A DNA stretch of 64,000 nt from Defluviicoccus sp. bin129 (lineage in GTDB: Bacteria > Pseudomonadota > Alphaproteobacteria > MPNO01): contig MPNO01000002.1 in the NCBI GenBank assembly GCA_002239065.1, forward strand, positions 95,110 to 159,109, given 5' to 3'. Below, piece after piece: positions 1 through 64,000 of the stretch (the first letter of the stretch is position 1; each line of letters opens with the position of its first letter). The position numbers and the translations under genes were made by a program. A model generated the notes under the pieces. The model was not told where the DNA came from, did no database searches, and saw nothing but the letters and a program-made list of their open reading frames with translations.

Positions 1-1
1 C

Positions 2-616
2 TACACCCTGCCGCTCTTGCAACGCACCCGGGCGACGGGGGTGGCCTACGATGTCTGCCCGACCGCCTGCCGCATGCTGGCGGAGCGCCTGGCGGCATTC
101 GTCGGCGATGGGCGCCTTGCCGTACGCAATGCCGGCGCCTCGGGGCTGGCCCGCTCGTTCCCGCAGGGGTTCGATCTTGCGCTTCTCGCCTTCGGTGTCC
201 TGGCCCATGTGGCGGGGCGGAAGGAGCGGGCGTCCCTGCTCGCCTCGCTCCGGGCAATCCTGAAACCGGACGGCGTTCTGGTCCTCAGCCTGCCCAACGC
301 CAAACGACGATTTCACGCGGAACAGCGCAGCGCGGCGCCGATGGTGCGGGATGGCGCGCTGGAGCCCGGCGATGTCTTGTACGCGCGCCATTCGGAGGCT
401 GGTACTATCGAGATGTTCTATCATCTGTTCTCGCCCACCGAGGCACGCGATGAATTGTCGAGCGCCGGTTTCAGGATCGAGAGCATCGAGCCGGAGAGCC
501 TGCTTCCGGAGACGGCCGTGGTCGGCAACCCCCTGCTGGCCCGGCTGGACGACCTGGCTTGCGGGTTCGCGCCGGCGGCGGTCGGCTACGGTTTTCTGAT
601 CGTGGCCCGACCGTGA
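2..616 (+). CDS. SAM-dependent methyltransferase, C-terminal part (5' end outside window)
   Basis: The frame is open to the left edge of the window, so the start and probably the SAM-binding glycine motif are missing. What remains looks like the C-terminal two thirds of a class I methyltransferase: a FDLALLAFGVLAHV segment (motif II/III region), then LRAILKPDGVLVLSLPN, the typical post-motif strand and helix, then a variable substrate-binding C-terminus. The substrate cannot be told. The TGA stop overlaps the GTG start of the next gene (GTGA), so translation is probably coupled to the receptor genes downstream and the three genes form one operon. Confidence 0.7.
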   Translation, partial: YTLPLLQRTRATGVAYDVCPTACRMLAERLAAFVGDGRLAVRNAGASGLARSFPQGFDLALLAFGVLAHVAGRKERASLLASLRAILKPDGVLVLSLPNAKRRFHAEQRSAAPMVRDGALEPGDVLYARHSEAGTIEMFYHLFSPTEARDELSSAGFRIESIEPESLLPETAVVGNPLLARLDDLACGFAPAAVGYGFLIVARP

Positions 617-2241
617 ATTTTCCCGGTTTTCCGATCACGGGCGGCAGGCCCCGGCGAATTCCCGCTTTGGTCCACATGGCCGTCGCGATCGCCGTGGGGC
701 TCTTCGGCGCATGGCCGGCGGCGGCGGACCGGCTCGACGAGATCCGGGCCAGGGGTTACCTGATCGCCGGCGTGAAGGCGGACTACCACCCGTTCGGGGT
801 GCGCAACGAATCCGGCAAGCTGGTGGGCTACGATGTCGATGTCGCGCGCGGCCTGGCGGACGCGATCGGCGTAGCGGTGCGGCTCACCCCGGTGACCAGC
901 GCCAACCGTCTGCAGAAGCTCGCGCGCGGCGAAATCGACGTCGTCATCGCCACGCTGGGCGACAACCGCAGCCGCCGCCGGCTGGTGCACATGATCGAGC
1001 CCCAGTATTACGGCGATGGCGCCAACGTGCTGATGCGCGAAGACTCGGGCATCTCCACCTGGGAAGGTCTCCGCGGCCGCACGCTGTGCAGCGTCCAGGG
1101 CTCGATCTGGAACCGCCTGGCCGCGCAACGCCTGCTCGTCGAGACGATTTCCCTCAACTCCACCCGCGAAGCCGCGCTCGCCTTGCGCAACGGACACTGC
1201 GTGGGCTGGCTGTACGACGAGGTCAACCTGCTGAGCGCCCTGGCGACCGGAGAGTGGAACGGGTTCACCGTGTCGCTGCCGACGCGCTTCGTCGCGCCCT
1301 GGGCGATCGCCATCAGGAAGGAGGAGGCGGGCTTAGGCCTCGACCGTCTTTTCGGCGACACCGTCGCGGTGTGGCATCGCGAAGGGTTCTTCCAGGAGCT
1401 GGAAAAGCGGTGGAACCTGCCCCCATCGCCCTATCTGCGGCGGGCGCACGAGACCTGGCGGGAAACCGACGAGTCGGGCGAACTCGTCTGCCGCCGCGAC
1501 GAGGACGGCAGCTGGCCGCTGGCCTGCCGGGAGCGCGCGCTCATCACCAGCGAGGAGGTGGGCGGGCTCACGGCGATATCCATGGCGTTCAAGGAATCGA
1601 CCGGTCTCGATGTCAGCCCGGTCTACGATCCGCTCAACCGCAGCGTATTCCTCCATGGTCTGTTCCTCACGGTCGCGCTTTCGGTCGCGACCGTTGTCGG
1701 CAGTATCGTGCTGGGCGCCCTGTTCGGCTGGGTCTTGCATCGCCGGATCCCTGTCCTCGCGCCTTTCCTGCAGGCGCTGTGCGCGGTGCTCCGGATGACG
1801 CCTCCGCTGCTCCAGCTCTACGTCTTCTTCTTCGGGATCGGCGGCATTCTGTTTGCCTATGGCTTCACGCTCGATGCGTTCTCGCTCGCCGCCGCGGTGC
1901 TGTCGCTCTATGCCGCGGCCAGCAACGCGGTGTCGTTCTCCCTGGCCGCGGACGTCGCGGCCGGCGCCGGCGGCAGGCTGGGGTTCTCCCTGCGCGAATT
2001 CCGCCGAGCCCTCGAGCTGTGCCATGCCGCCGTGGCGGGCAATTCCGTCAACATCGTCAAGGCGACCGGAATGGCGAGCACCCTCGCATTGCCGGAGCTG
2101 GTGCACGCCAGCACGGCGATCATTGCCGAAAAGGGCAATGACGCGGTGATGATGAACCTGCTGCTGCTGTGCTACTTCCTGCTGGTCTTCGCCACCGTGT
2201 GGGCGCTCCGCGGCTGGGAGCGTAGGGCGCACGGGACCTAG
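613..2241 (+). CDS. Amino-acid-type periplasmic binding protein fused to ABC permease domain
   Basis: Predicted 542-residue membrane protein. A hydrophobic signal or anchor (about residues 20-40) precedes a family 3 solute-binding domain (about 39-270) with the hallmarks VGYDVDVARGLADAIG-like and TSANRLQKLARGEIDVVIAT, typical of polar amino acid binders. A linker with two Cys (about 293 and 305) leads to a HisM/GltJ-like permease domain (about 345-535, about 5 membrane segments, including LRMTPPLLQLYVFFFGI). The EAA loop that should grip an ATPase is degenerate: a G-x-S is kept but the EAA residues are not. GTG 613 is chosen because it overlaps the upstream stop; ATG 676 is an alternative. 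The next gene starts 2 nt after the stop. Binding-protein-permease fusions are known. The lack of an ATPase gene and the partner gene suggest a receptor rather than an importer (inference). Confidence 0.85.
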   Translation: MNFPGFPITGGRPRRIPALVHMAVAIAVGLFGAWPAAADRLDEIRARGYLIAGVKADYHPFGVRNESGKLVGYDVDVARGLADAIGVAVRLTPVTSANRLQKLARGEIDVVIATLGDNRSRRRLVHMIEPQYYGDGANVLMREDSGISTWEGLRGRTLCSVQGSIWNRLAAQRLLVETISLNSTREAALALRNGHCVGWLYDEVNLLSALATGEWNGFTVSLPTRFVAPWAIAIRKEEAGLGLDRLFGDTVAVWHREGFFQELEKRWNLPPSPYLRRAHETWRETDESGELVCRRDEDGSWPLACRERALITSEEVGGLTAISMAFKESTGLDVSPVYDPLNRSVFLHGLFLTVALSVATVVGSIVLGALFGWVLHRRIPVLAPFLQALCAVLRMTPPLLQLYVFFFGIGGILFAYGFTLDAFSLAAAVLSLYAAASNAVSFSLAADVAAGAGGRLGFSLREFRRALELCHAAVAGNSVNIVKATGMASTLALPELVHASTAIIAEKGNDAVMMNLLLLCYFLLVFATVWALRGWERRAHGT

Positions 2242-2243
2242 AG

Positions 2244-4811
2244 ATGCCCAACGTCGTCGACGTCCTGATCACCTGGACGCCCTATCTGGCGGTCGGATTC
2301 GGCTGGAACATTCTGGTTTCGCTGGTCGCGATGGCGATCGGCACGGCGTTCGGGATAGCGCTCGCGGCGATGCGGGGAGGCCGCGTTCGCCGCGTGAGCC
2401 AGGGCGCCGGTGCGCTGACGATGCTGGCGGCCAGCGCGCCGACCTTCGTCATGCTGTTCTACCTCGCCTACATGGTCCCGGGGAGTTTCGCGATCCTCGG
2501 CATGACGGTCATCGTGCCGGTGTGGCTCAAGGCGTCGCTGGCGCTGTCGATCGCGGTCGCGGGATTCGTCTCGGACAACGCGTTTGCCGCGCTGCGGCAT
2601 CTGAGACGCGGCCAGACCACCGAGGCGCTGCTGTTCCTGCCGTCATGGACGAATTACTTCCTGATCATCGTGATGGCTTCGGCCACGGCCTCCGTCATCG
2701 GCGTACCCGAGATGGTCTTCCGGGTCGACACGGTGATCGCGGCGCTCGGCCAGCCGCAACTCTCGTTCTGGATCTACCTCTACGCGATGGGCTGGTTCCT
2801 CGCCTTCGCCGGCGTGGTCGCCCTGGTGATGCGGTTTGCCCATGTCCGACGCCGCGATGCGAGCAACAGCCTGTCCCGGCATCTGATCATGATCGTCACC
2901 GCATCGGTGGGCCTCGCCATAATCAGCGTGGCGGTGGCGTTGGGACTGCTGGCGCGCAACACGCTGATCGACCAGGCGGAAAACCAGGCCCGGATGGTCG
3001 CCGGGCTGATCGCGAGCGAAGCCAACCGGGTCGGTCTGATCTCAGACGAGATCGACCGCGTGATCCTCTCGGAGAACGAGGCGCAGGCCATAGCGATGGC
3101 CCATCTCGCCGACGTTCTCGGGGATGACGACCGGGCGCTCGCCGTCGAGATCGCGGAAATCACGGCCAACAGCGTCGTCGACGATGTCTGGGTGCTCGAC
3201 GACAAGGGCATGCCGTCGGCACGCGCTATCGAGGGGCTTGGCCATGCCGGCGCCGACATGGCGCTTGGCGATATCGACGGCCCGGTCCTCCAGACCCTGC
3301 TCTCGGGACGGCGCTACTCCGTCTCGTTCCGATCCGTGCCGAAGGACGGTTTGGAACTGCCGCTGCGCTATGTCGGGGTGCGCTCGCGCCAGGGCAGGTC
3401 CGTTCTGGTCGGCAGCCTTGCGAACAAGACAACAGGGCTGCGCACGACCATCGGCCTCGCCGCGGCGCTCGACTCGCTGGCCGCCCAGCCCGGCATACGG
3501 GCGATATGGGTGGTGGACGATTCGCTCAAGGTCACCGCCGCGGTCGCGGCGGGCGCCTTGCGGGACGCGGCACAGCCCGCCTTCGGATCGTCCGACAAGT
3601 CGCTCGCGAGCCGGGCCGTCCGAGGGGCCGCGCAATCGTTTCTCAGCGACCGCGCACTGCATGTCGCGGCGCCGATTCTCGATCGCGGCGGCGTCGCCAC
3701 CGGGGTTGCCGTCATCCACATGCCGCGCGACCATCTGGACGGGCTGCTGGGCGATTACATCGATTTCGGGCTTGCCATCTCCCTGGCCGCGTTCCTGATC
3801 GGGGCGGTGACAGCGACCCTGTCGGCCCGCCGTATCACACGACCGGTCACGGCGCTGACACAGGCCGCGGGGGAAATGGACCAGGGGAGTTTCCAGCCCG
3901 ATTCGCTCGATCGCTACCGCGAGCGGCGCGACGAGCTGGGGCGGCTGATCCACACCTTCCAGACCATGGCGCGCGAGGTCCAGGCCCGGCGGGAGCATTT
4001 GGAGGCCCTGGTCGCCGAGCGCACGCTCGACCTCGCGAACAAGAATGCGCTGCTCGACGAGGCGAACCGGCGCATGGAAGAAGAGCTCGCGGTCGCGCAT
4101 TCCCTGCAACACGCGATCCTGCCCAAGACCCTGCCGCCCGATACCGCCTATTCGGGCGACGCGATGATGACGCCGGCGCGCGAGATGGCGGGCGATTTCT
4201 ACGACTATTTCGCCTTGCCGGACGGCCGGCTGGGACTGGTGATCGCCGATGTCTCCGGCAAGGGCGTGGCCGCGGCGTTCTTCATGGCGATTACGCGGAC
4301 GGTCATGCGCGCCACGGCCCAGGAGATCCGTCAGGCCGGCGCCTGCATGCGCGTGGTCAACGACAGGATCTCCTCCGAGAACCCGCACGACCTGTTCGTG
4401 ACCCTCTTCTACGGCATCCTGGACCCGGCGACGGGAACGCTCACCTACGCCAATGCCGGTCACAACGCGCCCTTCCTGATCCGAAACGACGACGCTATCG
4501 AGACGGTGCCGATGACCGGCGGCGTGGCCGTCGGCGTCCTGCCGGATCTGGACTACGAGGAGAAGGCGGTGACGCTCGGCGTGGGCGATACGCTGTTCCT
4601 CTATACCGACGGAATTTCGGAGGCGATGAACACCCTGGGCGAAACCTTCGACGAGCGCCGCATCGAGGACGCGCTTTCGATCGGTCCGGGAGCGCCGGTG
4701 GACACGGTGATCGGAAACGTCACCCTGGCCGTCGGCGAGTTCGTCGGCGACGCCGAGCAGTCGGACGACATCACCTGCCTCGTGCTGCGGTACAACGGCA
4801 AGGAACCGTGA
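2244..4811 (+). CDS. ABC permease domain fused to sensor-HAMP-PP2C (SpoIIE/RsbU-type) phosphatase
   Basis: 855 residues in four parts. Residues 1-200 are a GltK/HisM-like amino acid permease domain (TM about 15-42, 55-78, 85-110, 138-155, 174-197; signature SVIGVPE at 150-156). Residues 213-236 are a TM helix leading into an extracytoplasmic region, 237-506, with two similar V-W-V-x-D-D segments (near 315 and 421) suggesting a double Cache sensor. TM 507-525 and a HAMP domain (about 526-580) lead through a coiled coil (580-620) to a PP2C phosphatase (620-850). Its metal-binding acids are intact: MAGDFYD (D651), ADVSGKG (D669), YTDGISEA (D789), DDITCLVL (D842). PP2C proteins of this class dephosphorylate STAS anti-anti-sigma factors. 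I know of no described protein with this architecture. The permease EAA loop is shortened by about 15 residues, suggesting it no longer binds an ATPase. Likely partner: the preceding binding-protein-permease fusion. Confidence 0.9.
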   Translation: MPNVVDVLITWTPYLAVGFGWNILVSLVAMAIGTAFGIALAAMRGGRVRRVSQGAGALTMLAASAPTFVMLFYLAYMVPGSFAILGMTVIVPVWLKASLALSIAVAGFVSDNAFAALRHLRRGQTTEALLFLPSWTNYFLIIVMASATASVIGVPEMVFRVDTVIAALGQPQLSFWIYLYAMGWFLAFAGVVALVMRFAHVRRRDASNSLSRHLIMIVTASVGLAIISVAVALGLLARNTLIDQAENQARMVAGLIASEANRVGLISDEIDRVILSENEAQAIAMAHLADVLGDDDRALAVEIAEITANSVVDDVWVLDDKGMPSARAIEGLGHAGADMALGDIDGPVLQTLLSGRRYSVSFRSVPKDGLELPLRYVGVRSRQGRSVLVGSLANKTTGLRTTIGLAAALDSLAAQPGIRAIWVVDDSLKVTAAVAAGALRDAAQPAFGSSDKSLASRAVRGAAQSFLSDRALHVAAPILDRGGVATGVAVIHMPRDHLDGLLGDYIDFGLAISLAAFLIGAVTATLSARRITRPVTALTQAAGEMDQGSFQPDSLDRYRERRDELGRLIHTFQTMAREVQARREHLEALVAERTLDLANKNALLDEANRRMEEELAVAHSLQHAILPKTLPPDTAYSGDAMMTPAREMAGDFYDYFALPDGRLGLVIADVSGKGVAAAFFMAITRTVMRATAQEIRQAGACMRVVNDRISSENPHDLFVTLFYGILDPATGTLTYANAGHNAPFLIRNDDAIETVPMTGGVAVGVLPDLDYEEKAVTLGVGDTLFLYTDGISEAMNTLGETFDERRIEDALSIGPGAPVDTVIGNVTLAVGEFVGDAEQSDDITCLVLRYNGKEP

Positions 4812-4844
4812 GCACCGGGCGCGCCCGTCCTTCCTCCGGCGGTT

Positions 4845-5249
4845 TCAGGTGCGTTTGGTCAAGGTCACGATATTGCGCCCGTCGCTGCGGCGATAGGCGA
4901 ACCCGTCCATCAATACGCGGACGAAGTGAACGCCGAGCCCACCGATGGGGCGGTGTTCGATCGGTGCGTCGGTATCGGGATGAGGCGCCCGGGTCGGGTC
5001 GTACGGCCTGGCGTCGTCCTCGAGCTCGATCACGAGCACGCCGTCCTCCACGCGGACGGTCATTTCGATCCGGTGCTGTTCGCCGTCGTCGTAGCCGTAG
5101 CTGATCGTGTTGGTCAGGAGCTCGTCGACCGACACGTTGATGGCGAAGGCGATATCGGGCGACACGCCGTGCTCGGCGCAAAACGCGTCGACTCTCTCGG
5201 CGGCGGCAGCAAGTTCTCGCAAGTCATTGATCAGTGAGAACTGGAGCAC
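4845..5249 (-). CDS. RsbW-like anti-sigma factor serine kinase (HATPase_c_2)
   Basis: About 134 residues, the usual size of stand-alone GHKL anti-sigma kinases. The N box is VDELLTNTISYGY, the G1 region is DDARPYDP (Ala in place of the usual Gly) and the G2 box is GGLGVHFVRVLMDGFAYRR. Such kinases phosphorylate a STAS antagonist and sequester a sigma factor or other partner; the PP2C protein convergent to it (33 bp between stop codons) is the natural opposing phosphatase. The frame stays open to 5453, but the extra N-terminus looks non-coding. GTG 5249 starts just before the domain, with a GAAAGG about 15 nt upstream, so the start is uncertain. No STAS or sigma gene is seen in the window. The 250-bp gap to glnN (5250-5499) holds the two divergent promoters; I found no convincing motif in it. 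Confidence 0.82.
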   Translation of the reverse strand: MLQFSLINDLRELAAAAERVDAFCAEHGVSPDIAFAINVSVDELLTNTISYGYDDGEQHRIEMTVRVEDGVLVIELEDDARPYDPTRAPHPDTDAPIEHRPIGGLGVHFVRVLMDGFAYRRSDGRNIVTLTKRT

Positions 5250-5499
5250 GGCGGGTTCGAAATGCCTTTCTTGAAAAATCGCGCGGCACTGCGGTCGCTT
5301 CTTCCATGTCTGCGCAACGACTTCGGCACCGGAAACTGCAATGGAGCTTTCACCCCAATAGTTTTGCGTTTTCGTCGAACAGGTCAAATGAAATGAACCA
5401 CGATCCGCGCCGCCGCGGGTCGAACGGTTTTTCTTGGTGATCCTTGCGCGCATGCATTAGCTTTCGGTACCCGGAAATGGCTCTCGCGGAAGGACGGTC

Positions 5500-7596
5500 A
5501 TGGCAATCACGCACTCCACGCACGAGGCTCCGACACAGGAGGTGGCGCTGCCGCCGGCCCTGGCGAGGATCAACAGCAATGTGCTGGACGACTCGATCCT
5601 GAAGAAGCTGGTCGATCCGGACGTCTACTTCGCGCTCGCCCAGTGCCGCGCGACGGGCGTGCCGATGGATCGGGACTTCGCCGACGCGCTGGCCAAGTCG
5701 ATCCGGGAATGGGCGCAGTCGAAGGGCTGCATCGGCTATTCGCACTGGTTCTCGCCGATGCGGGGTGCGATCCACGGCGAAAAGCTGGAAACCTTCGTCG
5801 GGGTGGATTTCGCCACCGATCGCCTGATCATCAACTTGACGGGCTCGGAGCTGTTCCAGACCGAGACCGACGGCTCCTCCTTCCCCAATGGCGGGCTGCG
5901 CGACACCCATCGGGCGGCGGCCTATATCGGCTGGGACACCGGATCGCCGCCCTTCGTCTACCGCCAGACGCTCTATATCCCGTCCGCCTTCGTGACCTGG
6001 AACGGCGAGGCCCTCGACCAGAAGACCCCCCTGCTGCGCGCCGACATGGCGGTCAACGAACAAAGCGTGCGGCTGCTCTCGCTGCTCGGGGACAGCGCGA
6101 CCAGGGAGGTGGTGTGCAATGTGGGCTGGGAACAGGAATTCTTCCTGATCGACCGGGAGAAGTATCTGGCGCGGCCCGACCTGGTGGCGGCGGGGCGCAC
6201 GCTGCTGGGTGCGGCGCCGCTGCGCGGCCAGGAGATGGACGGCAACTATTTCTCCAAGCTGTCGCCCCGGGTGAACCGCTACGTGGCGGAGGCGCGCGAC
6301 AAGATGTGGGAGCTCGGGATCTCGATCCATTGCACCCACAACGAGGTCGCCCCCGCGCAGCACGAGATCTCGCCGGTCTTCGGCCTCGCGAACCTCGCGG
6401 CGGATACCAACGTGCTCGCCATGGACGTGCTTCGCGACCTCGCCTTCGACCACGGCTTCACGATCCTGTTCCACGAGAAGCCCTTCGCCGGGATCAACGG
6501 CACCGGCAAGCACAACAACTGGGGGCTCAACACCGACACCGGCGCCAACCTGTTCGTACCGGGGGAGACCGAGGAGGAGAACCGGCGTTTCATCGCCTTC
6601 GTCGCGGCGCTGCTGCGCGGCGTCAACCTGCACGGCGACCTGCTGCGCTGCGGCGTGTCGACCGCGGGCAACGATCACCGGCTGGGCGCGCAGGAGGCGC
6701 CGCCCGCGATCCTCACCCTCCATCTGGGCGAGCGCCTGGAAGCCCATGTCAAGGCGGTCGCCGAGGGCGGCGACTTCGCGGGTTACGGAACCTCGCGCAA
6801 GGAGATCGAGATCGTGGCCCCGGTCGCCGATGTGCGGGCCAATCTGGAGGACCGCAACCGCACCGCGCCGTTCCCGTGGTGCAGCAACCGCTTCGAGTTC
6901 CGCGCCGTGGGCGGCAACCAGCATATCGCGTTCCCGCTGACCATGGTGAACGCGGCGCTGGCGGACAGCCTGAAGCACATGTGCGACGAGGTCGACGCCG
7001 GCAAATCCGTCGATCAGGTGATTCGCGAGACCATCCAGGAGCACCAGGGCGCCCTGTTCAGCGGAGACGGCTACTCCGACGCTCTCTACGAGCACGCCGA
7101 GAAGCACGGCCTGATCCACCTCAGGAGCAGCCCGGAAGCCTACGAAACCCTGACGGCCGACAAGAACGTCAAGCTGATGGGCGAGCTCGGCATCCTCAAC
7201 GAGCACGAGCTAGCGGCGCGCCAGAGCGTCCTGCAGGAGGCCTACGCCACCGAGCTCCACATCGAGGCGCGGGCGCTGCTGCGGATCCTCAGGACCCAGA
7301 TCCTGCCGGTCGCCATCGAGGATACCCGCGCCGACCGCGACTCCGGGTTCCAGTCGCCGATGTTCGACGAAAAGCGGAAGCTCGTCGAAGATCTCCTTTC
7401 GGAAATCGAAAAGCTCGCCGACACCTTCGAGTCCTTCCCGCACGACGATCCCGGACAGGCCGCGTCCTATGCGCACGAGACCCTGAAACCGCGCATGCAA
7501 TCCGCGCGCGACGTGGCGGACCGGCTGGAACTCCTGGTGGATGGCCGCGCATGGCCGTTTCCGACCTATTCGGAGGTCCTGCACCATCATCAGTAG
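5500..7596 (+). CDS. glnN: Glutamine synthetase type III
   Basis: 698 residues, the length of GSIII enzymes and much longer than GSI or GSII (about 360-470). ATP-dependent ligation of ammonia to glutamate in the cytoplasm. Diagnostic motifs: GWEQEFF (209-215), NEVAPAQHEIS (281-291), NGTGKHNNW (333-341), NDHRLGAQEAP (391-401) and the Arg-rich NRTAPFPW...NRFEFR (453-468) that binds nucleotide and glutamate. The ATG is preceded by GGAAGG at proper spacing. GSIII enzymes assemble as dodecamers and are not known to use the GSI adenylylation loop. The gene stands alone, divergent from the anti-sigma kinase and next to the amino-acid receptor genes, which hints at a shared nitrogen-related role (inference). 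Confidence 0.95.
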   Translation: MAITHSTHEAPTQEVALPPALARINSNVLDDSILKKLVDPDVYFALAQCRATGVPMDRDFADALAKSIREWAQSKGCIGYSHWFSPMRGAIHGEKLETFVGVDFATDRLIINLTGSELFQTETDGSSFPNGGLRDTHRAAAYIGWDTGSPPFVYRQTLYIPSAFVTWNGEALDQKTPLLRADMAVNEQSVRLLSLLGDSATREVVCNVGWEQEFFLIDREKYLARPDLVAAGRTLLGAAPLRGQEMDGNYFSKLSPRVNRYVAEARDKMWELGISIHCTHNEVAPAQHEISPVFGLANLAADTNVLAMDVLRDLAFDHGFTILFHEKPFAGINGTGKHNNWGLNTDTGANLFVPGETEEENRRFIAFVAALLRGVNLHGDLLRCGVSTAGNDHRLGAQEAPPAILTLHLGERLEAHVKAVAEGGDFAGYGTSRKEIEIVAPVADVRANLEDRNRTAPFPWCSNRFEFRAVGGNQHIAFPLTMVNAALADSLKHMCDEVDAGKSVDQVIRETIQEHQGALFSGDGYSDALYEHAEKHGLIHLRSSPEAYETLTADKNVKLMGELGILNEHELAARQSVLQEAYATELHIEARALLRILRTQILPVAIEDTRADRDSGFQSPMFDEKRKLVEDLLSEIEKLADTFESFPHDDPGQAASYAHETLKPRMQSARDVADRLELLVDGRAWPFPTYSEVLHHHQ

Positions 7597-7659
7597 GTCG
7601 CGCCGCGGCAGCCGGGCTCGCTGTCTCCGCCGCCGGGGTTCTGCTATAGCTCGCCCGAC

Positions 7660-7736
7660 GCGCCCGTAGCTCAGCAGGATAGAGCACGAGATTCCTAATC
7701 TCGGGGTCGCAGGTTCGAATCCTGCCGGGCGCGCCA
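7660..7736 (+). tRNA. tRNA-Arg (anticodon CCT)
   Basis: 77-nt cloverleaf with encoded CCA. The acceptor stem GCGCCCG pairs with CGGGCGC, the T arm is GCAGG-TTCGAAT-CCTGC, and the anticodon stem CGAGA/TCTCG carries loop TTCCTAA with CCT at 7694-7696. No integrase or duplicated 3' end is seen beside it. Confidence 0.97.
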
Positions 7737-7739
7737 CGT

Positions 7740-8717
7740 TCAGATGCCGTGGTAGCTCCTGAACCACGCGACGAAGCGCGGGACGCCCGCGTCGATCGGC
7801 GTGGCGGGCGCGAAGCCGAGGTCGCGGCGGGTCGCCGAGATATCGGCCCAGGTCTCCTTGACGTCGCCCGGCTGCAGCGGCTGGAAATCGATCTCCGCCC
7901 TGCGGCCGAGGCTTTCCTCCAGCACCGCGATCAGGCGCATCAGCGGCTCGGGGCGGTCGTTGCCGAGATTGTAGAGCCGGTGCGGCGCGCCGTTCGCCGC
8001 ATCCGGGGGGGTGTCGAGCGCGGCGGCGACGCCCGGGACGATGTCGTCGATATAGGTGAAGTCGCGCTTCATGTCGCCGTCGTTGAACACCGCGATCGGC
8101 CGGCCTTCGAGGATCGCCCGGGTGAACTTGTAGAGCGCCATGTCGGGGCGGCCCCACGGCCCGTAGACGGTGAAGAAGCGGAGACCGGTCTGCGGGATGC
8201 GGTAGAGATGGCTGTAGCAGTAGCTCATATGCTCGTTCGCCCGCTTGGTCGCGGCGTAGAGCGAGACCGGCGAATCGGTCCGGTCCCCGACCGCGAAGGG
8301 CAGCCTGGAGTTGCCGCCATAGACCGAGCTCGAGCTGGCATAGACGAGATGCCGGAGCCGCGGCAGATGGCGGCAGAATTCGAGCACCGTCGCGTGGCCG
8401 ACGAGGTTGGACTCGACATAGGCGAACGGGCGTTCGCGCGAATGGCGCACGCCGGCCTGCGCGGCGAGATGCACCACACGGTCGATGTCCGCCACCCCGC
8501 CGAGCGCGGCCGAGGCGGCATCCCGGTCGGCGAGGTCACATCTGAGCAGGCTGAAGCGGTCATAGCGCTCGAGCCGGGCGATGCGGGCTTCCTTGAGCCC
8601 GACATCGTAGTAGTCGGTGACCGCGTCCAGCCCGACCACGGTTTCCCCGCGCTCGAGCAGGAACGCGCTCAAATGGTAGCCGATGAACCCCGCCGCGCCG
8701 GTGACCAGGACCGTCAC
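7740..8717 (-). CDS. UDP-glucuronate 4-epimerase family NAD-dependent sugar epimerase
   Basis: 325 residues, extended SDR. N-terminal Rossmann motif TGAAGFIG (6-13), SSSSVYG followed by YAATK (the catalytic Tyr-x-x-x-Lys), and the RFFTVYGPWGRPDMA segment typical of UDP-glucuronate 4-epimerases (LpsL/Gla type), which make UDP-galacturonate for surface polysaccharides. The GTG start overlaps the stop of the acyl-CoA ligase gene by 4 nt, so it is the last gene of the molybdenum-hydroxylase operon, an odd place for a sugar-nucleotide enzyme. The stop codon lies 4 nt past the tRNA-Arg on the other strand. The exact sugar is inferred from family resemblance. Confidence 0.85.
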   Translation of the reverse strand: MTVLVTGAAGFIGYHLSAFLLERGETVVGLDAVTDYYDVGLKEARIARLERYDRFSLLRCDLADRDAASAALGGVADIDRVVHLAAQAGVRHSRERPFAYVESNLVGHATVLEFCRHLPRLRHLVYASSSSVYGGNSRLPFAVGDRTDSPVSLYAATKRANEHMSYCYSHLYRIPQTGLRFFTVYGPWGRPDMALYKFTRAILEGRPIAVFNDGDMKRDFTYIDDIVPGVAAALDTPPDAANGAPHRLYNLGNDRPEPLMRLIAVLEESLGRRAEIDFQPLQPGDVKETWADISATRRDLGFAPATPIDAGVPRFVAWFRSYHGI

Positions 8718-10273
8718 GGCCCCTCGCCCCCGGCGATCAGGGCGAGCAGGCGCTCGCGCACCGCCCTGCGGTCGATCTTTCCGGTGCCGCCGACCGGCAG
8801 CGCATCGACCGCGAAGATGCGCCGGGGATGGGCGTAGGCCGGGCCGCGTTCCAGCGCGAACGCCTTGAGCGCCGTCTCGTCCGCCTCCCGGTCGGGGCGC
8901 AGCGTGACCAGCGCCGCCGGCGCCAGGTCCTTGAGCGCGTGCGGCACCGGCGCGACCACGGCGTCGATCACCGCGGGGTGCTGCACCAGCAGGAGCTCGA
9001 CCTCCTTGGGGTTGATGTTCTCGCCGCCGCAGGAGAACTGGTCGTCGGTCCGGCCCTGGAAGTAGAAGAACCCCTCGGCGTCGCGGCGGAACAAATCGCC
9101 GGTGCGCAGCCAGCCCTCGCGGATGCGTTCGACGTCGAGATCGGGGCGGTTGTTGTAGCCGGCGAGCACCGCGGGCGAGCGCACCCAGAGCTCTCCTTCC
9201 GCCGCTTCCGCGCCGGACCCGTCGACCAGCCGGATCCCGATCTCGGGCGCGGCGAGCCCGCAGCTGCCGCGCGGGGCGGGTCTTCCGTCCACCGCCTCGC
9301 GCAGCGGCCCGCCGCCTTCCGTCAAGCCATACGCCTCGATCACCGTCGCCCGGAAGGCCCGCTCCACGGCGGCGATCAGCTCCGCGCCGACCACCGCCGA
9401 GCCCATCTCCAGCACCTCCAGGGCGGAGAAATCGAGGCTTTCGATCAGCGCCGGCTCGGCCAGCATCATGCGGTACATGGCGGGCACCCCGCCGGCCTCG
9501 GTGCAGCGATACGCGCTGAGCGCAAGGAGGAAATCCCGCGGCTCGAAACGCGGCAACACGACCACCGAAGCCCCGACATGGAGCTTGGGTTTCACCGACA
9601 CCCGCATCGCGTTCTTGTGGTAGAGCGGACCGGCGATCAGCGCCCGGTCGTCCGGCGCGGCGGGCCAGTGGCGTTGCGCCGAGCGGATCGCCCAGAGCAT
9701 GCCGTCATGGGCCAGCAGCACGCCCTTGGGACGGCCGGTGGAGCCCGAGGTGTAGGGCAGGAAGGCGACCTGCCGGGGCGCGATGGGCGGCGGGGCGAAC
9801 CCTGCCCCGTCCGCATCGGCGAGCGCGGATTCGTAATCCTCCCACCCTTCCGGGGCGGGCGCGGTCGCGAGTCGCGGCGCGAGTCCGGCGGCTTCGCAGA
9901 TCGCCTCGATCTCGGCATGCGCGCCGGGCGAGACGATGGCCGCCTTGCAGGCGGCGTCGTCCACCACGAAGCGGATGGTGTCCGCGCCGAGCCTGATATT
10001 GAGCGGCACCGGCACCAGCCCGGCCCGCATCGCGCCGAAGAACGCCTCGACGAACTCGAACCGGTTGGCCATGGCGAGCAACACGCGCTCGCCCGGCGCG
10101 AGACCGCGCGCGCAAAGCGCGGCGGCGACGCGGTCCATGCGCGAGTCCAGCTCGCCATGCGCGATTTCCCGGGCCGGCATGCGCGACAGATCGACGATCG
10201 CCGTGCGGTCGCCATGCGCCGCCGCCGCGTCGCGGTTGAAATAGCCGAGATTGGCGTCGCGGGGATCCGCCAT
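8714..10273 (-). CDS. Class I adenylate-forming acyl-CoA synthetase
   Basis: 519 residues. It activates a carboxylic acid as the acyl-adenylate and transfers it to CoA. The P-loop is YTSGSTGRPKG, the adenylate-binding motif YGLTEGG, the hinge and ribose Asp lie in GWLRTGD, and the catalytic C-terminal Lys is in GGTGKIDRR. The start ATG at 10273 overlaps the upstream TGA (TGATG); the frame stays open further upstream but that part is a shadow of the next gene. Context (two molybdenum hydroxylase large subunits upstream) suggests the acid is a hydroxylated aromatic or heteroaromatic carboxylate. The substrate is not readable from sequence. Confidence 0.88.
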   Translation of the reverse strand: MADPRDANLGYFNRDAAAAHGDRTAIVDLSRMPAREIAHGELDSRMDRVAAALCARGLAPGERVLLAMANRFEFVEAFFGAMRAGLVPVPLNIRLGADTIRFVVDDAACKAAIVSPGAHAEIEAICEAAGLAPRLATAPAPEGWEDYESALADADGAGFAPPPIAPRQVAFLPYTSGSTGRPKGVLLAHDGMLWAIRSAQRHWPAAPDDRALIAGPLYHKNAMRVSVKPKLHVGASVVVLPRFEPRDFLLALSAYRCTEAGGVPAMYRMMLAEPALIESLDFSALEVLEMGSAVVGAELIAAVERAFRATVIEAYGLTEGGGPLREAVDGRPAPRGSCGLAAPEIGIRLVDGSGAEAAEGELWVRSPAVLAGYNNRPDLDVERIREGWLRTGDLFRRDAEGFFYFQGRTDDQFSCGGENINPKEVELLLVQHPAVIDAVVAPVPHALKDLAPAALVTLRPDREADETALKAFALERGPAYAHPRRIFAVDALPVGGTGKIDRRAVRERLLALIAGGEGP

Positions 10274-12615
10274 CAGGCGCGGCCGAGCGCGGCGAGGACC
10301 GATTCGGGCGTGATCGGGATCGCCTCCACGGCGGCGCCGAAAGGCGCCAGCGCGTCGTTCACCGCGTTGAACACCGTGCCGGGCGCGGCCGCGGTGCCGG
10401 ATTCGCCCACCCCCTTGGCGCCGAGGCCGGAGACCGATGTCGGGGTCTCGACATGGGCGAGCGCGATATCGGGCATCTCGGCCGCCATGGGCACGAGGTA
10501 GTCGACCATGGTGCCGTTGAGAAGCTGGCCGTCGCGGTCGTACAGGCTGTGCTCGTAGAGCGCGTCGCCGAGCCCCTGGACGATGGCGCCGCGCAGCTGC
10601 TCTTCCGCGAGCAGGGGGTTGATCAGCCGCCCGCCATCCTCGACCGCCCAGTAGCCCAGAATGCGGATCTCTCCGGTCTCGGCATCGATTTCGACCCGGG
10701 CCCCGTGGGCGCCGTTGGTGAAGACGTATTCCGGCACCCGGAAACGGCGGGTCTGGGTGAGCGACGGATAGACCCCGTCGGGCAGCTCGCCGCAGCGGAA
10801 GAAGGCGAGATCTCCGAGCTCGGCCAGGGTCATCCGCCGGGCGCCGCCGGCGCGCTCGACGACGGCCCCGTCGCGCAGCGCCAGCGATCCGGGTTCGGCC
10901 TGGAGCAGCGCGCCCGCGAGGTCGAGGATCTCGTCGCGCAGCGCCTCGCCCGCCCGTCTCGCCGACTCGCCGCCGATCCCGCCGCCGCGCGAGCCATAGG
11001 TTCCGCCGCCATAGGGCACCGCATCGGTGTCGCCGGTGATCACCGTCACCGCCTCGAAGGGCACGCCGACCGATTGGGCGACCACCTGGGCGAGGATGGT
11101 CTCGGTGCCCTGACCCTGCTCGGTGACGCCGGCGAGGCAGGTGACCGCGCCGGACGGTTCGAGCCTGACGGTGCACCCGTCCTGCGCCGAGATCGGCACG
11201 CCCGCGGGCCCGTAGATCTGCGGGCCCGGGTTGGTGCCCTTGATGAACGAGGCGAGCCCGATACCGCGCAGCACGCCCTGCCTGCGCTTCTCGTCCCGGT
11301 CGGCGCACAGCGCGTCGTAATCCATCAGCTCCAGCAGCCTTTCGAGACACGCCTGGTGCGACAGGTCGTCGAGCCCGACGCCCGACGGCGCCCGCACCGG
11401 ATAGCCGTCGTCGGGCACGAAGTTCCGCCGCCGCAGCGCCGCCGGGTCGGTGCCGAGCGCGGCCGCGGCCCGGTCGATCAGGGCTTCCACGGTCAGGATG
11501 GCGATGGGATGGCCGACCCCGCGGTATTGCGAGATCGGCACCTTGTTCTGGAAGGCGACCCGGGTGCGCCCGCGGTAATTCGCGATCGCGTAGGGCCCGC
11601 CGGAGACGTTGAGGACCTGGTTGGCCTCGACCGAGCTGGTTCGCGGGTAGGACGAGTAGGCGCCGGCGCCGACCAGGTCGTCGATCTCCAGCGCCGCGAT
11701 CCGGCCGTCCCCGTCAACCGCGAGCCGGCCCCGGACCGCGTGGTCCCGCGCGTGGATGTCGGAGACGAAGGATTCCAGCCGGTCGGCCCAGTAACGCACC
11801 GGGCGGGCGAGCAGAATGGAGAGCGCGGCGGCGGTGAACTCGTCGCCGTAGTGATGGCTCTTGATGCCGTACCCGCCGCCGACATCGTGGGCGATCACCC
11901 GGACATCGCGTTCCTCGAGCCCGAGATGGCGGGCGAACAGGATCTGCGTCATATGCGGCGCCTGCCCGCCATAGTGGAGGGTGAGCCTGCGGTCGCCGGG
12001 GTCGTACGCGGCGACGATCGCGCGCGCCTCCAGCGGCACGCCGGTATGGCGGCCGAAGCGGAACTCGCCTTCGACGACGATTTCCGCGACGGCGAAGGCG
12101 GCGGACGCATCCCCGGTCTCGACGCTGCGCTCATACAATTGGTTGGTGCCGAGCGAGGGGTGCAGGATCGGGGCTCCGTCTTCGAGAGCCGTTTCGACAT
12201 CGGCGACCGCCTCGAGCTCTTCCCAGACGACGGCGACCCGCTCGGCCGCGTCCTCGGCGCGCGCCCGGCCCTCCGCGGCGACGGCGGCGACCGGCTCGCC
12301 CTGCCAGCGCGCGCAATCCACCGCCATGCCGTATTGCGGAACCGAGAGCAGCGCGGGCGCGTTCTTCATCGTGCCCAGCCACGGCCGGGTGCGTCGGGCC
12401 AGATCCGCCCCCGTGAGCACCGCCACCACGCCCGGCTGCGCCGCCGCCCCGGCCGTGTCGATCGACACGATCCGGGCATGGGCGTAGGGGCTGCGGACGA
12501 AGGCGACATCGACCAGCCGCTTGAATTCGAGATCGGCGACGTGACGCCCGCGCCCCGCGACCGCGCGGCGCGCGTTGGGGCGCGCCAGAGGGCGCCCGAT
12601 CACGGCTTCGGTCAT
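10273..12615 (-). CDS. Xanthine dehydrogenase-family molybdopterin-binding large subunit
   Basis: 780 residues, the normal size for CoxL/XdhB-type subunits. It holds the N-terminal aldehyde oxidase a/b hammerhead (about 20-130) followed by the Mo-cofactor domain with GGGYGIK and the C-terminal LGAKGVGESGT, whose Glu is the general base of this family. The loop that distinguishes subgroups reads QYRGVGHP, so it is not a true CO dehydrogenase (AYRCSFR) and departs from the AYRGAGRPE of form II. No FAD or 2Fe-2S subunit gene is adjacent; the nearest are at 62.5-63.9 kb. It overlaps its paralogue upstream by 4 nt. The substrate is probably an aromatic or N-heterocyclic compound (inference). Confidence 0.88.
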   Translation of the reverse strand: MTEAVIGRPLARPNARRAVAGRGRHVADLEFKRLVDVAFVRSPYAHARIVSIDTAGAAAQPGVVAVLTGADLARRTRPWLGTMKNAPALLSVPQYGMAVDCARWQGEPVAAVAAEGRARAEDAAERVAVVWEELEAVADVETALEDGAPILHPSLGTNQLYERSVETGDASAAFAVAEIVVEGEFRFGRHTGVPLEARAIVAAYDPGDRRLTLHYGGQAPHMTQILFARHLGLEERDVRVIAHDVGGGYGIKSHHYGDEFTAAALSILLARPVRYWADRLESFVSDIHARDHAVRGRLAVDGDGRIAALEIDDLVGAGAYSSYPRTSSVEANQVLNVSGGPYAIANYRGRTRVAFQNKVPISQYRGVGHPIAILTVEALIDRAAAALGTDPAALRRRNFVPDDGYPVRAPSGVGLDDLSHQACLERLLELMDYDALCADRDEKRRQGVLRGIGLASFIKGTNPGPQIYGPAGVPISAQDGCTVRLEPSGAVTCLAGVTEQGQGTETILAQVVAQSVGVPFEAVTVITGDTDAVPYGGGTYGSRGGGIGGESARRAGEALRDEILDLAGALLQAEPGSLALRDGAVVERAGGARRMTLAELGDLAFFRCGELPDGVYPSLTQTRRFRVPEYVFTNGAHGARVEIDAETGEIRILGYWAVEDGGRLINPLLAEEQLRGAIVQGLGDALYEHSLYDRDGQLLNGTMVDYLVPMAAEMPDIALAHVETPTSVSGLGAKGVGESGTAAAPGTVFNAVNDALAPFGAAVEAIPITPESVLAALGRA

Positions 12616-15024
12616 CCCCCGCCCTCGATCGCCGCGAGGATGCGTTCCGGGGTGAAGGGCTGCGCCGAGACCGTTCCCCCGAAAGGCGCGAGCGCATCGT
12701 TGACCGCGAGCCAGGCGGCGGCGGTGGCGCCGATGGTCCCGCCCTCGCCCACCCCCTTGGCGCCGAGCCGGGTGCTCTCCTCCAGCCCGTCGATATGGGC
12801 GGTCACGATGTCGGGCATCTCGCGCGCCATCGGCACGAGGTAGTCGGCGAGCGTGCCGTTGAGAAGCTGGCCGCTCCGGTCATAGACGCATTCCTCGAAG
12901 AACGCCGCGCCGAGCCCCTGGACGACGCCGCCCCGCAGCTGCTCGTCGACCAGCAGGGGGTTGACGATGCGTCCGCACTCGTCGGCCACCCAGACCCCGA
13001 GCAGCTCGATGGAGCCGGTCTCCGGGTCGAGTTCGAGCTGGCAGCCGAGCGCCCCGTAAGCGACATAGTAATGCGCCCGGTTGGGCACGTGGTGGCGGGT
13101 GACGGCGAGCTCCGGCTGGAGATCGGCGGGCAGGGTGTCCTGGCGAAAATGGCCGATGCGGGCGACCTCGGCGAGCGAGAGCCGGGGCGTGGCGCCGTCC
13201 CGGTCGACCACCGCGCCGCCCTTGAGGTCGAGGCTGGCGGGATCGGCCTGCAGCATGGGTCCGGCGATCGCGAGCACGTTTTCCTTGAGCGCGATCGCGG
13301 CTTCGAGCGAGGCCTCGCCGCCCATCGCCAGCCCGCGCGACGCCCAGGCGCCGCCGCCGAACGGGGTGACCGCGCTGTCGCCGGCGATCACGTCGATCTC
13401 GTCGATGCCGATGCCGAGCTGGTCGGCGACGATCTGGGCGATCGCGGTGAGGGTGCCCTGCCCCTGGTCGGTGACGCTGGTGATGCAGCGCACCCGGCCC
13501 GACGGTTCGAGCCTGACGGTGGTCCCCTCCTGGGTCGAGACCGGCGCCTCGGAAGGACCGTAATAGCCGGGGCCGTAGGCGGTGGGCTCGATGAAGGTCG
13601 CGACCCCGATGCCGCGCCAGATCCCGCGGTCGCGCAGCGCGGCCTGCTCGGCGCGGAGCGCGTCATAGCCCATGGTCTCGACCAGGCGGTCGAGCGCGCG
13701 CGAGAACTCGATACGCGGCAGCTGGATGCCGCCTATGGACGTGGCGGGCAATGTGTCGGGATCGAGATAGTTGATCCGGCGGAAGGCGACCGGGTCCATG
13801 CCGATGGCGCGCGCGGCCAGGTCGCAGAGCTGCTCGGTCACCGCGCAGGCGATCGGCACGCCGACGCCGCGATACATGCCGACGATCGGCTTGTTGACAT
13901 AGGCCGCCCGCATCGCGCCGCGATAGGCCGGGACCCGGTAGGGCGCGGCGGCATTGGTGATCGTCATCATGCCCTCGGCGATGCCGAAGCGGATGAAGGC
14001 GGTATAGGCCCCGATCGCCGAGAGGTCGTCGACCTCCATGGCGAGGATCTCGCCGCTCCGCGATACCGCGATGCGCCCGCGCACGGTGTGATCGCGGCTA
14101 TGCGCATCGGCGCCGAAGGCTTCCAGGCGGTCGGCGCAGTACTTGACCGGCCGGCCCAGCAGCCTGGCGATCGCCGCCGTCGCGATCTCGTCGTCATGGA
14201 CGTTGATCTTGAGCCCGAACCCGCCCCCCACGTCGGGGCAGATCACCCGCACCCGGTGGTCGTCGATGCCGAGCAGGGCGGCATAGACCTCCTGCATCTG
14301 GTAGGGCGACTGGTGCGACTGGTGGACGACCAGCGTGCCGTCCGCCGGGCGATAGTCGGCGATGGTCACCCGGGGCTCCAGCGTCACCGCGGTGTGACGG
14401 CCGAAGTCGAACTCGTGCTCCACCGCCGCGGCGGCCAGGTCGAAGGCGGAGTCGACATCGCCGGCCTCGATCCGGTGCGCGAACGCCAGGTTGTCGCCGA
14501 GCGAGGGATGGATCGCCGGACTCCCAGGGGCGAGCGCCTCGGCGGGGTCGGCCACCGGTTCGAGCGGGTCGTACTCGACCGCCACCAGCTCGGCCGCGTC
14601 CTCGGCCGCCGCGCGGCTGCCGGCCACCACCGCGGCCACCGGCCGGCCCCGGCCGCACGCGCGATCCGGCCCCCCCCGGCCCCCCCGGGGGCCCCTGCCA
14701 GTACGCGGTATCCTGCGCCATCGGCGGCTGGGGCGCGGATTTGTGGCCCGGCCGATGGGCCGCGATCGCCAGCATGGGCTGGCAGATGCCGGCGAGGTCG
14801 GCGCCGGTCACGACCCGGAACACGCCGGGCTGGCGGGCGGCTTCCGCGCCGTCGACGCGGACGATCCGCGCATGGGCATACGCGCTCCGCACGAAGGCTG
14901 CGTGCAGCATCCGGGGCAGCACGATGTCGTCGGTATAGCGGCCGCGACCGTGCGCGAGCCGCCGGGCGGCGATGCGAGGCGCGGACCTGCCGATCGCGCC
15001 GCCTTCGAGAACCGGCTCCGTCAA
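12612..15024 (-). pseudogene. Second molybdopterin-binding large subunit, frameshifted by a GC-rich insertion
   Basis: Paralogue of the gene downstream, with the same domain order and the catalytic LGAKGVGEGGT near the C-terminus; the substrate loop reads MYRGVGVP. It starts at TTG 15024 (MTEPVLEGG..., matching the MTE start of the paralogue) and reads well to about 14692 (AYWQG). The reading frame then changes and resumes from about 14642 to 12612. Against the paralogue, about 46 extra bases rich in C and G lie between, so the gene is broken as it stands. The rest of the sequence is well conserved, which favours a sequencing or assembly error over real decay. It is the first gene of the minus-strand operon and divergent from the EamA transporter gene. 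Confidence 0.78.
14643..14691. other. Low-complexity C/G tract causing the frameshift in the molybdenum hydroxylase gene
   Basis: Contains an 8-C run (14670-14677), a 7-C run (14680-14686) and a 5-G run. Only one codon is expected between the two matching reading frames; 49 nt are found. Similar to the tract at 43239-43274. Confidence 0.6.
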
Positions 15025-15165
15025 ACGCCTCTCCGCCGCACCCCTCGTTCCGGACCGCGCCCATCAAGCCACGGATCGCCCGGCGCCTCAACCGGGGGGC
15101 GGCTATTGGCGCGCGGACCGCGCCCCGCCATGATGGTGGGGGCCATATCGCATCGAGAGGCGTCG

Positions 15166-16104
15166 TTGGATCGGCCGCGCGAAGCCAGCAAGACCGCGGC
15201 GGCCCCGGGCGCCGCGGCGCGGATCGGCGGCCTGTGGCTCGCGCTGCCGGCCAACTTTCGCGGCATCCTGCTGCTCGCGGGCGGCGCCTTCCTGCTGACC
15301 AGCTCGGACGTCGTCGTCAAGGCGCTCGGCGCCAAGTTCGCGCCGCACGAGCTGTCCTTCTACCGCTACATGACGGGGATGGTCGTGCTCACCCCGCTCT
15401 TCGTCCGGCTCGGGTGGAACGGGCTCAAGACGGCGCGGATCGGGGTTCACGGGTTGCGCATGGGGCTCGCCTTCGTCGCCCAGCTCGGCGTGTTCTACAC
15501 CATCATCCACCTGCCGCTCGCCGACGCGACGGCGTTCATGTTCTCCAAGCCGCTGTTCACCACCCTAGTGGCGGTGGTCGTGCTGTCGGAGCTGGTCCGC
15601 GCCCGGCGCTGGATCGCGACGGCCGTCGGGTTCCTCGGCGTGCTGGTGATGATGCGCCCGGGCGCGGACGGCATCGACCCGGTCGCGTTGATCGCCGTCG
15701 GCACCGCGCTGCTCTTCGCCATCGCCAACGTGCTGATCCGCATCCTGGCCGCGACCGAGCCGACCGCCCGGATGCTGTTCTACTACCATATCGGCGGGGT
15801 GGCGGTGTTCGCCGGCCCTACGCTGTGGGCCGGCCATGCGCCGGTCGGGATCGAATGGCTGCTGCTGCTCGCGATCGGCGTGCTGACCACCGGGGGCATG
15901 TTCTGCTACTTCCGGGCGTTCTCCATCGGCGAGGCCAACGCGGTCGGCCCGGCTGAGAACCTGCGCCTGATCTATGCCGCGGCCCTGGGTTTCCTGCTGT
16001 TCGCCGAGATCCCCTCGCCGTGGACGGTGCTCGGGGCTGCCATCATCGTCGCCAGCACCTACTATATCGCCCGGGCCGAGGCGAGAGGCGAGAGGGGCGG
16101 ATGA
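15166..16104 (+). CDS. EamA-family (DMT) transporter
   Basis: About 312 residues with ten predicted membrane helices in two EamA repeats (about residues 15-145 and 155-295). The first begins GILLLAGGAFLLTSSDVVVKALG, the second VALIAVGTALLFAIANVLIRIL. EamA proteins export or import metabolites, often amino acids or aromatic acids; the substrate is unknown. TTG 15166 is preferred because GAGAGG lies 5 nt upstream; ATG 15130 and 15133 are in frame but have no ribosome site. It overlaps the deaminase-like gene downstream (ATGA) and is divergent from the molybdenum hydroxylase genes, with about 140 bp shared upstream. Confidence 0.88.
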   Translation: MDRPREASKTAAAPGAAARIGGLWLALPANFRGILLLAGGAFLLTSSDVVVKALGAKFAPHELSFYRYMTGMVVLTPLFVRLGWNGLKTARIGVHGLRMGLAFVAQLGVFYTIIHLPLADATAFMFSKPLFTTLVAVVVLSELVRARRWIATAVGFLGVLVMMRPGADGIDPVALIAVGTALLFAIANVLIRILAATEPTARMLFYYHIGGVAVFAGPTLWAGHAPVGIEWLLLLAIGVLTTGGMFCYFRAFSIGEANAVGPAENLRLIYAAALGFLLFAEIPSPWTVLGAAIIVASTYYIARAEARGERGG

Positions 16105-16853
16105 CGGAAACGACGATCTTCGAGGCGGGCGGCTATCGCTACATGCGCGGCGTGTTCCAGTATTCGGGCGGGGTCGCGGCCGAGCCGGGGTTCGCCATCG
16201 AGCGCGCGCGTTTCCGGCACCCGCTCCCGCTGGAGGACGGTTTCGCGGCGATCGAGGCCCATCTGGCCGCGCTCGGCCGGCCGCCGACGGCGTTCTGCGC
16301 CTGCGAGCTGCGATCGCCCGCGCCCTTCACCGAGGACGGTTTCGCCGCCTTCAACCGGGTCTATGTCGGGACGCTGGAGCGCTGGGGCATATTCCGGGGC
16401 GGCGACAACCCGGTCGCGCGCTCCAACGTGTGCCCGGCGATCGACCCGCCGCCGGAACCCGTCTTCCACGCCTTCGCCTACACGGTGGAGGAAGCGGCCG
16501 GGGCATCGGGCGGGTTCGTCGCGGCCGGCGGGGCCGACGTGCCCGAGGGCAAGGCCAATTACCGCGACCACATCGTGCGCCGCGGCGAGACATCGCCGGA
16601 GGCGCTGCGCGAAAAGGCGCGCTTCGTCCTCGCCGAGATGGAAGCGCGGATGCGGGCGCTCGGCGCGGGATGGAGCGATTCGACGGCGACCCAGCTCTAT
16701 ACCGTCCACGATCCGCACCCTTTCTTCGCCGACGAGATCGTGGCGCGCGGCGCGGCGCCCGGCGGGCTCACCTGGCACTACGCGCGGCCGCCGGTGGAGG
16801 GGCTGGAATACGAGATGGACGTCCGTGGCGTCCCCGTCGAGCGGGCGATCTAG
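16101..16853 (+). CDS. CnbZ-like (2-amino-5-chloromuconate deaminase family) protein
   Basis: 250 residues, soluble. The N-terminus GGYRYMRGVFQYSGGVAAEPGF and the later ACELRSPAPFTE, ERWGIFRGGDNPVARSNVCP and TQLYTVHDPHPF segments resemble the CnbZ family, described for deamination of 2-amino-5-chloromuconate in chloronitrobenzene breakdown. This assignment rests on remembered family sequence, not a search. It is coupled to the EamA transporter by an ATGA overlap with AGAGGGG upstream. Together with the divergent molybdenum hydroxylases and acyl-CoA ligase it suggests breakdown of an N-containing aromatic (inference). Its stop lies 19 bp from the convergent glmS stop. Confidence 0.6.
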   Translation: MTETTIFEAGGYRYMRGVFQYSGGVAAEPGFAIERARFRHPLPLEDGFAAIEAHLAALGRPPTAFCACELRSPAPFTEDGFAAFNRVYVGTLERWGIFRGGDNPVARSNVCPAIDPPPEPVFHAFAYTVEEAAGASGGFVAAGGADVPEGKANYRDHIVRRGETSPEALREKARFVLAEMEARMRALGAGWSDSTATQLYTVHDPHPFFADEIVARGAAPGGLTWHYARPPVEGLEYEMDVRGVPVERAI

Positions 16854-16872
16854 CCCGGACTTCTCGACCGCG

Positions 16873-18696
<1,824 letters not shown>

Positions 18697-18706
18697 CGGC
18701 GCGCCC

Positions 18707-20065
18707 CTACGATTCCGAACGCGGCTTGGCGGTCCGGCGGCGAACCCGGAAATCCTCGGCCCAGCCCGCCTTGACCGTCTGCGCGCCGCGCGCGACGGCG
18801 AGCGCGCCCGGCGGCACGTCCCGGGCGATCGCGCTGCCGGCGCCGACGATGGCGCCCGCGCCGATGGTGACCGGGGCGACCAGGGCCGTGTTCGAGCCGA
18901 TGAAGGCGCCCGCCCCGATCTCGGTCTCCGCCTTGTCGAACCCGTCATAGTTGCAGGTGATGGTGCCGGCGCCGATATTGGCCCCCGCCCCGACCCGGCT
19001 GTCGCCGACATAGCTCAAATGGTTCACCTTGGCGTCGGCGCCGAGCGACGAGGCCTTGATCTCGACGAAATTGCCGACCCTCGCCCGGTCCCCGATGCGG
19101 GCGCCCGGGCGCAGCCGGGCGAACGGGCCGATCGCCGCATGGTCGGCGATCCCGGCCCCCTCGATATGGCAGAACGCCTCGATGGTCACGCCGTCGCCGA
19201 CCGTCACCCCGGGTCCGAACACCACCTGCGGGCCGATCACCACGTCGCGGCCGAGCCTCGTGTCGTGGCAGAACCAGACGCTGTCCGGATCGATCAGCGT
19301 CGCGCCGTCCGCCATCGCCCGCGCGCGCAGCCGCTGCTGGAGCACGCGCTCGGCGACGGCGAGCTCGGATCGCGCGTTGACGCCCATCACCTCGTCCGCA
19401 TCCGCCGCCTCGGTGACCGCGCAGTCGAGCCCGCGCGACCGGGCGATGGCGACGATGTCGGTGATGGAATACTCGCCCTTGGCGTTGTCGTTGCCGACTT
19501 CATCGAGCAGCGACAGCAGATGACGCCCGTCGGCCGCCATGATGCCGGCGTTGCAGAAGCCGATCCGGCGGGTATCCCCGTCCGCGTCGCGGTGTTCGAC
19601 GATGGCGAGCAGCCGGCCGTCCGCGTCGGTTACCAACCGCCCGTACTCGGCCGTGTCGTCCGGCCGGAAGCCGAGCACGACGACGGCGGGGCCGGCCGGG
19701 GAGCGGAGCATTTCGAGCATGTGGCGAATCGTGTCGGCGGTCAGCAGCGGCGTGTCGCCGAACAGGACCAGCACGTCGCCGTCGAAACCGGCGAGGAACT
19801 CCCGCGCCGCCAGCACCGCGTGGGCGGTACCGAGCGGCGGGTCCTGAACCACGGTCGGGACGGGCGCCACCGCCGCTGCCACCGCCTCGGCGCCGGCGCC
19901 GATGACCACGGCCACGCGATCGACCCCGGTCTCGGCCAGCCGGTCGAGCACATGCCCGATCATCGGCCGGCCGCCGATCCGGTGCAGCGTCTTGGGCAGG
20001 GCCGACTTCATGCGCGTGCCCTTGCCGGCGGCCAGCACGATGGCGGCGGCTTTGCTGTCACTCAT
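18707..20065 (-). CDS. glmU: Bifunctional N-acetylglucosamine-1-phosphate uridyltransferase / glucosamine-1-phosphate acetyltransferase
   Basis: 452 residues. The N-terminal pyrophosphorylase domain begins AAIVLAAGKGTRMKS (nucleotide-binding GxGTxMxS), with TPLL and GEYSITD segments. The C-terminal left-handed beta helix (from about 250) has hexapeptide repeats and the acetyl-transfer region NFVEIK...NHLSYVGD...GAGTITCNYDG. It makes UDP-GlcNAc. Start ATG 20065 gives the canonical N-terminus. It forms an operon with glmS. The 114 bp upstream, before the DUF3108 gene, holds no gene; it has a short AAAGCC/GGCTTT inverted repeat that may be a weak terminator. Confidence 0.96.
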   Translation of the reverse strand: MSDSKAAAIVLAAGKGTRMKSALPKTLHRIGGRPMIGHVLDRLAETGVDRVAVVIGAGAEAVAAAVAPVPTVVQDPPLGTAHAVLAAREFLAGFDGDVLVLFGDTPLLTADTIRHMLEMLRSPAGPAVVVLGFRPDDTAEYGRLVTDADGRLLAIVEHRDADGDTRRIGFCNAGIMAADGRHLLSLLDEVGNDNAKGEYSITDIVAIARSRGLDCAVTEAADADEVMGVNARSELAVAERVLQQRLRARAMADGATLIDPDSVWFCHDTRLGRDVVIGPQVVFGPGVTVGDGVTIEAFCHIEGAGIADHAAIGPFARLRPGARIGDRARVGNFVEIKASSLGADAKVNHLSYVGDSRVGAGANIGAGTITCNYDGFDKAETEIGAGAFIGSNTALVAPVTIGAGAIVGAGSAIARDVPPGALAVARGAQTVKAGWAEDFRVRRRTAKPRSES

Positions 20066-20179
20066 ATGGCGGGCACCGGCGCAGGTTGATCGACTGGCGC
20101 GGAAAACTGCCACAAAGCCGGGGCGGACGCCACGGGCTTTGCCTCGCCCGGTTCCCGGCCGACAGTCCATTCGGCGCGA

Positions 20180-21019
20180 TCAACGCGGCAGGCCGTAGGT
20201 CCGCGACCCGCCCTCCCCGTCGATCCGGGCGCTCGTCAGATGCCCGATCGCCCCGCCGAGGTCGGTCTCCTGCTGGATCCGCACCGGCAGCGGGTGAACG
20301 CCGTCGAACAGCGGCGCGAACCAGAACGTCATGGTCCTCTCGCCGCTCGCCAGCCCGCCATAGTCGGTCTCCTTCCGGCGACCGTGCAGGATCTCGATGC
20401 TGAGGTCGCAGACCTCGGCCTTGCCGGAATAGGCGGAAAGCCTCGAGCGCGGCAGCTCGCCCTCGCCGAGCGCCTCGAAGACGGCGTCGAAGCGCCTCCT
20501 TCCGTCGAACACCGGCAGCCTGATCGAGCAGGAACCGGGCCGGGTTACCGCACGCGCGGCGCTCAGCACGCCGGTCGCGATGTCGATGGCGCCCTGCATC
20601 TCTTGGGGCGGCACCTTGGGGGGCTTGCGCTTGGGCCGGGCGCTCACGATCACCGGGCGGCCATCCGGGAATTCCAGCGTGGTCCAGCGCCGCTTGCCGC
20701 GCCAGCTGCTCTCCGTATGGGCGTTCCGGGGCACCAGCCGCGCGCCCTGCACCCGGCCCGACGAGCGGACGCGGAGAGACCACGGCAGGATGTACCGCAT
20801 GAGCCCCTTCACCTCGCTCGACAGGTCGAGCCGGTAGCCGTCGCAGCCGAGGGCGAGATCGATATTGAGGTCGACCGCATTGATCCCGCCGAGATAGACC
20901 GCATAGACCAGGTGGACGGTCCTGCCGGCCGACGGGTCCGGGCATTCCTTGGCGGCCGCCGGGGCCGCGACGGCGACCGCCAGCAGCAGGGCCTGAATTG
21001 CACGCCTTGGTAGAAGCAT
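20180..21019 (-). CDS. DUF3108 domain exported protein
   Basis: 279 residues starting at ATG 21019. A signal peptide is clear (Arg-rich start, then ALLLAVAVAAPAAA, cleavage before KECPD). The mature part matches the DUF3108 pattern: an N-terminal YAVYLGGINAVDLNIDL strand pair, a RDA-like middle segment and a C-terminal TMTFWFAPLFDGVHPLPVRIQ. DUF3108 proteins are periplasmic or envelope beta proteins with no settled function. It stands alone on the minus strand between glmU and a tRNA-Val gene. Confidence 0.8.
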   Translation of the reverse strand: MLLPRRAIQALLLAVAVAAPAAAKECPDPSAGRTVHLVYAVYLGGINAVDLNIDLALGCDGYRLDLSSEVKGLMRYILPWSLRVRSSGRVQGARLVPRNAHTESSWRGKRRWTTLEFPDGRPVIVSARPKRKPPKVPPQEMQGAIDIATGVLSAARAVTRPGSCSIRLPVFDGRRRFDAVFEALGEGELPRSRLSAYSGKAEVCDLSIEILHGRRKETDYGGLASGERTMTFWFAPLFDGVHPLPVRIQQETDLGGAIGHLTSARIDGEGGSRTYGLPR

Positions 21020-21151
21020 GGATCGTCTCGTACTCGCTCGACTCGCTGTCCGGGAGCGGAAACTGGACCGGGAACGGGCGACTCGCAACCCCCGGCGTCG
21101 CGCCGGTTTCTTGACACCACGGAGCGGCCGGCCCTATACCCGCCCCTCCTC

Positions 21152-21226
21152 GGGCGCGTAGCTCAGCGGGAGAGCGCTCGCCTCACACGCGAGAGGTCGC
21201 TGGTTCAATCCCAGCCGCGCCCACCA
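21152..21226 (+). tRNA. tRNA-Val (anticodon CAC)
   Basis: 75-nt cloverleaf with encoded CCA: acceptor GGGCGCG/CGCGCCC, D arm GCTC..GAGC, anticodon stem CTCGC/GCGAG with CAC at 21184-21186, T arm GCTGG-TTCAATC-CCAGC. Confidence 0.97.
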
Positions 21227-21235
21227 CCGGACCCG

Positions 21236-22096
21236 CTAGCCCACCTCCGCGTTCCCGATCACCACCAGGGCGCGCACCTCGATGCTCTCGCGCGGGGCCG
21301 CGTCCGGCGTCTGGGCGAACCGGAAGGCGCCGTGCGGCGTGAAGCGCGCGCGGCCGTCGTCGATGCTGTCCCAGCCCTTGATCAACAGGATCTCGTCGGG
21401 CGTCATTTCGGGCGCGTAGTACCAGCGCTGCGTCGGCGCGTGGGCGAGCAGGTAGATCTCGCCGACCCGGTCGGGGAAGACCTGGTCGGTGGCGAGGAGC
21501 TGCGCCGGGGCGACCGAGGAGGCGTCGGCGACCGCCAGCGGCGAGCGCCGCACCGGCCCCGATATCGGCCGCCACACATTGATCTGGACGATATGCGCCC
21601 CGCTCGCGGCGAGGCGTGTCGCTTCGTCCTCGCCCAGTATGTCGGCGACGCGCTGCGGGCCGCTCAGCACCGTGTAGTCGACATGGGCGCGGATGGCGGG
21701 GCCGCGCAGCCCGTCGGGGTTGTGCGCGCCGGTCTCGCTGTCCGCCCGCCTGGTGGCGTCGAACACCACGGTCCGGTCGGCGCCGAAGCGCTCGTTGAGC
21801 AACGCCTCGATCTCCGGGTAGTAGCGGGTCTCGACCGCCTCGTCGTCGTAGAGGTCGGCGACCGCGGTCGCGTGGCGGTGAAGCTCGAAGCCCTCGCGGT
21901 CGACCGACAGATCGCCGGCCAGCGGGCGCATGTCGGCGATGGAGACGGCGATCGACTCGGTCTCGAAGAACAGCTTCTGGGCCCCGCCGGTGAGCGCCGT
22001 CGAGTGGAAAGCCGGCTTGGTGTCCTGCGGCACGATGAAGGTGAGCGGCGCCACCAAATCGGCGCCGGCCGAGACCGACTGCATCGTCTGGGTCAT
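21236..22096 (-). CDS. CmcJ/NvfI-family oxidoreductase
   Basis: 286 residues. It resembles the CmcJ/NvfI/GA4-desaturase-like family of Fe(II)/2-oxoglutarate-type oxygenase relatives: RAHVDYT (His and Asp of a possible facial triad), AHIVQINVWRPI and the C-terminal KGWDSIDDGRARFTPHGAF. Family members act in secondary metabolism in fungi and streptomycetes; bacterial chromosomal members are mostly uncharacterised. Start ATG 22096 with GGGGGA upstream. It is a lone gene, divergent from the BASS transporter gene across 120 bp, and ends 9 nt past the tRNA-Val. Confidence 0.68.
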   Translation of the reverse strand: MTQTMQSVSAGADLVAPLTFIVPQDTKPAFHSTALTGGAQKLFFETESIAVSIADMRPLAGDLSVDREGFELHRHATAVADLYDDEAVETRYYPEIEALLNERFGADRTVVFDATRRADSETGAHNPDGLRGPAIRAHVDYTVLSGPQRVADILGEDEATRLAASGAHIVQINVWRPISGPVRRSPLAVADASSVAPAQLLATDQVFPDRVGEIYLLAHAPTQRWYYAPEMTPDEILLIKGWDSIDDGRARFTPHGAFRFAQTPDAAPRESIEVRALVVIGNAEVG

Positions 22097-22216
22097 TCCC
22101 TGGTTCCCCCGCCGGGTTGCGGGCAGGCGTACTTCCCCTGCCGTCCGCGCCGTTCCAGAATGCACTATAGCCCTGCGCGCTGGTTTGCCTAGGCCGGCCG
22201 GATCTGGAGGGGAATC

Positions 22217-23071
22217 ATGGGGTTCATGGTCGATGTCGTGCTGCCGCTGGCGCTCGCCTTCATCATGCTGGGGCTCGGTCTCGGGCTCACCTTCGACGAC
22301 TTCGCCCGGGTGGCGCGCCGCCCGCGCGACTTCGCCCTCGGCGCGGTCTGCCAGGTCGTCGTGCTCCCGGCGGTCGCCTTCGTCCTCGCCAGCCTGTGGC
22401 CGATGGCGCCCGAGCTCGCGCTCGGGCTGATGATCATCGCCGCCGCGCCGGGCGGGGTGACCTCGAACATCCTGACCGCGTTCGCGCGCGGCGACGTCGC
22501 GCTGTCGATCTCGCTGACCGCGGTGATCAGCCTGCTGAGCGTGGTCACCATCCCGCTCATCGTGGTCTTCTCCTACGCCCGGTTCATCGGCGAGCAGGCG
22601 GGCAGGGATATCTCGATCGCCGGAACCGCGGTCAGCGTGTTCCTGATCGTCGCCGTTCCGGTGCTGATCGGGCTTTTGATCCGGCGCTTCGCCGAGGGCT
22701 TCGCGCTGCGCGTCGAGCCCGCCTCGCGCAAGCTGTCCGCGGTGCTGTTCGTGCTCGTGCTGGCCGGCGCGATCGTCCAGGAACGGGCCAACATCGTGCC
22801 CTATTTCGCCGAGGCCGGGCTGGTCACCCTGGTCCTCAACCTCGCGATGATGGCCATCGCCTGGCTGCTGGCGCGCATGTTCGCCAGCGGCCCGACCCAG
22901 CGCATCGCGATCGCCATCGAATGCGGGTTGCAGAACGGGACGCTCGCCATCGCCGTCGCGGTGCTGCTGTTCGGCGGCGGGCTGGCGACCGTGCCGGCGG
23001 CGACCTACAGCCTGATCATGTTCGCCACCGCGCTGATCTATATCGCGGTGCTGCGGCGCGGCGCGGGCTAG
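22217..23071 (+). CDS. Bile acid:sodium symporter (BASS)-family transporter
   Basis: 284 residues, about 9-10 membrane helices. Typical family segments are LGLGLTFDDF near the start, AAAPGGVTSNILTAFARGDVALSI (the sodium-site region of the first inverted repeat) and IAIECGLQNGTLAIAV (second repeat). Probably sodium-coupled uptake of an organic acid; the substrate is unknown. GGAGGGG lies just upstream of the ATG. Its TAG stop interlocks with the ligJ-like stop on the other strand (shared CTAG). Confidence 0.9.
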   Translation: MGFMVDVVLPLALAFIMLGLGLGLTFDDFARVARRPRDFALGAVCQVVVLPAVAFVLASLWPMAPELALGLMIIAAAPGGVTSNILTAFARGDVALSISLTAVISLLSVVTIPLIVVFSYARFIGEQAGRDISIAGTAVSVFLIVAVPVLIGLLIRRFAEGFALRVEPASRKLSAVLFVLVLAGAIVQERANIVPYFAEAGLVTLVLNLAMMAIAWLLARMFASGPTQRIAIAIECGLQNGTLAIAVAVLLFGGGLATVPAATYSLIMFATALIYIAVLRRGAG

Positions 23072-24075
23072 CCTCCCAGCCGGGAGAAGACGCGGCGCGC
23101 GTTGTCCTCGAAGATCATCTGCTTGTCCGCCGCGCCCAGCCCGTCGGCCGCGTCGACGTAGCGCTTGGTGTCGTCGAAGGGGAATCCGGTCTCGGGATCG
23201 ATGCCGCGCACCGCGCCGACCATCTCGGAGGCGAACAGGATGTTCTTGGCCGGGATGACCTTGGTCAGCAGGTCGATCCCGGGCTGGTGGTAGACGCAGG
23301 TGTCGAAGAAGACGTTTTCCAGCAGCAGCTCGTCGAGCGGCGGGCGCCCCATATCCTGCGCCAGCCCGCGATAGCGCCCCCAGTGGAAGGGCGCCGCGCC
23401 GCCGCCATGCGGGATGATGAGTTTGAGGCCGGGGAAATCGGCGAACAGGTCAGAGGTGAGCAGCTGCATGAAGGCGGCCGTGTCCCCGTTGATGTAATGC
23501 GCGCCGGTGAAGTGGAAATGCGGGTTGCAGGACGACGACACGTGGATCATCGCCGGCACGTCGAGCTCGCACATCTTCTCGTAGAGCGGGTACCACCAGC
23601 GGTCGAAGAGCGGCGGGTCGGTCCAGTAGCCGCCGGTCGGATCCGGGTTCAGATTGCAGCCGATGAAGCCGAGCTCCTCGACGCAGCGGACGAGCTCCGG
23701 GATGCAGTTCGCCGGCGGCGTCCCCGGCACCTGCGGCAGCTGGCAGACGCCGACGAAGTTCTCGGGGTACAGCGTGACCGCCCGGTGGACCATGTCGTTG
23801 CAGATTTCCGACCAGTATTTGTTGGCCGGCTCATCGCCGTCCTGGTGGGCCATGCCGGCGGCCCTCGGCGAGAAGATCGTAAGATCCGTGCCCCGTTCGC
23901 GCTGCAGCTTGAGCTGCGCCCCCTCCAGGCTCTCGCGGATCTCGTCGTCGGAGATGCCGAGATCGGCCGGAAGCGGCCGGTAGTCCGGGTCCTTGAGCCC
24001 GTCCACCTGCGCCGCCCGGTACTCCCTGAGCGCCGCCGGCGCGGTGGTGTAGTGGCCGTGGCAATCGATGATCAT
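23068..24075 (-). CDS. ligJ: LigJ-type 4-oxalomesaconate hydratase (amidohydrolase fold)
   Basis: 335 residues. It closely follows the LigJ pattern: start MIIDCHGHYTTAP (metal ligands His6 and His8), LTIFSPRA, NLNPDPTGGYWT, MIHVSSSCN, PHGGGAAPFHWGR and FASEMVGAVRGIDP. LigJ hydrates 4-oxalomesaconate to 4-carboxy-4-hydroxy-2-oxoadipate in the protocatechuate 4,5-cleavage and gallate pathways. The ATG overlaps the upstream aldolase stop (ATGA), which supports consecutive steps. No ring-cleavage dioxygenase is visible nearby, so the operon may take in the diacid itself. Confidence 0.87.
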   Translation of the reverse strand: MIIDCHGHYTTAPAALREYRAAQVDGLKDPDYRPLPADLGISDDEIRESLEGAQLKLQRERGTDLTIFSPRAAGMAHQDGDEPANKYWSEICNDMVHRAVTLYPENFVGVCQLPQVPGTPPANCIPELVRCVEELGFIGCNLNPDPTGGYWTDPPLFDRWWYPLYEKMCELDVPAMIHVSSSCNPHFHFTGAHYINGDTAAFMQLLTSDLFADFPGLKLIIPHGGGAAPFHWGRYRGLAQDMGRPPLDELLLENVFFDTCVYHQPGIDLLTKVIPAKNILFASEMVGAVRGIDPETGFPFDDTKRYVDAADGLGAADKQMIFEDNARRVFSRLGG

Positions 24076-24950
24076 GATCTTCCTTCCTCGGCGCGGCCGC
24101 TGAGTTCCAGACCCTTTTCCAGCCCCGCATAGAGGGTGGCCGGCGCGGCCATCAGAAACCGGTAGCCCTCGTCCAGGACGCGCTCGACATTCCGCGCATC
24201 GACATGCGGATGGCCGACGACGACGTCGCGCGAAATGCAGGTGTCGACGATGCGCGCCATCGCGTCCCTGACTTCCGGGTGATCGTATTGCCGCGGAAAG
24301 CCGAGCTCCTGGCTGAGATCCCCCTCGCCGATCAGCACGGCGCCGATGCCCGGCACGTTGTCGAGCATGTCCGCGAGGTTCTCGATGCCCGCAATGTCCT
24401 CGATCATCAGGATGACGAAGATTTCCCCGTCGGGCGCCAGCGGCCACACATCCGCCTTGCGGTAATAGTCCTGCTGCGACAGCCCCCAGTAGCGCACGGC
24501 ATGGCGCGGCCCGTCGCCGCGCACGCCGGCGGGCTCGTAGAGCGGCGCGCCCTTGAGGCGCGGGTAGCGGCACGAGGCGACCGCGTTATAGGCCTCCTCC
24601 ACGCTGCTCACATGCGGCCACACCACCCCGTAGACGCCGAGATCGAGCGCTTGCTTGGCGTGCCACTGGCCCCTTTCCGAGCCGTTGGGCGGGATGCGGA
24701 CCATCGGCGTGACCGCCGGCGCGACGGAGCCGGCGGCGGCGATCTGCGCGCGGTTCAGCATGTATTGCAGCGAATCGCGGAGCGCGCCGATGTCCCACGG
24801 GTTGTGCTCCATCTCGAACACGATGCCGTCGTAGCGCGTCGCCGACAGGGCGACGGCGCTCTGGATGTCGGCGGTGGTGAAGGTGGTGAAGGCGCGTTGT
24901 CCGGCCTCCAGCGCCGCGACGACGCCGTTGAGCCGCGGTATTTCGGTCAT
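24072..24950 (-). CDS. HpcH/HpaI-family aldolase
   Basis: 292 residues, class II pyruvate aldolase of the HpcH/citrate lyase beta family. The metal-binding Glu lies in LMIEDIAGIENL and the Asp in IGEGDLSQELG; a GVYGVVWPHV strand follows the usual substrate Arg region. Directly upstream of and overlapping the ligJ-like gene. In the LigJ pathway the next step is cleavage of 4-carboxy-4-hydroxy-2-oxoadipate, normally by an RraA-type enzyme (LigK), so this gene may be a non-homologous replacement (inference). 61 bp separate it from the TRAP permease gene. Confidence 0.85.
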   Translation of the reverse strand: MTEIPRLNGVVAALEAGQRAFTTFTTADIQSAVALSATRYDGIVFEMEHNPWDIGALRDSLQYMLNRAQIAAAGSVAPAVTPMVRIPPNGSERGQWHAKQALDLGVYGVVWPHVSSVEEAYNAVASCRYPRLKGAPLYEPAGVRGDGPRHAVRYWGLSQQDYYRKADVWPLAPDGEIFVILMIEDIAGIENLADMLDNVPGIGAVLIGEGDLSQELGFPRQYDHPEVRDAMARIVDTCISRDVVVGHPHVDARNVERVLDEGYRFLMAAPATLYAGLEKGLELSGRAEEGRS

Positions 24951-25011
24951 CCGGGTCTCCGGGGGGTTGTCTCGTTGGTCGGCGGCAATCTAGCGGCCGG
25001 AGCCGCCGCGG

Positions 25012-27465
25012 TCATCCGGCCCTGCGCCGTCTCGCCGCCACGTGGTGCAGCAGCAGATAGGCGGCCGTGACCGCGAGCGCCGATCCCGCGACGACCGGCG
25101 CCTTCAGGAGCAGGAGAAAGGCGAGCACCAGGCGCAGGGCGACCTCGTAGCCCGACAGGCGGGCGGCGTCGAACCGGCTGAGAGCGCTCGCCACCAGATA
25201 GAGCGCGACCACCAGCCGCAGGACCAGCCATCCCAGGGCCTCCAGATGGACGGTCCCGTCATAGCCCGGCAGATAGGTCTTCTTTTCGCCGAGCGAGCCG
25301 TCGACCGATTGCGCGAGCTGCGCCTGCTCGATCAGCAGGAGCTCCGGATAGAAGGCGAAGACGAAGGGTATCGTGAACATGACGATGCCGACGCGGACCG
25401 CCTGGACACCGGTCGCCATCGGTTCGGCCTTGGAAATGGTGGACGCCGCGAACGCGGCGATGGCGACCGGGGGCGTGATCGCCGAGGCCACGGCGAAATA
25501 GAAGATGAACATGTGGGCGGTGAAATAGGATGTCCCGAGCGCGACCAGCAGCGGACCGATGATCAGGATCACGTTCACATAGGCCGGCAGCGTCGGCATG
25601 CCCATGCCCAGCAGGATGGTGACGACCATCGCGGTCACCAGCGCCAGCATGAGATAGGCCGGGCCGCCGATGGTGAGCTCCTGCCCGAACAGCGTGAAGG
25701 TCGAGACCGTCTTCAGCCAGTTCAGGATGTCGATGGTCATGATCCCGGTGAAGTTGGTGAAGTTGATGCAGACATCGATGACCGCGACGGCGGTGAGCAG
25801 CAGGAACAGCTCGGCGATGATCAGCCCGGCGCTCGACAGCGCGGAGACGATCTTGCGCGGCGCCTTCCTGACCTCTTCGTCGAGGAAGAGCAGGGCGAGC
25901 AGCAGGATGACCGCCCAGAAACCCGCCGAGTCGGGATCGCCCGCCGCGTTCTGGAACAGCTTGAGAATCCACGGAAGGGCCTCGCCGCCGCCCGGGGTGT
26001 AGCCGAGCACCCAGCCGAGCGGTCCGGTGCCGACGGCGTCCTTCTTGGTCAGCAGCAGGACCAGGATGAGCAATATCGGCCCCGCGATCATCAGCAGGTT
26101 GATCCGGTCCTGCCGGGTGAGCCTTTGCGCCTCGGTCAGCTGCCCGACGACTTGCAGGTTCGACCGGCGGGCTTCGAAGACGACCACCAGGAACAGGCTC
26201 AGGAAATAGGCGAGCGCGGGCAGGAAGGCGGCGATGATCACGTCGGAATAGGGCACCGTCGACAGCGCCGACAGCACGAACGCGGCGATGCCCATGACGG
26301 GTGGCATGAACTGTCCGCCGCTCGATGCCGCGGCCTCGACGCCGCCCGCGAAGGTCGGCGCGAAACCGGACCGCATCATCATCGGGATGGTGAGCGTGCC
26401 GGTACCCAGCACGTTGACCACGGGGCCGCCCGAGATGGTGCCGAACGTGGCCGAACCCACGATCGCGGCGTGGGCGGGACCGCCGCGCAGCTTCCGCGTG
26501 ATGACCACGGCGAGCTTGATCAGCGAGCGGCCGCCGGCGGAAGCGCCGAACAGGGCGCCGAGGACGACATAGGGGAAGACGATGTTGACGGTGATGTTGA
26601 GGAACTGGCCGAGCAGGCCGTTGGATTCGAGGGTGATGGCGTTGCGCGCGCCGATCACGCCGGCCGCATAGCTCCTCGCCCCTTCGGTGACCGTGCCGAT
26701 CGAGGTGGTCAGGTAGCGGTGGTCGGTCCAGTCGAAATACCACGCGGCGGACGAGAGCAGGGTGTAGACCGCGATAACGATCGCCACCGCGACGATCGGA
26801 AGCCCCCAGACCCTGACGACATAGACGAAGAAGACGGTCACCGCGAAGAGCAGCCAGGGCAGGATCCAGTTGCCGAGAATGGCCTGGCATTCGGGGTATT
26901 CCTCGACCGGCGGGGTGCCGTAGATGGCGATGTATTCGTCCGCCCGGGCCTTGGCCTCGGCGAGCAGCCTGTCGCGCTCGCCGCTGACGGTGTCGATCAG
27001 GCACACCTGGTCGTGCTCGATCAGGTAGACCAGCGAGGTCCCGAGGATCGCCGCCAGCATCAGCACGTCGAGCGTGATTCCCAGGCAGAACCGGGGCTTC
27101 GGCCCGTCGCGCCATTTCCGCCCGAACGACGAGACCAGCAGGGCGATGACCAGCATCAGGGAGAACATCAGCGGAAAGAAGAATTCCGAGCTGTACTTGC
27201 TCAGCCTCGGCAGCCCCTCGAGCCCGGGTATCGATCGAACGGTCTCGAGCAGCCCCGGGATGTTGGGGAGGTTGTTGGCCATCCCCAGCACCACCAGGAC
27301 GAAGGCGAGCGCGAGCGCGAGGCGGCCCATCCAGTCGCCGTTCGCCTCGATCGGAGCTTCCGACACGCCCGGAACGGAGGGCTGCGCCCTTTCGCTCCCG
27401 GGTGGCCCGGTGGAATTGCCGCGAGAGTCCGACACCTGAGATCCGCCGTCCCGCTCCACGCTCAC
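25012..27465 (-). CDS. TRAP transporter fused 4TM/12TM permease (TAXI type)
   Basis: 817 residues with about 18-20 membrane helices. The N-terminal third carries the small-subunit-like part with a long extracytoplasmic loop (about 170-210). The remainder is the DctM-like large subunit: FGASAGGRSLIKLA, GSATFGTISGGPVVNVLGTG, EAAASSGGQFMPPVMG, LGMGMPTLPAYV, SAITPPVAIAAFAAS. Fused permeases work with TAXI receptors, and one follows upstream. Sodium-driven uptake of an organic acid is the usual role. GTG 27465 is the longest start; later GTG codons are possible. The long antisense frame over this gene is a shadow. Confidence 0.93.
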   Translation of the reverse strand: MSVERDGGSQVSDSRGNSTGPPGSERAQPSVPGVSEAPIEANGDWMGRLALALAFVLVVLGMANNLPNIPGLLETVRSIPGLEGLPRLSKYSSEFFFPLMFSLMLVIALLVSSFGRKWRDGPKPRFCLGITLDVLMLAAILGTSLVYLIEHDQVCLIDTVSGERDRLLAEAKARADEYIAIYGTPPVEEYPECQAILGNWILPWLLFAVTVFFVYVVRVWGLPIVAVAIVIAVYTLLSSAAWYFDWTDHRYLTTSIGTVTEGARSYAAGVIGARNAITLESNGLLGQFLNITVNIVFPYVVLGALFGASAGGRSLIKLAVVITRKLRGGPAHAAIVGSATFGTISGGPVVNVLGTGTLTIPMMMRSGFAPTFAGGVEAAASSGGQFMPPVMGIAAFVLSALSTVPYSDVIIAAFLPALAYFLSLFLVVVFEARRSNLQVVGQLTEAQRLTRQDRINLLMIAGPILLILVLLLTKKDAVGTGPLGWVLGYTPGGGEALPWILKLFQNAAGDPDSAGFWAVILLLALLFLDEEVRKAPRKIVSALSSAGLIIAELFLLLTAVAVIDVCINFTNFTGIMTIDILNWLKTVSTFTLFGQELTIGGPAYLMLALVTAMVVTILLGMGMPTLPAYVNVILIIGPLLVALGTSYFTAHMFIFYFAVASAITPPVAIAAFAASTISKAEPMATGVQAVRVGIVMFTIPFVFAFYPELLLIEQAQLAQSVDGSLGEKKTYLPGYDGTVHLEALGWLVLRLVVALYLVASALSRFDAARLSGYEVALRLVLAFLLLLKAPVVAGSALAVTAAYLLLHHVAARRRRAG

Positions 27466-27535
27466 GCGGGACAGGCGAACCGGAGCGCTCGCGGGCCGGC
27501 GCTCCGGTTCACCGCCCGGTTCTTCGCGTGTCGGC

Positions 27536-28585
27536 CTACGATCCCGGCTTCATGCAATCGTCGACCTTGAAACCCGCCTCTTCCCAGGCCTCGACGGAGC
27601 CTCGATGCAGCTTCGTGCCGGCATTGCAGAACGCCATCGTCCTGTCGTCGATCTTGCCGAAATGGAGCCCCTTGGCGAAGGGCACCTTGCGATGGAGGTT
27701 GGGGATGCTCTTGATGAATGCCGCCGTCAGCGCCTTGGCGATGCGCTCGTCCATCTTCTTGTGGACGGCGTCGGAGAACGGCGCGGTCACCGACCGGAAC
27801 ATGTCGTCTTCCGAAATCACATTGACGTTGTCGCCGTAATGGGCGAGCTCGCTGACCGGGAAGAAGGCGGGCGCGTTCCCGGGCGCGTTCAGGAACTTCT
27901 GCCAGGCCTTGCCTTCCCACCTGGCCTTCGGCACGGAGACCATGTTGATCTTGCCGGCGGCCGCCAGGATCGGCATCCAGCTCGCCGGGTTGGTGCCGGG
28001 GCGCACGGCGGCTTCGACCGAGCGGTCGAGGAAGATCGCGTTGGCCTGGCCCCAGGCGATCTGCTTGCCGGCATAGCCCTTGCCGTCGTTCAGCCCGGTG
28101 GTGAGCCGGATGACCGAGCGCGCCGTGTTGAGCGCGCCGCCGCGCGGCGGGCCGTTGAACACGGTCTTGCCCTTGATCTTGTCCCAGCTGTCGATGCCGG
28201 TGCTCGCATAGGCGACCAGGAAGAAACCCGCGATGCCGTGATAGGGGTAGAGCGCGCGCAGATTGGCGGCGAGCTCCGCGCCCTTCTCGCGGCCGAGCGA
28301 GCTGTAGGGGCCGAGACCGCGCGACATCAGGAAATGCAGCACGATGGGCATCGCCGCGATGTCCGTCTTGCCTTCCGCGACCTGCTGGATCGAGCGGGTC
28401 AGGGTCTTGCCGCCCTGGATCTGGATCGTCGCGACCTTCCCGGCCGCGGCGACCTCGGCCAGGTTCTTGGCCGATACGTCGCTGCCCCCGCCGGGCTGGG
28501 CGTATTCGTGGGTGAGCGTGGGCATCTGGGCGTAGGCGGATGCCGTGAGCATCATCGCCGCGCCCGTCGCCAGAAGCCTTTTCAT
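27536..28585 (-). CDS. TAXI-family TRAP solute receptor
   Basis: 349 residues. Signal peptide MKRLLATGAAMMLTASAYA, then a TAXI-type binding fold: GGKTLTRSIQQVAEGKTDIAAM near the N-terminus, WDKIKGKTVFNGPPRGGALN, DRSVEAAVRPG and a C-terminal region with a likely Cys pair (FCNAG and DDCMKPG). ATG 28585 has AGGGAG at ideal distance. It delivers ligand to the fused permease 70 bp downstream. The ligand may be a tricarboxylate or aromatic-derived acid given the LigJ and aldolase genes in the same operon (inference). Confidence 0.9.
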   Translation of the reverse strand: MKRLLATGAAMMLTASAYAQMPTLTHEYAQPGGGSDVSAKNLAEVAAAGKVATIQIQGGKTLTRSIQQVAEGKTDIAAMPIVLHFLMSRGLGPYSSLGREKGAELAANLRALYPYHGIAGFFLVAYASTGIDSWDKIKGKTVFNGPPRGGALNTARSVIRLTTGLNDGKGYAGKQIAWGQANAIFLDRSVEAAVRPGTNPASWMPILAAAGKINMVSVPKARWEGKAWQKFLNAPGNAPAFFPVSELAHYGDNVNVISEDDMFRSVTAPFSDAVHKKMDERIAKALTAAFIKSIPNLHRKVPFAKGLHFGKIDDRTMAFCNAGTKLHRGSVEAWEEAGFKVDDCMKPGS

Positions 28586-28652
28586 GTCGATCTCCCTGTG
28601 AAACCGGATTTCGCGCCCGTTCGGCCCTTCTAACACAGCCGCGCCGCCGCGG

Positions 28653-29102
28653 TCATCGCGGGTCGGCACCGCCGAGACGCCGGCACAGCGCGAGATAGTC
28701 GGTCATCGGCGCGCGCAGGTAGTCCGGGATCGGGATCGACCGGCCCATCTCCTTGGATGCCACGCAGGTGACGAACTCGCCGCGCAGGATCTCCTCGCCC
28801 TCGTCCGAGCCGACGATGACATAGCGGATCGACGACCGGCCGAGCGCGGTGAGGATCAGCGCGAGGTCGAGATTGTCGCCCATGCGCCGCGCTTTCCTGA
28901 AATCGACGTCGCAATGGACCAGCGGAAACATGCGGCCCTTGTCGAAGAACTCGCGGGCGAAGTCGATGCCCAGCCGGTCGCCGATCCAGCCCTCGAACAG
29001 GTCGTTGAACATGCGGAAGAAGGCGACATAGAAGACGATGCCCGCGGGGTCGGAATCGCCAAAACGGATCCGGCGGCTGACGGAGTAGAGTCTCTCGGAC
29101 AT
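28653..29102 (-). CDS. YbgC/FcbC-type acyl-CoA thioesterase (hot dog fold)
   Basis: 149 residues. RIRFGDSDPAGIVFY carries the catalytic Asp (D18) of the 4-hydroxybenzoyl-CoA thioesterase family, followed by the hot dog helix FNDLFEGW. It would hydrolyse an aromatic or short acyl-CoA. First gene of the minus-strand operon thioesterase, TAXI receptor, TRAP permease, aldolase, LigJ. The 174 bp upstream is a divergent promoter region shared with an epimerase gene. Confidence 0.85.
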   Translation of the reverse strand: MSERLYSVSRRIRFGDSDPAGIVFYVAFFRMFNDLFEGWIGDRLGIDFAREFFDKGRMFPLVHCDVDFRKARRMGDNLDLALILTALGRSSIRYVIVGSDEGEEILRGEFVTCVASKEMGRSIPIPDYLRAPMTDYLALCRRLGGADPR

Positions 29103-29276
29103 CGCGGCCCTCCCGTTCGGCGCGGCGCGATCCTAGGCCATTCTTCCCCGGGGTCGAGCCCGGCCCGACGCTTCGTCCGGTTGGCGCAAGATGAGGGGCG
29201 TGGTTAAGCTCGCGGGACGCGGTACGGCGGTTGAAACGGATCGGGGCCGCCGCCCCTCGACTGGAAGGGAGACACG

Positions 29277-30230
29277 ATGACCACAGTGATCACCGGTGCC
29301 GGGCTGGTCGGCACGAGCTATGCGATCTCGGCGGCGGTGCGGGGCGAAAAGGTGGTGTTTCTCGACCCGTTGCCGCGCGCGGACTATCTCGACCGGCGGC
29401 TCGGGGCGGGCAACTACACGCTGATTCCCGAGGATACGCGCCACCTGCCCGGCGTGCTGGCGGCGATCGAGGAACACCGGCCCGACACCGTTCTGCACAC
29501 CGCCGGGCTGATCGGCAGGCGCGCCGAAGACCCGCTCCATCTCGGCATGGACCTCAACGTCAACGGCGCGATCGCGGTCTGCGAGGCGGTCCGGCTCGCC
29601 GGCGTCAGGCGGCTGCTCAACATCTCCACCTTCGGCGCCTATGACTGGCGGCGGGACGCCGTCGACGGCGTGATGAAGGAGGACTTCCCGCTCGGCAGCG
29701 GCACCGCCTACAGCAACACCAAGGCGGTGCAGGAGCTCATCCTCGAGGCCTATTCCGCCAAGTACGGCTTCGAGGTCGCCATCGTCCGCCCCGCCAATGT
29801 GTTCGGAATGGGGCATTTCTGGGGCGGATCGGGCGGCGGCGAGAAGTGCCACACCCTGGTCGAGAGCGGGATCCGCGGGGTTCCGGCAAGGATCCCGGAA
29901 GAGCAGACCATGGCGTTCGAATACGTCTATTCGAAGGACATCGGCCGGGCGCTCGACCTCTGCGCGACGCGCGAGCTGCCGCGCTACAACGTGTTCAATA
30001 TCGGCATCGGGGCGGTGACAACGTTCGACGAGCTGGCCGCCGCGGTGCGCGCCTCGCTCCCCGGGCTGGAGATCGAGGTGGTTCCGGGAACCCCGCCGGT
30101 CTCGCGCACCGACCACATGGATATCGGCCATGCGCGCGACGTTCTCGGCTGGGAGCCCGAATACACGCTGGAAGCCGGCTTCGCCGCCTATGTCGAGGAG
30201 ATGCGCGCGGCGCTCGGCGCCAACGCCTGA
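29277..30230 (+). CDS. NAD(P)-dependent epimerase/dehydratase family protein
   Basis: 317 residues, extended SDR. The Rossmann motif is ITGAGLVGTSYA (5-16) and the catalytic YSNTK follows TSG-like ISTFGAYD; VRPANVFGMG is the usual substrate-strand. Substrate unknown. It is the only plus-strand gene of this catabolic stretch, so it probably has its own promoter in the 174-bp intergenic region. GGAAGGGAG lies upstream of the ATG. Its TGA stop directly abuts the stop of the convergent FAH-family gene with no spacer. Confidence 0.85.
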   Translation: MTTVITGAGLVGTSYAISAAVRGEKVVFLDPLPRADYLDRRLGAGNYTLIPEDTRHLPGVLAAIEEHRPDTVLHTAGLIGRRAEDPLHLGMDLNVNGAIAVCEAVRLAGVRRLLNISTFGAYDWRRDAVDGVMKEDFPLGSGTAYSNTKAVQELILEAYSAKYGFEVAIVRPANVFGMGHFWGGSGGGEKCHTLVESGIRGVPARIPEEQTMAFEYVYSKDIGRALDLCATRELPRYNVFNIGIGAVTTFDELAAAVRASLPGLEIEVVPGTPPVSRTDHMDIGHARDVLGWEPEYTLEAGFAAYVEEMRAALGANA

Positions 30231-31220
30231 CTACGCTCCGGGGCTTTCGTACCCGACCACCCGCTGGTCGATCGCCCCGAACACCGAATTGCCCCCGGCG
30301 TCGCGCATCTCGATACGCACCCGGTCGCCGAAGCGCATGAACGGCGTCTTGGGCGCGCCCTGCTCGATGGTCTCGATGACCCGAACCTCGGCCAGGCAGG
30401 CCGAGCCGACGCTGCGGTCGTGGTTGGAGATCGTGCCGGTGCCGAGGATCGTCCCGGCGGCGAGCCGGCGGCTCCTGGCGGCGTGGGCGATCAGGGTCGG
30501 GATGTCGAAATAGAGGTCGGTGCCGGCGTTCGGGTGCCCGAGCGGCGCGCCGTTGAGCGAGACCTCCATGTCGAGCGTCATCCTGGTCCCGTCCCATGCC
30601 GCGCCGAGCGAGTCCGGCGTCGCGACTGCCGGAGAGAACGCCGTCGTCGGCTTGCCCTGGAGGAAGCCGAAACCCTTGCCGAGCTCGGCCGGGATCAGGT
30701 TGCGCAGGCTCACGTCGTTGAGGATTCCGACCAGCTTGATGTGGCTCCGCGCGGCCTCCGGCGTCACCCCCATCGGCACGTCGTCGAGAATGACGAAGAC
30801 CTCCGCCTCCATGTCGATGCCCCAGCCCTCTTCGGCGAGCGCGATGTCGTCTCTCGGGCCGATCATCGAGTCCGAGGCGCCCTGGTACATCAGCGGATCC
30901 TCGTACAGGTTTTTTGGCATCTCCGCGCCGCGCGCCTTGCGGACCAGCTCGACATGGCTGAGATAGGCGCTGCCGTCGACCCACTGATAGGCGCGCGGCA
31001 GGATCGCCGCGCAGTCGGACGGATCGAACGGGAAGGTCTCGGCCTCGCCCGCATTGACCGCCGCGGCCAGCGATTCGAGCGCCGGCGCCGCCGCCGCCCA
31101 GTCGTCGATCGCCGCCTGCATCGTCGCCGCCACGCTCGCGGCATCCGTGGCCCGCCTGAGGTCGTCGCTCACCACCGCGAGCCGCCCGTCGCGGCCGCCC
31201 TTGAGCGTCGCGAGCTTCAT
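30231..31220 (-). CDS. Fumarylacetoacetate hydrolase (FAH)-family protein
   Basis: 329 residues. Metal-binding acids of the FAH fold are present: E-x-E in IDMEAEVFVILDD and the Asp that follows; FLQGKPTTAFSP and GTGTISNHD are family segments. Members cleave C-C bonds or decarboxylate oxo-acids from aromatic breakdown. GGAAGGA lies upstream of ATG 31220. It is downstream of GH88 and deacetylase genes on the same strand (113 bp gap), possibly one operon. Specific substrate unknown. Confidence 0.87.
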   Translation of the reverse strand: MKLATLKGGRDGRLAVVSDDLRRATDAASVAATMQAAIDDWAAAAPALESLAAAVNAGEAETFPFDPSDCAAILPRAYQWVDGSAYLSHVELVRKARGAEMPKNLYEDPLMYQGASDSMIGPRDDIALAEEGWGIDMEAEVFVILDDVPMGVTPEAARSHIKLVGILNDVSLRNLIPAELGKGFGFLQGKPTTAFSPAVATPDSLGAAWDGTRMTLDMEVSLNGAPLGHPNAGTDLYFDIPTLIAHAARSRRLAAGTILGTGTISNHDRSVGSACLAEVRVIETIEQGAPKTPFMRFGDRVRIEMRDAGGNSVFGAIDQRVVGYESPGA

Positions 31221-31333
31221 CCGTCGTTCCTTCCCATTTGCGCGCAGTCATAGAGGGCGGACCGCCCGCGCGCAACGCGGCGGGCGTGGGGAAATACGCC
31301 ACGTCTTGCCCGCGCGCGCCGCCGCCTAGCCGG

Positions 31334-32476
31334 TCAGATCCGGCCGGTCTCGAGCCGGCCGGCGAGCATCGCGAGCCCTTCGAGCAGGTAGTAGCTGCCC
31401 CAGATCAGCTCGTTGGCGAGCGCCACGCCGGAGCGCTGGTCGAAGCAGCCATTGGTCAGCATCCCGGGCGGCCGCCGGTCCCCGGGCGCGACCGGGGTCA
31501 GGTGGGAGGCGGCGAGCGTCAGCAAAGTCTCTTCGGCGAAGCGGCGGTAGCGCGCGGCGGCGTCCGGGTCCGCGACCGTCCCGGAGAGTTTCAGGATCGC
31601 GGTCGCCGCGATGGCGGTGCCCGAGGAGTCCTTGCGCGTGTCGTGGTCGATCGGCGCATCGAAATCCCAGTAGGCGACGCGGTCGTTGGGCGCGTTGGCG
31701 ATCCACCACTCGGTCACCCGCAAAGCGGCGTCCATCAGCGCCGTCTGTTCCGGCATGCAGCGGGCCGCGTGGGCGAGGAACTGCATCGCCCAGGCCTGCG
31801 CCCGGGTCCAGGTCGAGCTGTCGGAGACGCCCTTGTGGGTGTAGGTACGGACCGGCGCGCCGGTGTCGGGGTCGAGGCTCACCGACTGCACGACCGAGCC
31901 GTCGTCGCGGATGCAGAGCTCGGCACTCCTCAGCGTGTGTCGCAGCGCGCGGTCGCGCAAGCCCGCCCCGCCCCCCGCCCCGGCGGCGAACAGGAGCAGC
32001 GGCACCGCGGCGAGGCCGTCGATATTCGCCTCGTCCGCGCCCACGGTATGCGCCTCCTCCGCCTGCGCGCCAAGCGGGATCAGGCCGAGCCTCGGGTCGA
32101 AATCGCCGCCCAGCCGGCCGGCCGCGGCGAGCGCGAGGTCGCGGGCGTCTTCGTCGCCGTGCAGGATCGAGCCGAGCGCCGCGCCGTAATAGAACAGGAA
32201 GCCGCGGAACACCGACTCCGAGCCGATCCTGGGACGCAGCCGCTCGGTCCAGCGCCGCGCCTCGGCGACCAGGGCGGCATCGTCGAACACGGCGCCGCCG
32301 AGCCACAGCATCGCGTTCCAGTACCCGCCGGTCCAGAACCCGTCCGGCGTGGTGGTCCAGGCGCCGGTGCCGGTGTCGGCGTAGTGGGGAAAGCCCGGCA
32401 CGTCCGCATCCACCGTCGCGCGGATGCGCGCCGCCATGGCGCCGAGGGCGTCGTCGGGGGTCTTGGGGCCTGCCAT
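31334..32476 (-). CDS. Glycoside hydrolase family 88-like unsaturated glucuronyl hydrolase
   Basis: 380 residues, the size of GH88 enzymes, with an alpha/alpha-barrel pattern. Matching segments: WTGGYWNAMLWLGGAVF, DEANIDGL (second catalytic Asp region), THKGVSDSSTWTRAQAWAMQ, WDFDAP...DSSGTAIAA and the C-terminal LANELIWGSYYLLEGL. These enzymes remove 4,5-unsaturated uronic acids left by polysaccharide lyases. No signal peptide is seen, so it acts in the cytoplasm on imported oligosaccharides. ATG 32476 is chosen because it starts just before the first barrel helix. It is 26 bp downstream of the deacetylase gene. Confidence 0.8.
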   Translation of the reverse strand: MAGPKTPDDALGAMAARIRATVDADVPGFPHYADTGTGAWTTTPDGFWTGGYWNAMLWLGGAVFDDAALVAEARRWTERLRPRIGSESVFRGFLFYYGAALGSILHGDEDARDLALAAAGRLGGDFDPRLGLIPLGAQAEEAHTVGADEANIDGLAAVPLLLFAAGAGGGAGLRDRALRHTLRSAELCIRDDGSVVQSVSLDPDTGAPVRTYTHKGVSDSSTWTRAQAWAMQFLAHAARCMPEQTALMDAALRVTEWWIANAPNDRVAYWDFDAPIDHDTRKDSSGTAIAATAILKLSGTVADPDAAARYRRFAEETLLTLAASHLTPVAPGDRRPPGMLTNGCFDQRSGVALANELIWGSYYLLEGLAMLAGRLETGRI

Positions 32477-32502
32477 CCGATCGTCCTCCGCCGCGCGGGG
32501 AT

Positions 32503-33381
32503 CTAGCCGGCGTCGGGCCGCTGACCGCGATACCAGTCGAGGATCCGCTCGCCGGTCATGAACGCCACGTCGTCGTGGGCGGAGACGGTTTGCAGGAGCT
32601 CGCGGAAATAGCGGAAGCGGTGCGGCACGCCCATGATGTAGGGATGGACGGAGAGCGCCATCACCCGCGCCGAGCGCGCCGAATCCCGGTAGATCTGCTC
32701 GAACTGGTCGAGCGCCCGGTCGCGGTACTCGCGCGCCGGATGGTGCTGGATCAGCATCATCGCCACGTCGTTGCATTCCTGGGTGTAGGGGATGTTGACG
32801 ATCGGCCCGGCGCGCGTCCTGAGCATTACCGGCTCGTCGTCGAGCACCCAGTCGGCGACGTATTCGTAGCCCTCCTCGACCAGGATGTCGGGGGTCTCCC
32901 AGGTCTCGGTCAGCCCGGGGCCGAGCCAGCCGCGCGGCCGCTTTCCGGTGAACGCCTCGATCGCCTCGGTCGTCCGGCGGATGTCCAGGCGTTCGTCGTC
33001 GACCTTCTGCAGGTTGCGCTGGGTGAAGCCGTGGCCGATGAACTCCCAGCCGCGGTCGCGCGCCGCCTCGGCGATCTGCGGGTAGCCGGTCACCGCAACG
33101 CCGTTGATGCACAGCGAAGCGGGGATCGACAATTCGTCGAACGCCTCGACGAAGCGCCAGAACCCGACCCGGTTGCCGTATTCGTGCCACGCCCAGTTGG
33201 GGATGTCGGGGCTCGGCGAGCCGCCCGCCGGCGGGGTGAGCACGGTGCGCGGCATCGGCGCCTCCGGGTCCCACTCCTCGACATTGACGATCACCCAGAC
33301 CGCCATGCGGGCGCCATCCGGCAGGGTCAGCGGTTTTCGTCCCGCGATCGGCTCGTAGCTGATACGCTCTGTCGGCAGCAT
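32503..33381 (-). CDS. PuuE-like polysaccharide deacetylase-family protein
   Basis: 292 residues, NodB-fold. It belongs to the PuuE-like branch: VNVEEWD replaces the classical Asp-Asp motif, CINGVAV follows, and FIGHGFTQRNL replaces the usual HSTH-type site. That branch includes cofactor-independent allantoinases and uncharacterised amidases, so a sugar deacetylase role is not assured. It heads the minus-strand deacetylase-GH88-FAH set and is divergent from the UbiD genes across 168 bp. ATG 33381 is the natural start; the open frame further upstream is a shadow of the UbiD gene. Confidence 0.8.
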   Translation of the reverse strand: MLPTERISYEPIAGRKPLTLPDGARMAVWVIVNVEEWDPEAPMPRTVLTPPAGGSPSPDIPNWAWHEYGNRVGFWRFVEAFDELSIPASLCINGVAVTGYPQIAEAARDRGWEFIGHGFTQRNLQKVDDERLDIRRTTEAIEAFTGKRPRGWLGPGLTETWETPDILVEEGYEYVADWVLDDEPVMLRTRAGPIVNIPYTQECNDVAMMLIQHHPAREYRDRALDQFEQIYRDSARSARVMALSVHPYIMGVPHRFRYFRELLQTVSAHDDVAFMTGERILDWYRGQRPDAG

Positions 33382-33549
33382 GGGCGGGCCTTCGCTCCGG
33401 TGTCTCGATCCTGGCGCGCAGCATAGTACAGCCGCGCCGGCGTTCACATCGCGGGGGTTTATCTGTCTGATGCCGGAAATGTATTGGTTAGCGTCCGGTG
33501 GGGCGGATACGTTCTGGATATCCACTGAAGACGGAGCGGGAGAGACGGC

Positions 33550-35061
33550 ATGGCCGACGATATGGGCAACGCGATCGGCAAGGTAGTCGAGGGCGGAGCG
33601 GCGGAGCGGCTCGAGAACGAGCTGCGCATCCCCTATACCGATTTGCGCGAATGGCTCGAAGAGGCCGAGAAGCTGGGCGAGGTCAAGCACGTCCAGGGCG
33701 CCAACTGGGAGCGCGACATCGGCATGGCGTCCGAAGTCGTGCTGCACAACGACACCGCGCCCTGCATCGTGTTCGAGGACGTGCCGGGGACCCTCGAAGG
33801 CTCCCGCGTGCTGACCAATTTCTTCGCCTCCAAGCGCATGGCGATGACGCTCGGCTTCTCCTCCGGCCTGTCCAAGATGGAGCTCACCGACGCGTTCCGC
33901 GAGAACTACATGGAAGACCTGCGGACCATCCCGCACGAGTTCGTCGATTCGGGCCCGGTGACGGAGAACGTCATGGAGGGCGGCGACGTCGATGTCGGCG
34001 TCTTCCCGACGCCGATGTGGCACGACGAGGATGGCGGGCGCTATATCGGCACCGGCAGCTACAACGTCACCGCCGATCCCGATACCGGCTGGATCAATAT
34101 CGGCACCTACCGGGTGATGATCCACGACAGGAATTCGGTCGGCTTCTACATCTCGCCCGGCAAGCACGGCCGCATCCACCGCGACAAGTACCAGCAGCGC
34201 GGCGAGCCGATGCCGGCGGTGATCGTCTGCGGCGGCGACCCGATGACCTTCCTGATGGGCTGCAGCGAGGTGCCGCCCGGGGTCTGCGAGTTCGACGTGG
34301 TCGGCGGCTTCCGCGGCGAGGCGATGAAGATGATCAAGGGCCGGCATACCGGCCTGCCGTTCCCGGCCAACGCCGAGATCGTGCTCGAGGGCTTCGTCCA
34401 TCCCGAAGCGCGCAAGGAAGAGGGGCCGTTCGGCGAGTGGACGGGCTATTACGGCTCCCGGATGCGCGAGGAGCCGGTGATGGACATCAAGGCGATCTAT
34501 TACCGCAACAACCCGATCCTGCTGGGCTGCCCGCCGCAGCGCCCGCCGGACGAGCTCGCCCGCTACCGCGCGGTCACCCGCTCGGCGCTCCTGAAGGAGA
34601 ACATCAAGAAGGCCGGCGTGCCCGACGTCCACGGGGCGTGGCTGCACGAGGTGGGCACCGCGCGGATGCTGGTCGCGGTGTCGATCAAGCAGCGCTATCC
34701 CGGCCACGCCCGCCAAGCCGGCCACATCGCCTGCCAGTGCCATGTCGGCGCCTATGCCGGCAAATACGTGATCGTGACCGACGAGGATATCGACGTCTCC
34801 AATCTCGAGGAGCTGATCTGGGCGATGCTCACCCGCTCCGATCCGGCGGAATCGATCGACATCATCCCCCACGCCTGGTCGACCCATCTCGACCCCCGCA
34901 TCCCGCCCTGGGAGAAGGAGAAGGGCAATCTGACCAACAGCCGGGCGATCATCGACGCCTGCCGGCCGTTCCACTGGAAGGACGATTTCCCGCCGGTCAA
35001 CGCGCCCTCGCCCGAGCTCGCGAAGGAATCGCGCGACAAATGGGGCTATCTCTGCGACTGA
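33550..35061 (+). CDS. UbiD-family prenylated-FMN decarboxylase (first of a tandem pair)
   Basis: 503 residues. It carries the prenyl-FMN and metal segments NIGTYR (183-188), GKHGRIHRDKY (204-214) and the catalytic Glu pair in EGPFGEWTGYY (291-301). Reversible decarboxylation of an aromatic or alpha,beta-unsaturated acid is the expected reaction. No ubiX-like prenyltransferase gene is visible in the window; it must be elsewhere. GGGAGAGAC is upstream of the ATG. Paralogue of the next gene (85 bp gap). Confidence 0.93.
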   Translation: MADDMGNAIGKVVEGGAAERLENELRIPYTDLREWLEEAEKLGEVKHVQGANWERDIGMASEVVLHNDTAPCIVFEDVPGTLEGSRVLTNFFASKRMAMTLGFSSGLSKMELTDAFRENYMEDLRTIPHEFVDSGPVTENVMEGGDVDVGVFPTPMWHDEDGGRYIGTGSYNVTADPDTGWINIGTYRVMIHDRNSVGFYISPGKHGRIHRDKYQQRGEPMPAVIVCGGDPMTFLMGCSEVPPGVCEFDVVGGFRGEAMKMIKGRHTGLPFPANAEIVLEGFVHPEARKEEGPFGEWTGYYGSRMREEPVMDIKAIYYRNNPILLGCPPQRPPDELARYRAVTRSALLKENIKKAGVPDVHGAWLHEVGTARMLVAVSIKQRYPGHARQAGHIACQCHVGAYAGKYVIVTDEDIDVSNLEELIWAMLTRSDPAESIDIIPHAWSTHLDPRIPPWEKEKGNLTNSRAIIDACRPFHWKDDFPPVNAPSPELAKESRDKWGYLCD

Positions 35062-35146
35062 GCCCCGAGGAACCGCGGCGCCGACCGCGCTAGACTGTGA
35101 CCGCCGCGGCGCCCCGCCGCGGCGGTTGCCGTTAGAGGACCGGACG

Positions 35147-36592
35147 ATGCAGCGCAACGACGAGATCCAGACCGATCTGAGGGCGTTCCTCGCCGCGGTC
35201 GAGGAGGGCGGCGAGGTCAAGCATGTCGCGGGCGCCCACTGGGACCGCGAGCTCGGCGCGGTGACCGAGGTGCTGTATCGCGAGAAGGTCGACAAATCGC
35301 CGCTGCTGCTGTTCGACGAGGTGCCGGGCTATGCGAGCGGCATGCGCTGCCTCTACGGCATGCTCGGCTCCCCGCTCAGGCTCGCGCTCGGGCTCGGCAT
35401 CGACCCCGCGCAGTCGGGCGACCGGCGCACCATGCTCGACACCTACCGGCGCCGCATCAAGCGCCAGGAGCCGATCGCGCCCCGCATCGTGGACGACGGG
35501 CCGGTGATGGAGAACGTCGATTCGGGCGGCGACGTCGATCTCCTCAAGTTCCCGGTGCCGATCCACCACGAGCACGATGGCGGGCGCTATATCGGCACCG
35601 CCTGCGGCGTGGTCACCCGGGATCCCGACACCGGCCGGATCAATATCGGCACCTACCGGGTCCAGGTGAACGGCCCCGACATGGCGACGTCGTACATCTC
35701 CAACGGCAAGCAGGGCCGGATCCACCGCGACAAGTACCTGAAGGCCGGCAAGCCCTGCCCGATGGCGATCATCGTCGGCATCGACCCCGCGACCTATATC
35801 GCCGCGCGCTACACGCTGTCGGACCAGGTGCCGGAGCTCGACTGGGCCGGCGGGCTGGTCGGCCGGCCGATCGACTGCATCGAGGGCGCGCTCACCGGGC
35901 TGCCCTTCCCGGCGCATTCGGAAATCGTGCTCGAAGGCGAGGTGTCGCCGGACGAGACCGCCATGGAGGGGCCGTTCGGCGAGTGGACGGGCTACTACGC
36001 GGGCGATGCCAGGGAAGAGCCGGTGATCAGGATCAAGCGGGTCTATTACCGCAACGACCCGGTGCTGACCTGCGCGGCGAGCCAGAAGCCGCCGCACTCG
36101 CATCTCTTCGAGCGCTGCTTCATCCGTTCCGCCGGCCTGCTCGATTCCCTGGAAGGCGCGGGCATCCCCGATGTGAAGGGGGTCTGGGTGCACCAGGCCG
36201 GCGCGGGGCGGACCTTCGTCGTGGTGGCGATCAGGCAGCGCTATTTCGGCCATGCCAACCAGGCGGGGCTGGTGGCCTCGCAGGTCAACCCGACCGGCTA
36301 TGTCGGGCGCTATGTCGTCGTCGTGGACGACGACATCGACCCCACCGACATGCACGACGTGGTCTGGGCGATGGGAACCCGGTCGGATCCCAAGACCGAT
36401 TTCACCGTGCTGGAGCGCAACTGGTCCTCCAGGCTCGACACCATGGTGACCGACGAGAAGCTCTACAACTCGCGCGTCGTCATCGACGCCTGCATCCCCT
36501 TCGAGCGCATCGAGACGTTCCCGCGCGTCGCCCAGACATCCCCCGAGCTGGCGGCCGGGGTGCGGGCGCGGTTCCCGGACGTCTTCGAATAG
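35147..36592 (+). CDS. UbiD-family prenylated-FMN decarboxylase (second of a tandem pair)
   Basis: 481 residues. Same core as its neighbour: NIGTYR (166-171), GKQGRIHRDKY and EGPFGEWTGYY (274-284), so the catalytic Arg-Glu-Glu set is probably intact. ATG 35147 is preferred over the upstream TTG because AGAGGA lies at good distance. The two UbiD proteins differ in length at the N-terminus and through the middle, so they may act on different acids or form a hetero-oligomer. The MFS transporter gene begins 8 nt after its stop. Confidence 0.93.
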   Translation: MQRNDEIQTDLRAFLAAVEEGGEVKHVAGAHWDRELGAVTEVLYREKVDKSPLLLFDEVPGYASGMRCLYGMLGSPLRLALGLGIDPAQSGDRRTMLDTYRRRIKRQEPIAPRIVDDGPVMENVDSGGDVDLLKFPVPIHHEHDGGRYIGTACGVVTRDPDTGRINIGTYRVQVNGPDMATSYISNGKQGRIHRDKYLKAGKPCPMAIIVGIDPATYIAARYTLSDQVPELDWAGGLVGRPIDCIEGALTGLPFPAHSEIVLEGEVSPDETAMEGPFGEWTGYYAGDAREEPVIRIKRVYYRNDPVLTCAASQKPPHSHLFERCFIRSAGLLDSLEGAGIPDVKGVWVHQAGAGRTFVVVAIRQRYFGHANQAGLVASQVNPTGYVGRYVVVVDDDIDPTDMHDVVWAMGTRSDPKTDFTVLERNWSSRLDTMVTDEKLYNSRVVIDACIPFERIETFPRVAQTSPELAAGVRARFPDVFE

Positions 36593-36600
36593 AACCCCCG

Positions 36601-37812
36601 ATGATCGCCCGGTTCTGGCGCACGCCGGTCTACATCCTGCTCGGCGCCACCTGCATCCTGCTGGTGAGCTCGGGCGTGCGCCAGTCCTTCGGCCTGTTCA
36701 TCCCGCCGATCAGCCTCGATCTGGGCTGGGGCCGCGAGCCGATCTCGGTCGCCATCGCCACCCAGAACCTGGTGGTCGGCCTGGCCACGCCCTTCGCCGC
36801 GATGATCGCCGACCGCTGGGGTCCCATCCGGGTGATCGCCAGCGGCGCTCTCATCGCCGTGGCCGGGCTCCTGCTGTCCTCCCAGGCGACCACCCAGACC
36901 GATTTCCTGTTCGGCACCGGGTTCCTGATCGGGTTGGGGATGGGCGGGTGCGGGCTGGGGCTGTTGAACGCGCTGGTCGGGCGGATCGCACCGCCGGAGC
37001 GCCGCATGACGTGGCTCGGGATCACCACCGCCGGCGGCACGCTGGGGCAGTCCGTCTTCGTGCCCTACAGCCAGACGATGATCGAGCTCTTCGAGTGGCG
37101 CGGCGCGCTGATCGCGATGGCGATCGCGCTCTCCGTCGCCGTGCCGGTCGCGCTCTCGATGCGGGCGGGAACCGCGGCCCGGCTCTCCCAGCGCTCCCGC
37201 CAGAGCCTCGGCGAGGCGATGCGCGAGGCCGCCGGGCATCGCGGCTACGTGATGCTGGTGAGCGCCTATTTCGTCTGCGGGCTCCAGGTGCAGTTCATCG
37301 CGAACCATCTCCCGGCCTATATCTCCGACGGCGGTCTCGCCCCGGCGCTCGGCGCGGCGGCGATCGCCACCATCGGGCTGTTCAACCTGTTCGGCACCAT
37401 CGCCGCCGGCAGGCTCGGCGACCGCTACCGGATGAAATACCTGCTCAGCATCATCTACACCGCGCGGAGCGCGGCGATGCTGGTCTTCCTCTCCCTGCCG
37501 CTGACCGAGACCAGCGTCCTCGTCTTCGCCGGCGTGATGGGGCTCTTGTGGCTCTCGACCGTGCCGCTCACCACCGGGCTGATCGCCCACATCTTCGGGC
37601 CGCGCTACATGGCGACGCTGGCCGCGATCGCCTTCCTGAGCCACCAGCTCGGGAGCTTTCTCGGCGTCTGGCTCGGCGGCCTGTCCTTCGATATGACCGG
37701 CTCCTACGACCCGGTCTGGACCTTCGCCATCGCCGCCGGTTTCGTGGCGGCGCTGATCCACCTGCCGATCCCCGACCGGCCGCTCGCCAGGCTGTCCGAG
37801 GGCGCGGCCTGA
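36601..37812 (+). CDS. MFS transporter (OxlT/monocarboxylate-type)
   Basis: 403 residues, 12 predicted helices in two halves with a cytoplasmic loop about residues 185-215. The start VSSGVRQSFGLFIPPIS and ADRWGPIRVI (motif A position) and the second-half GRLGDRYRMKYLL resemble the oxalate/formate and monocarboxylate branch of the MFS. Co-transcribed with the tandem UbiD genes, so it likely moves the acid they decarboxylate or the product (inference). Ends 7 bp from the convergent radical SAM gene. Confidence 0.9.
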   Translation: MIARFWRTPVYILLGATCILLVSSGVRQSFGLFIPPISLDLGWGREPISVAIATQNLVVGLATPFAAMIADRWGPIRVIASGALIAVAGLLLSSQATTQTDFLFGTGFLIGLGMGGCGLGLLNALVGRIAPPERRMTWLGITTAGGTLGQSVFVPYSQTMIELFEWRGALIAMAIALSVAVPVALSMRAGTAARLSQRSRQSLGEAMREAAGHRGYVMLVSAYFVCGLQVQFIANHLPAYISDGGLAPALGAAAIATIGLFNLFGTIAAGRLGDRYRMKYLLSIIYTARSAAMLVFLSLPLTETSVLVFAGVMGLLWLSTVPLTTGLIAHIFGPRYMATLAAIAFLSHQLGSFLGVWLGGLSFDMTGSYDPVWTFAIAAGFVAALIHLPIPDRPLARLSEGAA

Positions 37813-37819
37813 GCGGGAC

Positions 37820-38893
37820 TCAGAACAATGCGAGCTGGTTGCCCCGCCGGAGCGGGCGCTTGAAGCTCCCGGTGTCGAGCTCCGGCCGCGCGCCGGCGAG
37901 GCCGAGGCGCCTGCAGGCCGCCTCGAAGCGCCCGGCGAGCATCTCCGCGTAGGGTCCCCGGCCGCGCATCCGCCTGCCATAGGCCGATTCGTAGACCCTG
38001 CCGCCATGCGCCTCGCGCATCAGGCCGAGCACCCGCGACGCGCGGTCCGGCCGGTGGGTCTGGAGCCATTCGGTAAACAGATCGGCGATCTCCAGCGGCA
38101 GGCGGAGCAGGACGTAGCTCGCGGTCTCCGCGCCGGCATCCCGGGCGGCCGCGAGAATGTCTTCCATCTCGTGATCGGTCAGGCCGGGGATCGTCGGCGC
38201 CGCCATCACCCCGGTCGGGATGCCCGCATCCGCCAGACGCCGGATGGTCTCGATCCGGCGCGCCGGGGTCGGCGCGCGCGGCTCGAGCAGGCGGGCGAGC
38301 CCGCGGTCGAGCGTGGTCACCGACACGCACACCATGGCGAGGCCGCGGGCCGCCATCGGCGCAAGGATGTCGATGTCGCGGACCACGAGGCCCGACTTGG
38401 TGACGATCCCCACCGGATGGTCGCATTCGGACAGCACCTGGAGGATCGAACGGGTGATGCGGTGCTCGCGCTCAATCGGCTGGTAGGGGTCGGTGTTGGT
38501 GCCCATCGCCATCACCCGGCAGGTGTAGCCCGGGGCGTGCAGCGCCTCTTCCAGCAGCCGCGCCGCGTCCGGCTTGTAGAACAGCCGCGATTCGAAATCG
38601 AGCCCCGGCGAAAGCCCGAGAAAGGCGTGCGTCGGACGGGCGAAGCAATAGACGCAGCCGTGCTCGCAGCCGCGATAGGGGTTGATCGAGCGGTCGAACG
38701 GGACGTCGGGCGAGGTGTTGCGCGCGATGATCGTCTTCGACGCATCCCGGGTCACGGTGGTCCTGAGCGGCGGCAGGTCCTCGACCAGCCACCCGTCGTC
38801 GACCGGCTCGCTGGCACGGGGTTCGAACCGCCCCGCGCGGTTCGAGACGGCGCCGCGTCCCTTGCGCGGACGATCGGGGAGAGGGGCGTCCAT
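37820..38893 (-). CDS. PA0069-family radical SAM protein (SplB-like)
   Basis: 357 residues. The 4Fe-4S/SAM motif CEHGCVYC gives Cys76, Cys80 and Cys83, after NPYRGCEH. GTNTDPYQPIE and TKSGLVVRD are hallmarks of the COG1533 group that also holds spore photoproduct lyase, hence old names such as DNA repair photolyase; the real reaction is unknown. A perfect alphaproteobacterial LexA box lies 25-39 bp upstream of the ATG, which points to SOS control and so to a DNA damage role. Confidence 0.9.
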   Translation of the reverse strand: MDAPLPDRPRKGRGAVSNRAGRFEPRASEPVDDGWLVEDLPPLRTTVTRDASKTIIARNTSPDVPFDRSINPYRGCEHGCVYCFARPTHAFLGLSPGLDFESRLFYKPDAARLLEEALHAPGYTCRVMAMGTNTDPYQPIEREHRITRSILQVLSECDHPVGIVTKSGLVVRDIDILAPMAARGLAMVCVSVTTLDRGLARLLEPRAPTPARRIETIRRLADAGIPTGVMAAPTIPGLTDHEMEDILAAARDAGAETASYVLLRLPLEIADLFTEWLQTHRPDRASRVLGLMREAHGGRVYESAYGRRMRGRGPYAEMLAGRFEAACRRLGLAGARPELDTGSFKRPLRRGNQLALF

Positions 38894-38917
38894 CGTTGTA
38901 GCCTATCGTGGCAACAC

Positions 38918-38932
38918 GAACAAAACAAGAAC
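38918..38932. promoter_or_regulatory. LexA (SOS) box, GAAC-N7-GAAC
   Basis: Reads GAACAAAACAAGAAC, which on the other strand is GTTC-N7-GTTC, the alphaproteobacterial LexA operator. It sits between the radical SAM gene (start 38893, minus) and the glycosyltransferase gene (start 38944, plus), so it could control both divergent promoters. The match to the 8 defining bases is exact. Confidence 0.75.
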
Positions 38933-38943
38933 ATTTGTCCACT

Positions 38944-39666
38944 ATGGACATTTCCTCGGCCAGGCCCCAGAAAACCCGTGTGCAGCCCGAGCTCAGCATC
39001 GTGATCCCGGCGCTGAACGCGGAGGCGGTCCTTGCGCGGACGCTCGACGCCGTCGGCCCGTCGCGACCCCGGCCCGAACGGGAAATACTCGTGGTCGACG
39101 GCGGATCGTCCGACGAAACGGTGGCGGTCGCGCGCCGGCATGGCGCCCGCGTGATCGAGACCGCACCCGGCCGCGGGTGGCAGCTCGCGGAGGGCGCCCG
39201 GCAGGCGCTCGGCGGCTGGCTGCTCTTTCTCCACGCCGACACGGTGCTCGCGGATGGCTGGTCCGGGGCCGTCTCGGCCTATTGCGCCGAACCGGCGAAC
39301 CGGGAACGGGCGGCGACCTTCCGCTTCGCGCTCGACGACGGCGCGCGGGCGGCCCGCCGGCTGGAGGCGGTCGTCGCCTGGCGGACACGCCGGCTCGGCC
39401 TGCCCTATGGCGACCAGGGGCTGCTGATCTCGCGGCCGTTCCACGACGCGCTCGGCGGGTTCAGACCGCTCGTCCTGATGGAGGATGTCGACATGGTGCG
39501 GCGCATCGGGCGCCGGCGTCTCGATGCGCTCGACGTCGCCGCGGTGACCTCGGCGGTGCGCTACCGGCGGTCCGGCTATCTCCGCCGCTCAGCCCGCAAC
39601 CTGGCCTGTCTCGGGCTCTATTTCCTCGGCGTTCCGCCCCGGGGGATCGCGCGGCTCTATCGATGA
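38944..39666 (+). CDS. TIGR04283-family glycosyltransferase (rSAM/selenodomain-associated transferase 2)
   Basis: 240 residues, GT-A fold family 2. SIVIPALNAEAVLARTL, VVDGGSSDETVAVARRHGARVI and GRGWQLAEGARQALGGWLLFLHADT are the family pattern; LMEDVDMVRRI holds the acceptor-site Asp pair. ATG 38944 is used because the earlier GTG 38908 would place the LexA box inside the gene. It overlaps its partner (ATGA). In other genomes the pair accompanies arsenosugar or selenodomain radical SAM genes, which are not seen here. Confidence 0.85.
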   Translation: MDISSARPQKTRVQPELSIVIPALNAEAVLARTLDAVGPSRPRPEREILVVDGGSSDETVAVARRHGARVIETAPGRGWQLAEGARQALGGWLLFLHADTVLADGWSGAVSAYCAEPANRERAATFRFALDDGARAARRLEAVVAWRTRRLGLPYGDQGLLISRPFHDALGGFRPLVLMEDVDMVRRIGRRRLDALDVAAVTSAVRYRRSGYLRRSARNLACLGLYFLGVPPRGIARLYR

Positions 39667-40283
39667 CCGCGAGCCCGAGGCTCTACGTGTTCGTCCGGGC
39701 CCCGATGCTCGGCGCGGTCAAGCGGCGCCTGGCGGCGGATATCGGCGAGGTCGCGGCGCTCCGCTTCTATCGCGACGCGACGGACCGGCTGTTGCGGCGG
39801 CTCGGCCGCGACCGGCGCTGGGACACCGTCCTGGCGGTGACGCCCGACCGCGCCGCCGACGGCGCCTCGCCCTGGGCGCCCGGGTTCGCGCGCGTCGGGC
39901 AGGGCGGCGGCGATCTGGGCGCGCGGATGGGGCGCATCCTGGCAGCCGACCCCGCCGCGCCGGTGGCCATCGTGGGCAGCGATATCCCGGACCTCGCGCC
40001 GCGCCATGTCTCGGCCGCGTTCGCGGCGCTGCGCGGCGCCGATCTGGCGTTCGGTCCCGCCGCCGACGGCGGGTACTGGCTGGTCGGGCGGCGGCCCGGC
40101 CTGCCGACGCGGGGCCTGTTCGAGAACATCCGCTGGTCGAGCCCGCACGCGCTCGCCGACACGAGCGCCAACGTGCCGCCGGGACGGCGGATCGCGCTGC
40201 TCGACATGCTCGAGGATGTCGACGACGGGGAGGGCTATGCGCGCTGGCGGCTCAGGCGGAACGCGCGTCGCGGTGTTCGTTGA
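39663..40283 (+). CDS. TIGR04282-family transferase (DUF2064, rSAM/selenodomain-associated transferase 1)
   Basis: 206 residues, nucleotidyltransferase-like fold: VFVRAPMLGAVKRRLAADIG at the N-terminus, IVGSDIPDLAPRHVSAAFAAL in the middle, then FGPAADGGYWLVGRR, all diagnostic for DUF2064. Probably forms a two-enzyme unit with the upstream TIGR04283 protein, through the ATGA overlap. The product is unknown here. Its 3' end overlaps the convergent moaB gene by 32 bp. Confidence 0.85.
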   Translation: MTASPRLYVFVRAPMLGAVKRRLAADIGEVAALRFYRDATDRLLRRLGRDRRWDTVLAVTPDRAADGASPWAPGFARVGQGGGDLGARMGRILAADPAAPVAIVGSDIPDLAPRHVSAAFAALRGADLAFGPAADGGYWLVGRRPGLPTRGLFENIRWSSPHALADTSANVPPGRRIALLDMLEDVDDGEGYARWRLRRNARRGVR

Positions 40284-40800
40284 GCCGCGGCATGAGCTCG
40301 ACGAAGTTGCACGGCTTGTGCCGGATGTCGAGCTGGTAGACCAGGATTTCGTCCCACGCGTCGCGGCAGGCGCCGGTCGAGCCCGGCACGGCGAAGAGAT
40401 AGGTCCCGCCGGCCACGCCGGCCGCCGCGCGGGACTGGATGGTGGAGCTGCCGATCTTTGCGAAGCTGATCATCCGGAACAGCTCGCCGAAGCCCGGGAT
40501 GTCCTTCTCGAACACCGCTTCGAAAGCCTCCGGCGTCACGTCCCGCCCGGTCACCCCGGTCCCCCCGGTGGCGATCACGGCGTCGACCCCGGGATCGTCG
40601 ATCCAGCGCCGGAGCTGCGTTTCGATCGCCGTCCGGTCGTCGGGCACGATCCGCTTCCCGGCCAGGCGGTGGCCGGCCTCTTTCAGCCGGTCCACGAGCG
40701 CGGCGCCCGACCTGTCGGTCTCCTCCGTGCGCGTGTCCGATACCGTCATCACGGCGATGTTGATCGCCGCGAAGGGAATCGTTTCGTCAATTCCGCTCAT
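40252..40800 (-). CDS. moaB: Molybdenum cofactor biosynthesis protein B
   Basis: 182 residues, MogA/MoaB fold. VMTVSDTRTEETDRSGAAL and VIATGGTGVTGRDVTPEA are the molybdopterin-binding signatures; LFAVPGSTGACRDAWDEIL closes the site. It adenylylates molybdopterin before Mo insertion, so it serves the molybdenum hydroxylases encoded at both ends of the window. ATG 40800 lies inside the end of slt (14-bp overlap), so the order is uracil-DNA glycosylase, slt, moaB. Confidence 0.94.
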   Translation of the reverse strand: MSGIDETIPFAAINIAVMTVSDTRTEETDRSGAALVDRLKEAGHRLAGKRIVPDDRTAIETQLRRWIDDPGVDAVIATGGTGVTGRDVTPEAFEAVFEKDIPGFGELFRMISFAKIGSSTIQSRAAAGVAGGTYLFAVPGSTGACRDAWDEILVYQLDIRHKPCNFVELMPRLNEHRDARSA

Positions 40801-42583
40801 TGCGCGCCACCACATTGCCCACGCCGTCCAGCGACTTGTAGAGCGGCACCTTTCCGGCGGCAAGGCGGTCGAGGGTGGGGGTGTCCTGCCCGAGCCGGTT
40901 GCGGTACATCCAGAGATTGGCGAGCACGCGCTCGATATAGTTGCGGGTCTCGCGCGCCGGAATGGTCTCGATGAAGATCAGCGGATCTGTCGCCTTGCGG
41001 CGCGCCGCCCGGCGGCGCCATTTGTTGAGATTGCCCGGCCCGCCGTTATAGGCGGCGGCCAGCATCAGCACATTCCCTTTCACGACGCCGTTGCGGATCA
41101 GATGGCGCATGTAGCGCTGGGCGATCGATATGTTCAACGCCGGGTCGTAGAGCTCGTTGCGCCCGGCCCCGCGATACCGCTTGCCCATCATGAAACCGGC
41201 GGTCCCCGGCATCAGCTGCATCAACCCGCGCGCCCCGGCGTGGCTCTTGGCGCGCAGGTTGAACCGCGACTCCTGGCGCATGAAGGCGTAGATCAGCGCG
41301 CGGTCGACGGTGAAACCCTCCGTCGGCCGCCAGCTGGGCACCGGGTAGAGCGCGCCGATCGGCGGCGGGCCGTCGGATTCGTCCAGCATCGCGGTCGTGC
41401 CGACGGCCAGCGACGCCATGTTGGTTTTCTCCGCCAGCGCCATCAGCGCCCTGGCGAGGCTGCTGTCGTCGATCGAGGTGAGCGCCTTCAGCTCGCTCTC
41501 CGCGCGCGCCCGCGCGTTGACCTGCAGCAACGCCAGCGCGCGCCGGGCGGCGGGATGGCGCATGAGGACCGCGACATTCTCCGCCGTCAATTGCGGCATT
41601 CGCCAGTCGAATTCGCGCTCCAGACCGAGGACCCTCGCGGCGAGCTGGCCATAGAACGTGAACCGGTACTCCGACGCCCGGTTCATCCAGTAGCGCACCC
41701 GGTCCGGCTTTCCCGCGAGCAGGTTGGCGCGCCCCGCCCAGAACGCCGCCCCCGAGGCCGGCCAGGAGGACAGCGTGGGGTGCTCCGCCATGGCTTCCAG
41801 GTGACGCGCCGCGTCCTCATAGGCGCCGACACGGTAAGCCGAGAGCCCGGCGATCCAGCGCGCCATCGGCATGTAGCGGCCGGCCCGCTTCGCCGCGCGC
41901 GCCGAAATACTGTGCGCGGTCTCCGGCGAGCCGTGGAAGAAATATCCCCGCGCCAGATAGGACTGCGCGATGGCGGTCTCGGTCTTGTCCAGCATCCGCC
42001 TGGAGGACCGCCAGGAGAGGATCTGGCGGGCGCGTTTCAACTGGCCCCTGAGCGCGTGCCGCCGGATGACGCGGATCCTCTTGTGGACCTTCGACCTCGC
42101 CGAGGCGCTGCGCCGGCGCGGCGAGGTGTAGCCGTATGTGGGCGACACCCAGGACGATTCGTAGGTCCGCGGCTTCGGCGCGGTGGGCGCGCGCGGGTGC
42201 CGGCTGGACTTCCCCTTGCGGCGCATCGCGAGCCGGTAGATGCGCCGCGCCTCCGGATGGTCGGCGTAGTAGCGCAGCCAGCGTTCCAGCTCGCCGTAGC
42301 GCGAGCGGTACTTGGTGGGGTGCAGATAGCGCTGGGCCAGCACGTGGCCCATGAGGATCCGGCTGCGCAGCTTCCTGATTTCCCGGTCCGCGCTGCGCCA
42401 TTTCCCCTTTTTCTGCAGCTCGAGGATCTGGCGGTAACGCGCCGCATCCCGCTCGCCGACGATCCGGGGAAGGTCGTTCCCTTTCGCCTCCGCGGCGGCG
42501 GGAGCGGCGCTCTCGGCCCGCGCCGGCCCGACCGCAGCGCTCGCGGCGACGACCGCGGCCAGGACCAGCCACGCCACCCTCAT
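40787..42583 (-). CDS. slt: Soluble lytic murein transglycosylase
   Basis: 598 residues. Signal peptide ([21 protein letters not shown]), then a long superhelical region of alpha repeats (about 60-430) with an unusually basic stretch about 115-180 (many Arg, Lys and Ser), and a C-terminal SLT domain: [30 protein letters not shown] with catalytic Glu, then [10 protein letters not shown]. It cleaves peptidoglycan to anhydromuropeptides. ATG 42583 overlaps the upstream stop (ATGA). Confidence 0.92.
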
Positions 42584-43415
42584 GAGGCCGTCTTGCCTTC
42601 CGCGAGTCGTTTCTTGATGGCGATCAGGTCGGTCCATGCGTCTCGTTTTTGCCCCGGCTGGCGGAGCAGGTAGGCGGGATGCAGTATCGCCCGCAGCGGT
42701 ATCGGCGCGCCGGAACCCGGGACGGCGTAGCCGAACCAGCGACCGCGAAGCCTCATAATGCCTTCTCTTGAGTTGAGCAAGACCTTTGCCGCGGTGCCGC
42801 CGACCGCGACCACCGCCGCCGGACCGACCAGCGCGATGTGCCGTTCGATGAAGGGAAGGCAGACGGCGATCTCGGAATCGGTCGGATTTCGGTTTCCCGG
42901 CGGACGCCAGGGCAGGATGTTGGTGATGTAGACCTCGCCCCGTTCGAGGCCGATCGCCGCCAGCATGCGGTCCAAAAGGCGCCCTGCGGGGCCGACAAAG
43001 GGGATTCCGCGGCGATCTTCCTCCGCGCCGGGCGCCTCGCCGATGAACATCAGCTTCGCCCCGGGGGCGCCGTCGGCGAACACGAAATTGGTCGCCGTCT
43101 CCTTCAGCGGGCACCCGTCGAAGGCCTCGAAGGCGGCCTTGAGCGACGCGAGATCGGCTGCCGCTGCGGCGATTTGCCGCGCCCCCGCCTGGGGCGGCGC
43201 CGGTGCGGCCGGGGCGCCCGACGGGGCCGGCCCCGGCGCCCCCCCCACCGCCCCGGCAGGCGGGGCGGGGGGGGCTCGCCCGCCCCCTCGACCGCCCGGT
43301 CAGGCGGGGCGGGGCGCGCCGCGAACCGGTCGAGCGGCGCCTCGGCGATCGCCTCGTCCGCGCCGGCCTCCATCTGCCACGCGAGCAGCGCGGCCATCGC
43401 ATCGCCCTCGGCCAT
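42580..43415 (-). pseudogene. Uracil-DNA glycosylase (family 4-like), frameshifted in a poly-C/poly-G tract
   Basis: The C-terminal frame (about 43248 to 42580) carries the enzyme: [27 protein letters not shown], then [12 protein letters not shown] and [11 protein letters not shown]. The expected N-terminus (MAEGDAMAALLAWQMEAGADEAI..., from ATG 43415 or 43397) lies in a different frame, and the switch falls in the Pro/Ala linker at 43239-43274, between an 8-C and an 8-G run. An error of one or two bases there would restore a single protein. Only two Cys remain in the catalytic part, so the iron-sulphur cluster usual in family 4 may be absent. First gene of the slt-moaB operon. Confidence 0.8.
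43239..43274. other. Poly-C/poly-G tract at the frameshift in the uracil-DNA glycosylase gene
   Basis: 8 C at 43239-43246 and 8 G at 43267-43274, within a very GC-rich linker-coding region. The reading frames of the two gene halves join only if the length here is wrong. Confidence 0.6.
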
Positions 43416-43500
43416 GCCCGAGGCTAGCACGGAGCGCGGCCGGGAAACAGGCAGGCGCCTGTGCTATACAGCGTCGGCTTGCGGCGGAAAGGGGTAGGCC

Positions 43501-45132
43501 GTGGAACGGGAATCGATGGCATTCGACGTCGTCGTGGTCGGCGCGGGCCCCTCCGGGCTGGCGACGGCGATTCGCCTGAAGCAGCTCGCGGCGGCGCAAG
43601 ACCGCGATGTCGGCGTCTGCGTGATCGAGAAGGGCTCCGAAGTCGGCGCGCACATCCTGTCGGGCGCCGTGCTGGAGCCCCGCGCGCTGTTCGAGCTGTT
43701 CCCCGACGCCGTCGAGCGGGGCGCGCCGCTGAACACGCCGGTCCGGGAGGACCGCTTCCTCCTGCTGACCAGGGGGTCCGCCTTCAGGCTTCCCACGCCG
43801 CCGCAGGCGCGCAACCACGGTAACTACATCATCAGCCTCGGGAATCTGTGCCGCTGGCTCGCAGCCGAGGCCGAGGGGCTCGGCGTCGAGATCTACCCCG
43901 GCTTCGCCGCGGCCGAGGTGCTCTACGACGACGCGGGGCGGGTCAAGGGCGTCGCCACCGGAGACATGGGGATCGGCCGCGACGGCCAGCCCGGGCCGAA
44001 CCACGAGCCCGGGGTCGAGCTGCACGCGACCCAGACCGTGTTCGCGGAAGGCTGCCGCGGGTCGCTCGGCAAGACGCTGATCGAACGCTTCGACCTCGCG
44101 CGGGACAGCGAGCCCCAGACCTACGGCATCGGGATCAAGGAGCTGTGGGAGGTCGACCCGGCCAACCACCATCCCGGCCGGGTGGTCCATTCCTTCGGCT
44201 GGCCGCTCGCCGCCGACACCTATGGCGGGTCCTTCCTGTACCACCTCGAGGACAACCAGGTCGCGGTCGGGTTCGTCATCGGGCTCGACTACAGCAACCC
44301 CCATCTGTCGCCGTTCGAGGAGTTCCAGCGATTCAAGACCCACCCGTCGATCCGCCCGACCTTCGTCGGCGGGCAGCGCATCGCCTATGGCGCGCGGGCG
44401 GTCAACGAGGGCGGGTTCCAGTCGATCCCGCGGCTCGCCTTTCCCGGCGGCGTTTTCGTCGGCTGCGAGGCCGGGTTCCTGAACGTTCCCAAGATCAAGG
44501 GCACCCATACCGCCATGAAGAGCGGCATGCTGGCGGCCGAGGCGATCTTCGCGGCGCTCGGCGGCGACGACCCCGGCGCGGCGCTCGAGGCCTACCCGGA
44601 CGCGATGCGGCGGAGCTGGGTGTGGCGGGAGCTCAAATCGGTGCGCAATCTGCGCCCGGCGTTCCGCCGCGGGCTCTGGGTCGGCCTCGCCTACGCCGCG
44701 ATCGACACCTTCGTATTGCGCGGCCGGGCGCCGTGGACGTTCCGGCATGGCGCCGACCACCTGTCGCTCAAGCGCGCGTCCGATGCGCCGCGGATCGACT
44801 ATCCCAGGCCGGACGGCGAGGTGACCTTCGACAGGCTGTCCTCGGTGTTCGTATCGAACACCAATCACGAGGAAGATCAGCCGGCCCATCTGCGGCTCAA
44901 GGACGACTCGGTTCCCGTCGAGGTCAACCTCGCGCTCTACGACGCGCCGGAGCAGCGCTACTGCCCGGCCGGGGTGTACGAGATCGTCACCGGGGAGGAC
45001 GCCGGCCCCAGCCTGCAGATCAACGCGCAGAACTGCGTCCACTGCAAGACCTGCGACATCAAGGACCCGCGCCAGAACATCGACTGGGTCGTTCCCGAGG
45101 GCGGCGGTGGCCCGAACTACCCGAACATGTAG
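43501..45132 (+). CDS. Electron transfer flavoprotein-ubiquinone oxidoreductase
   Basis: 543 residues. FAD-binding [19 protein letters not shown] near the N-terminus, quinone-site region [36 protein letters not shown] and a C-terminal 4Fe-4S motif (CPAGVYEIV...[16 protein letters not shown]). Membrane-associated; passes electrons from ETF (acyl-CoA and choline dehydrogenases) to ubiquinone. GTG 43501 is the start, with GAAAGGGG upstream. It stands alone. Confidence 0.96.
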
Positions 45133-45342
45133 CCGGCGCGGCCGCCGGGCCGGCAGATTCGGGGACTCGCGGCGGGAATTCGCGTGTATAGTGGCCATGC
45201 TCCGTTGGTATGGTACCCGGTACGCGCCACGTGCCGCCCAATCCGGCGGAGATGAGCTTTAGCGCGAGCGATTCGACGGGTAGTGAGGCACGGTGAATGG
45301 GGCCATCCGGCCGGTATGCCCTCCCGGACCGGGAGACTTGAT

Positions 45343-47112
45343 GTGGCTTCGCATCTCTACGCGGCGTTGACCGGGCGAGCCCGGCGCGGCGCCCGCGCGA
45401 TCCTGTTCCCGGGAGCCGCGGTCGCGGTGCTCCTGTCCGCCGCGCCGGGCCATGCGGCGGAGGGGCAGGCCGCGCCGATGCGCGTCGCCGCCGCCGCGGG
45501 CGCTCCGGCCGAGCCGGCCGCCCGGCCGCTCGAGCTGGGCAGCTACCTGGCCGGCCACCACGCGTTCAGGCAGCGCGACTTCGGCGCGGCGGCGCGCTAC
45601 ATGAGCGAAGCGGTCGCGGCGCAGCCCGCCGCCGAGCGGCTGTTGCTGCGCGCCCTCGTCGCCAAGCTGGCGAGCGGAGAGACCGATTCGGCGCGCACCC
45701 TCGCCCGGCGGCTGCTCGCCCTGGAGCCCGACGCGCCGCTCTCCGGGCTGTCGCTTGCGGTGAGCGATTTCAAGGCGGGCAGGTTCGAGGCCGCCAGGAC
45801 GCGCCTCGCCTCGACCGGCGGGCGCGGCCCCAACGCTTTCACCGTGCCGCTGCTCACGGCATGGGCCGAGGCTGCGCTCGGCCGCTACGACGCTGCCCGC
45901 GCGGCTCTCCCCGAGCCCGGCGACAACCCCGGCTTCGCGCCGTTCCGCAGCCTGCACGGCGCTCTCATCCTCGACCTCGCCGGGCGTCCGCAAGAGGCGG
46001 AGGGGCTCTATTTGGAAGCCGTCGAGCAGGCGCGGCGCCCGACGGTCCGGATGGTCCAGGCGGTCGGGTCCTTCTACCGCCGGGCCGGCGACGAGGACGA
46101 GGCCGAGCGGCGTTACACCGATTTCGTCTCCGGGGAAAACCGGTCTCCCCTGATCGAGAGCGCGCTCGGCGACCTTCGGGCAGGCAAGCCCGCGACCCCG
46201 ATCGTAGCCAACGGGACGGAGGGGGCGGCCGAGGCGCTGCTCGCGGGCGCCAATTTGGGGCTGCGGGCGCGATCGATCGAGATGGCTCTGATCTATGGCC
46301 GGCTCGCGCTCGATTTGCGCCCCGATTTCCCGTCCGCCCGCGTCCTGGTCGGGCAAATACTGGAATCGGTCGGCCGCGACGAGGAGGCGGTGGAGGTCTA
46401 CGCGTCGGTCAACGAGGCGTCGCCGCTGTCGTGGTCGGCGCGGCTGAGCCGGGCGGCCGGGCTGGCGCGGCTCGGCCGGGACGAAGAAGCGATCGGCCTC
46501 CTCCGCCGGATGGCCGCCGAACGCCCCGAGCGCACCGACGCCCTTACGCGGCTCGGCGACATCTTGCGCAACCGCAAGAGATTCGCCGAGGCGGTCGAAG
46601 CCTATGACGCGGCGATCGAGCGGATCGGCACGGTCGAGCAACGGCATTGGCGGCTGCTGTTCTCGCGCGGCATCGCGCTCGAGCGGTCGAAGACATGGCC
46701 GCGGGCGGAGAAGGACCTGCTGGCCGCGCTCGAGCTGGCCCCGGACGAGCCCTATCTTCTCAACTATCTCGGATATTCGTGGGTGGATCAGGGGATCAGG
46801 ATCAAGGACGCGCGCAAGATGATCGAGCGTGCGGTCGAGCTCGAACCGCAAAGCGGCGCCATCGTCGACAGCCTGGGCTGGGCGCTCTACCGCATCGGCG
46901 ACTATGACGGGGCGGTCGAGCAGCTCGAACGTGCGGCCGAGCTGGAACCGCTGGATCCGACGGTCAACGACCATCTCGGCGATGCCTATTGGCGGGTCGG
47001 ACGCCGCAACGAGGCGACGTTCCAGTGGCGCCGCACGCTCAATCTCGATCCCGAGCCCGATCAGGTGCCGATCGTCGAAGGCAAGATCGCCCGCGGCCTG
47101 CCCGACAGCTAG
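45343..47112 (+). CDS. Exported tetratricopeptide-repeat protein
   Basis: About 589 residues. An N-terminal hydrophobic stretch (ILFPGAAVAVLLSAAPGHAA) is a signal peptide. The rest is TPR-like, with clear repeats toward the C-terminus (LLNYLGYSWVDQG, IVDSLGWALYRIGDYDGAVEQLERAAELEP, TVNDHLGDAYWRVGRRNEA). This pattern is common in alphaproteobacteria beside ispE. GTG 45343 is preferred since GGGAG lies 7 nt upstream; ATG 45316 and GTG 45283 are in frame. ispE begins 4 nt after the stop. Probably a periplasmic scaffold; function unknown. Confidence 0.85.
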   Translation: MASHLYAALTGRARRGARAILFPGAAVAVLLSAAPGHAAEGQAAPMRVAAAAGAPAEPAARPLELGSYLAGHHAFRQRDFGAAARYMSEAVAAQPAAERLLLRALVAKLASGETDSARTLARRLLALEPDAPLSGLSLAVSDFKAGRFEAARTRLASTGGRGPNAFTVPLLTAWAEAALGRYDAARAALPEPGDNPGFAPFRSLHGALILDLAGRPQEAEGLYLEAVEQARRPTVRMVQAVGSFYRRAGDEDEAERRYTDFVSGENRSPLIESALGDLRAGKPATPIVANGTEGAAEALLAGANLGLRARSIEMALIYGRLALDLRPDFPSARVLVGQILESVGRDEEAVEVYASVNEASPLSWSARLSRAAGLARLGRDEEAIGLLRRMAAERPERTDALTRLGDILRNRKRFAEAVEAYDAAIERIGTVEQRHWRLLFSRGIALERSKTWPRAEKDLLAALELAPDEPYLLNYLGYSWVDQGIRIKDARKMIERAVELEPQSGAIVDSLGWALYRIGDYDGAVEQLERAAELEPLDPTVNDHLGDAYWRVGRRNEATFQWRRTLNLDPEPDQVPIVEGKIARGLPDS

Positions 47113-47116
47113 CCCG

Positions 47117-48016
47117 GTGACGGGACCCGACCAACCGTCCCCGACACCGGCCGGGTCCGGCGTTCGGGTCGACGCGCCGGCGAAGGTCAACCTGTTTCTC
47201 CACGTCACCGGGCGCCGCGGCGACGGCTACCACGAGCTGGAGAGCCTGGTTGCCTTCGCCGCGGTGCACGACCGCATCGAGGTCCGGCCCGCGCAACGCC
47301 TCGAATTCGAGGCCGACGGGCCGTTCGCCGCCGCCCTCGACCCCGGCGCGGAGAACCTGGCGGTCCGGGCGGCGAGGGCGCTGGCGGAGGCGGCCTGCAT
47401 CGCGCCCGATGTCCGCATCCGGCTCCACAAGGCGCTTCCCGTGGCGGCCGGGCTGGGCGGCGGATCGGCCGATGCCGCGGCGGCCCTGCGGGCCCTCGGC
47501 GCGCTCTGGGACGTGACCCTGCCCGGCGACGCGCTGGCCGCGCTCGCGCTTCGCCTCGGCGCCGACGTGCCGGTCTGCCTCGCCGCGCGGCCCGGCATGA
47601 TGCGCGGCATCGGCGAGCGGATCGAGGCCGTGCCCGCCCTGCCCGCCGCCCCGATCCTGCTGGTCAACCCGGCGGTACCGCTCGCCACCGCCGCGGTGTT
47701 CGGGGCCCGCGAGGGTCCGTTCTCGAAGCCGCGGCGGTTCGAGGCCGCGCCCCCCGACGTCCCGGCGCTCGCCGCGGCGCTGCGGGACACGGGCAACGAC
47801 CTCGCGCCGGGCGCCCGGCGCCTGTGCCCGGAAATCGACCGCGTTCTGGAAGCCATCGAGGCGTCTCCCTCCTGCCTGCTGGCGCGCCTCTCGGGCAGCG
47901 GGCCGACCTGTTTCGGGCTGTTTCCGACGCCCGACGAAGCCGACCGCGCGGCGGCGCGGATCGCTTCCGCCCGGCCCCGCTGGTGGGTGCGCGCGACGCG
48001 GCTCCACGTGTCCTAG
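47117..48016 (+). CDS. ispE: 4-diphosphocytidyl-2-C-methyl-D-erythritol kinase
   Basis: 299 residues, GHMP kinase. APAKVNLFLHVTGRRGDGYHELESL is the N-terminal substrate and nucleotide region, PVAAGLGGGSADAAAAL the phosphate loop, and LARLSGSGPTCFGLF the third motif. MEP-pathway step in isoprenoid synthesis, fitting the type 2 IDI gene at 54 kb. It starts at GTG 47117, 4 nt after the TPR gene. Its TAG stop lies inside the left arm of the nested inverted-repeat element that follows. Confidence 0.95.
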   Translation: MTGPDQPSPTPAGSGVRVDAPAKVNLFLHVTGRRGDGYHELESLVAFAAVHDRIEVRPAQRLEFEADGPFAAALDPGAENLAVRAARALAEAACIAPDVRIRLHKALPVAAGLGGGSADAAAALRALGALWDVTLPGDALAALALRLGADVPVCLAARPGMMRGIGERIEAVPALPAAPILLVNPAVPLATAAVFGAREGPFSKPRRFEAAPPDVPALAAALRDTGNDLAPGARRLCPEIDRVLEAIEASPSCLLARLSGSGPTCFGLFPTPDEADRAAARIASARPRWWVRATRLHVS

Positions 48017-48285
48017 CCCGCATTTCCCGCCAGGGTCACGGCCTGCGTCGCGCCCGGGCGTTCGTCCCGCCAGGAGCGGGCCGAAGAGCGTAGCGGGGAC
48101 TACGGTCGAGGCCCGCGACGCAGCGGGCGGGCGCCCGGGCGCGACCCGGAGGGCGGCGCTGTCCGGCCGACAGGGTGCGTCGAGGCGCTTGCCCGATGTC
48201 CCCGCATCGCGCCGCGCGCCTCTCCTGCCCTGTCGGCCGGACAGCGCCGCGCAGGCCATGACCCTGGCGGGAAATGCGGGCTAGG
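48012..48285. repeat. Nested inverted-repeat element with cloverleaf folding potential
   Basis: Three inverted repeats are nested without spacers. Arm A 48012-48047 pairs with A' 48250-48285 (36 nt, one mismatch). Arm B 48047-48060 pairs with B' 48132-48145 (14 nt, perfect). Arm C 48153-48175 pairs with C' 48228-48250 (23 nt, perfect). Inside B are three small hairpins (48066-48080, 48089-48104, 48111-48128); inside C a 7-bp stem (48182-48188 with 48216-48222). The single A mismatch is C-A on the plus transcript but a G-U wobble on the minus transcript. The ispE stop and the SDR start codon both fall inside the A arms. CTAG at both outer ends would also fit a MITE with target duplication. Structured RNA, MITE or terminator cannot be told apart here. 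Confidence 0.85.
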
Positions 48286-48990
48286 CTCGACGGCCGGGTC
48301 GCCCTGATCACCGGCGCCTCGCGCGGCATCGGCGCGGCGATCGCCCGGCGTTTCGCGGGCGAAGGCGCGCGCCCGGTGCTGGCGGCGCGCAGCGTGGGCG
48401 GGCTGGAGGAGGTCGACGACGCGATCAGGGCCGCCTCGGGCGGCGCCCGGTCGGCCACGCTGGTCGAGGTCGACCTCGCCGAGGCGAGCGCCGCCGACAG
48501 GCTGGCGGCCGCGATCGCCGAGCGTTTCGGCCGGCTCGACATTCTGGTGGCGAACGCCGCGCAGCTCGGCACGCTGGGGCCGATGCACCAGATCGACCCG
48601 GGGGAATGGGACCGGGTGCTGGCGGTCAACCTCGGCGCCAATTTCCGCCTGATCCGCGCCTTCGATCCGGCGCTGCGCGCGGTCGAGGCGGGCCGCGCGA
48701 TCTTCGTCGGCAGCGGCGCTGGCCGCCTCGCGCTCCCCTACTGGGGCAGCTATGCGGTCTCCAAGGCGGGGCTGGAGACGATGGCGCTGGCCTGGGCGGC
48801 GGAGACCGCCAGGACCCGGCTCCGCGTCAACATGGTGGATCCCGGCGGCACGCGAACCGCGATGCGCGCCGCGGCGTTTCCCGGCGAGGATCCGGCGAGC
48901 CTCAAACCGCCCGATGCGCTGGGCGACGTGTTCGTCGATCTGGCCGCCGCCGACTGCGCCCGCCACGGCGAGGTGGTGCGGTGCTACTGA
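48274..48990 (+). CDS. Short-chain dehydrogenase/reductase
   Basis: 238 residues, classical SDR: TGASRGIG cofactor motif (14-21), NAAQLG in place of NNAG, the catalytic Ser in IFVGSGAG and YAVSK. Substrate unknown. The ATG lies within the right arm of the inverted-repeat element, so if that arm folds the start would be masked; the ribosome site is weak (GGCGGGA). The element may supply this start codon. The stop is 21 bp from the convergent der gene. Confidence 0.9.
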   Translation: MRARLDGRVALITGASRGIGAAIARRFAGEGARPVLAARSVGGLEEVDDAIRAASGGARSATLVEVDLAEASAADRLAAAIAERFGRLDILVANAAQLGTLGPMHQIDPGEWDRVLAVNLGANFRLIRAFDPALRAVEAGRAIFVGSGAGRLALPYWGSYAVSKAGLETMALAWAAETARTRLRVNMVDPGGTRTAMRAAAFPGEDPASLKPPDALGDVFVDLAAADCARHGEVVRCY

Positions 48991-49011
48991 ACCGGCGGCG
49001 GCGAATCCGGG

Positions 49012-50349
49012 TCAGACATAGGGATTCCTGCCCTTGCGCAGGGCGATCCTGATCGGCACCCCGGTCAGGCCGAAATCCTCCCGCAGACCGTTGGTCAGGT
49101 AGCGGAGATAGGATTCCGGCACCGCCGCGGGGCGCGAGGCGAACAGCGCGAAGGTCGGCGGCCGGGTCTTGATCTGGGTCATGTAGCGCAGCCGCAGCCT
49201 GCGCCCGTCGACGATGGGCGGCGGGTGCCGGTCGACGGTCCCGGCGAGCCAGCGGTTGAGCGGCCCGGTATCGACCCGGCCGTTCCAGATCTCGTAGATC
49301 TCGAACACCGTCGGCAGCAGCCGCTCGACGCCGCGCCCGGAAAGGGCGGAAAGCGTGCGCACCGGGATGCCGCGGAGCTGGGGCAGCGAACGCTCGAGGC
49401 GGTCGCAGATCTCGCCGATGCGCCCGCCCCGGTCGGCGACCGCGTCCCACTTGTTCACCGCCAGCACCATCGCGCGGCCCTCCTCGGCGATCTGCCGGGC
49501 GATCGTGAGGTCGCTCTTTTCCAGGCCTTCGACCCCGTCGACCAGCAGCACCGCGACATGGGCGAAGCGGATCGCGTTATGGGTATCGCCTGCGGTGAGC
49601 CGCTCCAGCCGCTCGGTGACGCGCGCCTTGCGGCGGAGTCCGGCGGTGTCGATCAGCCGGATCTCGCGGCCGCGCCAGGACCACGCCACCCAGACGGCGT
49701 CGCGGGTGACCCCGGGCTCCGGACCGGTCAGCACGCGCTCCTCGCCCAGCAGCCGGTTGACCAGCGTGGACTTGCCGACATTGGGCCGCCCGACGATGGC
49801 GAGGTTGAGCGCGCCCTCCCCGTCGTCGGCGCCGCCCTCCACAGCGTCCCGCGGCAGGCCGGCATGCGGCGCGAGCGCGTCGAACAGGGCGGAAAGCCCC
49901 TCCCCGTGCTCGGCCGAGATCGGCACCGGCTCGCCGAGCCCGAGCCGCCAGGCCTCGACCAGACCGGCCGCCCCGGCGCCGCCCTCGCACTTGTTGGCGG
50001 CGAGCACGACCGGTTTCGCCGAGCGCCGGAGCGCGTCGGCGAAATGCGCATCGAGCGGCGTCACCCCGGCGCGCGCATCGACCAGCATCAGCAGCAGATC
50101 GGCCTCGTCGATCGCCCGAGCGGTCTGCGCCTGCATGCGCCCGGCGAGGGTCTCGCCTCCCGCGTCCTCGAGCCCGGCGGTGTCGATCGCCCTGAAGGAC
50201 AGGCCGAGAAGCGCGGCCTCGCCTTCGCGCCGGTCGCGGGTCACCCCGGGGGTCGGGTGGACGAGCGCCTGGCGCCGGCCGACCAGGCGGTTGAACAGGG
50301 TCGACTTGCCGACATTGGGCCGCCCGACGATGGCCACGGTGAGCGGCAT
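49012..50349 (-). CDS. der: Ribosome biogenesis GTPase Der
   Basis: 445 residues with two tandem GTPase domains, each with GRPNVGKST (residues 9-17 and again near 187), DTAGL switch II and NKCE / NKWD for guanine; the C-terminal KH-like domain ends RIALRKGRNPYV. Needed for 50S assembly. The ATG overlaps the bamB stop by one base (TGATG). Last gene of the YfgM-like, bamB, der operon, a common arrangement. Confidence 0.97.
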   Translation of the reverse strand: MPLTVAIVGRPNVGKSTLFNRLVGRRQALVHPTPGVTRDRREGEAALLGLSFRAIDTAGLEDAGGETLAGRMQAQTARAIDEADLLLMLVDARAGVTPLDAHFADALRRSAKPVVLAANKCEGGAGAAGLVEAWRLGLGEPVPISAEHGEGLSALFDALAPHAGLPRDAVEGGADDGEGALNLAIVGRPNVGKSTLVNRLLGEERVLTGPEPGVTRDAVWVAWSWRGREIRLIDTAGLRRKARVTERLERLTAGDTHNAIRFAHVAVLLVDGVEGLEKSDLTIARQIAEEGRAMVLAVNKWDAVADRGGRIGEICDRLERSLPQLRGIPVRTLSALSGRGVERLLPTVFEIYEIWNGRVDTGPLNRWLAGTVDRHPPPIVDGRRLRLRYMTQIKTRPPTFALFASRPAAVPESYLRYLTNGLREDFGLTGVPIRIALRKGRNPYV

Positions 50350-51695
50350 CACCTGAGCGCGATCAGATCCGCGCCTTCGGTGAGCAGGAACACGGTCTCC
50401 CGGGCGACCGCGGGCGCGACGAAAATCGGATCGGGCGCCTCGATGCGGCCGAGCGGCTCGCCGGTATAGGGCGACACCGACCAGACTTCGCCCGTGCTGG
50501 CGGCGATCAGGAGCCGGTCGCCCACCAGCACCGGACCCGCCCAGTAGATCGGGCCGGTGCGGTCTTCCTCGTCTTCGAACTGGGGCAGCGCGCGCACCCA
50601 CCGCACCCTTCCGTCGCGGCGCGAGAGGCACACGACGTGGCTGTCGCCCGAGACCTGATAGACGAAGTCGCCGGCGACCCAGGGCGTGTGGGTGCCGCCG
50701 ATCTGCTGTTCCCACACCCGGCTGCCGGTGCGCAGATCGATCGCCATCGTCCGCCCGCTATTGCTGACCGCGACGACCAGGCCGCGATCGATCACCGGGA
50801 GTCCGCGGATATGGGCGAGGCTGGAGACCGGATCGGTGCGGCGCAGCGCGGTCAGCCGGTCCGACCACAGGACGCGTCCGTTGGCGGCCCTGAGGGCGAC
50901 GATCTCGCCCGAGGAAAACGCCGCCACGACGATTTCTCCGGCGACGGCGGGAGCGGCCGCGCCGACCAGCCCGGCGGGCTCGGCGATCTCGGCATGCGAC
51001 CAGAGAATTTTCCCGGTGGCGGCATCCAGCGCGAACAGCTCGTTCGAAAGCGTGATCACGAACACCCGTCCGTCGCGCGACGTGGGGGCGGCGCGCAGCG
51101 GGCTCGATAGCTTGCGCCGCCACAGCTCCTTCCCGGTGGCGGCATCGAGGGCGAAGACCTGGGCGAAGCCGGTGGTGACGTAGAGCCTTCCCTCGCCGAG
51201 CGCGAGTCCGCCGCCGAGCGTGCCAGTGTCCTCGGTCTCGCTGTCCAGCGCGCGGGTCCACGACAGCGAGCCGTCCTCCAGATCGTAGACCCGGATTTCG
51301 GCGTCGACGTCGAGGGTGTAGATCCACTCTCCGGCAACCACCGGCTGCGCGAGGAGCTGACCGTCGTCGTCGGAACCGCGGCCGATATCGACGCTCCATC
51401 GCTCGACGAGCGGCCCGTTGGCGGCCAGATGATGCATCGCGTGGTCGGGCAGTCCGCCGGCCTGGGACCAGTTCGCGTTGGCCGATGGCGGCGGCAGGCG
51501 CACCTCGAGCTTGGCGATGCCGGGGTGGGGGACGAGCGCTTCCTCGAGGCCGAGAACCGGCAGCCGCTCGCCGGCCAGCTTCGGCTCTTCCGGTTCGCCG
51601 AAGAAGGCTCCGTCGCAGCCGGCGGCGAGCAGCGCCAGCGCCAGCATCGCGCCGCGCAGCGCGGTCGGTCCGGGTCGCATGGCGGGACGGGTCAT
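50349..51695 (-). CDS. bamB: Outer membrane assembly lipoprotein BamB (PQQ-like beta-propeller)
   Basis: 448 residues. Lipoprotein signal with lipobox LLAAGC, then seven to eight PQQ-like propeller blades with repeats such as VFALDAATGKELWRRKL, LFALDAATGKILWSH and VVALRAANGRVLWSDRL. In the BAM complex it helps insert beta-barrel proteins. ATG 51695 overlaps the upstream stop (ATGA), and der overlaps downstream, which supports the BamB call. Confidence 0.9.
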   Translation of the reverse strand: MTRPAMRPGPTALRGAMLALALLAAGCDGAFFGEPEEPKLAGERLPVLGLEEALVPHPGIAKLEVRLPPPSANANWSQAGGLPDHAMHHLAANGPLVERWSVDIGRGSDDDGQLLAQPVVAGEWIYTLDVDAEIRVYDLEDGSLSWTRALDSETEDTGTLGGGLALGEGRLYVTTGFAQVFALDAATGKELWRRKLSSPLRAAPTSRDGRVFVITLSNELFALDAATGKILWSHAEIAEPAGLVGAAAPAVAGEIVVAAFSSGEIVALRAANGRVLWSDRLTALRRTDPVSSLAHIRGLPVIDRGLVVAVSNSGRTMAIDLRTGSRVWEQQIGGTHTPWVAGDFVYQVSGDSHVVCLSRRDGRVRWVRALPQFEDEEDRTGPIYWAGPVLVGDRLLIAASTGEVWSVSPYTGEPLGRIEAPDPIFVAPAVARETVFLLTEGADLIALR

Positions 51696-52345
51696 CGGTC
51701 GGCGACCATCCTGAGCATCTGCGTCGCGCGCAGCCGGACATTCGCCGGCGCCGCGGCGTCGTCGACGATACGCCGCAGATGGGTCCTGGCCCGCTCGGTA
51801 TCGCCGCCCCGGCGTTCGATCAAAGCGAGGGTCTCGAGCGCGAGGTGGCGCCAGGCGCCGTCGTCGCCGGCGAGCGGGGCGAGCTCCGAGGCGATTTGCC
51901 GCAAATCCGCCCCGGGCGCGTCGAGAGCGTTCTGCGCCGCGAGCAGGGTGGCGAGATCGCGCATCGGGCGGTCGAGGCCGCCATCGGCGGCGAGCGCGCG
52001 AAACGCCTCGACCGCGCCCGCGGCATCGCCCCCGGAAGCGCGCAGCGCGGCCGCGTGGAAACGCGCGAGCACCCCGTAGGTGGTCCCCGACTCGGCGCCC
52101 AGCGCGACGAACAGCGCCTCGGCGTCGCCGGTCTTCCCCTCGTCGGCGAGCGCCTTGGCGACCGCGAACCGCGCGCCCGCTTCGAGCTGCTGGTCGGTCC
52201 GGTATTCCTGCCAGCCGGTATAGCCGGCGATGGCCAGCACCACCGCGACCGCGCCGCCGATGACGTACTTGCCGTAGCGCCGCCAGAGCTTTTCGGCCCG
52301 CTCCTGGCGCAGCTCCTCGTCGATTTCGCGAAAGATGTCGGCCAC
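51692..52345 (-). CDS. YfgM-like membrane-anchored tetratricopeptide protein
   Basis: 217 residues from GTG 52345, which has GGAGGG six nt upstream and starts the conserved VADIFREIDEELRQERAEKLWRRYG. One TM helix (about 28-48) and a periplasmic helical-repeat region (TPR_21-like). YfgM-type proteins act with the BAM and SecYEG machinery; the operon with bamB and der agrees. An earlier ATG (52375) is possible but lacks a ribosome site. Confidence 0.85.
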   Translation of the reverse strand: MADIFREIDEELRQERAEKLWRRYGKYVIGGAVAVVLAIAGYTGWQEYRTDQQLEAGARFAVAKALADEGKTGDAEALFVALGAESGTTYGVLARFHAAALRASGGDAAGAVEAFRALAADGGLDRPMRDLATLLAAQNALDAPGADLRQIASELAPLAGDDGAWRHLALETLALIERRGGDTERARTHLRRIVDDAAAPANVRLRATQMLRMVADR

Positions 52346-52555
52346 GCGCGGCCCTCCGCCAACTCCGACCGGCATGGACGCCACGCGGCGCCCGCACCCG
52401 GTCCGGCAATGGGATTACAACCTTGCGCGGCAATTCGCAACATGCCAGCCGACCGAACCGTGGATTCCCACAGGGAACTCTGGACGCCGGCCGCGAAATG
52501 CGCGATATATCGAGTGTCACCAAATTGTCATCGAATGGGGGCGTGCGGCACGAGA

Positions 52556-52888
52556 ATGGCGACGGTATTCGAGCTTCGCGCTTACCGGCAAAAGCCCCGA
52601 TCCGTATTCTTCGACCGCCACGACCTCAGCCGTCTCCTCACGCTGTACAGCCGCCGCGTCACCACCGGCGAGTGGAAGGACTATGCGATGGCGACGGGCG
52701 ACGGGATGGCCATGTTCTCGGTGTTCCGCCGCGCGTCCGACCGGCCGGCCTATACCGTCATCAAGATGGCGGCGGGCGATGGCGGGGATGCGGAGTACAT
52801 GATCTATGACGGCTGCCGCCGGCTGCGCCGCGGCGCCTCGCTCTGCGCCGTGCTCGACCTGTTCGAGCCCCGGCTCAGGCTGGTCTGA
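52556..52888 (+). CDS. DUF2794 family protein
   Basis: 110 residues. VFFDRHDLSRLLTLYSRRVTTGEWKDYAM and AMFSVFRRASDRPAYTVIK, then an RRLRRGASLCAVLDLFEPRL end, are the DUF2794 pattern, a family found almost only in alphaproteobacteria and without known function. ATG 52556 is preferred; ATG 52535 is in frame. It lies alone between two minus-strand operons, with an upstream AT-richer region (52440-52530) likely to hold its promoter. Confidence 0.85.
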   Translation: MATVFELRAYRQKPRSVFFDRHDLSRLLTLYSRRVTTGEWKDYAMATGDGMAMFSVFRRASDRPAYTVIKMAAGDGGDAEYMIYDGCRRLRRGASLCAVLDLFEPRLRLV

Positions 52889-52904
52889 CCGGCGGCGCGG
52901 GGAC

Positions 52905-53615
52905 TCATTCGTCGATCAGCACGTGGCCCCCGGGGGTCCACTTGAAATAGGGCACCGGGCTGCGCGCCCCGCCTTGGGCGGCGCTCTCGAACGAAGTCCC
53001 GAAATGGGTCAGCACGCGCCGCGTGATCTGGGCGAGCTCGAGGGTCAGCGCCTGCTCCACGGTGAACCATTTGAGGCCGAGAAGCTCGCCCGATTCGCGC
53101 ACCTCCCCGGTCACATGTTCATGCCCGACGACGAAGAACCGGGCGTTGAACCGGACCGGGCGGATCGGCGGGGTCACCGCGCGGGCGATATAGGACAGCG
53201 CGCCCAGCGCCGGCGCGAAACCGGCGCCGAAGAACCCCTCCCAGCCGCGCGGCGGCGGGCGATCGGGGGCCGGGTCGGGACCGCCGACGATCAGCCCGGT
53301 CTCCTCGAAGGTCTCGCGGATCGCGGCGACCGCCATCGCCCGCGCCCGCGCCGGGTCGAGCTTGCGCCCGAGCTGCGCCGCCGCCGCCGGGGCGAGCGGC
53401 GAGGCGCAGCGGACCCGCGAGTCCCGCGCGTCGATCCGCCCGCCGGGAAAGACGTAGCGGTTGGGCATGAAGCGGTGCCGGGCGTGGCGCTCGCCCATCA
53501 GGACTTCCAGCGAGCCCGCATCGCCGCGATAGATGATCAGCGTCGCCGCGTCGCGCGGCCGCGCGAGAGGCTCGCCGGGCGCGCGCACCGACGGCGGGGC
53601 GGGGCGGGAACTCAT
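52905..53615 (-). CDS. Nudix hydrolase
   Basis: 236 residues. The Nudix box is split: FPGGRIDARD is separated by about 30 residues from AAIRETFEETGLIV, as in a group of larger Nudix enzymes (NUDT7/CoA-like). The metal-binding REtfEE is intact. The substrate could be a CoA ester, NDP-sugar or prenyl diphosphate; the tight overlap with the IDI gene upstream (ATGA) favours a link to isoprenoid or CoA metabolism (inference). Confidence 0.87.
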   Translation of the reverse strand: MSSRPAPPSVRAPGEPLARPRDAATLIIYRGDAGSLEVLMGERHARHRFMPNRYVFPGGRIDARDSRVRCASPLAPAAAAQLGRKLDPARARAMAVAAIRETFEETGLIVGGPDPAPDRPPPRGWEGFFGAGFAPALGALSYIARAVTPPIRPVRFNARFFVVGHEHVTGEVRESGELLGLKWFTVEQALTLELAQITRRVLTHFGTSFESAAQGGARSPVPYFKWTPGGHVLIDE

Positions 53616-54700
53616 CCGCGGAGCGCGCGGCGGGGTACGGCGACGGCGGGGATCGGCGGCACCGGCTGCCAGTCCGCGGTCCGCCGCAGGACCGCCCGGC
53701 GCAGCGCCCCGATGTCGCCCGCAGCCGCGCAGAAGGCGGCGATTCGGAGCTCTTCGGCCATCCGCGCCATGCGCTTCGCCGCCGACTCCGCCGCCTCCGC
53801 GCCGTCCCCGAGCACCGGCGCGGCGGTACCCACGAGCGATGCGCCCAGCCGGATCGCCTTGGCCGCGTCGATGCCGTCGCGGATGCCGCCGCTGGCGAAG
53901 ACCGGCCGGCCGGGAATCGCCCGCACCGTGTCGACCAAAGCGGCCGCCGTCGGAATCCCCCAGCCGGCGAAGACATGGGCCACGGCGCGGATCTCGGGGT
54001 CGGGCTGGCGATGCGCCTCGACCTCGCTCCAGCTGGTCCCGCCGGCCCCCGAGACATCCACCGCCGCGAGGCCGCATTCGACCAGCCGGCGCGCCGTCGC
54101 GCCGCCGATCCCGTTGCCCACCTCCTTGCCGACGATGGGAACGTCGAGCGACGCGGCGAGAGCTTCGACCTTGCGGTAGAGACCGGCCCAGCTGCGGTCC
54201 CCGCCCGCCTGCACCGCCTCCTGCAAGGGGTTGAAATGGAGGAACAGCGCATCCGCGCCGATGCCGTCCACGGCGCGCCGCGCCTCGTCCACGCCATAGC
54301 CGCAGTTGAGCTGGACGGCGCCGAGATTGGCGAACAGCAGGATGTCGGGGGCGACGTCGCGCACCCGGTAGGTCTCGGCGAGCGCCGGCCGCTCGATCAT
54401 CGCGCGCTGCGAGCCGACACCCATCGCGATACCGAGCGACTGCGCGGCGGCGGCGAGATTTCGGTTGATCTCCCGCGCGCGCGGCGTGCCTCCGGTCATG
54501 CTGCTGATCAGCAGCGGCGCCTTCAGCGAGCGCCCGAACAGGCGCACCGAAAGATCGACCGCGTCGAGGTCGAGCTCGGGCAGCGCCGCGTGCTCGAAGA
54601 AGAACCGTTCGAAACCCGTCGACACCCCCTTGGCGGAGACATCCTCGCCGAGGACGGTATCGATGTGCTCGCTCTTGCGGGCCTCGATATCGCCGCTCAT
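53612..54700 (-). CDS. fni: Type 2 isopentenyl-diphosphate Delta-isomerase (FMN-dependent)
   Basis: 362 residues, TIM barrel. RKSEHIDTVL at the N-terminus, ISSMTGGTPRAREINRNLA (FMN/substrate region), GVGSQRAMIE, KEVGNGIGGATARRL, VDVSGAGGTSW and FASGGIRDGIDAAKAI are all family hallmarks. It interconverts IPP and DMAPP, complementing the MEP pathway (ispE at 47 kb). ATG 54700, 6 bp after the DUF3891 stop. Confidence 0.95.
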   Translation of the reverse strand: MSGDIEARKSEHIDTVLGEDVSAKGVSTGFERFFFEHAALPELDLDAVDLSVRLFGRSLKAPLLISSMTGGTPRAREINRNLAAAAQSLGIAMGVGSQRAMIERPALAETYRVRDVAPDILLFANLGAVQLNCGYGVDEARRAVDGIGADALFLHFNPLQEAVQAGGDRSWAGLYRKVEALAASLDVPIVGKEVGNGIGGATARRLVECGLAAVDVSGAGGTSWSEVEAHRQPDPEIRAVAHVFAGWGIPTAAALVDTVRAIPGRPVFASGGIRDGIDAAKAIRLGASLVGTAAPVLGDGAEAAESAAKRMARMAEELRIAAFCAAAGDIGALRRAVLRRTADWQPVPPIPAVAVPRRALRG

Positions 54701-54706
54701 CGCGGC

Positions 54707-55516
54707 TCAGCCGGCGATCAGCGCAACCGTCTGCCACTCCTCGTCGATGCCGCCGAGGTCGACATTCGCGGCATCGCGCCTGGGCGCCATGTAGCGCCCG
54801 GCGAACGAGACCTCGAGCCGGTCGTCGGCGAAGGGGTAGGGATCGAGCGCGTAGGTCGTGGCATCGCGCGGGGTGAGCGCGACGGTGACATCCTCGTCGC
54901 GCGACTTCGGCACATGGGTGAAGGTCCGCAGCTCGCGGTCGGCGGCGCCGTTGCAGTTGAAATAGAGCGCCATGGTGTCGAAGAACTGGAGCTGCTTGTA
55001 GTTCTGCATCACCTGCGCCTCGTCGACCCACGCCGCGGTGTCCGGGTTCTCGGCCAGCGCGTGCTTGAGGCGGGCCTGGCGTTCCAGCTCGCCGTTCAGC
55101 ATGCCCTCGGCGGTCGAGCGGTTCTCGGCGGCGAGGCTGTCGAGCAGGACATGGTCGGACATGCCGTAGCGGCCGTTATAGAGGCCCCAGCTGTGCATGC
55201 TCGACAACAGCCCGCAATAGGCGTGGTGCCGGCTGTTGAACTCGGGCGAGGCGGCGGATGTCTTGACGATCTCCGAGAACGGCGTCTGGACCAGGTTGTA
55301 GGGCAGCCCGGTGCCGGGATCGATCCGCCCCTCGGCGTCGAGCCCGGCCCAGCCGGCGTCGTGGTGATCGACGATGTAGAGCACCGCGTCGCGCGGCTCC
55401 ACCGGCTCGAATTCGTCGTTGCCGAATGCGCGCGCGAGGCGGCCGGCGAAGCTCGTGTGCTGGGCCATCGTGATGACGAAACGCGGCTCTTCGGGGGGTG
55501 CGCTCTGCACGATCAT
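54707..55516 (-). CDS. DUF3891 family protein
   Basis: 269 residues, soluble. Family features: FVITMAQHTSFAGRLARAFGN near the N-terminus, IVDHHDAGW (HHDxGW) and the SRHHAYCGLLSSMHSWGLY segment, which suggest an HD-like metal site. No experimental function known to me. It leads the DUF3891-IDI2-Nudix operon with tight spacing, so a role near isoprenoid or cofactor metabolism is possible but unproven. Confidence 0.78.
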   Translation of the reverse strand: MIVQSAPPEEPRFVITMAQHTSFAGRLARAFGNDEFEPVEPRDAVLYIVDHHDAGWAGLDAEGRIDPGTGLPYNLVQTPFSEIVKTSAASPEFNSRHHAYCGLLSSMHSWGLYNGRYGMSDHVLLDSLAAENRSTAEGMLNGELERQARLKHALAENPDTAAWVDEAQVMQNYKQLQFFDTMALYFNCNGAADRELRTFTHVPKSRDEDVTVALTPRDATTYALDPYPFADDRLEVSFAGRYMAPRRDAANVDLGGIDEEWQTVALIAG

Positions 55517-55568
55517 CTTTCGGGCCTCCGGATCTTGGAGGCCGGATTATAGCACGCCGCGGCCCTGC

Positions 55569-57125
55569 TCACTCCCACTCGATGGTGCCGGGGGGCTTGG
55601 AGGTCACGTCGTAGACCACCCGGTTGATGCCGCGCACCTCGTTGACGATCCGGGTCCCGATCCGCGCGATCGTGGCGTGGTCGAAGGGGTAGCTCTCGGC
55701 CGTCATGCCGTCGGTCGAGACCACGGCGCGCAGCGCGCACACTTTGTCGTAGCTGCGCTCGTCGCCCATCACGCCGACCGTGCGGACCGGCAGCAGCACC
55801 GCGAAAGCCTGCCAGATCTCGTCATAGAGCCCGGCCGCCCGCAGCTCATCGAGATAGATCGCATCGGCGCGGCGCAGGATCTCCAGGCTCTCCGCCGTCA
55901 CCTCGCCGGGTATGCGGATGGCGAGCCCCGGCCCCGGGAAGGGGTGGCGCCCGATCATGGATTCGGGCAGGCCGAGGGTGCGCCCGAGCGCGCGCACCTC
56001 GTCCTTGAACAGGTCGCGCAGCGGCTCGACCAGCGCCATGTCCATGCGCTCGGGCAGGCCGCCGACATTGTGGTGGGACTTGATCACCGCGCTCGGCCCG
56101 CCGGTCACCGAGACCGACTCGATGACGTCGGGATAGAGCGTCCCCTGGGCGAGGAATTCGGCGCCGCCGGCGGCCTCGGCCTCGGCCGCGAACACGTCGA
56201 CGAAGGCGGCGCCGATCCGCTTGCGCTTGTCCTCCGGATCGGTGACGCCGGCCAGCTCGCCGAGGAAGCGCTCGCCGGCATCGACGGCGCGCAGCGGAAT
56301 GTTGTAGTGGCCGCGGAACAGCTCGACCACCGACTCGGTCTCGCCGGCGCGCATCAGCCCGGTATCGACATAGACGCAGAAGAACTGCTCGCCCACCGCC
56401 TCGTGCAGCAGAACCGCGGTCACCGCGCTGTCCACCCCGCCCGACAGGCCGCAGACGACGCGCCCGTCCCCGACCTGGGCGCGCACCCGCTCGATCGCCC
56501 GGTCGCGATAGGACGCCATGGTCCAGTCGCCGCCGCAGCCGGCGACATTGTGGGTGAAGCTTCTGAGCAGCGCCGCCCCGTCCGGCGTGTGGACCACCTC
56601 GGGATGGAACTGGACGCCGTAATATCCGCGCGCGTCGTCGGCGATCGCCGCATAGGGCGCGCCCTCGCTCACCGCGGCGGGGGCGAACCCGTCGGGCAGC
56701 CTGGTCACCCGGTCGCCGTGGCTCATCCACACCTGCGCCCGGTCGCCGGGCTGCCAGACGCCGTCGAACAATCCGCAGGAATCGGTCACGGTGAGCTCCG
56801 CCCGGCCGAACTCGCGCGCGTCCGCGCTGTCCACCGCCCCGCCGAGCGCGGCGCACATCGCCTGCTGGCCGTAGCAGATGCCGAGCACCGGGACGCCGAG
56901 CGCGAACACGGCCTCGGGAACCCGCGGCGCTTCCGCCCGGGTCGTCGAATCGGGCCCGCCGGACAGCACCACCGCCCGCGGCGCGAATCCGCGGATCGCG
57001 TCGTCGCCGACGAACCAGGGGTGGATTTCGCAATAGACGCCGCTCTCGCGGATGCGGCGCGCGATGAGCTGGGTGACCTGGGAGCCGAAATCCAGGATCA
57101 GAACGGAATCGTCCGAGCGCTGCAT
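55569..57125 (-). CDS. guaA: GMP synthase (glutamine-hydrolysing)
   Basis: 518 residues. Class I amidotransferase domain with nucleophile Cys84 in GICYGQQ and the His-Glu pair in FHPEVVHT. The ATP pyrophosphatase domain follows with P-loop [14 protein letters not shown], and the dimerisation domain ends [11 protein letters not shown], the standard C-terminus. It converts XMP to GMP. Followed upstream on the same strand by a GNAT gene and guaB, forming a guaB-GNAT-guaA cluster. Confidence 0.98.
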
Positions 57126-57140
57126 GGGAGCAAGCGGCGC

Positions 57141-57680
57141 CTAGCCCTGCGAGGCGGCGAGCACCGCCGCGTCGGGCCAGCCATAGGCGAGCTCTTCTAT
57201 CGCCGCGCCGCCGATCGATCCCGACCGCCGACCGACACGGCGCCCGCCCAGCGCCTCGTAGAAATAGCGCGCCGGGTTGCCGGCCAGCACCCAGACGATC
57301 AGCGACGGGCCGAGCGCGGACGCGAGTTCGACGGCAAGCCCGCAGAACAGGCGCCGGCCGACGCCGCCCTCCTGGTGATCGCCGTCGACATAGAGCGTGT
57401 AGACCTCGCTGTCATAGGCGAAGCCGCGCGACCGGGCCGGGCCGCCGCCGGCGAACCCGATCACCGCCCCGTCCTCGGCCTCGGCGACCGTCACGAGCTC
57501 GCCCCTCCCCGGGTGGCGGATGGTCCGCGCCCAGCTCGCCGCCCGCCCCTCGCCGTGGCGCATGCCGACCAGCAGCCGGTCGGGCAGCAGCCCCGGATAG
57601 GCGTCCTGCCAGCCGGCGACGTAGATCCGGGCGATCGCCGGGGCATCGTCGGGCCGGGCCGGTCGAAGGGTCGGGGCCAC
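57141..57680 (-). CDS. GNAT-family N-acetyltransferase
   Basis: 179 residues. Starts LRPARPDDAPAIARIYVAGWQDAYPGLLPDRLL, with VYTLYVDGDHQEGGVGRRLFCGLA as the acetyl-CoA binding motif A (Q/R-x-x-G-x-G/A). GTG 57680 lies 7 bp after the guaB stop and has GGAG upstream; a longer start would overlap guaB. Substrate unknown. It is placed between guaB and guaA, so it is co-transcribed with GMP synthesis. Confidence 0.88.
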   Translation of the reverse strand: MAPTLRPARPDDAPAIARIYVAGWQDAYPGLLPDRLLVGMRHGEGRAASWARTIRHPGRGELVTVAEAEDGAVIGFAGGGPARSRGFAYDSEVYTLYVDGDHQEGGVGRRLFCGLAVELASALGPSLIVWVLAGNPARYFYEALGGRRVGRRSGSIGGAAIEELAYGWPDAAVLAASQG

Positions 57681-57687
57681 CGCGGTT

Positions 57688-59274
<1,587 letters not shown>

Positions 59275-59328
59275 TCAAGAAGCGCAACGCAGCGAGTTGA
59301 ACCGCCGTGAGACGCGGATACGCATCGT

Positions 59329-59934
59329 TCAACACGCGCTGTCGATGAGAAACCGATAGCCGGCATCGAAATCGGGCAACAATTCACATCGATAGCGCGC
59401 GAGCTCTTCGACGACGTCCTCATCGTCGAAGTCCCTCCTGTCCCTGTTTATGAAACAGCTGCGCGACGCTGGATTCGCTGCCCTGTGACAAAGGACGGAC
59501 GCATAGACTATGGAGTCTTGCGGGGAAAAATCGTGCCGATCCCGGCATTCCGCCGACTTCGCCAAGACCGGCGCGTCGAGCGGGATGGCCTCCGCCGAGC
59601 CAAGTAGCCGCGAGCATACCTCATGGAGGCGTTCTTCTTCCTCCTCGGCGCTCTTGATCAGCAACTCGGTGATATCGCGAAATCCGCCAAGACGATCCGC
59701 GTAGATTTCGGTGCGCGCGATCTGGCCCAACTCGCTGTCGATTTCCTGCTTGGTATTCCTTCGTCGCTTGTGCCGCCTTATCAGGGTTTCGTAGGGCTCG
59801 ATCAGACAATACGCGGGAACAATGAGATGAACGGCGCCGGTTTCGCAAAGTACCAGAATGTGTTCGCAGCTCCTCCACTGTCCCTGGAGCAAAGCGCACT
59901 CAAGCACGAAGTTGGATTCGACGTAGACGTTCAC
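59329..59934 (-). CDS. PIN-domain protein (candidate ribonuclease) of a two-gene module
   Basis: 201 residues. NVYVESNFVLE at the N-terminus gives the first acidic residue of a PIN fold, LAKSAECRDRHDFSPQDSIVYASVL the middle acids, and CFINRDRRDFDD the C-terminal ones. PIN proteins are metal-dependent RNases, often toxins. GTG 59934 overlaps the stop of the upstream gene by 4 nt. Base composition is visibly less GC-rich than the flanking guaB and rlmE, a sign of transfer. The helix-rich insert (about 65-110) is larger than in small VapC toxins. Confidence 0.8.
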   Translation of the reverse strand: MNVYVESNFVLECALLQGQWRSCEHILVLCETGAVHLIVPAYCLIEPYETLIRRHKRRRNTKQEIDSELGQIARTEIYADRLGGFRDITELLIKSAEEEEERLHEVCSRLLGSAEAIPLDAPVLAKSAECRDRHDFSPQDSIVYASVLCHRAANPASRSCFINRDRRDFDDEDVVEELARYRCELLPDFDAGYRFLIDSAC

Positions 59935-60452
59935 GCCGCCGCGTCGTACTCGATGCGGCCATCTTTGACGGCTGCGTGAAACCCGGACCGTGCAAGCCAG
60001 CTTCGATCGTCGCCGTGTCCGTTGGTCGATACGGCCGACCGCATGACATCGCTCAGCCAGGCGCTCACGATCAATTCGAACGCATGCCCTCCCACACTGC
60101 GGGGATCCACGCCGGCGCCTTCCAAATATGGGCTGAAAAGACTGTCCGCTTCGGCTTGGTAGCTCGGCGGAACCTCAACGGGATCGGTTCCGGCATCCTT
60201 CCACAGGTACAGCCTGTCCGGCGTGATCAGCAGAAAAAAATCTACGTCGCTGATTCCGCCGTGCGCGAGGATGTTCCGCCGCGTCTTGGCCGCCCAGCCC
60301 CGGGAGGTTCCCCGCTTGTTCTTGATTTCCGCGAGCGCCACCAGCCGGCCGGCGGGGTCGTAGAGGGCGAGGTCTGCGCGAACATGCATCGGCGGTCCGG
60401 CGGCTTCGGTGGCATCGGCAGGGACAATGGGTGCGTCCCCTGGAGATGTCAA
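59931..60452 (-). CDS. PD-(D/E)XK-like protein, partner of the PIN protein
   Basis: 173 residues from TTG 60452 (or 152 from ATG 60389, which begins MHVRADLALYD and may be the real start). RADLALYDPAGRLVALAEIKNKRG gives Asp then E-x-K at the spacing of PD-(D/E)XK nucleases; DVDFFLLITPDRLYLWKD follows, then a helical end. I recall similar neighbours of PIN genes in cyanobacteria and others, with no known function. No DNA-binding antitoxin domain is evident. Between guaB and rlmE, lower GC than both. Confidence 0.7.
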   Translation of the reverse strand: MTSPGDAPIVPADATEAAGPPMHVRADLALYDPAGRLVALAEIKNKRGTSRGWAAKTRRNILAHGGISDVDFFLLITPDRLYLWKDAGTDPVEVPPSYQAEADSLFSPYLEGAGVDPRSVGGHAFELIVSAWLSDVMRSAVSTNGHGDDRSWLARSGFHAAVKDGRIEYDAAA

Positions 60453-60470
60453 CGAACGGACCCGGCCCGA

Positions 60471-61184
60471 TCAAGCCTCCTCGGCGCCCCGGAATCCGCG
60501 GGCGACGAGATAGAGCTCGGCGGACCCGGCGCGCGAGGCGGCGGGCTTGAAGCTCCGCACCTCGGCGAAGGCGCGCTTGAGCGCCGCCATGAACGCCGCC
60601 GCGCCGCCGCCGTGGAACGCCTTGACCACGAACCCGCCGCCCGGGCGGAGCACGCCGAGCGCAAGCCCGCAGGCGAGCTCGGCGAGGCGCTGGTTGCGGA
60701 TCTGATCGGTGCCGCGATGCCCGGTGGCGGCGATCGCCATGTCGGAGAGCACGAGGTCGACCCCGCCGGCCAGCTCTCCGATCAGCGCCTCGGCCGCCGC
60801 CTCGTCGTCGAGGTCGAGCACGCGCGCCTCGGCGCCCGGGACCGGGTCCATGTCGGCGCGGTCGACGGCGACGATGCGACCGCCCGGCGCGCGCTCGACG
60901 GCGATTTGGGTCCAGCCGCCAGGCGCGGCGCCGAGATCGAGCACCGCCGCGCCGCGCCGCAGCAGCCCGAACTTGTCGTCGATCTCGATCAGCTTCCAGG
61001 CGGCGCGCGACCGGTAGCCGTGTTTCGCCGCGGCGGCGACATAGGGGTCGTTGAGCTGGCGTTGCAGCCACCGCGTCGACGACGCCTTGCGCCCCTTGGC
61101 GGTCCTGACCCGGACGGTGGCGTCGCGCCTGCCGACGCTCTTGCCGCCGGCGCCGCGCCGCCGGTTCCGGTCACGCCCGGCCAT
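60471..61184 (-). CDS. rlmE: 23S rRNA (uridine-2'-O)-methyltransferase
   Basis: 237 residues, FtsJ/RrmJ fold. A basic N-terminus with SSTRWLQRQLNDPYV, catalytic Lys in RAAWKLIEID, SAM site LDLGAAPGGWTQ, catalytic Asp in VLSDMA, Lys in VVKAFHGG and Glu in SAELYLVARGF, so the K-D-K-E tetrad is complete. Modifies U2552 of 23S rRNA. Its ATG lies 14 bp inside the end of the ppx gene. Confidence 0.95.
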   Translation of the reverse strand: MAGRDRNRRRGAGGKSVGRRDATVRVRTAKGRKASSTRWLQRQLNDPYVAAAAKHGYRSRAAWKLIEIDDKFGLLRRGAAVLDLGAAPGGWTQIAVERAPGGRIVAVDRADMDPVPGAEARVLDLDDEAAAEALIGELAGGVDLVLSDMAIAATGHRGTDQIRNQRLAELACGLALGVLRPGGGFVVKAFHGGGAAAFMAALKRAFAEVRSFKPAASRAGSAELYLVARGFRGAEEA

Positions 61185-62223
61185 GCGCCGCCCCGGCGCC
61201 GAACTCGGCGGCGAGCTGGAGCAGGATGCCCTCGCGCACGCCGCGGTCGGCGACCCGCAGCCGCTCCGCCGGCCAGGTGCGGCAGATCGCCTCCAGAATC
61301 GCGCAGCCGGCGACTACGAGGTCGGCCCGGCCGCGGCCGATCGAGGGGTGGGCGGCGCGTTCCGCATAGCTCGAGCGGGACAGCTGGCGGCTGATTCGCT
61401 GGATCTGGTCGAAGGTGAGGTAGGAGCCGTCGACCACAGCCCGGTTGTAGCGCCTGAGGCCGAGATGGACGCCGGCGATGGTGGTCACCGTTCCGGCGGT
61501 TCCCAGCATCTGCATGCGGCCGCGCTCGATCTCCCGCCGGATGCCGTGCTCGGCATCGAACGGCGCCAGCATGGCTTCGACCTCGGCGACGGTGGCCTCG
61601 TATTCCTCGACGGTGAAGTCGTCGGGCCCGTGGCGCTCGGTCAGCGTCACCACGCCGAGCGGGAGCGAGATCCAGCCGAGGATGTCGGGCGCGTCGTCGC
61701 CGGAGACCCTGAGCCAGACGATCTCGGCGCTGCCGCCGCCGACATCGAAGATCAGGCCGTAGGGGAGGTCGGGGTCGAACAGCGGCAGGCAGCCCCTCAG
61801 GGTGAGCGTCGCCTCCTCGCGCGACGAGATGATGTCGAGCGCGATGCCGGTCTCGGCGGCGACCCGGTCGAGGAAGCCGGCGCAATTGGCCGCCCGGCGC
61901 GCCGCCTCGGTGGCGACGCAGCGGGCGCGCGCGACCCGGTGGCGGCGAATCTTCGCTGCGCAGACGGCGAGCGCATCGACGGTGCGCCGCATCGCGGTCT
62001 CGCACAGCACGCCGGTGGCTTCGAGCCCCTGGCCGAGCCGCACGATGCGCGAAAACCCGTCGACCACCGCGAACCCGTCCGGCGTGGGGCGGGCGATCAG
62101 GAGCCGGCAATTGTTGGTGCCGAGGTCGAGCGCGGCGATCTTGCGCCCGCCGCCGCGCCTTCGCCTCCCGGTCCCCGGCCGGGAACTCCTCGACCTCTGT
62201 GTCGACCCGTACGCCACGTCCAT
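61171..62223 (-). CDS. ppx: Ppx/GppA-family exopolyphosphatase/guanosine pentaphosphatase
   Basis: 350 residues, ASKHA fold, single Ppx/GppA domain without an HD extension. IAALDLGTNNCRLLIA is the first phosphate motif, GLIFDVGGGSAEI the second, and MLGTAGTVTTIAGV the adenosine-type motif. It hydrolyses polyphosphate or pppGpp. ATG 62223 gives an Arg-rich 40-residue leader; a later start is possible. Pairs with rlmE by overlap, a common alphaproteobacterial order. Confidence 0.93.
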   Translation of the reverse strand: MDVAYGSTQRSRSSRPGTGRRRRGGGRKIAALDLGTNNCRLLIARPTPDGFAVVDGFSRIVRLGQGLEATGVLCETAMRRTVDALAVCAAKIRRHRVARARCVATEAARRAANCAGFLDRVAAETGIALDIISSREEATLTLRGCLPLFDPDLPYGLIFDVGGGSAEIVWLRVSGDDAPDILGWISLPLGVVTLTERHGPDDFTVEEYEATVAEVEAMLAPFDAEHGIRREIERGRMQMLGTAGTVTTIAGVHLGLRRYNRAVVDGSYLTFDQIQRISRQLSRSSYAERAAHPSIGRGRADLVVAGCAILEAICRTWPAERLRVADRGVREGILLQLAAEFGAGAAHGRA

Positions 62224-62355
62224 TGTCCCTGCGCGCCTCCCGCCGAATTGTACCGCCAAGCTCCGATGGCTCACAAATCGCGCCCGTCCCCGCCCGCCGG
62301 AACCCGAACTTGATCATCCCCCGAATAGCGCTATTCTCTGCCCGCCCCGACATGC

Positions 62356-62429
62356 TGGGGGATAGTTTAACGGTAGAACGCTCGGCTCTGACCCGAGCAG
62401 TCCTGGTTCGAATCCAGGTCCCCCAGCCA
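62356..62429 (+). tRNA. tRNA-Gln (anticodon CTG)
   Basis: 74-nt cloverleaf with encoded CCA: acceptor TGGGGGA/TCCCCCA, anticodon stem CTCGG/CCGAG with CTG at 62388-62390, T arm CCTGG-TTCGAAT-CCAGG. Confidence 0.97.
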
Positions 62430-62553
62430 AATTCGCCGTCCCCGCGAAACGACCTCCGGATACCGGGAACCCCGCGCCGCTTGACGGGCCCGGTTCGCCG
62501 GCTGTAAGGGTCGCCGGACCCTTTGCCGCGAATTTCGACATGCCGAGAGCCCG

Positions 62554-63411
62554 ATGAAACCGGCCCCGTTCACCCATCACCTGCCGGGGACGGTTGACGA
62601 GGCCGCCTCCCTGCTCGCCGCCCACGCGGGCGAGGACGCGCGGATTCTCGCCGGCGGGCAGAGCCTGGTGCCGACGATGGCATTCCGCCTCGCCCGCCCC
62701 GCCCACCTGATCGACGTCAACCGGGTCTCCGACCTCGGAACCGTCGCCGTCGGGGAGGACGCAATCGGGATCGGCGCGCTGGCGCGCCACGGCGATTTCC
62801 ACCGCCCGGTCGAGGACGGGCCGCTCGGCGCGCTGCTCAGCGCCGTGGTGCGCCATATCGGGCACTACCCGATCCGCATGCGGGGCACGTTCTGCGGCAG
62901 CCTCGCCCATGCCGACCCGGCATCCGAGTGGTGCCTCGTCGCGGCGACGCTGGATGCAAGGCTTACCGCCCGCAGCGCCGGCGGCGAGCGCGAGATCGCC
63001 GCCGGGTCGTTCTTCGAGTGGGCGATGGTGACGGCGCTGGCGGAAGACGAGCTCTTGCTGCGCGCCGACCTCCCCCGCCTCGCGGCCGATGCGCGCTGGG
63101 GGTTTTGCGAGTTCGCCCGCCGCGCCGGCGACTTCGCGCTGGCGATGGCGCTTGCGGTCTACCGGGTGGAGGAGGGCGCGATCGTCGAGCCGCGCGTCGG
63201 CGTCGGCGGCGTCGAGGCCTGTCCCCGGCGCATTCCGGAAGGCGAAGCCGTGCTCGCCGGCCGCGCGCCCGGCCCGGCGCTGTTCCGCGAAGCCGGCGCC
63301 GCGGTCGCCGATGCGGTGGACGCGGTCTCCGACGTCCATGCGAGCGCCCTCTATCGCGGCGAGCTTGCCGGCGTCATGGTCGAGCGCGCCCTGGCGGATG
63401 CCGCGAGATGA
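62554..63411 (+). CDS. CoxM-type FAD-binding subunit of a molybdenum hydroxylase
   Basis: 285 residues. AGGQSLVPTMAFRLARP and RGTFCGSLAHADPASEW are the two FAD diphosphate-binding loops of the CO dehydrogenase medium subunit family. Overlaps the 2Fe-2S gene by ATGA. With the next two genes it makes the medium-small-large set of a complete hydroxylase, the first such set in this window. Confidence 0.93.
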   Translation: MKPAPFTHHLPGTVDEAASLLAAHAGEDARILAGGQSLVPTMAFRLARPAHLIDVNRVSDLGTVAVGEDAIGIGALARHGDFHRPVEDGPLGALLSAVVRHIGHYPIRMRGTFCGSLAHADPASEWCLVAATLDARLTARSAGGEREIAAGSFFEWAMVTALAEDELLLRADLPRLAADARWGFCEFARRAGDFALAMALAVYRVEEGAIVEPRVGVGGVEACPRRIPEGEAVLAGRAPGPALFREAGAAVADAVDAVSDVHASALYRGELAGVMVERALADAAR

Positions 63412-63893
63412 CCGCGCCGCGCGACGTCTCGTTCACCGTCAACGGCGAAGCCCGCAGCGTCCGGGTCGAGCCGCGCAAGACGCTCGCCGATGCGATCCGC
63501 GAGGATTGCGGGCTGACCGGCACCCATCTCGGCTGCGAGCACGGGGTGTGCGGCGCCTGCACGATCCTGCTCGACGGCGCGCCGGTGCGGAGCTGCCTGA
63601 TGTTCGCAGCCCAGGCCGAGGGCGCCGAGCTGCGCACCGTCGAGGGGCTGGCCGACGGCGAGACGCTGCACCCCCTGCAACAGGCCTTCATCGATTGTCA
63701 CGCCCTGCAATGCGGCTTCTGCACCCCGGGCTTCCTGATGCTGGCCGCGGGCGTGCTGGAACGCGAGCCCGATATCGACGAGGAGGGCTTGCGCGAGGCA
63801 CTCGCCTCCAATCTCTGCCGCTGCACCGGCTATCTCAACATTCTCGATGCGGTGAAGGCCGCCGCGGCGGCGATGAAGGCCGGGCCCGGATGA
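63408..63893 (+). CDS. CoxS-type 2Fe-2S subunit of a molybdenum hydroxylase
   Basis: 161 residues. The plant-type cluster motif CEHGVCGAC (with an upstream Cys in the same loop pattern) and the helical-domain cluster CGFCTPG...CRCTGY are complete. Transfers electrons from the Mo site to FAD. Coupled by ATGA overlaps on both sides. It could also serve the orphan large subunits at 10-15 kb (inference). Confidence 0.95.
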   Translation: MTAPRDVSFTVNGEARSVRVEPRKTLADAIREDCGLTGTHLGCEHGVCGACTILLDGAPVRSCLMFAAQAEGAELRTVEGLADGETLHPLQQAFIDCHALQCGFCTPGFLMLAAGVLEREPDIDEEGLREALASNLCRCTGYLNILDAVKAAAAAMKAGPG

Positions 63894-64000
63894 CGCCGCC
63901 CCGGCGCGAGGCCTGGATCGGCAGGCGGGGCGCGCGCATCGAAGACCCGCCTCTGGTCCGCGGCGCGGGCCGCTTCGTCGCCGACATATCGTTTCCCAGC
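63890..64000 (+). CDS. Molybdopterin-binding large subunit (CoxL-type), 5' part only
   Basis: Runs off the right edge after 37 codons: MTPPRREAWIGRRGARIEDPPLVRGAGRF..., with the PLVRGAGRFVADI segment typical of the start of the large subunit. Position after M and S genes supports the call. The diagnostic active-site loop lies outside the window. Confidence 0.85.
   Translation, partial: MTPPRREAWIGRRGARIEDPPLVRGAGRFVADISFPS

Follow-up and report, generated by a model that had tools for sequence, protein, structure and literature searches.

Does a gene pair that encodes the binding protein and both permease domains of an amino-acid ABC importer, and that has a PP2C phosphatase in the place of the ATPase, still encode a transporter? 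The pair, genes A and B, lies in the window analysed here, a stretch of 64,000 nucleotides of Defluviicoccus sp. bin129 (contig MPNO01000002.1). We consider it fairly probable that the two proteins form an amino-acid receptor built from a transport-dead ABC importer that sets a partner-switching phosphatase. The gene pair would likely report external amino acids instead of importing them. The first-pass annotation described two adjacent genes, 2 nt apart (bases 2242-2243, between the gene A stop and the gene B ATG), with a binding domain, two permease domains and a HAMP-PP2C output. Open reading frames, Pfam matches and profile-profile comparison confirm this arrangement (Table 1).

Table 1. 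Positions of genes, domains and missing-loop sites discussed in the text (window coordinates).
Feature	Position	Strand	Remarks
Class I methyltransferase, 3' part	2..616	+	Whole gene G000:C12:94793-95725
Gene A	613..2241	+	542 aa; signal segment, family-3 solute-binding domain, linker, then ABC permease domain
Solute-binding domain of gene A	about 760-1413	+	Family-3
ABC permease domain of gene A	about 1615-2235	+	About five TM helices, judged from the structure model
Missing-loop site in gene A	1963..1968	+	Near codons 451-452; place alignment-dependent
Gene B	2244..4811	+	855 aa; permease domain, then TM-sensor-TM-HAMP-coiled coil-PP2C
Permease domain of gene B (residues 1-205)	2244..2858	+	Called B1 where it is a separate gene
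Missing EAA coupling helix site in gene B	2613..2639	+	Place alignment-dependent
Predicted periplasmic sensor domain of gene B	2937..3743	+	Flanked by two TM helices
HAMP domain of gene B	3822..3983	+	Pfam E 8.1e-9, residues 527-580
SpoIIE-type PP2C phosphatase of gene B	4137..4802	+	Pfam SpoIIE/PP2C E 3.9e-48, residues 659-850
RsbW-like GHKL kinase (HATPase_c_2)	4845..5453	-	Convergent to gene B
Type III glutamine synthetase	5500..7596	+	Pfam

We assumed that gene A starts at the GTG at 613 (the longest open reading frame begins with a TTG at 559); given this start, the methyltransferase gene overlaps it by 4 bases. Gene A has the family-3 solute-binding protein feature of polar amino-acid type I ABC importers (SBP_bac_3, E 2.6e-22, residues 50-267), and Arg121, Arg122 and Asp202 are kept in all 68 aligned sequences. 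Two Cys residues of the linker are invariant. The match of gene A to TIGR01726 (E 3.4e-9, residues 345-438) scores 37.1 bits, below the cut-off of 42.2, and is listed as above the cut-off, at 42.2 bits, in a six-frame genome search. Profile-profile comparison of the permease with eight ordinary amino-acid permeases gives a probability of 99.8% (E 1.1e-28). The structure model of gene A has a pLDDT of 85 and a pTM of 0.70. Gene A is similar to GlnPQ-type fusions of binding protein and permease.

The permease part of gene B falls under the curated cut-offs (PRK15100, E 2e-6; TIGR01726, E 5.2e-5), and Pfam BPD_transp_1 has no match in either gene. Comparison of its profile with eight ordinary amino-acid permeases again gives 99.8% probability (E 4.1e-28), and two homologous permease domains are present across the two genes by remote similarity. 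The putative metal-binding residues of the PP2C are conserved: Asp 651, 654 and 789 are kept in 61 of 61 members having the domain, and Asp 669, 841 and 842 in 60 of them. Gene B joins a transporter membrane domain and a signalling domain in one chain, as in a transceptor. The topology fits a receptor provided that five-TM amino-acid permeases end in the cytoplasm: the extra TM-sensor-TM segment after the permease would then place HAMP and PP2C on that side too. The structure model has low overall confidence (pLDDT 72, pTM 0.37), and the Foldseek and VIA matches listed for the models of both proteins are all to SBP and PP2C structures.

The sensor of gene B raises the alternative that the PP2C is governed by its own periplasmic dCache-like domain, with the permease pair as anchor, scaffold or passive channel. 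The sensor-HAMP-PP2C half resembles a complete receptor by itself. The order of helices and strands in the modelled sensor appears to resemble a double Cache domain; dCache_1 matches over this region are weak (10 of 67 alignment members, best E 0.007), and SpoIIE proteins that carry dCache_1 are known (PMC7584622). At 10 of the 15 loci with the PP2C, permease and phosphatase are encoded separately (at the remaining five, B1 is fused to the PP2C), and none of the 19 annotated neighbours of a sensor-PP2C relative in Azospirillum oryzae (30% identity) is a permease gene. Because gene B has a periplasmic sensor and this relative lacks a permease neighbour, the PP2C may read its own sensor alone. 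However, the genomes with gene A at ≥40% identity, that is, at least that identity, are identical to the genomes with sensor-PP2C (8 of 385; hypergeometric P 9e-17, or 1.7e-12 by genus, with kinship of the genomes ignored), the two share a gene cluster, and the PP2C has been fused to the permease. We therefore regard control by the sensor alone as unlikely. The sensor has no match in G004, the fifth genome of the genus.

The fusion may have occurred more than once, as 13 split members fall inside the clade that spans 24 fused ones, although tree support is weak (0.61 and 0.76); a single clean fusion event was rejected. The permease-HAMP-SpoIIE architecture, which the first-pass annotation proposed to look for across genomes, was indeed found as fused genes, but the split loci show that it is not general. 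G160 keeps A/B1 about 11 kb away from the PP2C gene, an observation that counts against the receptor model.

Both permease domains differ from ordinary ones in the region that docks the ATPase. Relative to ordinary permeases, gene A lacks about 10 residues and the EAA motif, and gene B lacks 2 + 18 residues, corresponding to the EAA coupling helix. In the alignment, all 10 rows of the loop-less clade (96% ultrafast bootstrap; the G313 B row is partial and spans the loop) lack this stretch in B and show it eroded in A; it is retained in all eight ordinary rows and all four rows of a sister genus. L071 and L072, outside the tree, are also without it, as is B in 24 of 24 fused homologues, judged by loop length. 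An EAA-like pattern in 3 of the 120 A homologues listed lies upstream of the gap, with the rest of the loop absent. The pattern is found in both permeases at three of four ordinary loci; the fourth, L125, has a variant in which the stretch is retained.

The ATPase follows the loop. Outside the sister genus, tblastn with two true ATPases identified none belonging to this system at the 11 loci with a PP2C; all 8 of the ordinary permease loci in the tree have an ATPase gene. Several matches were set aside as belonging to other systems: by reading of the sequence, the genes around those at L027 and L028 look like an importer of polyamine type, complete with binding protein and permeases, and those around the match at L127 like a zinc importer beside a Zur-like gene. 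Matches in a 979-aa ORF (L126) and a 751-aa ORF (L077) were taken for exporters. In the sister genus, all four loci encode the ATPase; it shares a gene cluster with STAS, PP2C and RsbW and lies directly downstream of B1 at two loci. Its signature is SAGQ, and the one scanned matches ABC_tran (E 5.3e-34). L128 has eight genes in the same direction: STAS, PP2C, methyltransferase, SBP, A, B1, ATPase and RsbW. The idea that the family never has an ATPase was rejected on the tblastn and alignment results. Homologues with a co-encoded ATPase and proven transport had been named as evidence against a receptor; co-encoded ATPases do occur, in one genus (4 of the 15 PP2C loci) that keeps the coupling loops, and none of this system was found at the other 11. 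Judged from these comparisons, loop and motor are retained or lost jointly.

It could be argued that A and B are still an importer and draw on a shared ATPase whose gene lies elsewhere in the genome. Type I importers with shared ATPases have been reported (PMC7658222), and the sister-genus cluster does include an ATPase. In DppBCDF, however, every TMD-NBD interaction is mediated by the coupling helix (PMC12136057), and the ATPase-binding stretch is gone or eroded in every aligned member of the clade. Continued import by this route is improbable.

In the closest ordinary operons, the order is SBP-permease-permease-ATPase, with the ATPase occupying the position that the PP2C has here (4 of 4 in one set). 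The earlier proposal of an importer origin with loss of the ATPase is strongly supported by the loss of the coupling loop and by these operons as nearest outgroup, and genes A and B appear to derive from an amino-acid ABC importer. The sister genus, with loop, ATPase and PP2C, reads as an older stage, in which transport is putative. The PP2C link looks older than the loop loss, since the PP2C is present in the sister genus, where the loop is retained.

In another class, two genomes from a single family (L133 and L134) encode the loop-less A-B1 pair; the 18 kb of sequence examined contains no PP2C, and no ATPase is nearby. Elsewhere, these genomes have weak matches to the SpoIIE family, with E values from 2.8e-7 to 2e-4, which are nevertheless listed above the cut-off. 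The loop-less pair would thus act without this PP2C there, which counts against a strict link to the PP2C. The methyltransferase gene is present at 12 of the 15 PP2C loci and adjoins A-B1 in L133, which invites the reading that the methyltransferase is the constant partner of a receptor or channel formed by the loop-less pair, and the PP2C a lineage-specific addition. We consider this very improbable, as tblastn identified no methyltransferase in L134, L079 or L127, and the apparent age of the PP2C link also speaks against it.

A frame error or assembly artefact merging two separate genes, which would have undone the first reading, would fit the separate permease and phosphatase genes of most relatives examined, but was rejected and has virtually no probability, as the fused length (853-855 aa, covering 99-100% of the query, residues 1-500 of gene B) recurs in 22 of the 120 homologues listed, on many contigs, and as G000, G001, G002, G003 and locus L025, independent assemblies, carry the same fused gene; two further homologues, of 597 aa and 492 aa, look like cut copies.

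We identified the other components of a partner switch near the receptor genes. A STAS gene lies 3.2 kb ahead of the window start in the same genome. STAS proteins are encoded at 12 of the 15 loci (one as a fragment), and their phosphorylatable Ser is present in 9 of 9 aligned; the RsbW-like kinase is also found at 12 of 15 loci, with its kinase boxes retained in the eight aligned. That neither gene is at all 15 loci counts against the receptor model. The presence of RsbW-like and STAS genes here supports the partner-switching output suggested earlier, in which the role of the phosphatase is predicted. The locus also encodes a free binding protein and Amt. Type III glutamine synthetase genes occur at 5 of the 15 loci: here, in G001 (in both copies; a contig end truncates one), in G003 and in G285. 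With Amt and glutamine synthetase genes in the neighbourhood, the gene content suggests that the pathway may tune nitrogen assimilation.

In the proposed receptor, a periplasmic amino acid would close the binding domain of A, or a free binding protein encoded nearby, and the closed domain would dock onto the A-B permease heterodimer. The resulting helix change may reach the PP2C domains by way of TM-sensor-TM, HAMP and coiled coil; coiled-coil linkers carry signals to such phosphatases (PMC12143880). The STAS protein would be a substrate of both enzymes, phosphorylated by the RsbW-like kinase and dephosphorylated by the PP2C, and its state would free or engage this kinase.

If this is correct, the family holds a stepwise record from ordinary importer, to importer and PP2C switch in one cluster, to loss of loop and ATPase, and to fusion of permease and PP2C. 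It would also be a natural test of how a permease dimer behaves without ATP, and the partner switch would gain a defined input. Tentatively, and with slightly less than even confidence, we extend this to a clade of receptors derived from ABC importers. These would be permease heterodimers without loop and ATPase that kept the fused binding protein and relay the ligand state to exchangeable outputs (a PP2C partner switch in Alphaproteobacteria, another output in the other class), with a living intermediate genus that has importer, ATPase and PP2C switch in one cluster.

Ordinary polar amino-acid importers (Paracoccus L111, Ancylobacter L112, Thalassospira L113) likewise have a family-3 binding protein, two homologous permeases and the same gene order. 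Unlike genes A and B, they have an adjacent ATPase gene, in the place of the PP2C, and the EAA coupling loop. Known partner-switching modules include RsbU/V/W, SpoIIE/AA/AB and SiaA; here, the input looks like an importer-derived receptor. In Sorangium, a periplasmic binding domain (pfam00532) is part of SpoIIE phosphatases, so that a binding-protein fold is likewise linked to a SpoIIE PP2C. That domain is of a different binding-protein family and is fused to the phosphatase itself, and the text consulted as source mentions no permease (PMC2887360).

The GlnH-GlnX-PknG system of Actinobacteria likewise has a family-3 amino-acid binding protein, whose proposed signal passes via a membrane protein to Ser/Thr phosphorylation, which in turn governs the metabolism of glutamate and nitrogen (PMC6069109, PMC9769921). 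GlnX has four TM helices and two periplasmic helical domains, and the output of that system is a kinase (PMC6069109, PMC9769921), whereas here the membrane part is an ABC permease and the output a PP2C with STAS and RsbW. In Pfam, A, B and the kinase gene match neither the four-helix bundle of GlnX nor PknG.

Among open-licence PMC papers, we found no report of a motor-less ABC permease pair as the transmembrane part of a receptor, and no ABC permease-PP2C receptor. Binding proteins are known to signal, and other transporter families have given rise to receptors: CbrA (SLC5-histidine kinase; PMC13022988) and Ks-Amt5 (Amt-histidine kinase; PMC10433425) likewise have a transporter fold and a signalling output in one chain. 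These belong to other transporter superfamilies. Here, a two-subunit ABC permease is combined with a PP2C, and what is new is that no ATPase of this kind belongs to these loci and that both permease domains are without the EAA coupling loop that docks the ATPase.

We identified two permease domains in the window, one in gene A (a binding domain joined to a permease) and one in gene B (permease, sensor, HAMP and PP2C), that have lost the site of contact with an ATPase. Each ABC importer permease contacts its ATPase through the EAA loop, a cytoplasmic helix (in the available part of PMC12136057). In our alignment, this stretch is kept in both permeases of eight of eight ordinary rows and four of four sister-genus rows (G160, G260, G341 and G419). 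The loop-less clade, to which A and B belong, lacks 2 + 18 residues in the B permease (10/10 rows) and 9-10 residues or more, including the motif, in the A permease (10/10 rows). The loop is also absent from loci L071 and L072; L026, in which the permease is cut, was left out of the scoring. Where ordinary permeases read EAA, the A permeases of the sister genus read DSA or DST and its B permeases DAA, with a Pro close to a conserved Gly or Ala in B. In a tree of the two permeases joined end to end, for which a different permease pair from the window's genome served as root, the loop-less clade is recovered with 96% ultrafast bootstrap and this clade plus the sister genus with 100%; relationships among the ordinary rows are poorly supported.

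A pattern scan had indicated that the sister genus is without an ATPase. This was rejected, as tblastn with two real ATPases finds a cluster ATPase at all four loci, 45-50% identical to the queries. At two of these loci, L128 and L080, its gene immediately follows B1 (the B permease as its own gene); at L078 and L077 it is one of the genes on the PP2C side. Walker A, Walker B, the Q loop and His are kept, the signature is SAGQ rather than SGGQ, and the protein may be a weakened motor. Importer, STAS, PP2C and RsbW-like kinase occur together in the sister-genus cluster. L128 has eight co-directional genes (STAS, PP2C, methyltransferase, free binding protein, A, B1, ATPase and RsbW-like), and in G160 A and B1 are ~11 kb away from the PP2C gene. 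At the 11 other PP2C loci (9.5-19 kb each) the same search found no ATPase that forms part of the cluster; L027/L028 and L127 gave hits, which sit in operons read as other importers and were rejected as part of the system. Loop and ATPase are thus either both kept or both lost.

The sensor-PP2C is present in 8/385 genomes of the class (even draw, E 1e-8, own genome included). A was matched in 12 genomes of this draw (E 1e-70, own genome included), eight of them at ≥40% identity, exactly those with the sensor-PP2C. The remaining four (33-35% identity) are ordinary importers: stops separate the binding protein from the permease, and the ATPase next to the permeases shares 63-82% identity with the Paracoccus one. 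By order, the sensor occurs in 4/27 genomes for the window (all from its genus, one with two copies; a fifth genome of the genus has no sensor match), 1/16 for G285 and 4/4 for G260.

Fifteen loci with sensor-PP2C were compared: L069 (window), L070, L071, L072, L073, L025, L026, L028 (counted once with L076, on the same contig, and the nearly identical L027), L074+L127 (one genome, two contigs), L075, L079, L077+L126 (one genome), L078, L128 and L080. Permease and PP2C are fused in five (L069, L071, L072, L073 and L025) and separate genes in ten. A is present at 14 loci, as is a free binding protein (L026 ends at a contig edge); RsbW-like at 12, STAS at 12 (a fragment in L026), methyltransferase at 12, Amt at seven and glutamine synthetase III at five, in counts for which certain stretches stop short of where genes could show. 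A congeneric genome carries the whole module a second time, in split form (L070), also adjoined by Amt, STAS and glutamine synthetase III. L027 (JANQQD010000055.1) is a MAG contig titled Anaerolineae, near-identical to the alphaproteobacterial MAG locus L028, and is probably mis-binned.

The window locus is a module. Upstream of the window, in order toward A, come genes for STAS, an ammonium transporter and a free binding protein of family 3, then a methyltransferase gene whose end reaches into A; a type III glutamine synthetase gene follows the RsbW-like kinase gene. In this genome (89% complete), B is the single SpoIIE match, STAS has five matches and HATPase_c_2 has 14, two of them strong, including the kinase beside B. 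The other strong match, on a separate contig, could share STAS proteins.

Positions of genes and loci in and around the compared clusters
Feature	Location	Remark
Methyltransferase gene	window 2-616	3' end overlaps start of A by 4 bases
RsbW-like kinase gene	window 4845-5453	convergent to B
Other strong RsbW-like kinase match	G000:C111:46642-47019	window's genome
SAGQ-signature ABC ATPase gene	L078:5085-5804	sister genus
SAGQ-signature ABC ATPase gene	L128:13496-14161	sister genus
SAGQ-signature ABC ATPase gene	L080:2251-2937	sister genus
SAGQ-signature ABC ATPase gene	L077:11310-11942	sister genus
Split module copy (L070)	G001:C182:17000-33000	
Methyltransferase gene	L133:7628-8428	locus without PP2C
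NMT1_3 (TAXI-like) binding protein gene	L133:6298-7587	beside loop-less pair

Arg121, Arg122 and Asp202 are invariant in 68/68 A proteins. Arg121 or Arg122, with Asp202, are presumably the amino-acid-holding residues, from their roles in LAO- and His-binding proteins; thus, judging by sequence, amino-acid binding by A is likely retained. Cys 159, 196, 293 and 305 are likewise invariant (68/68); the first pair lies in the binding domain, the second in the linker that precedes the permease, and disulfides among them are possible. The PP2C metal-site Asp residues are kept in 60 or 61 of 61, the STAS serine in 9/9 aligned and the kinase nucleotide boxes in eight aligned. Beyond domain identity, we infer every step of the mechanism: A with its ligand would set which state the permease heterodimer of A and B adopts, this state would be relayed by the added helices, HAMP and linker to the PP2C, and the PP2C would target the STAS protein and, by way of it, the RsbW-like kinase. 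The proposed helix-HAMP-linker path is consistent with the coiled-coil switching reported for RsbU (in the part of PMC12143880 available). The neighbouring Amt and glutamine synthetase genes suggest that the signal concerns nitrogen.

The link to PP2C is not strict. Beyond the class, a search of 398 genomes drawn from the phylum with P0218 (an A homologue labelled Azospirillum canadense) gave matches in four: the own genome, G499 (37%; stops inside, as in an ordinary importer), G566 (49%) and G685 (41%). The last two, of the same family in another class, hold a loop-less A-B1 pair, with neither ATPase nor PP2C match within the 18 kb taken around it; elsewhere in these genomes SpoIIE is matched weakly, at E 2.8e-7 to 2e-4, although these hits are listed over the cut-off. 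The A-B1 pair therefore has a role without this PP2C. A methyltransferase gene, a frequent neighbour at the PP2C loci (12/15), adjoins A in G566 (locus L133). Also at L133, outside Alphaproteobacteria, the NMT1_3 protein is a possible further input. Alternatively, the PP2C may read its own sensor instead of the permeases, as would fit an Azospirillum oryzae sensor-PP2C relative with no permease genes among its annotated neighbours (one annotated record).

For signalling from the permease pair to the PP2C, our search of open-licence PMC papers found none on an ABC permease joined to PP2C. As far as the available parts of these sources go, the nearest ideas include GlnH-GlnX-PknG (PMC6069109; PMC9769921), CbrA (PMC13022988), Ks-Amt5 (PMC10433425) and the binding-domain SpoIIE proteins of Sorangium (PMC2887360).
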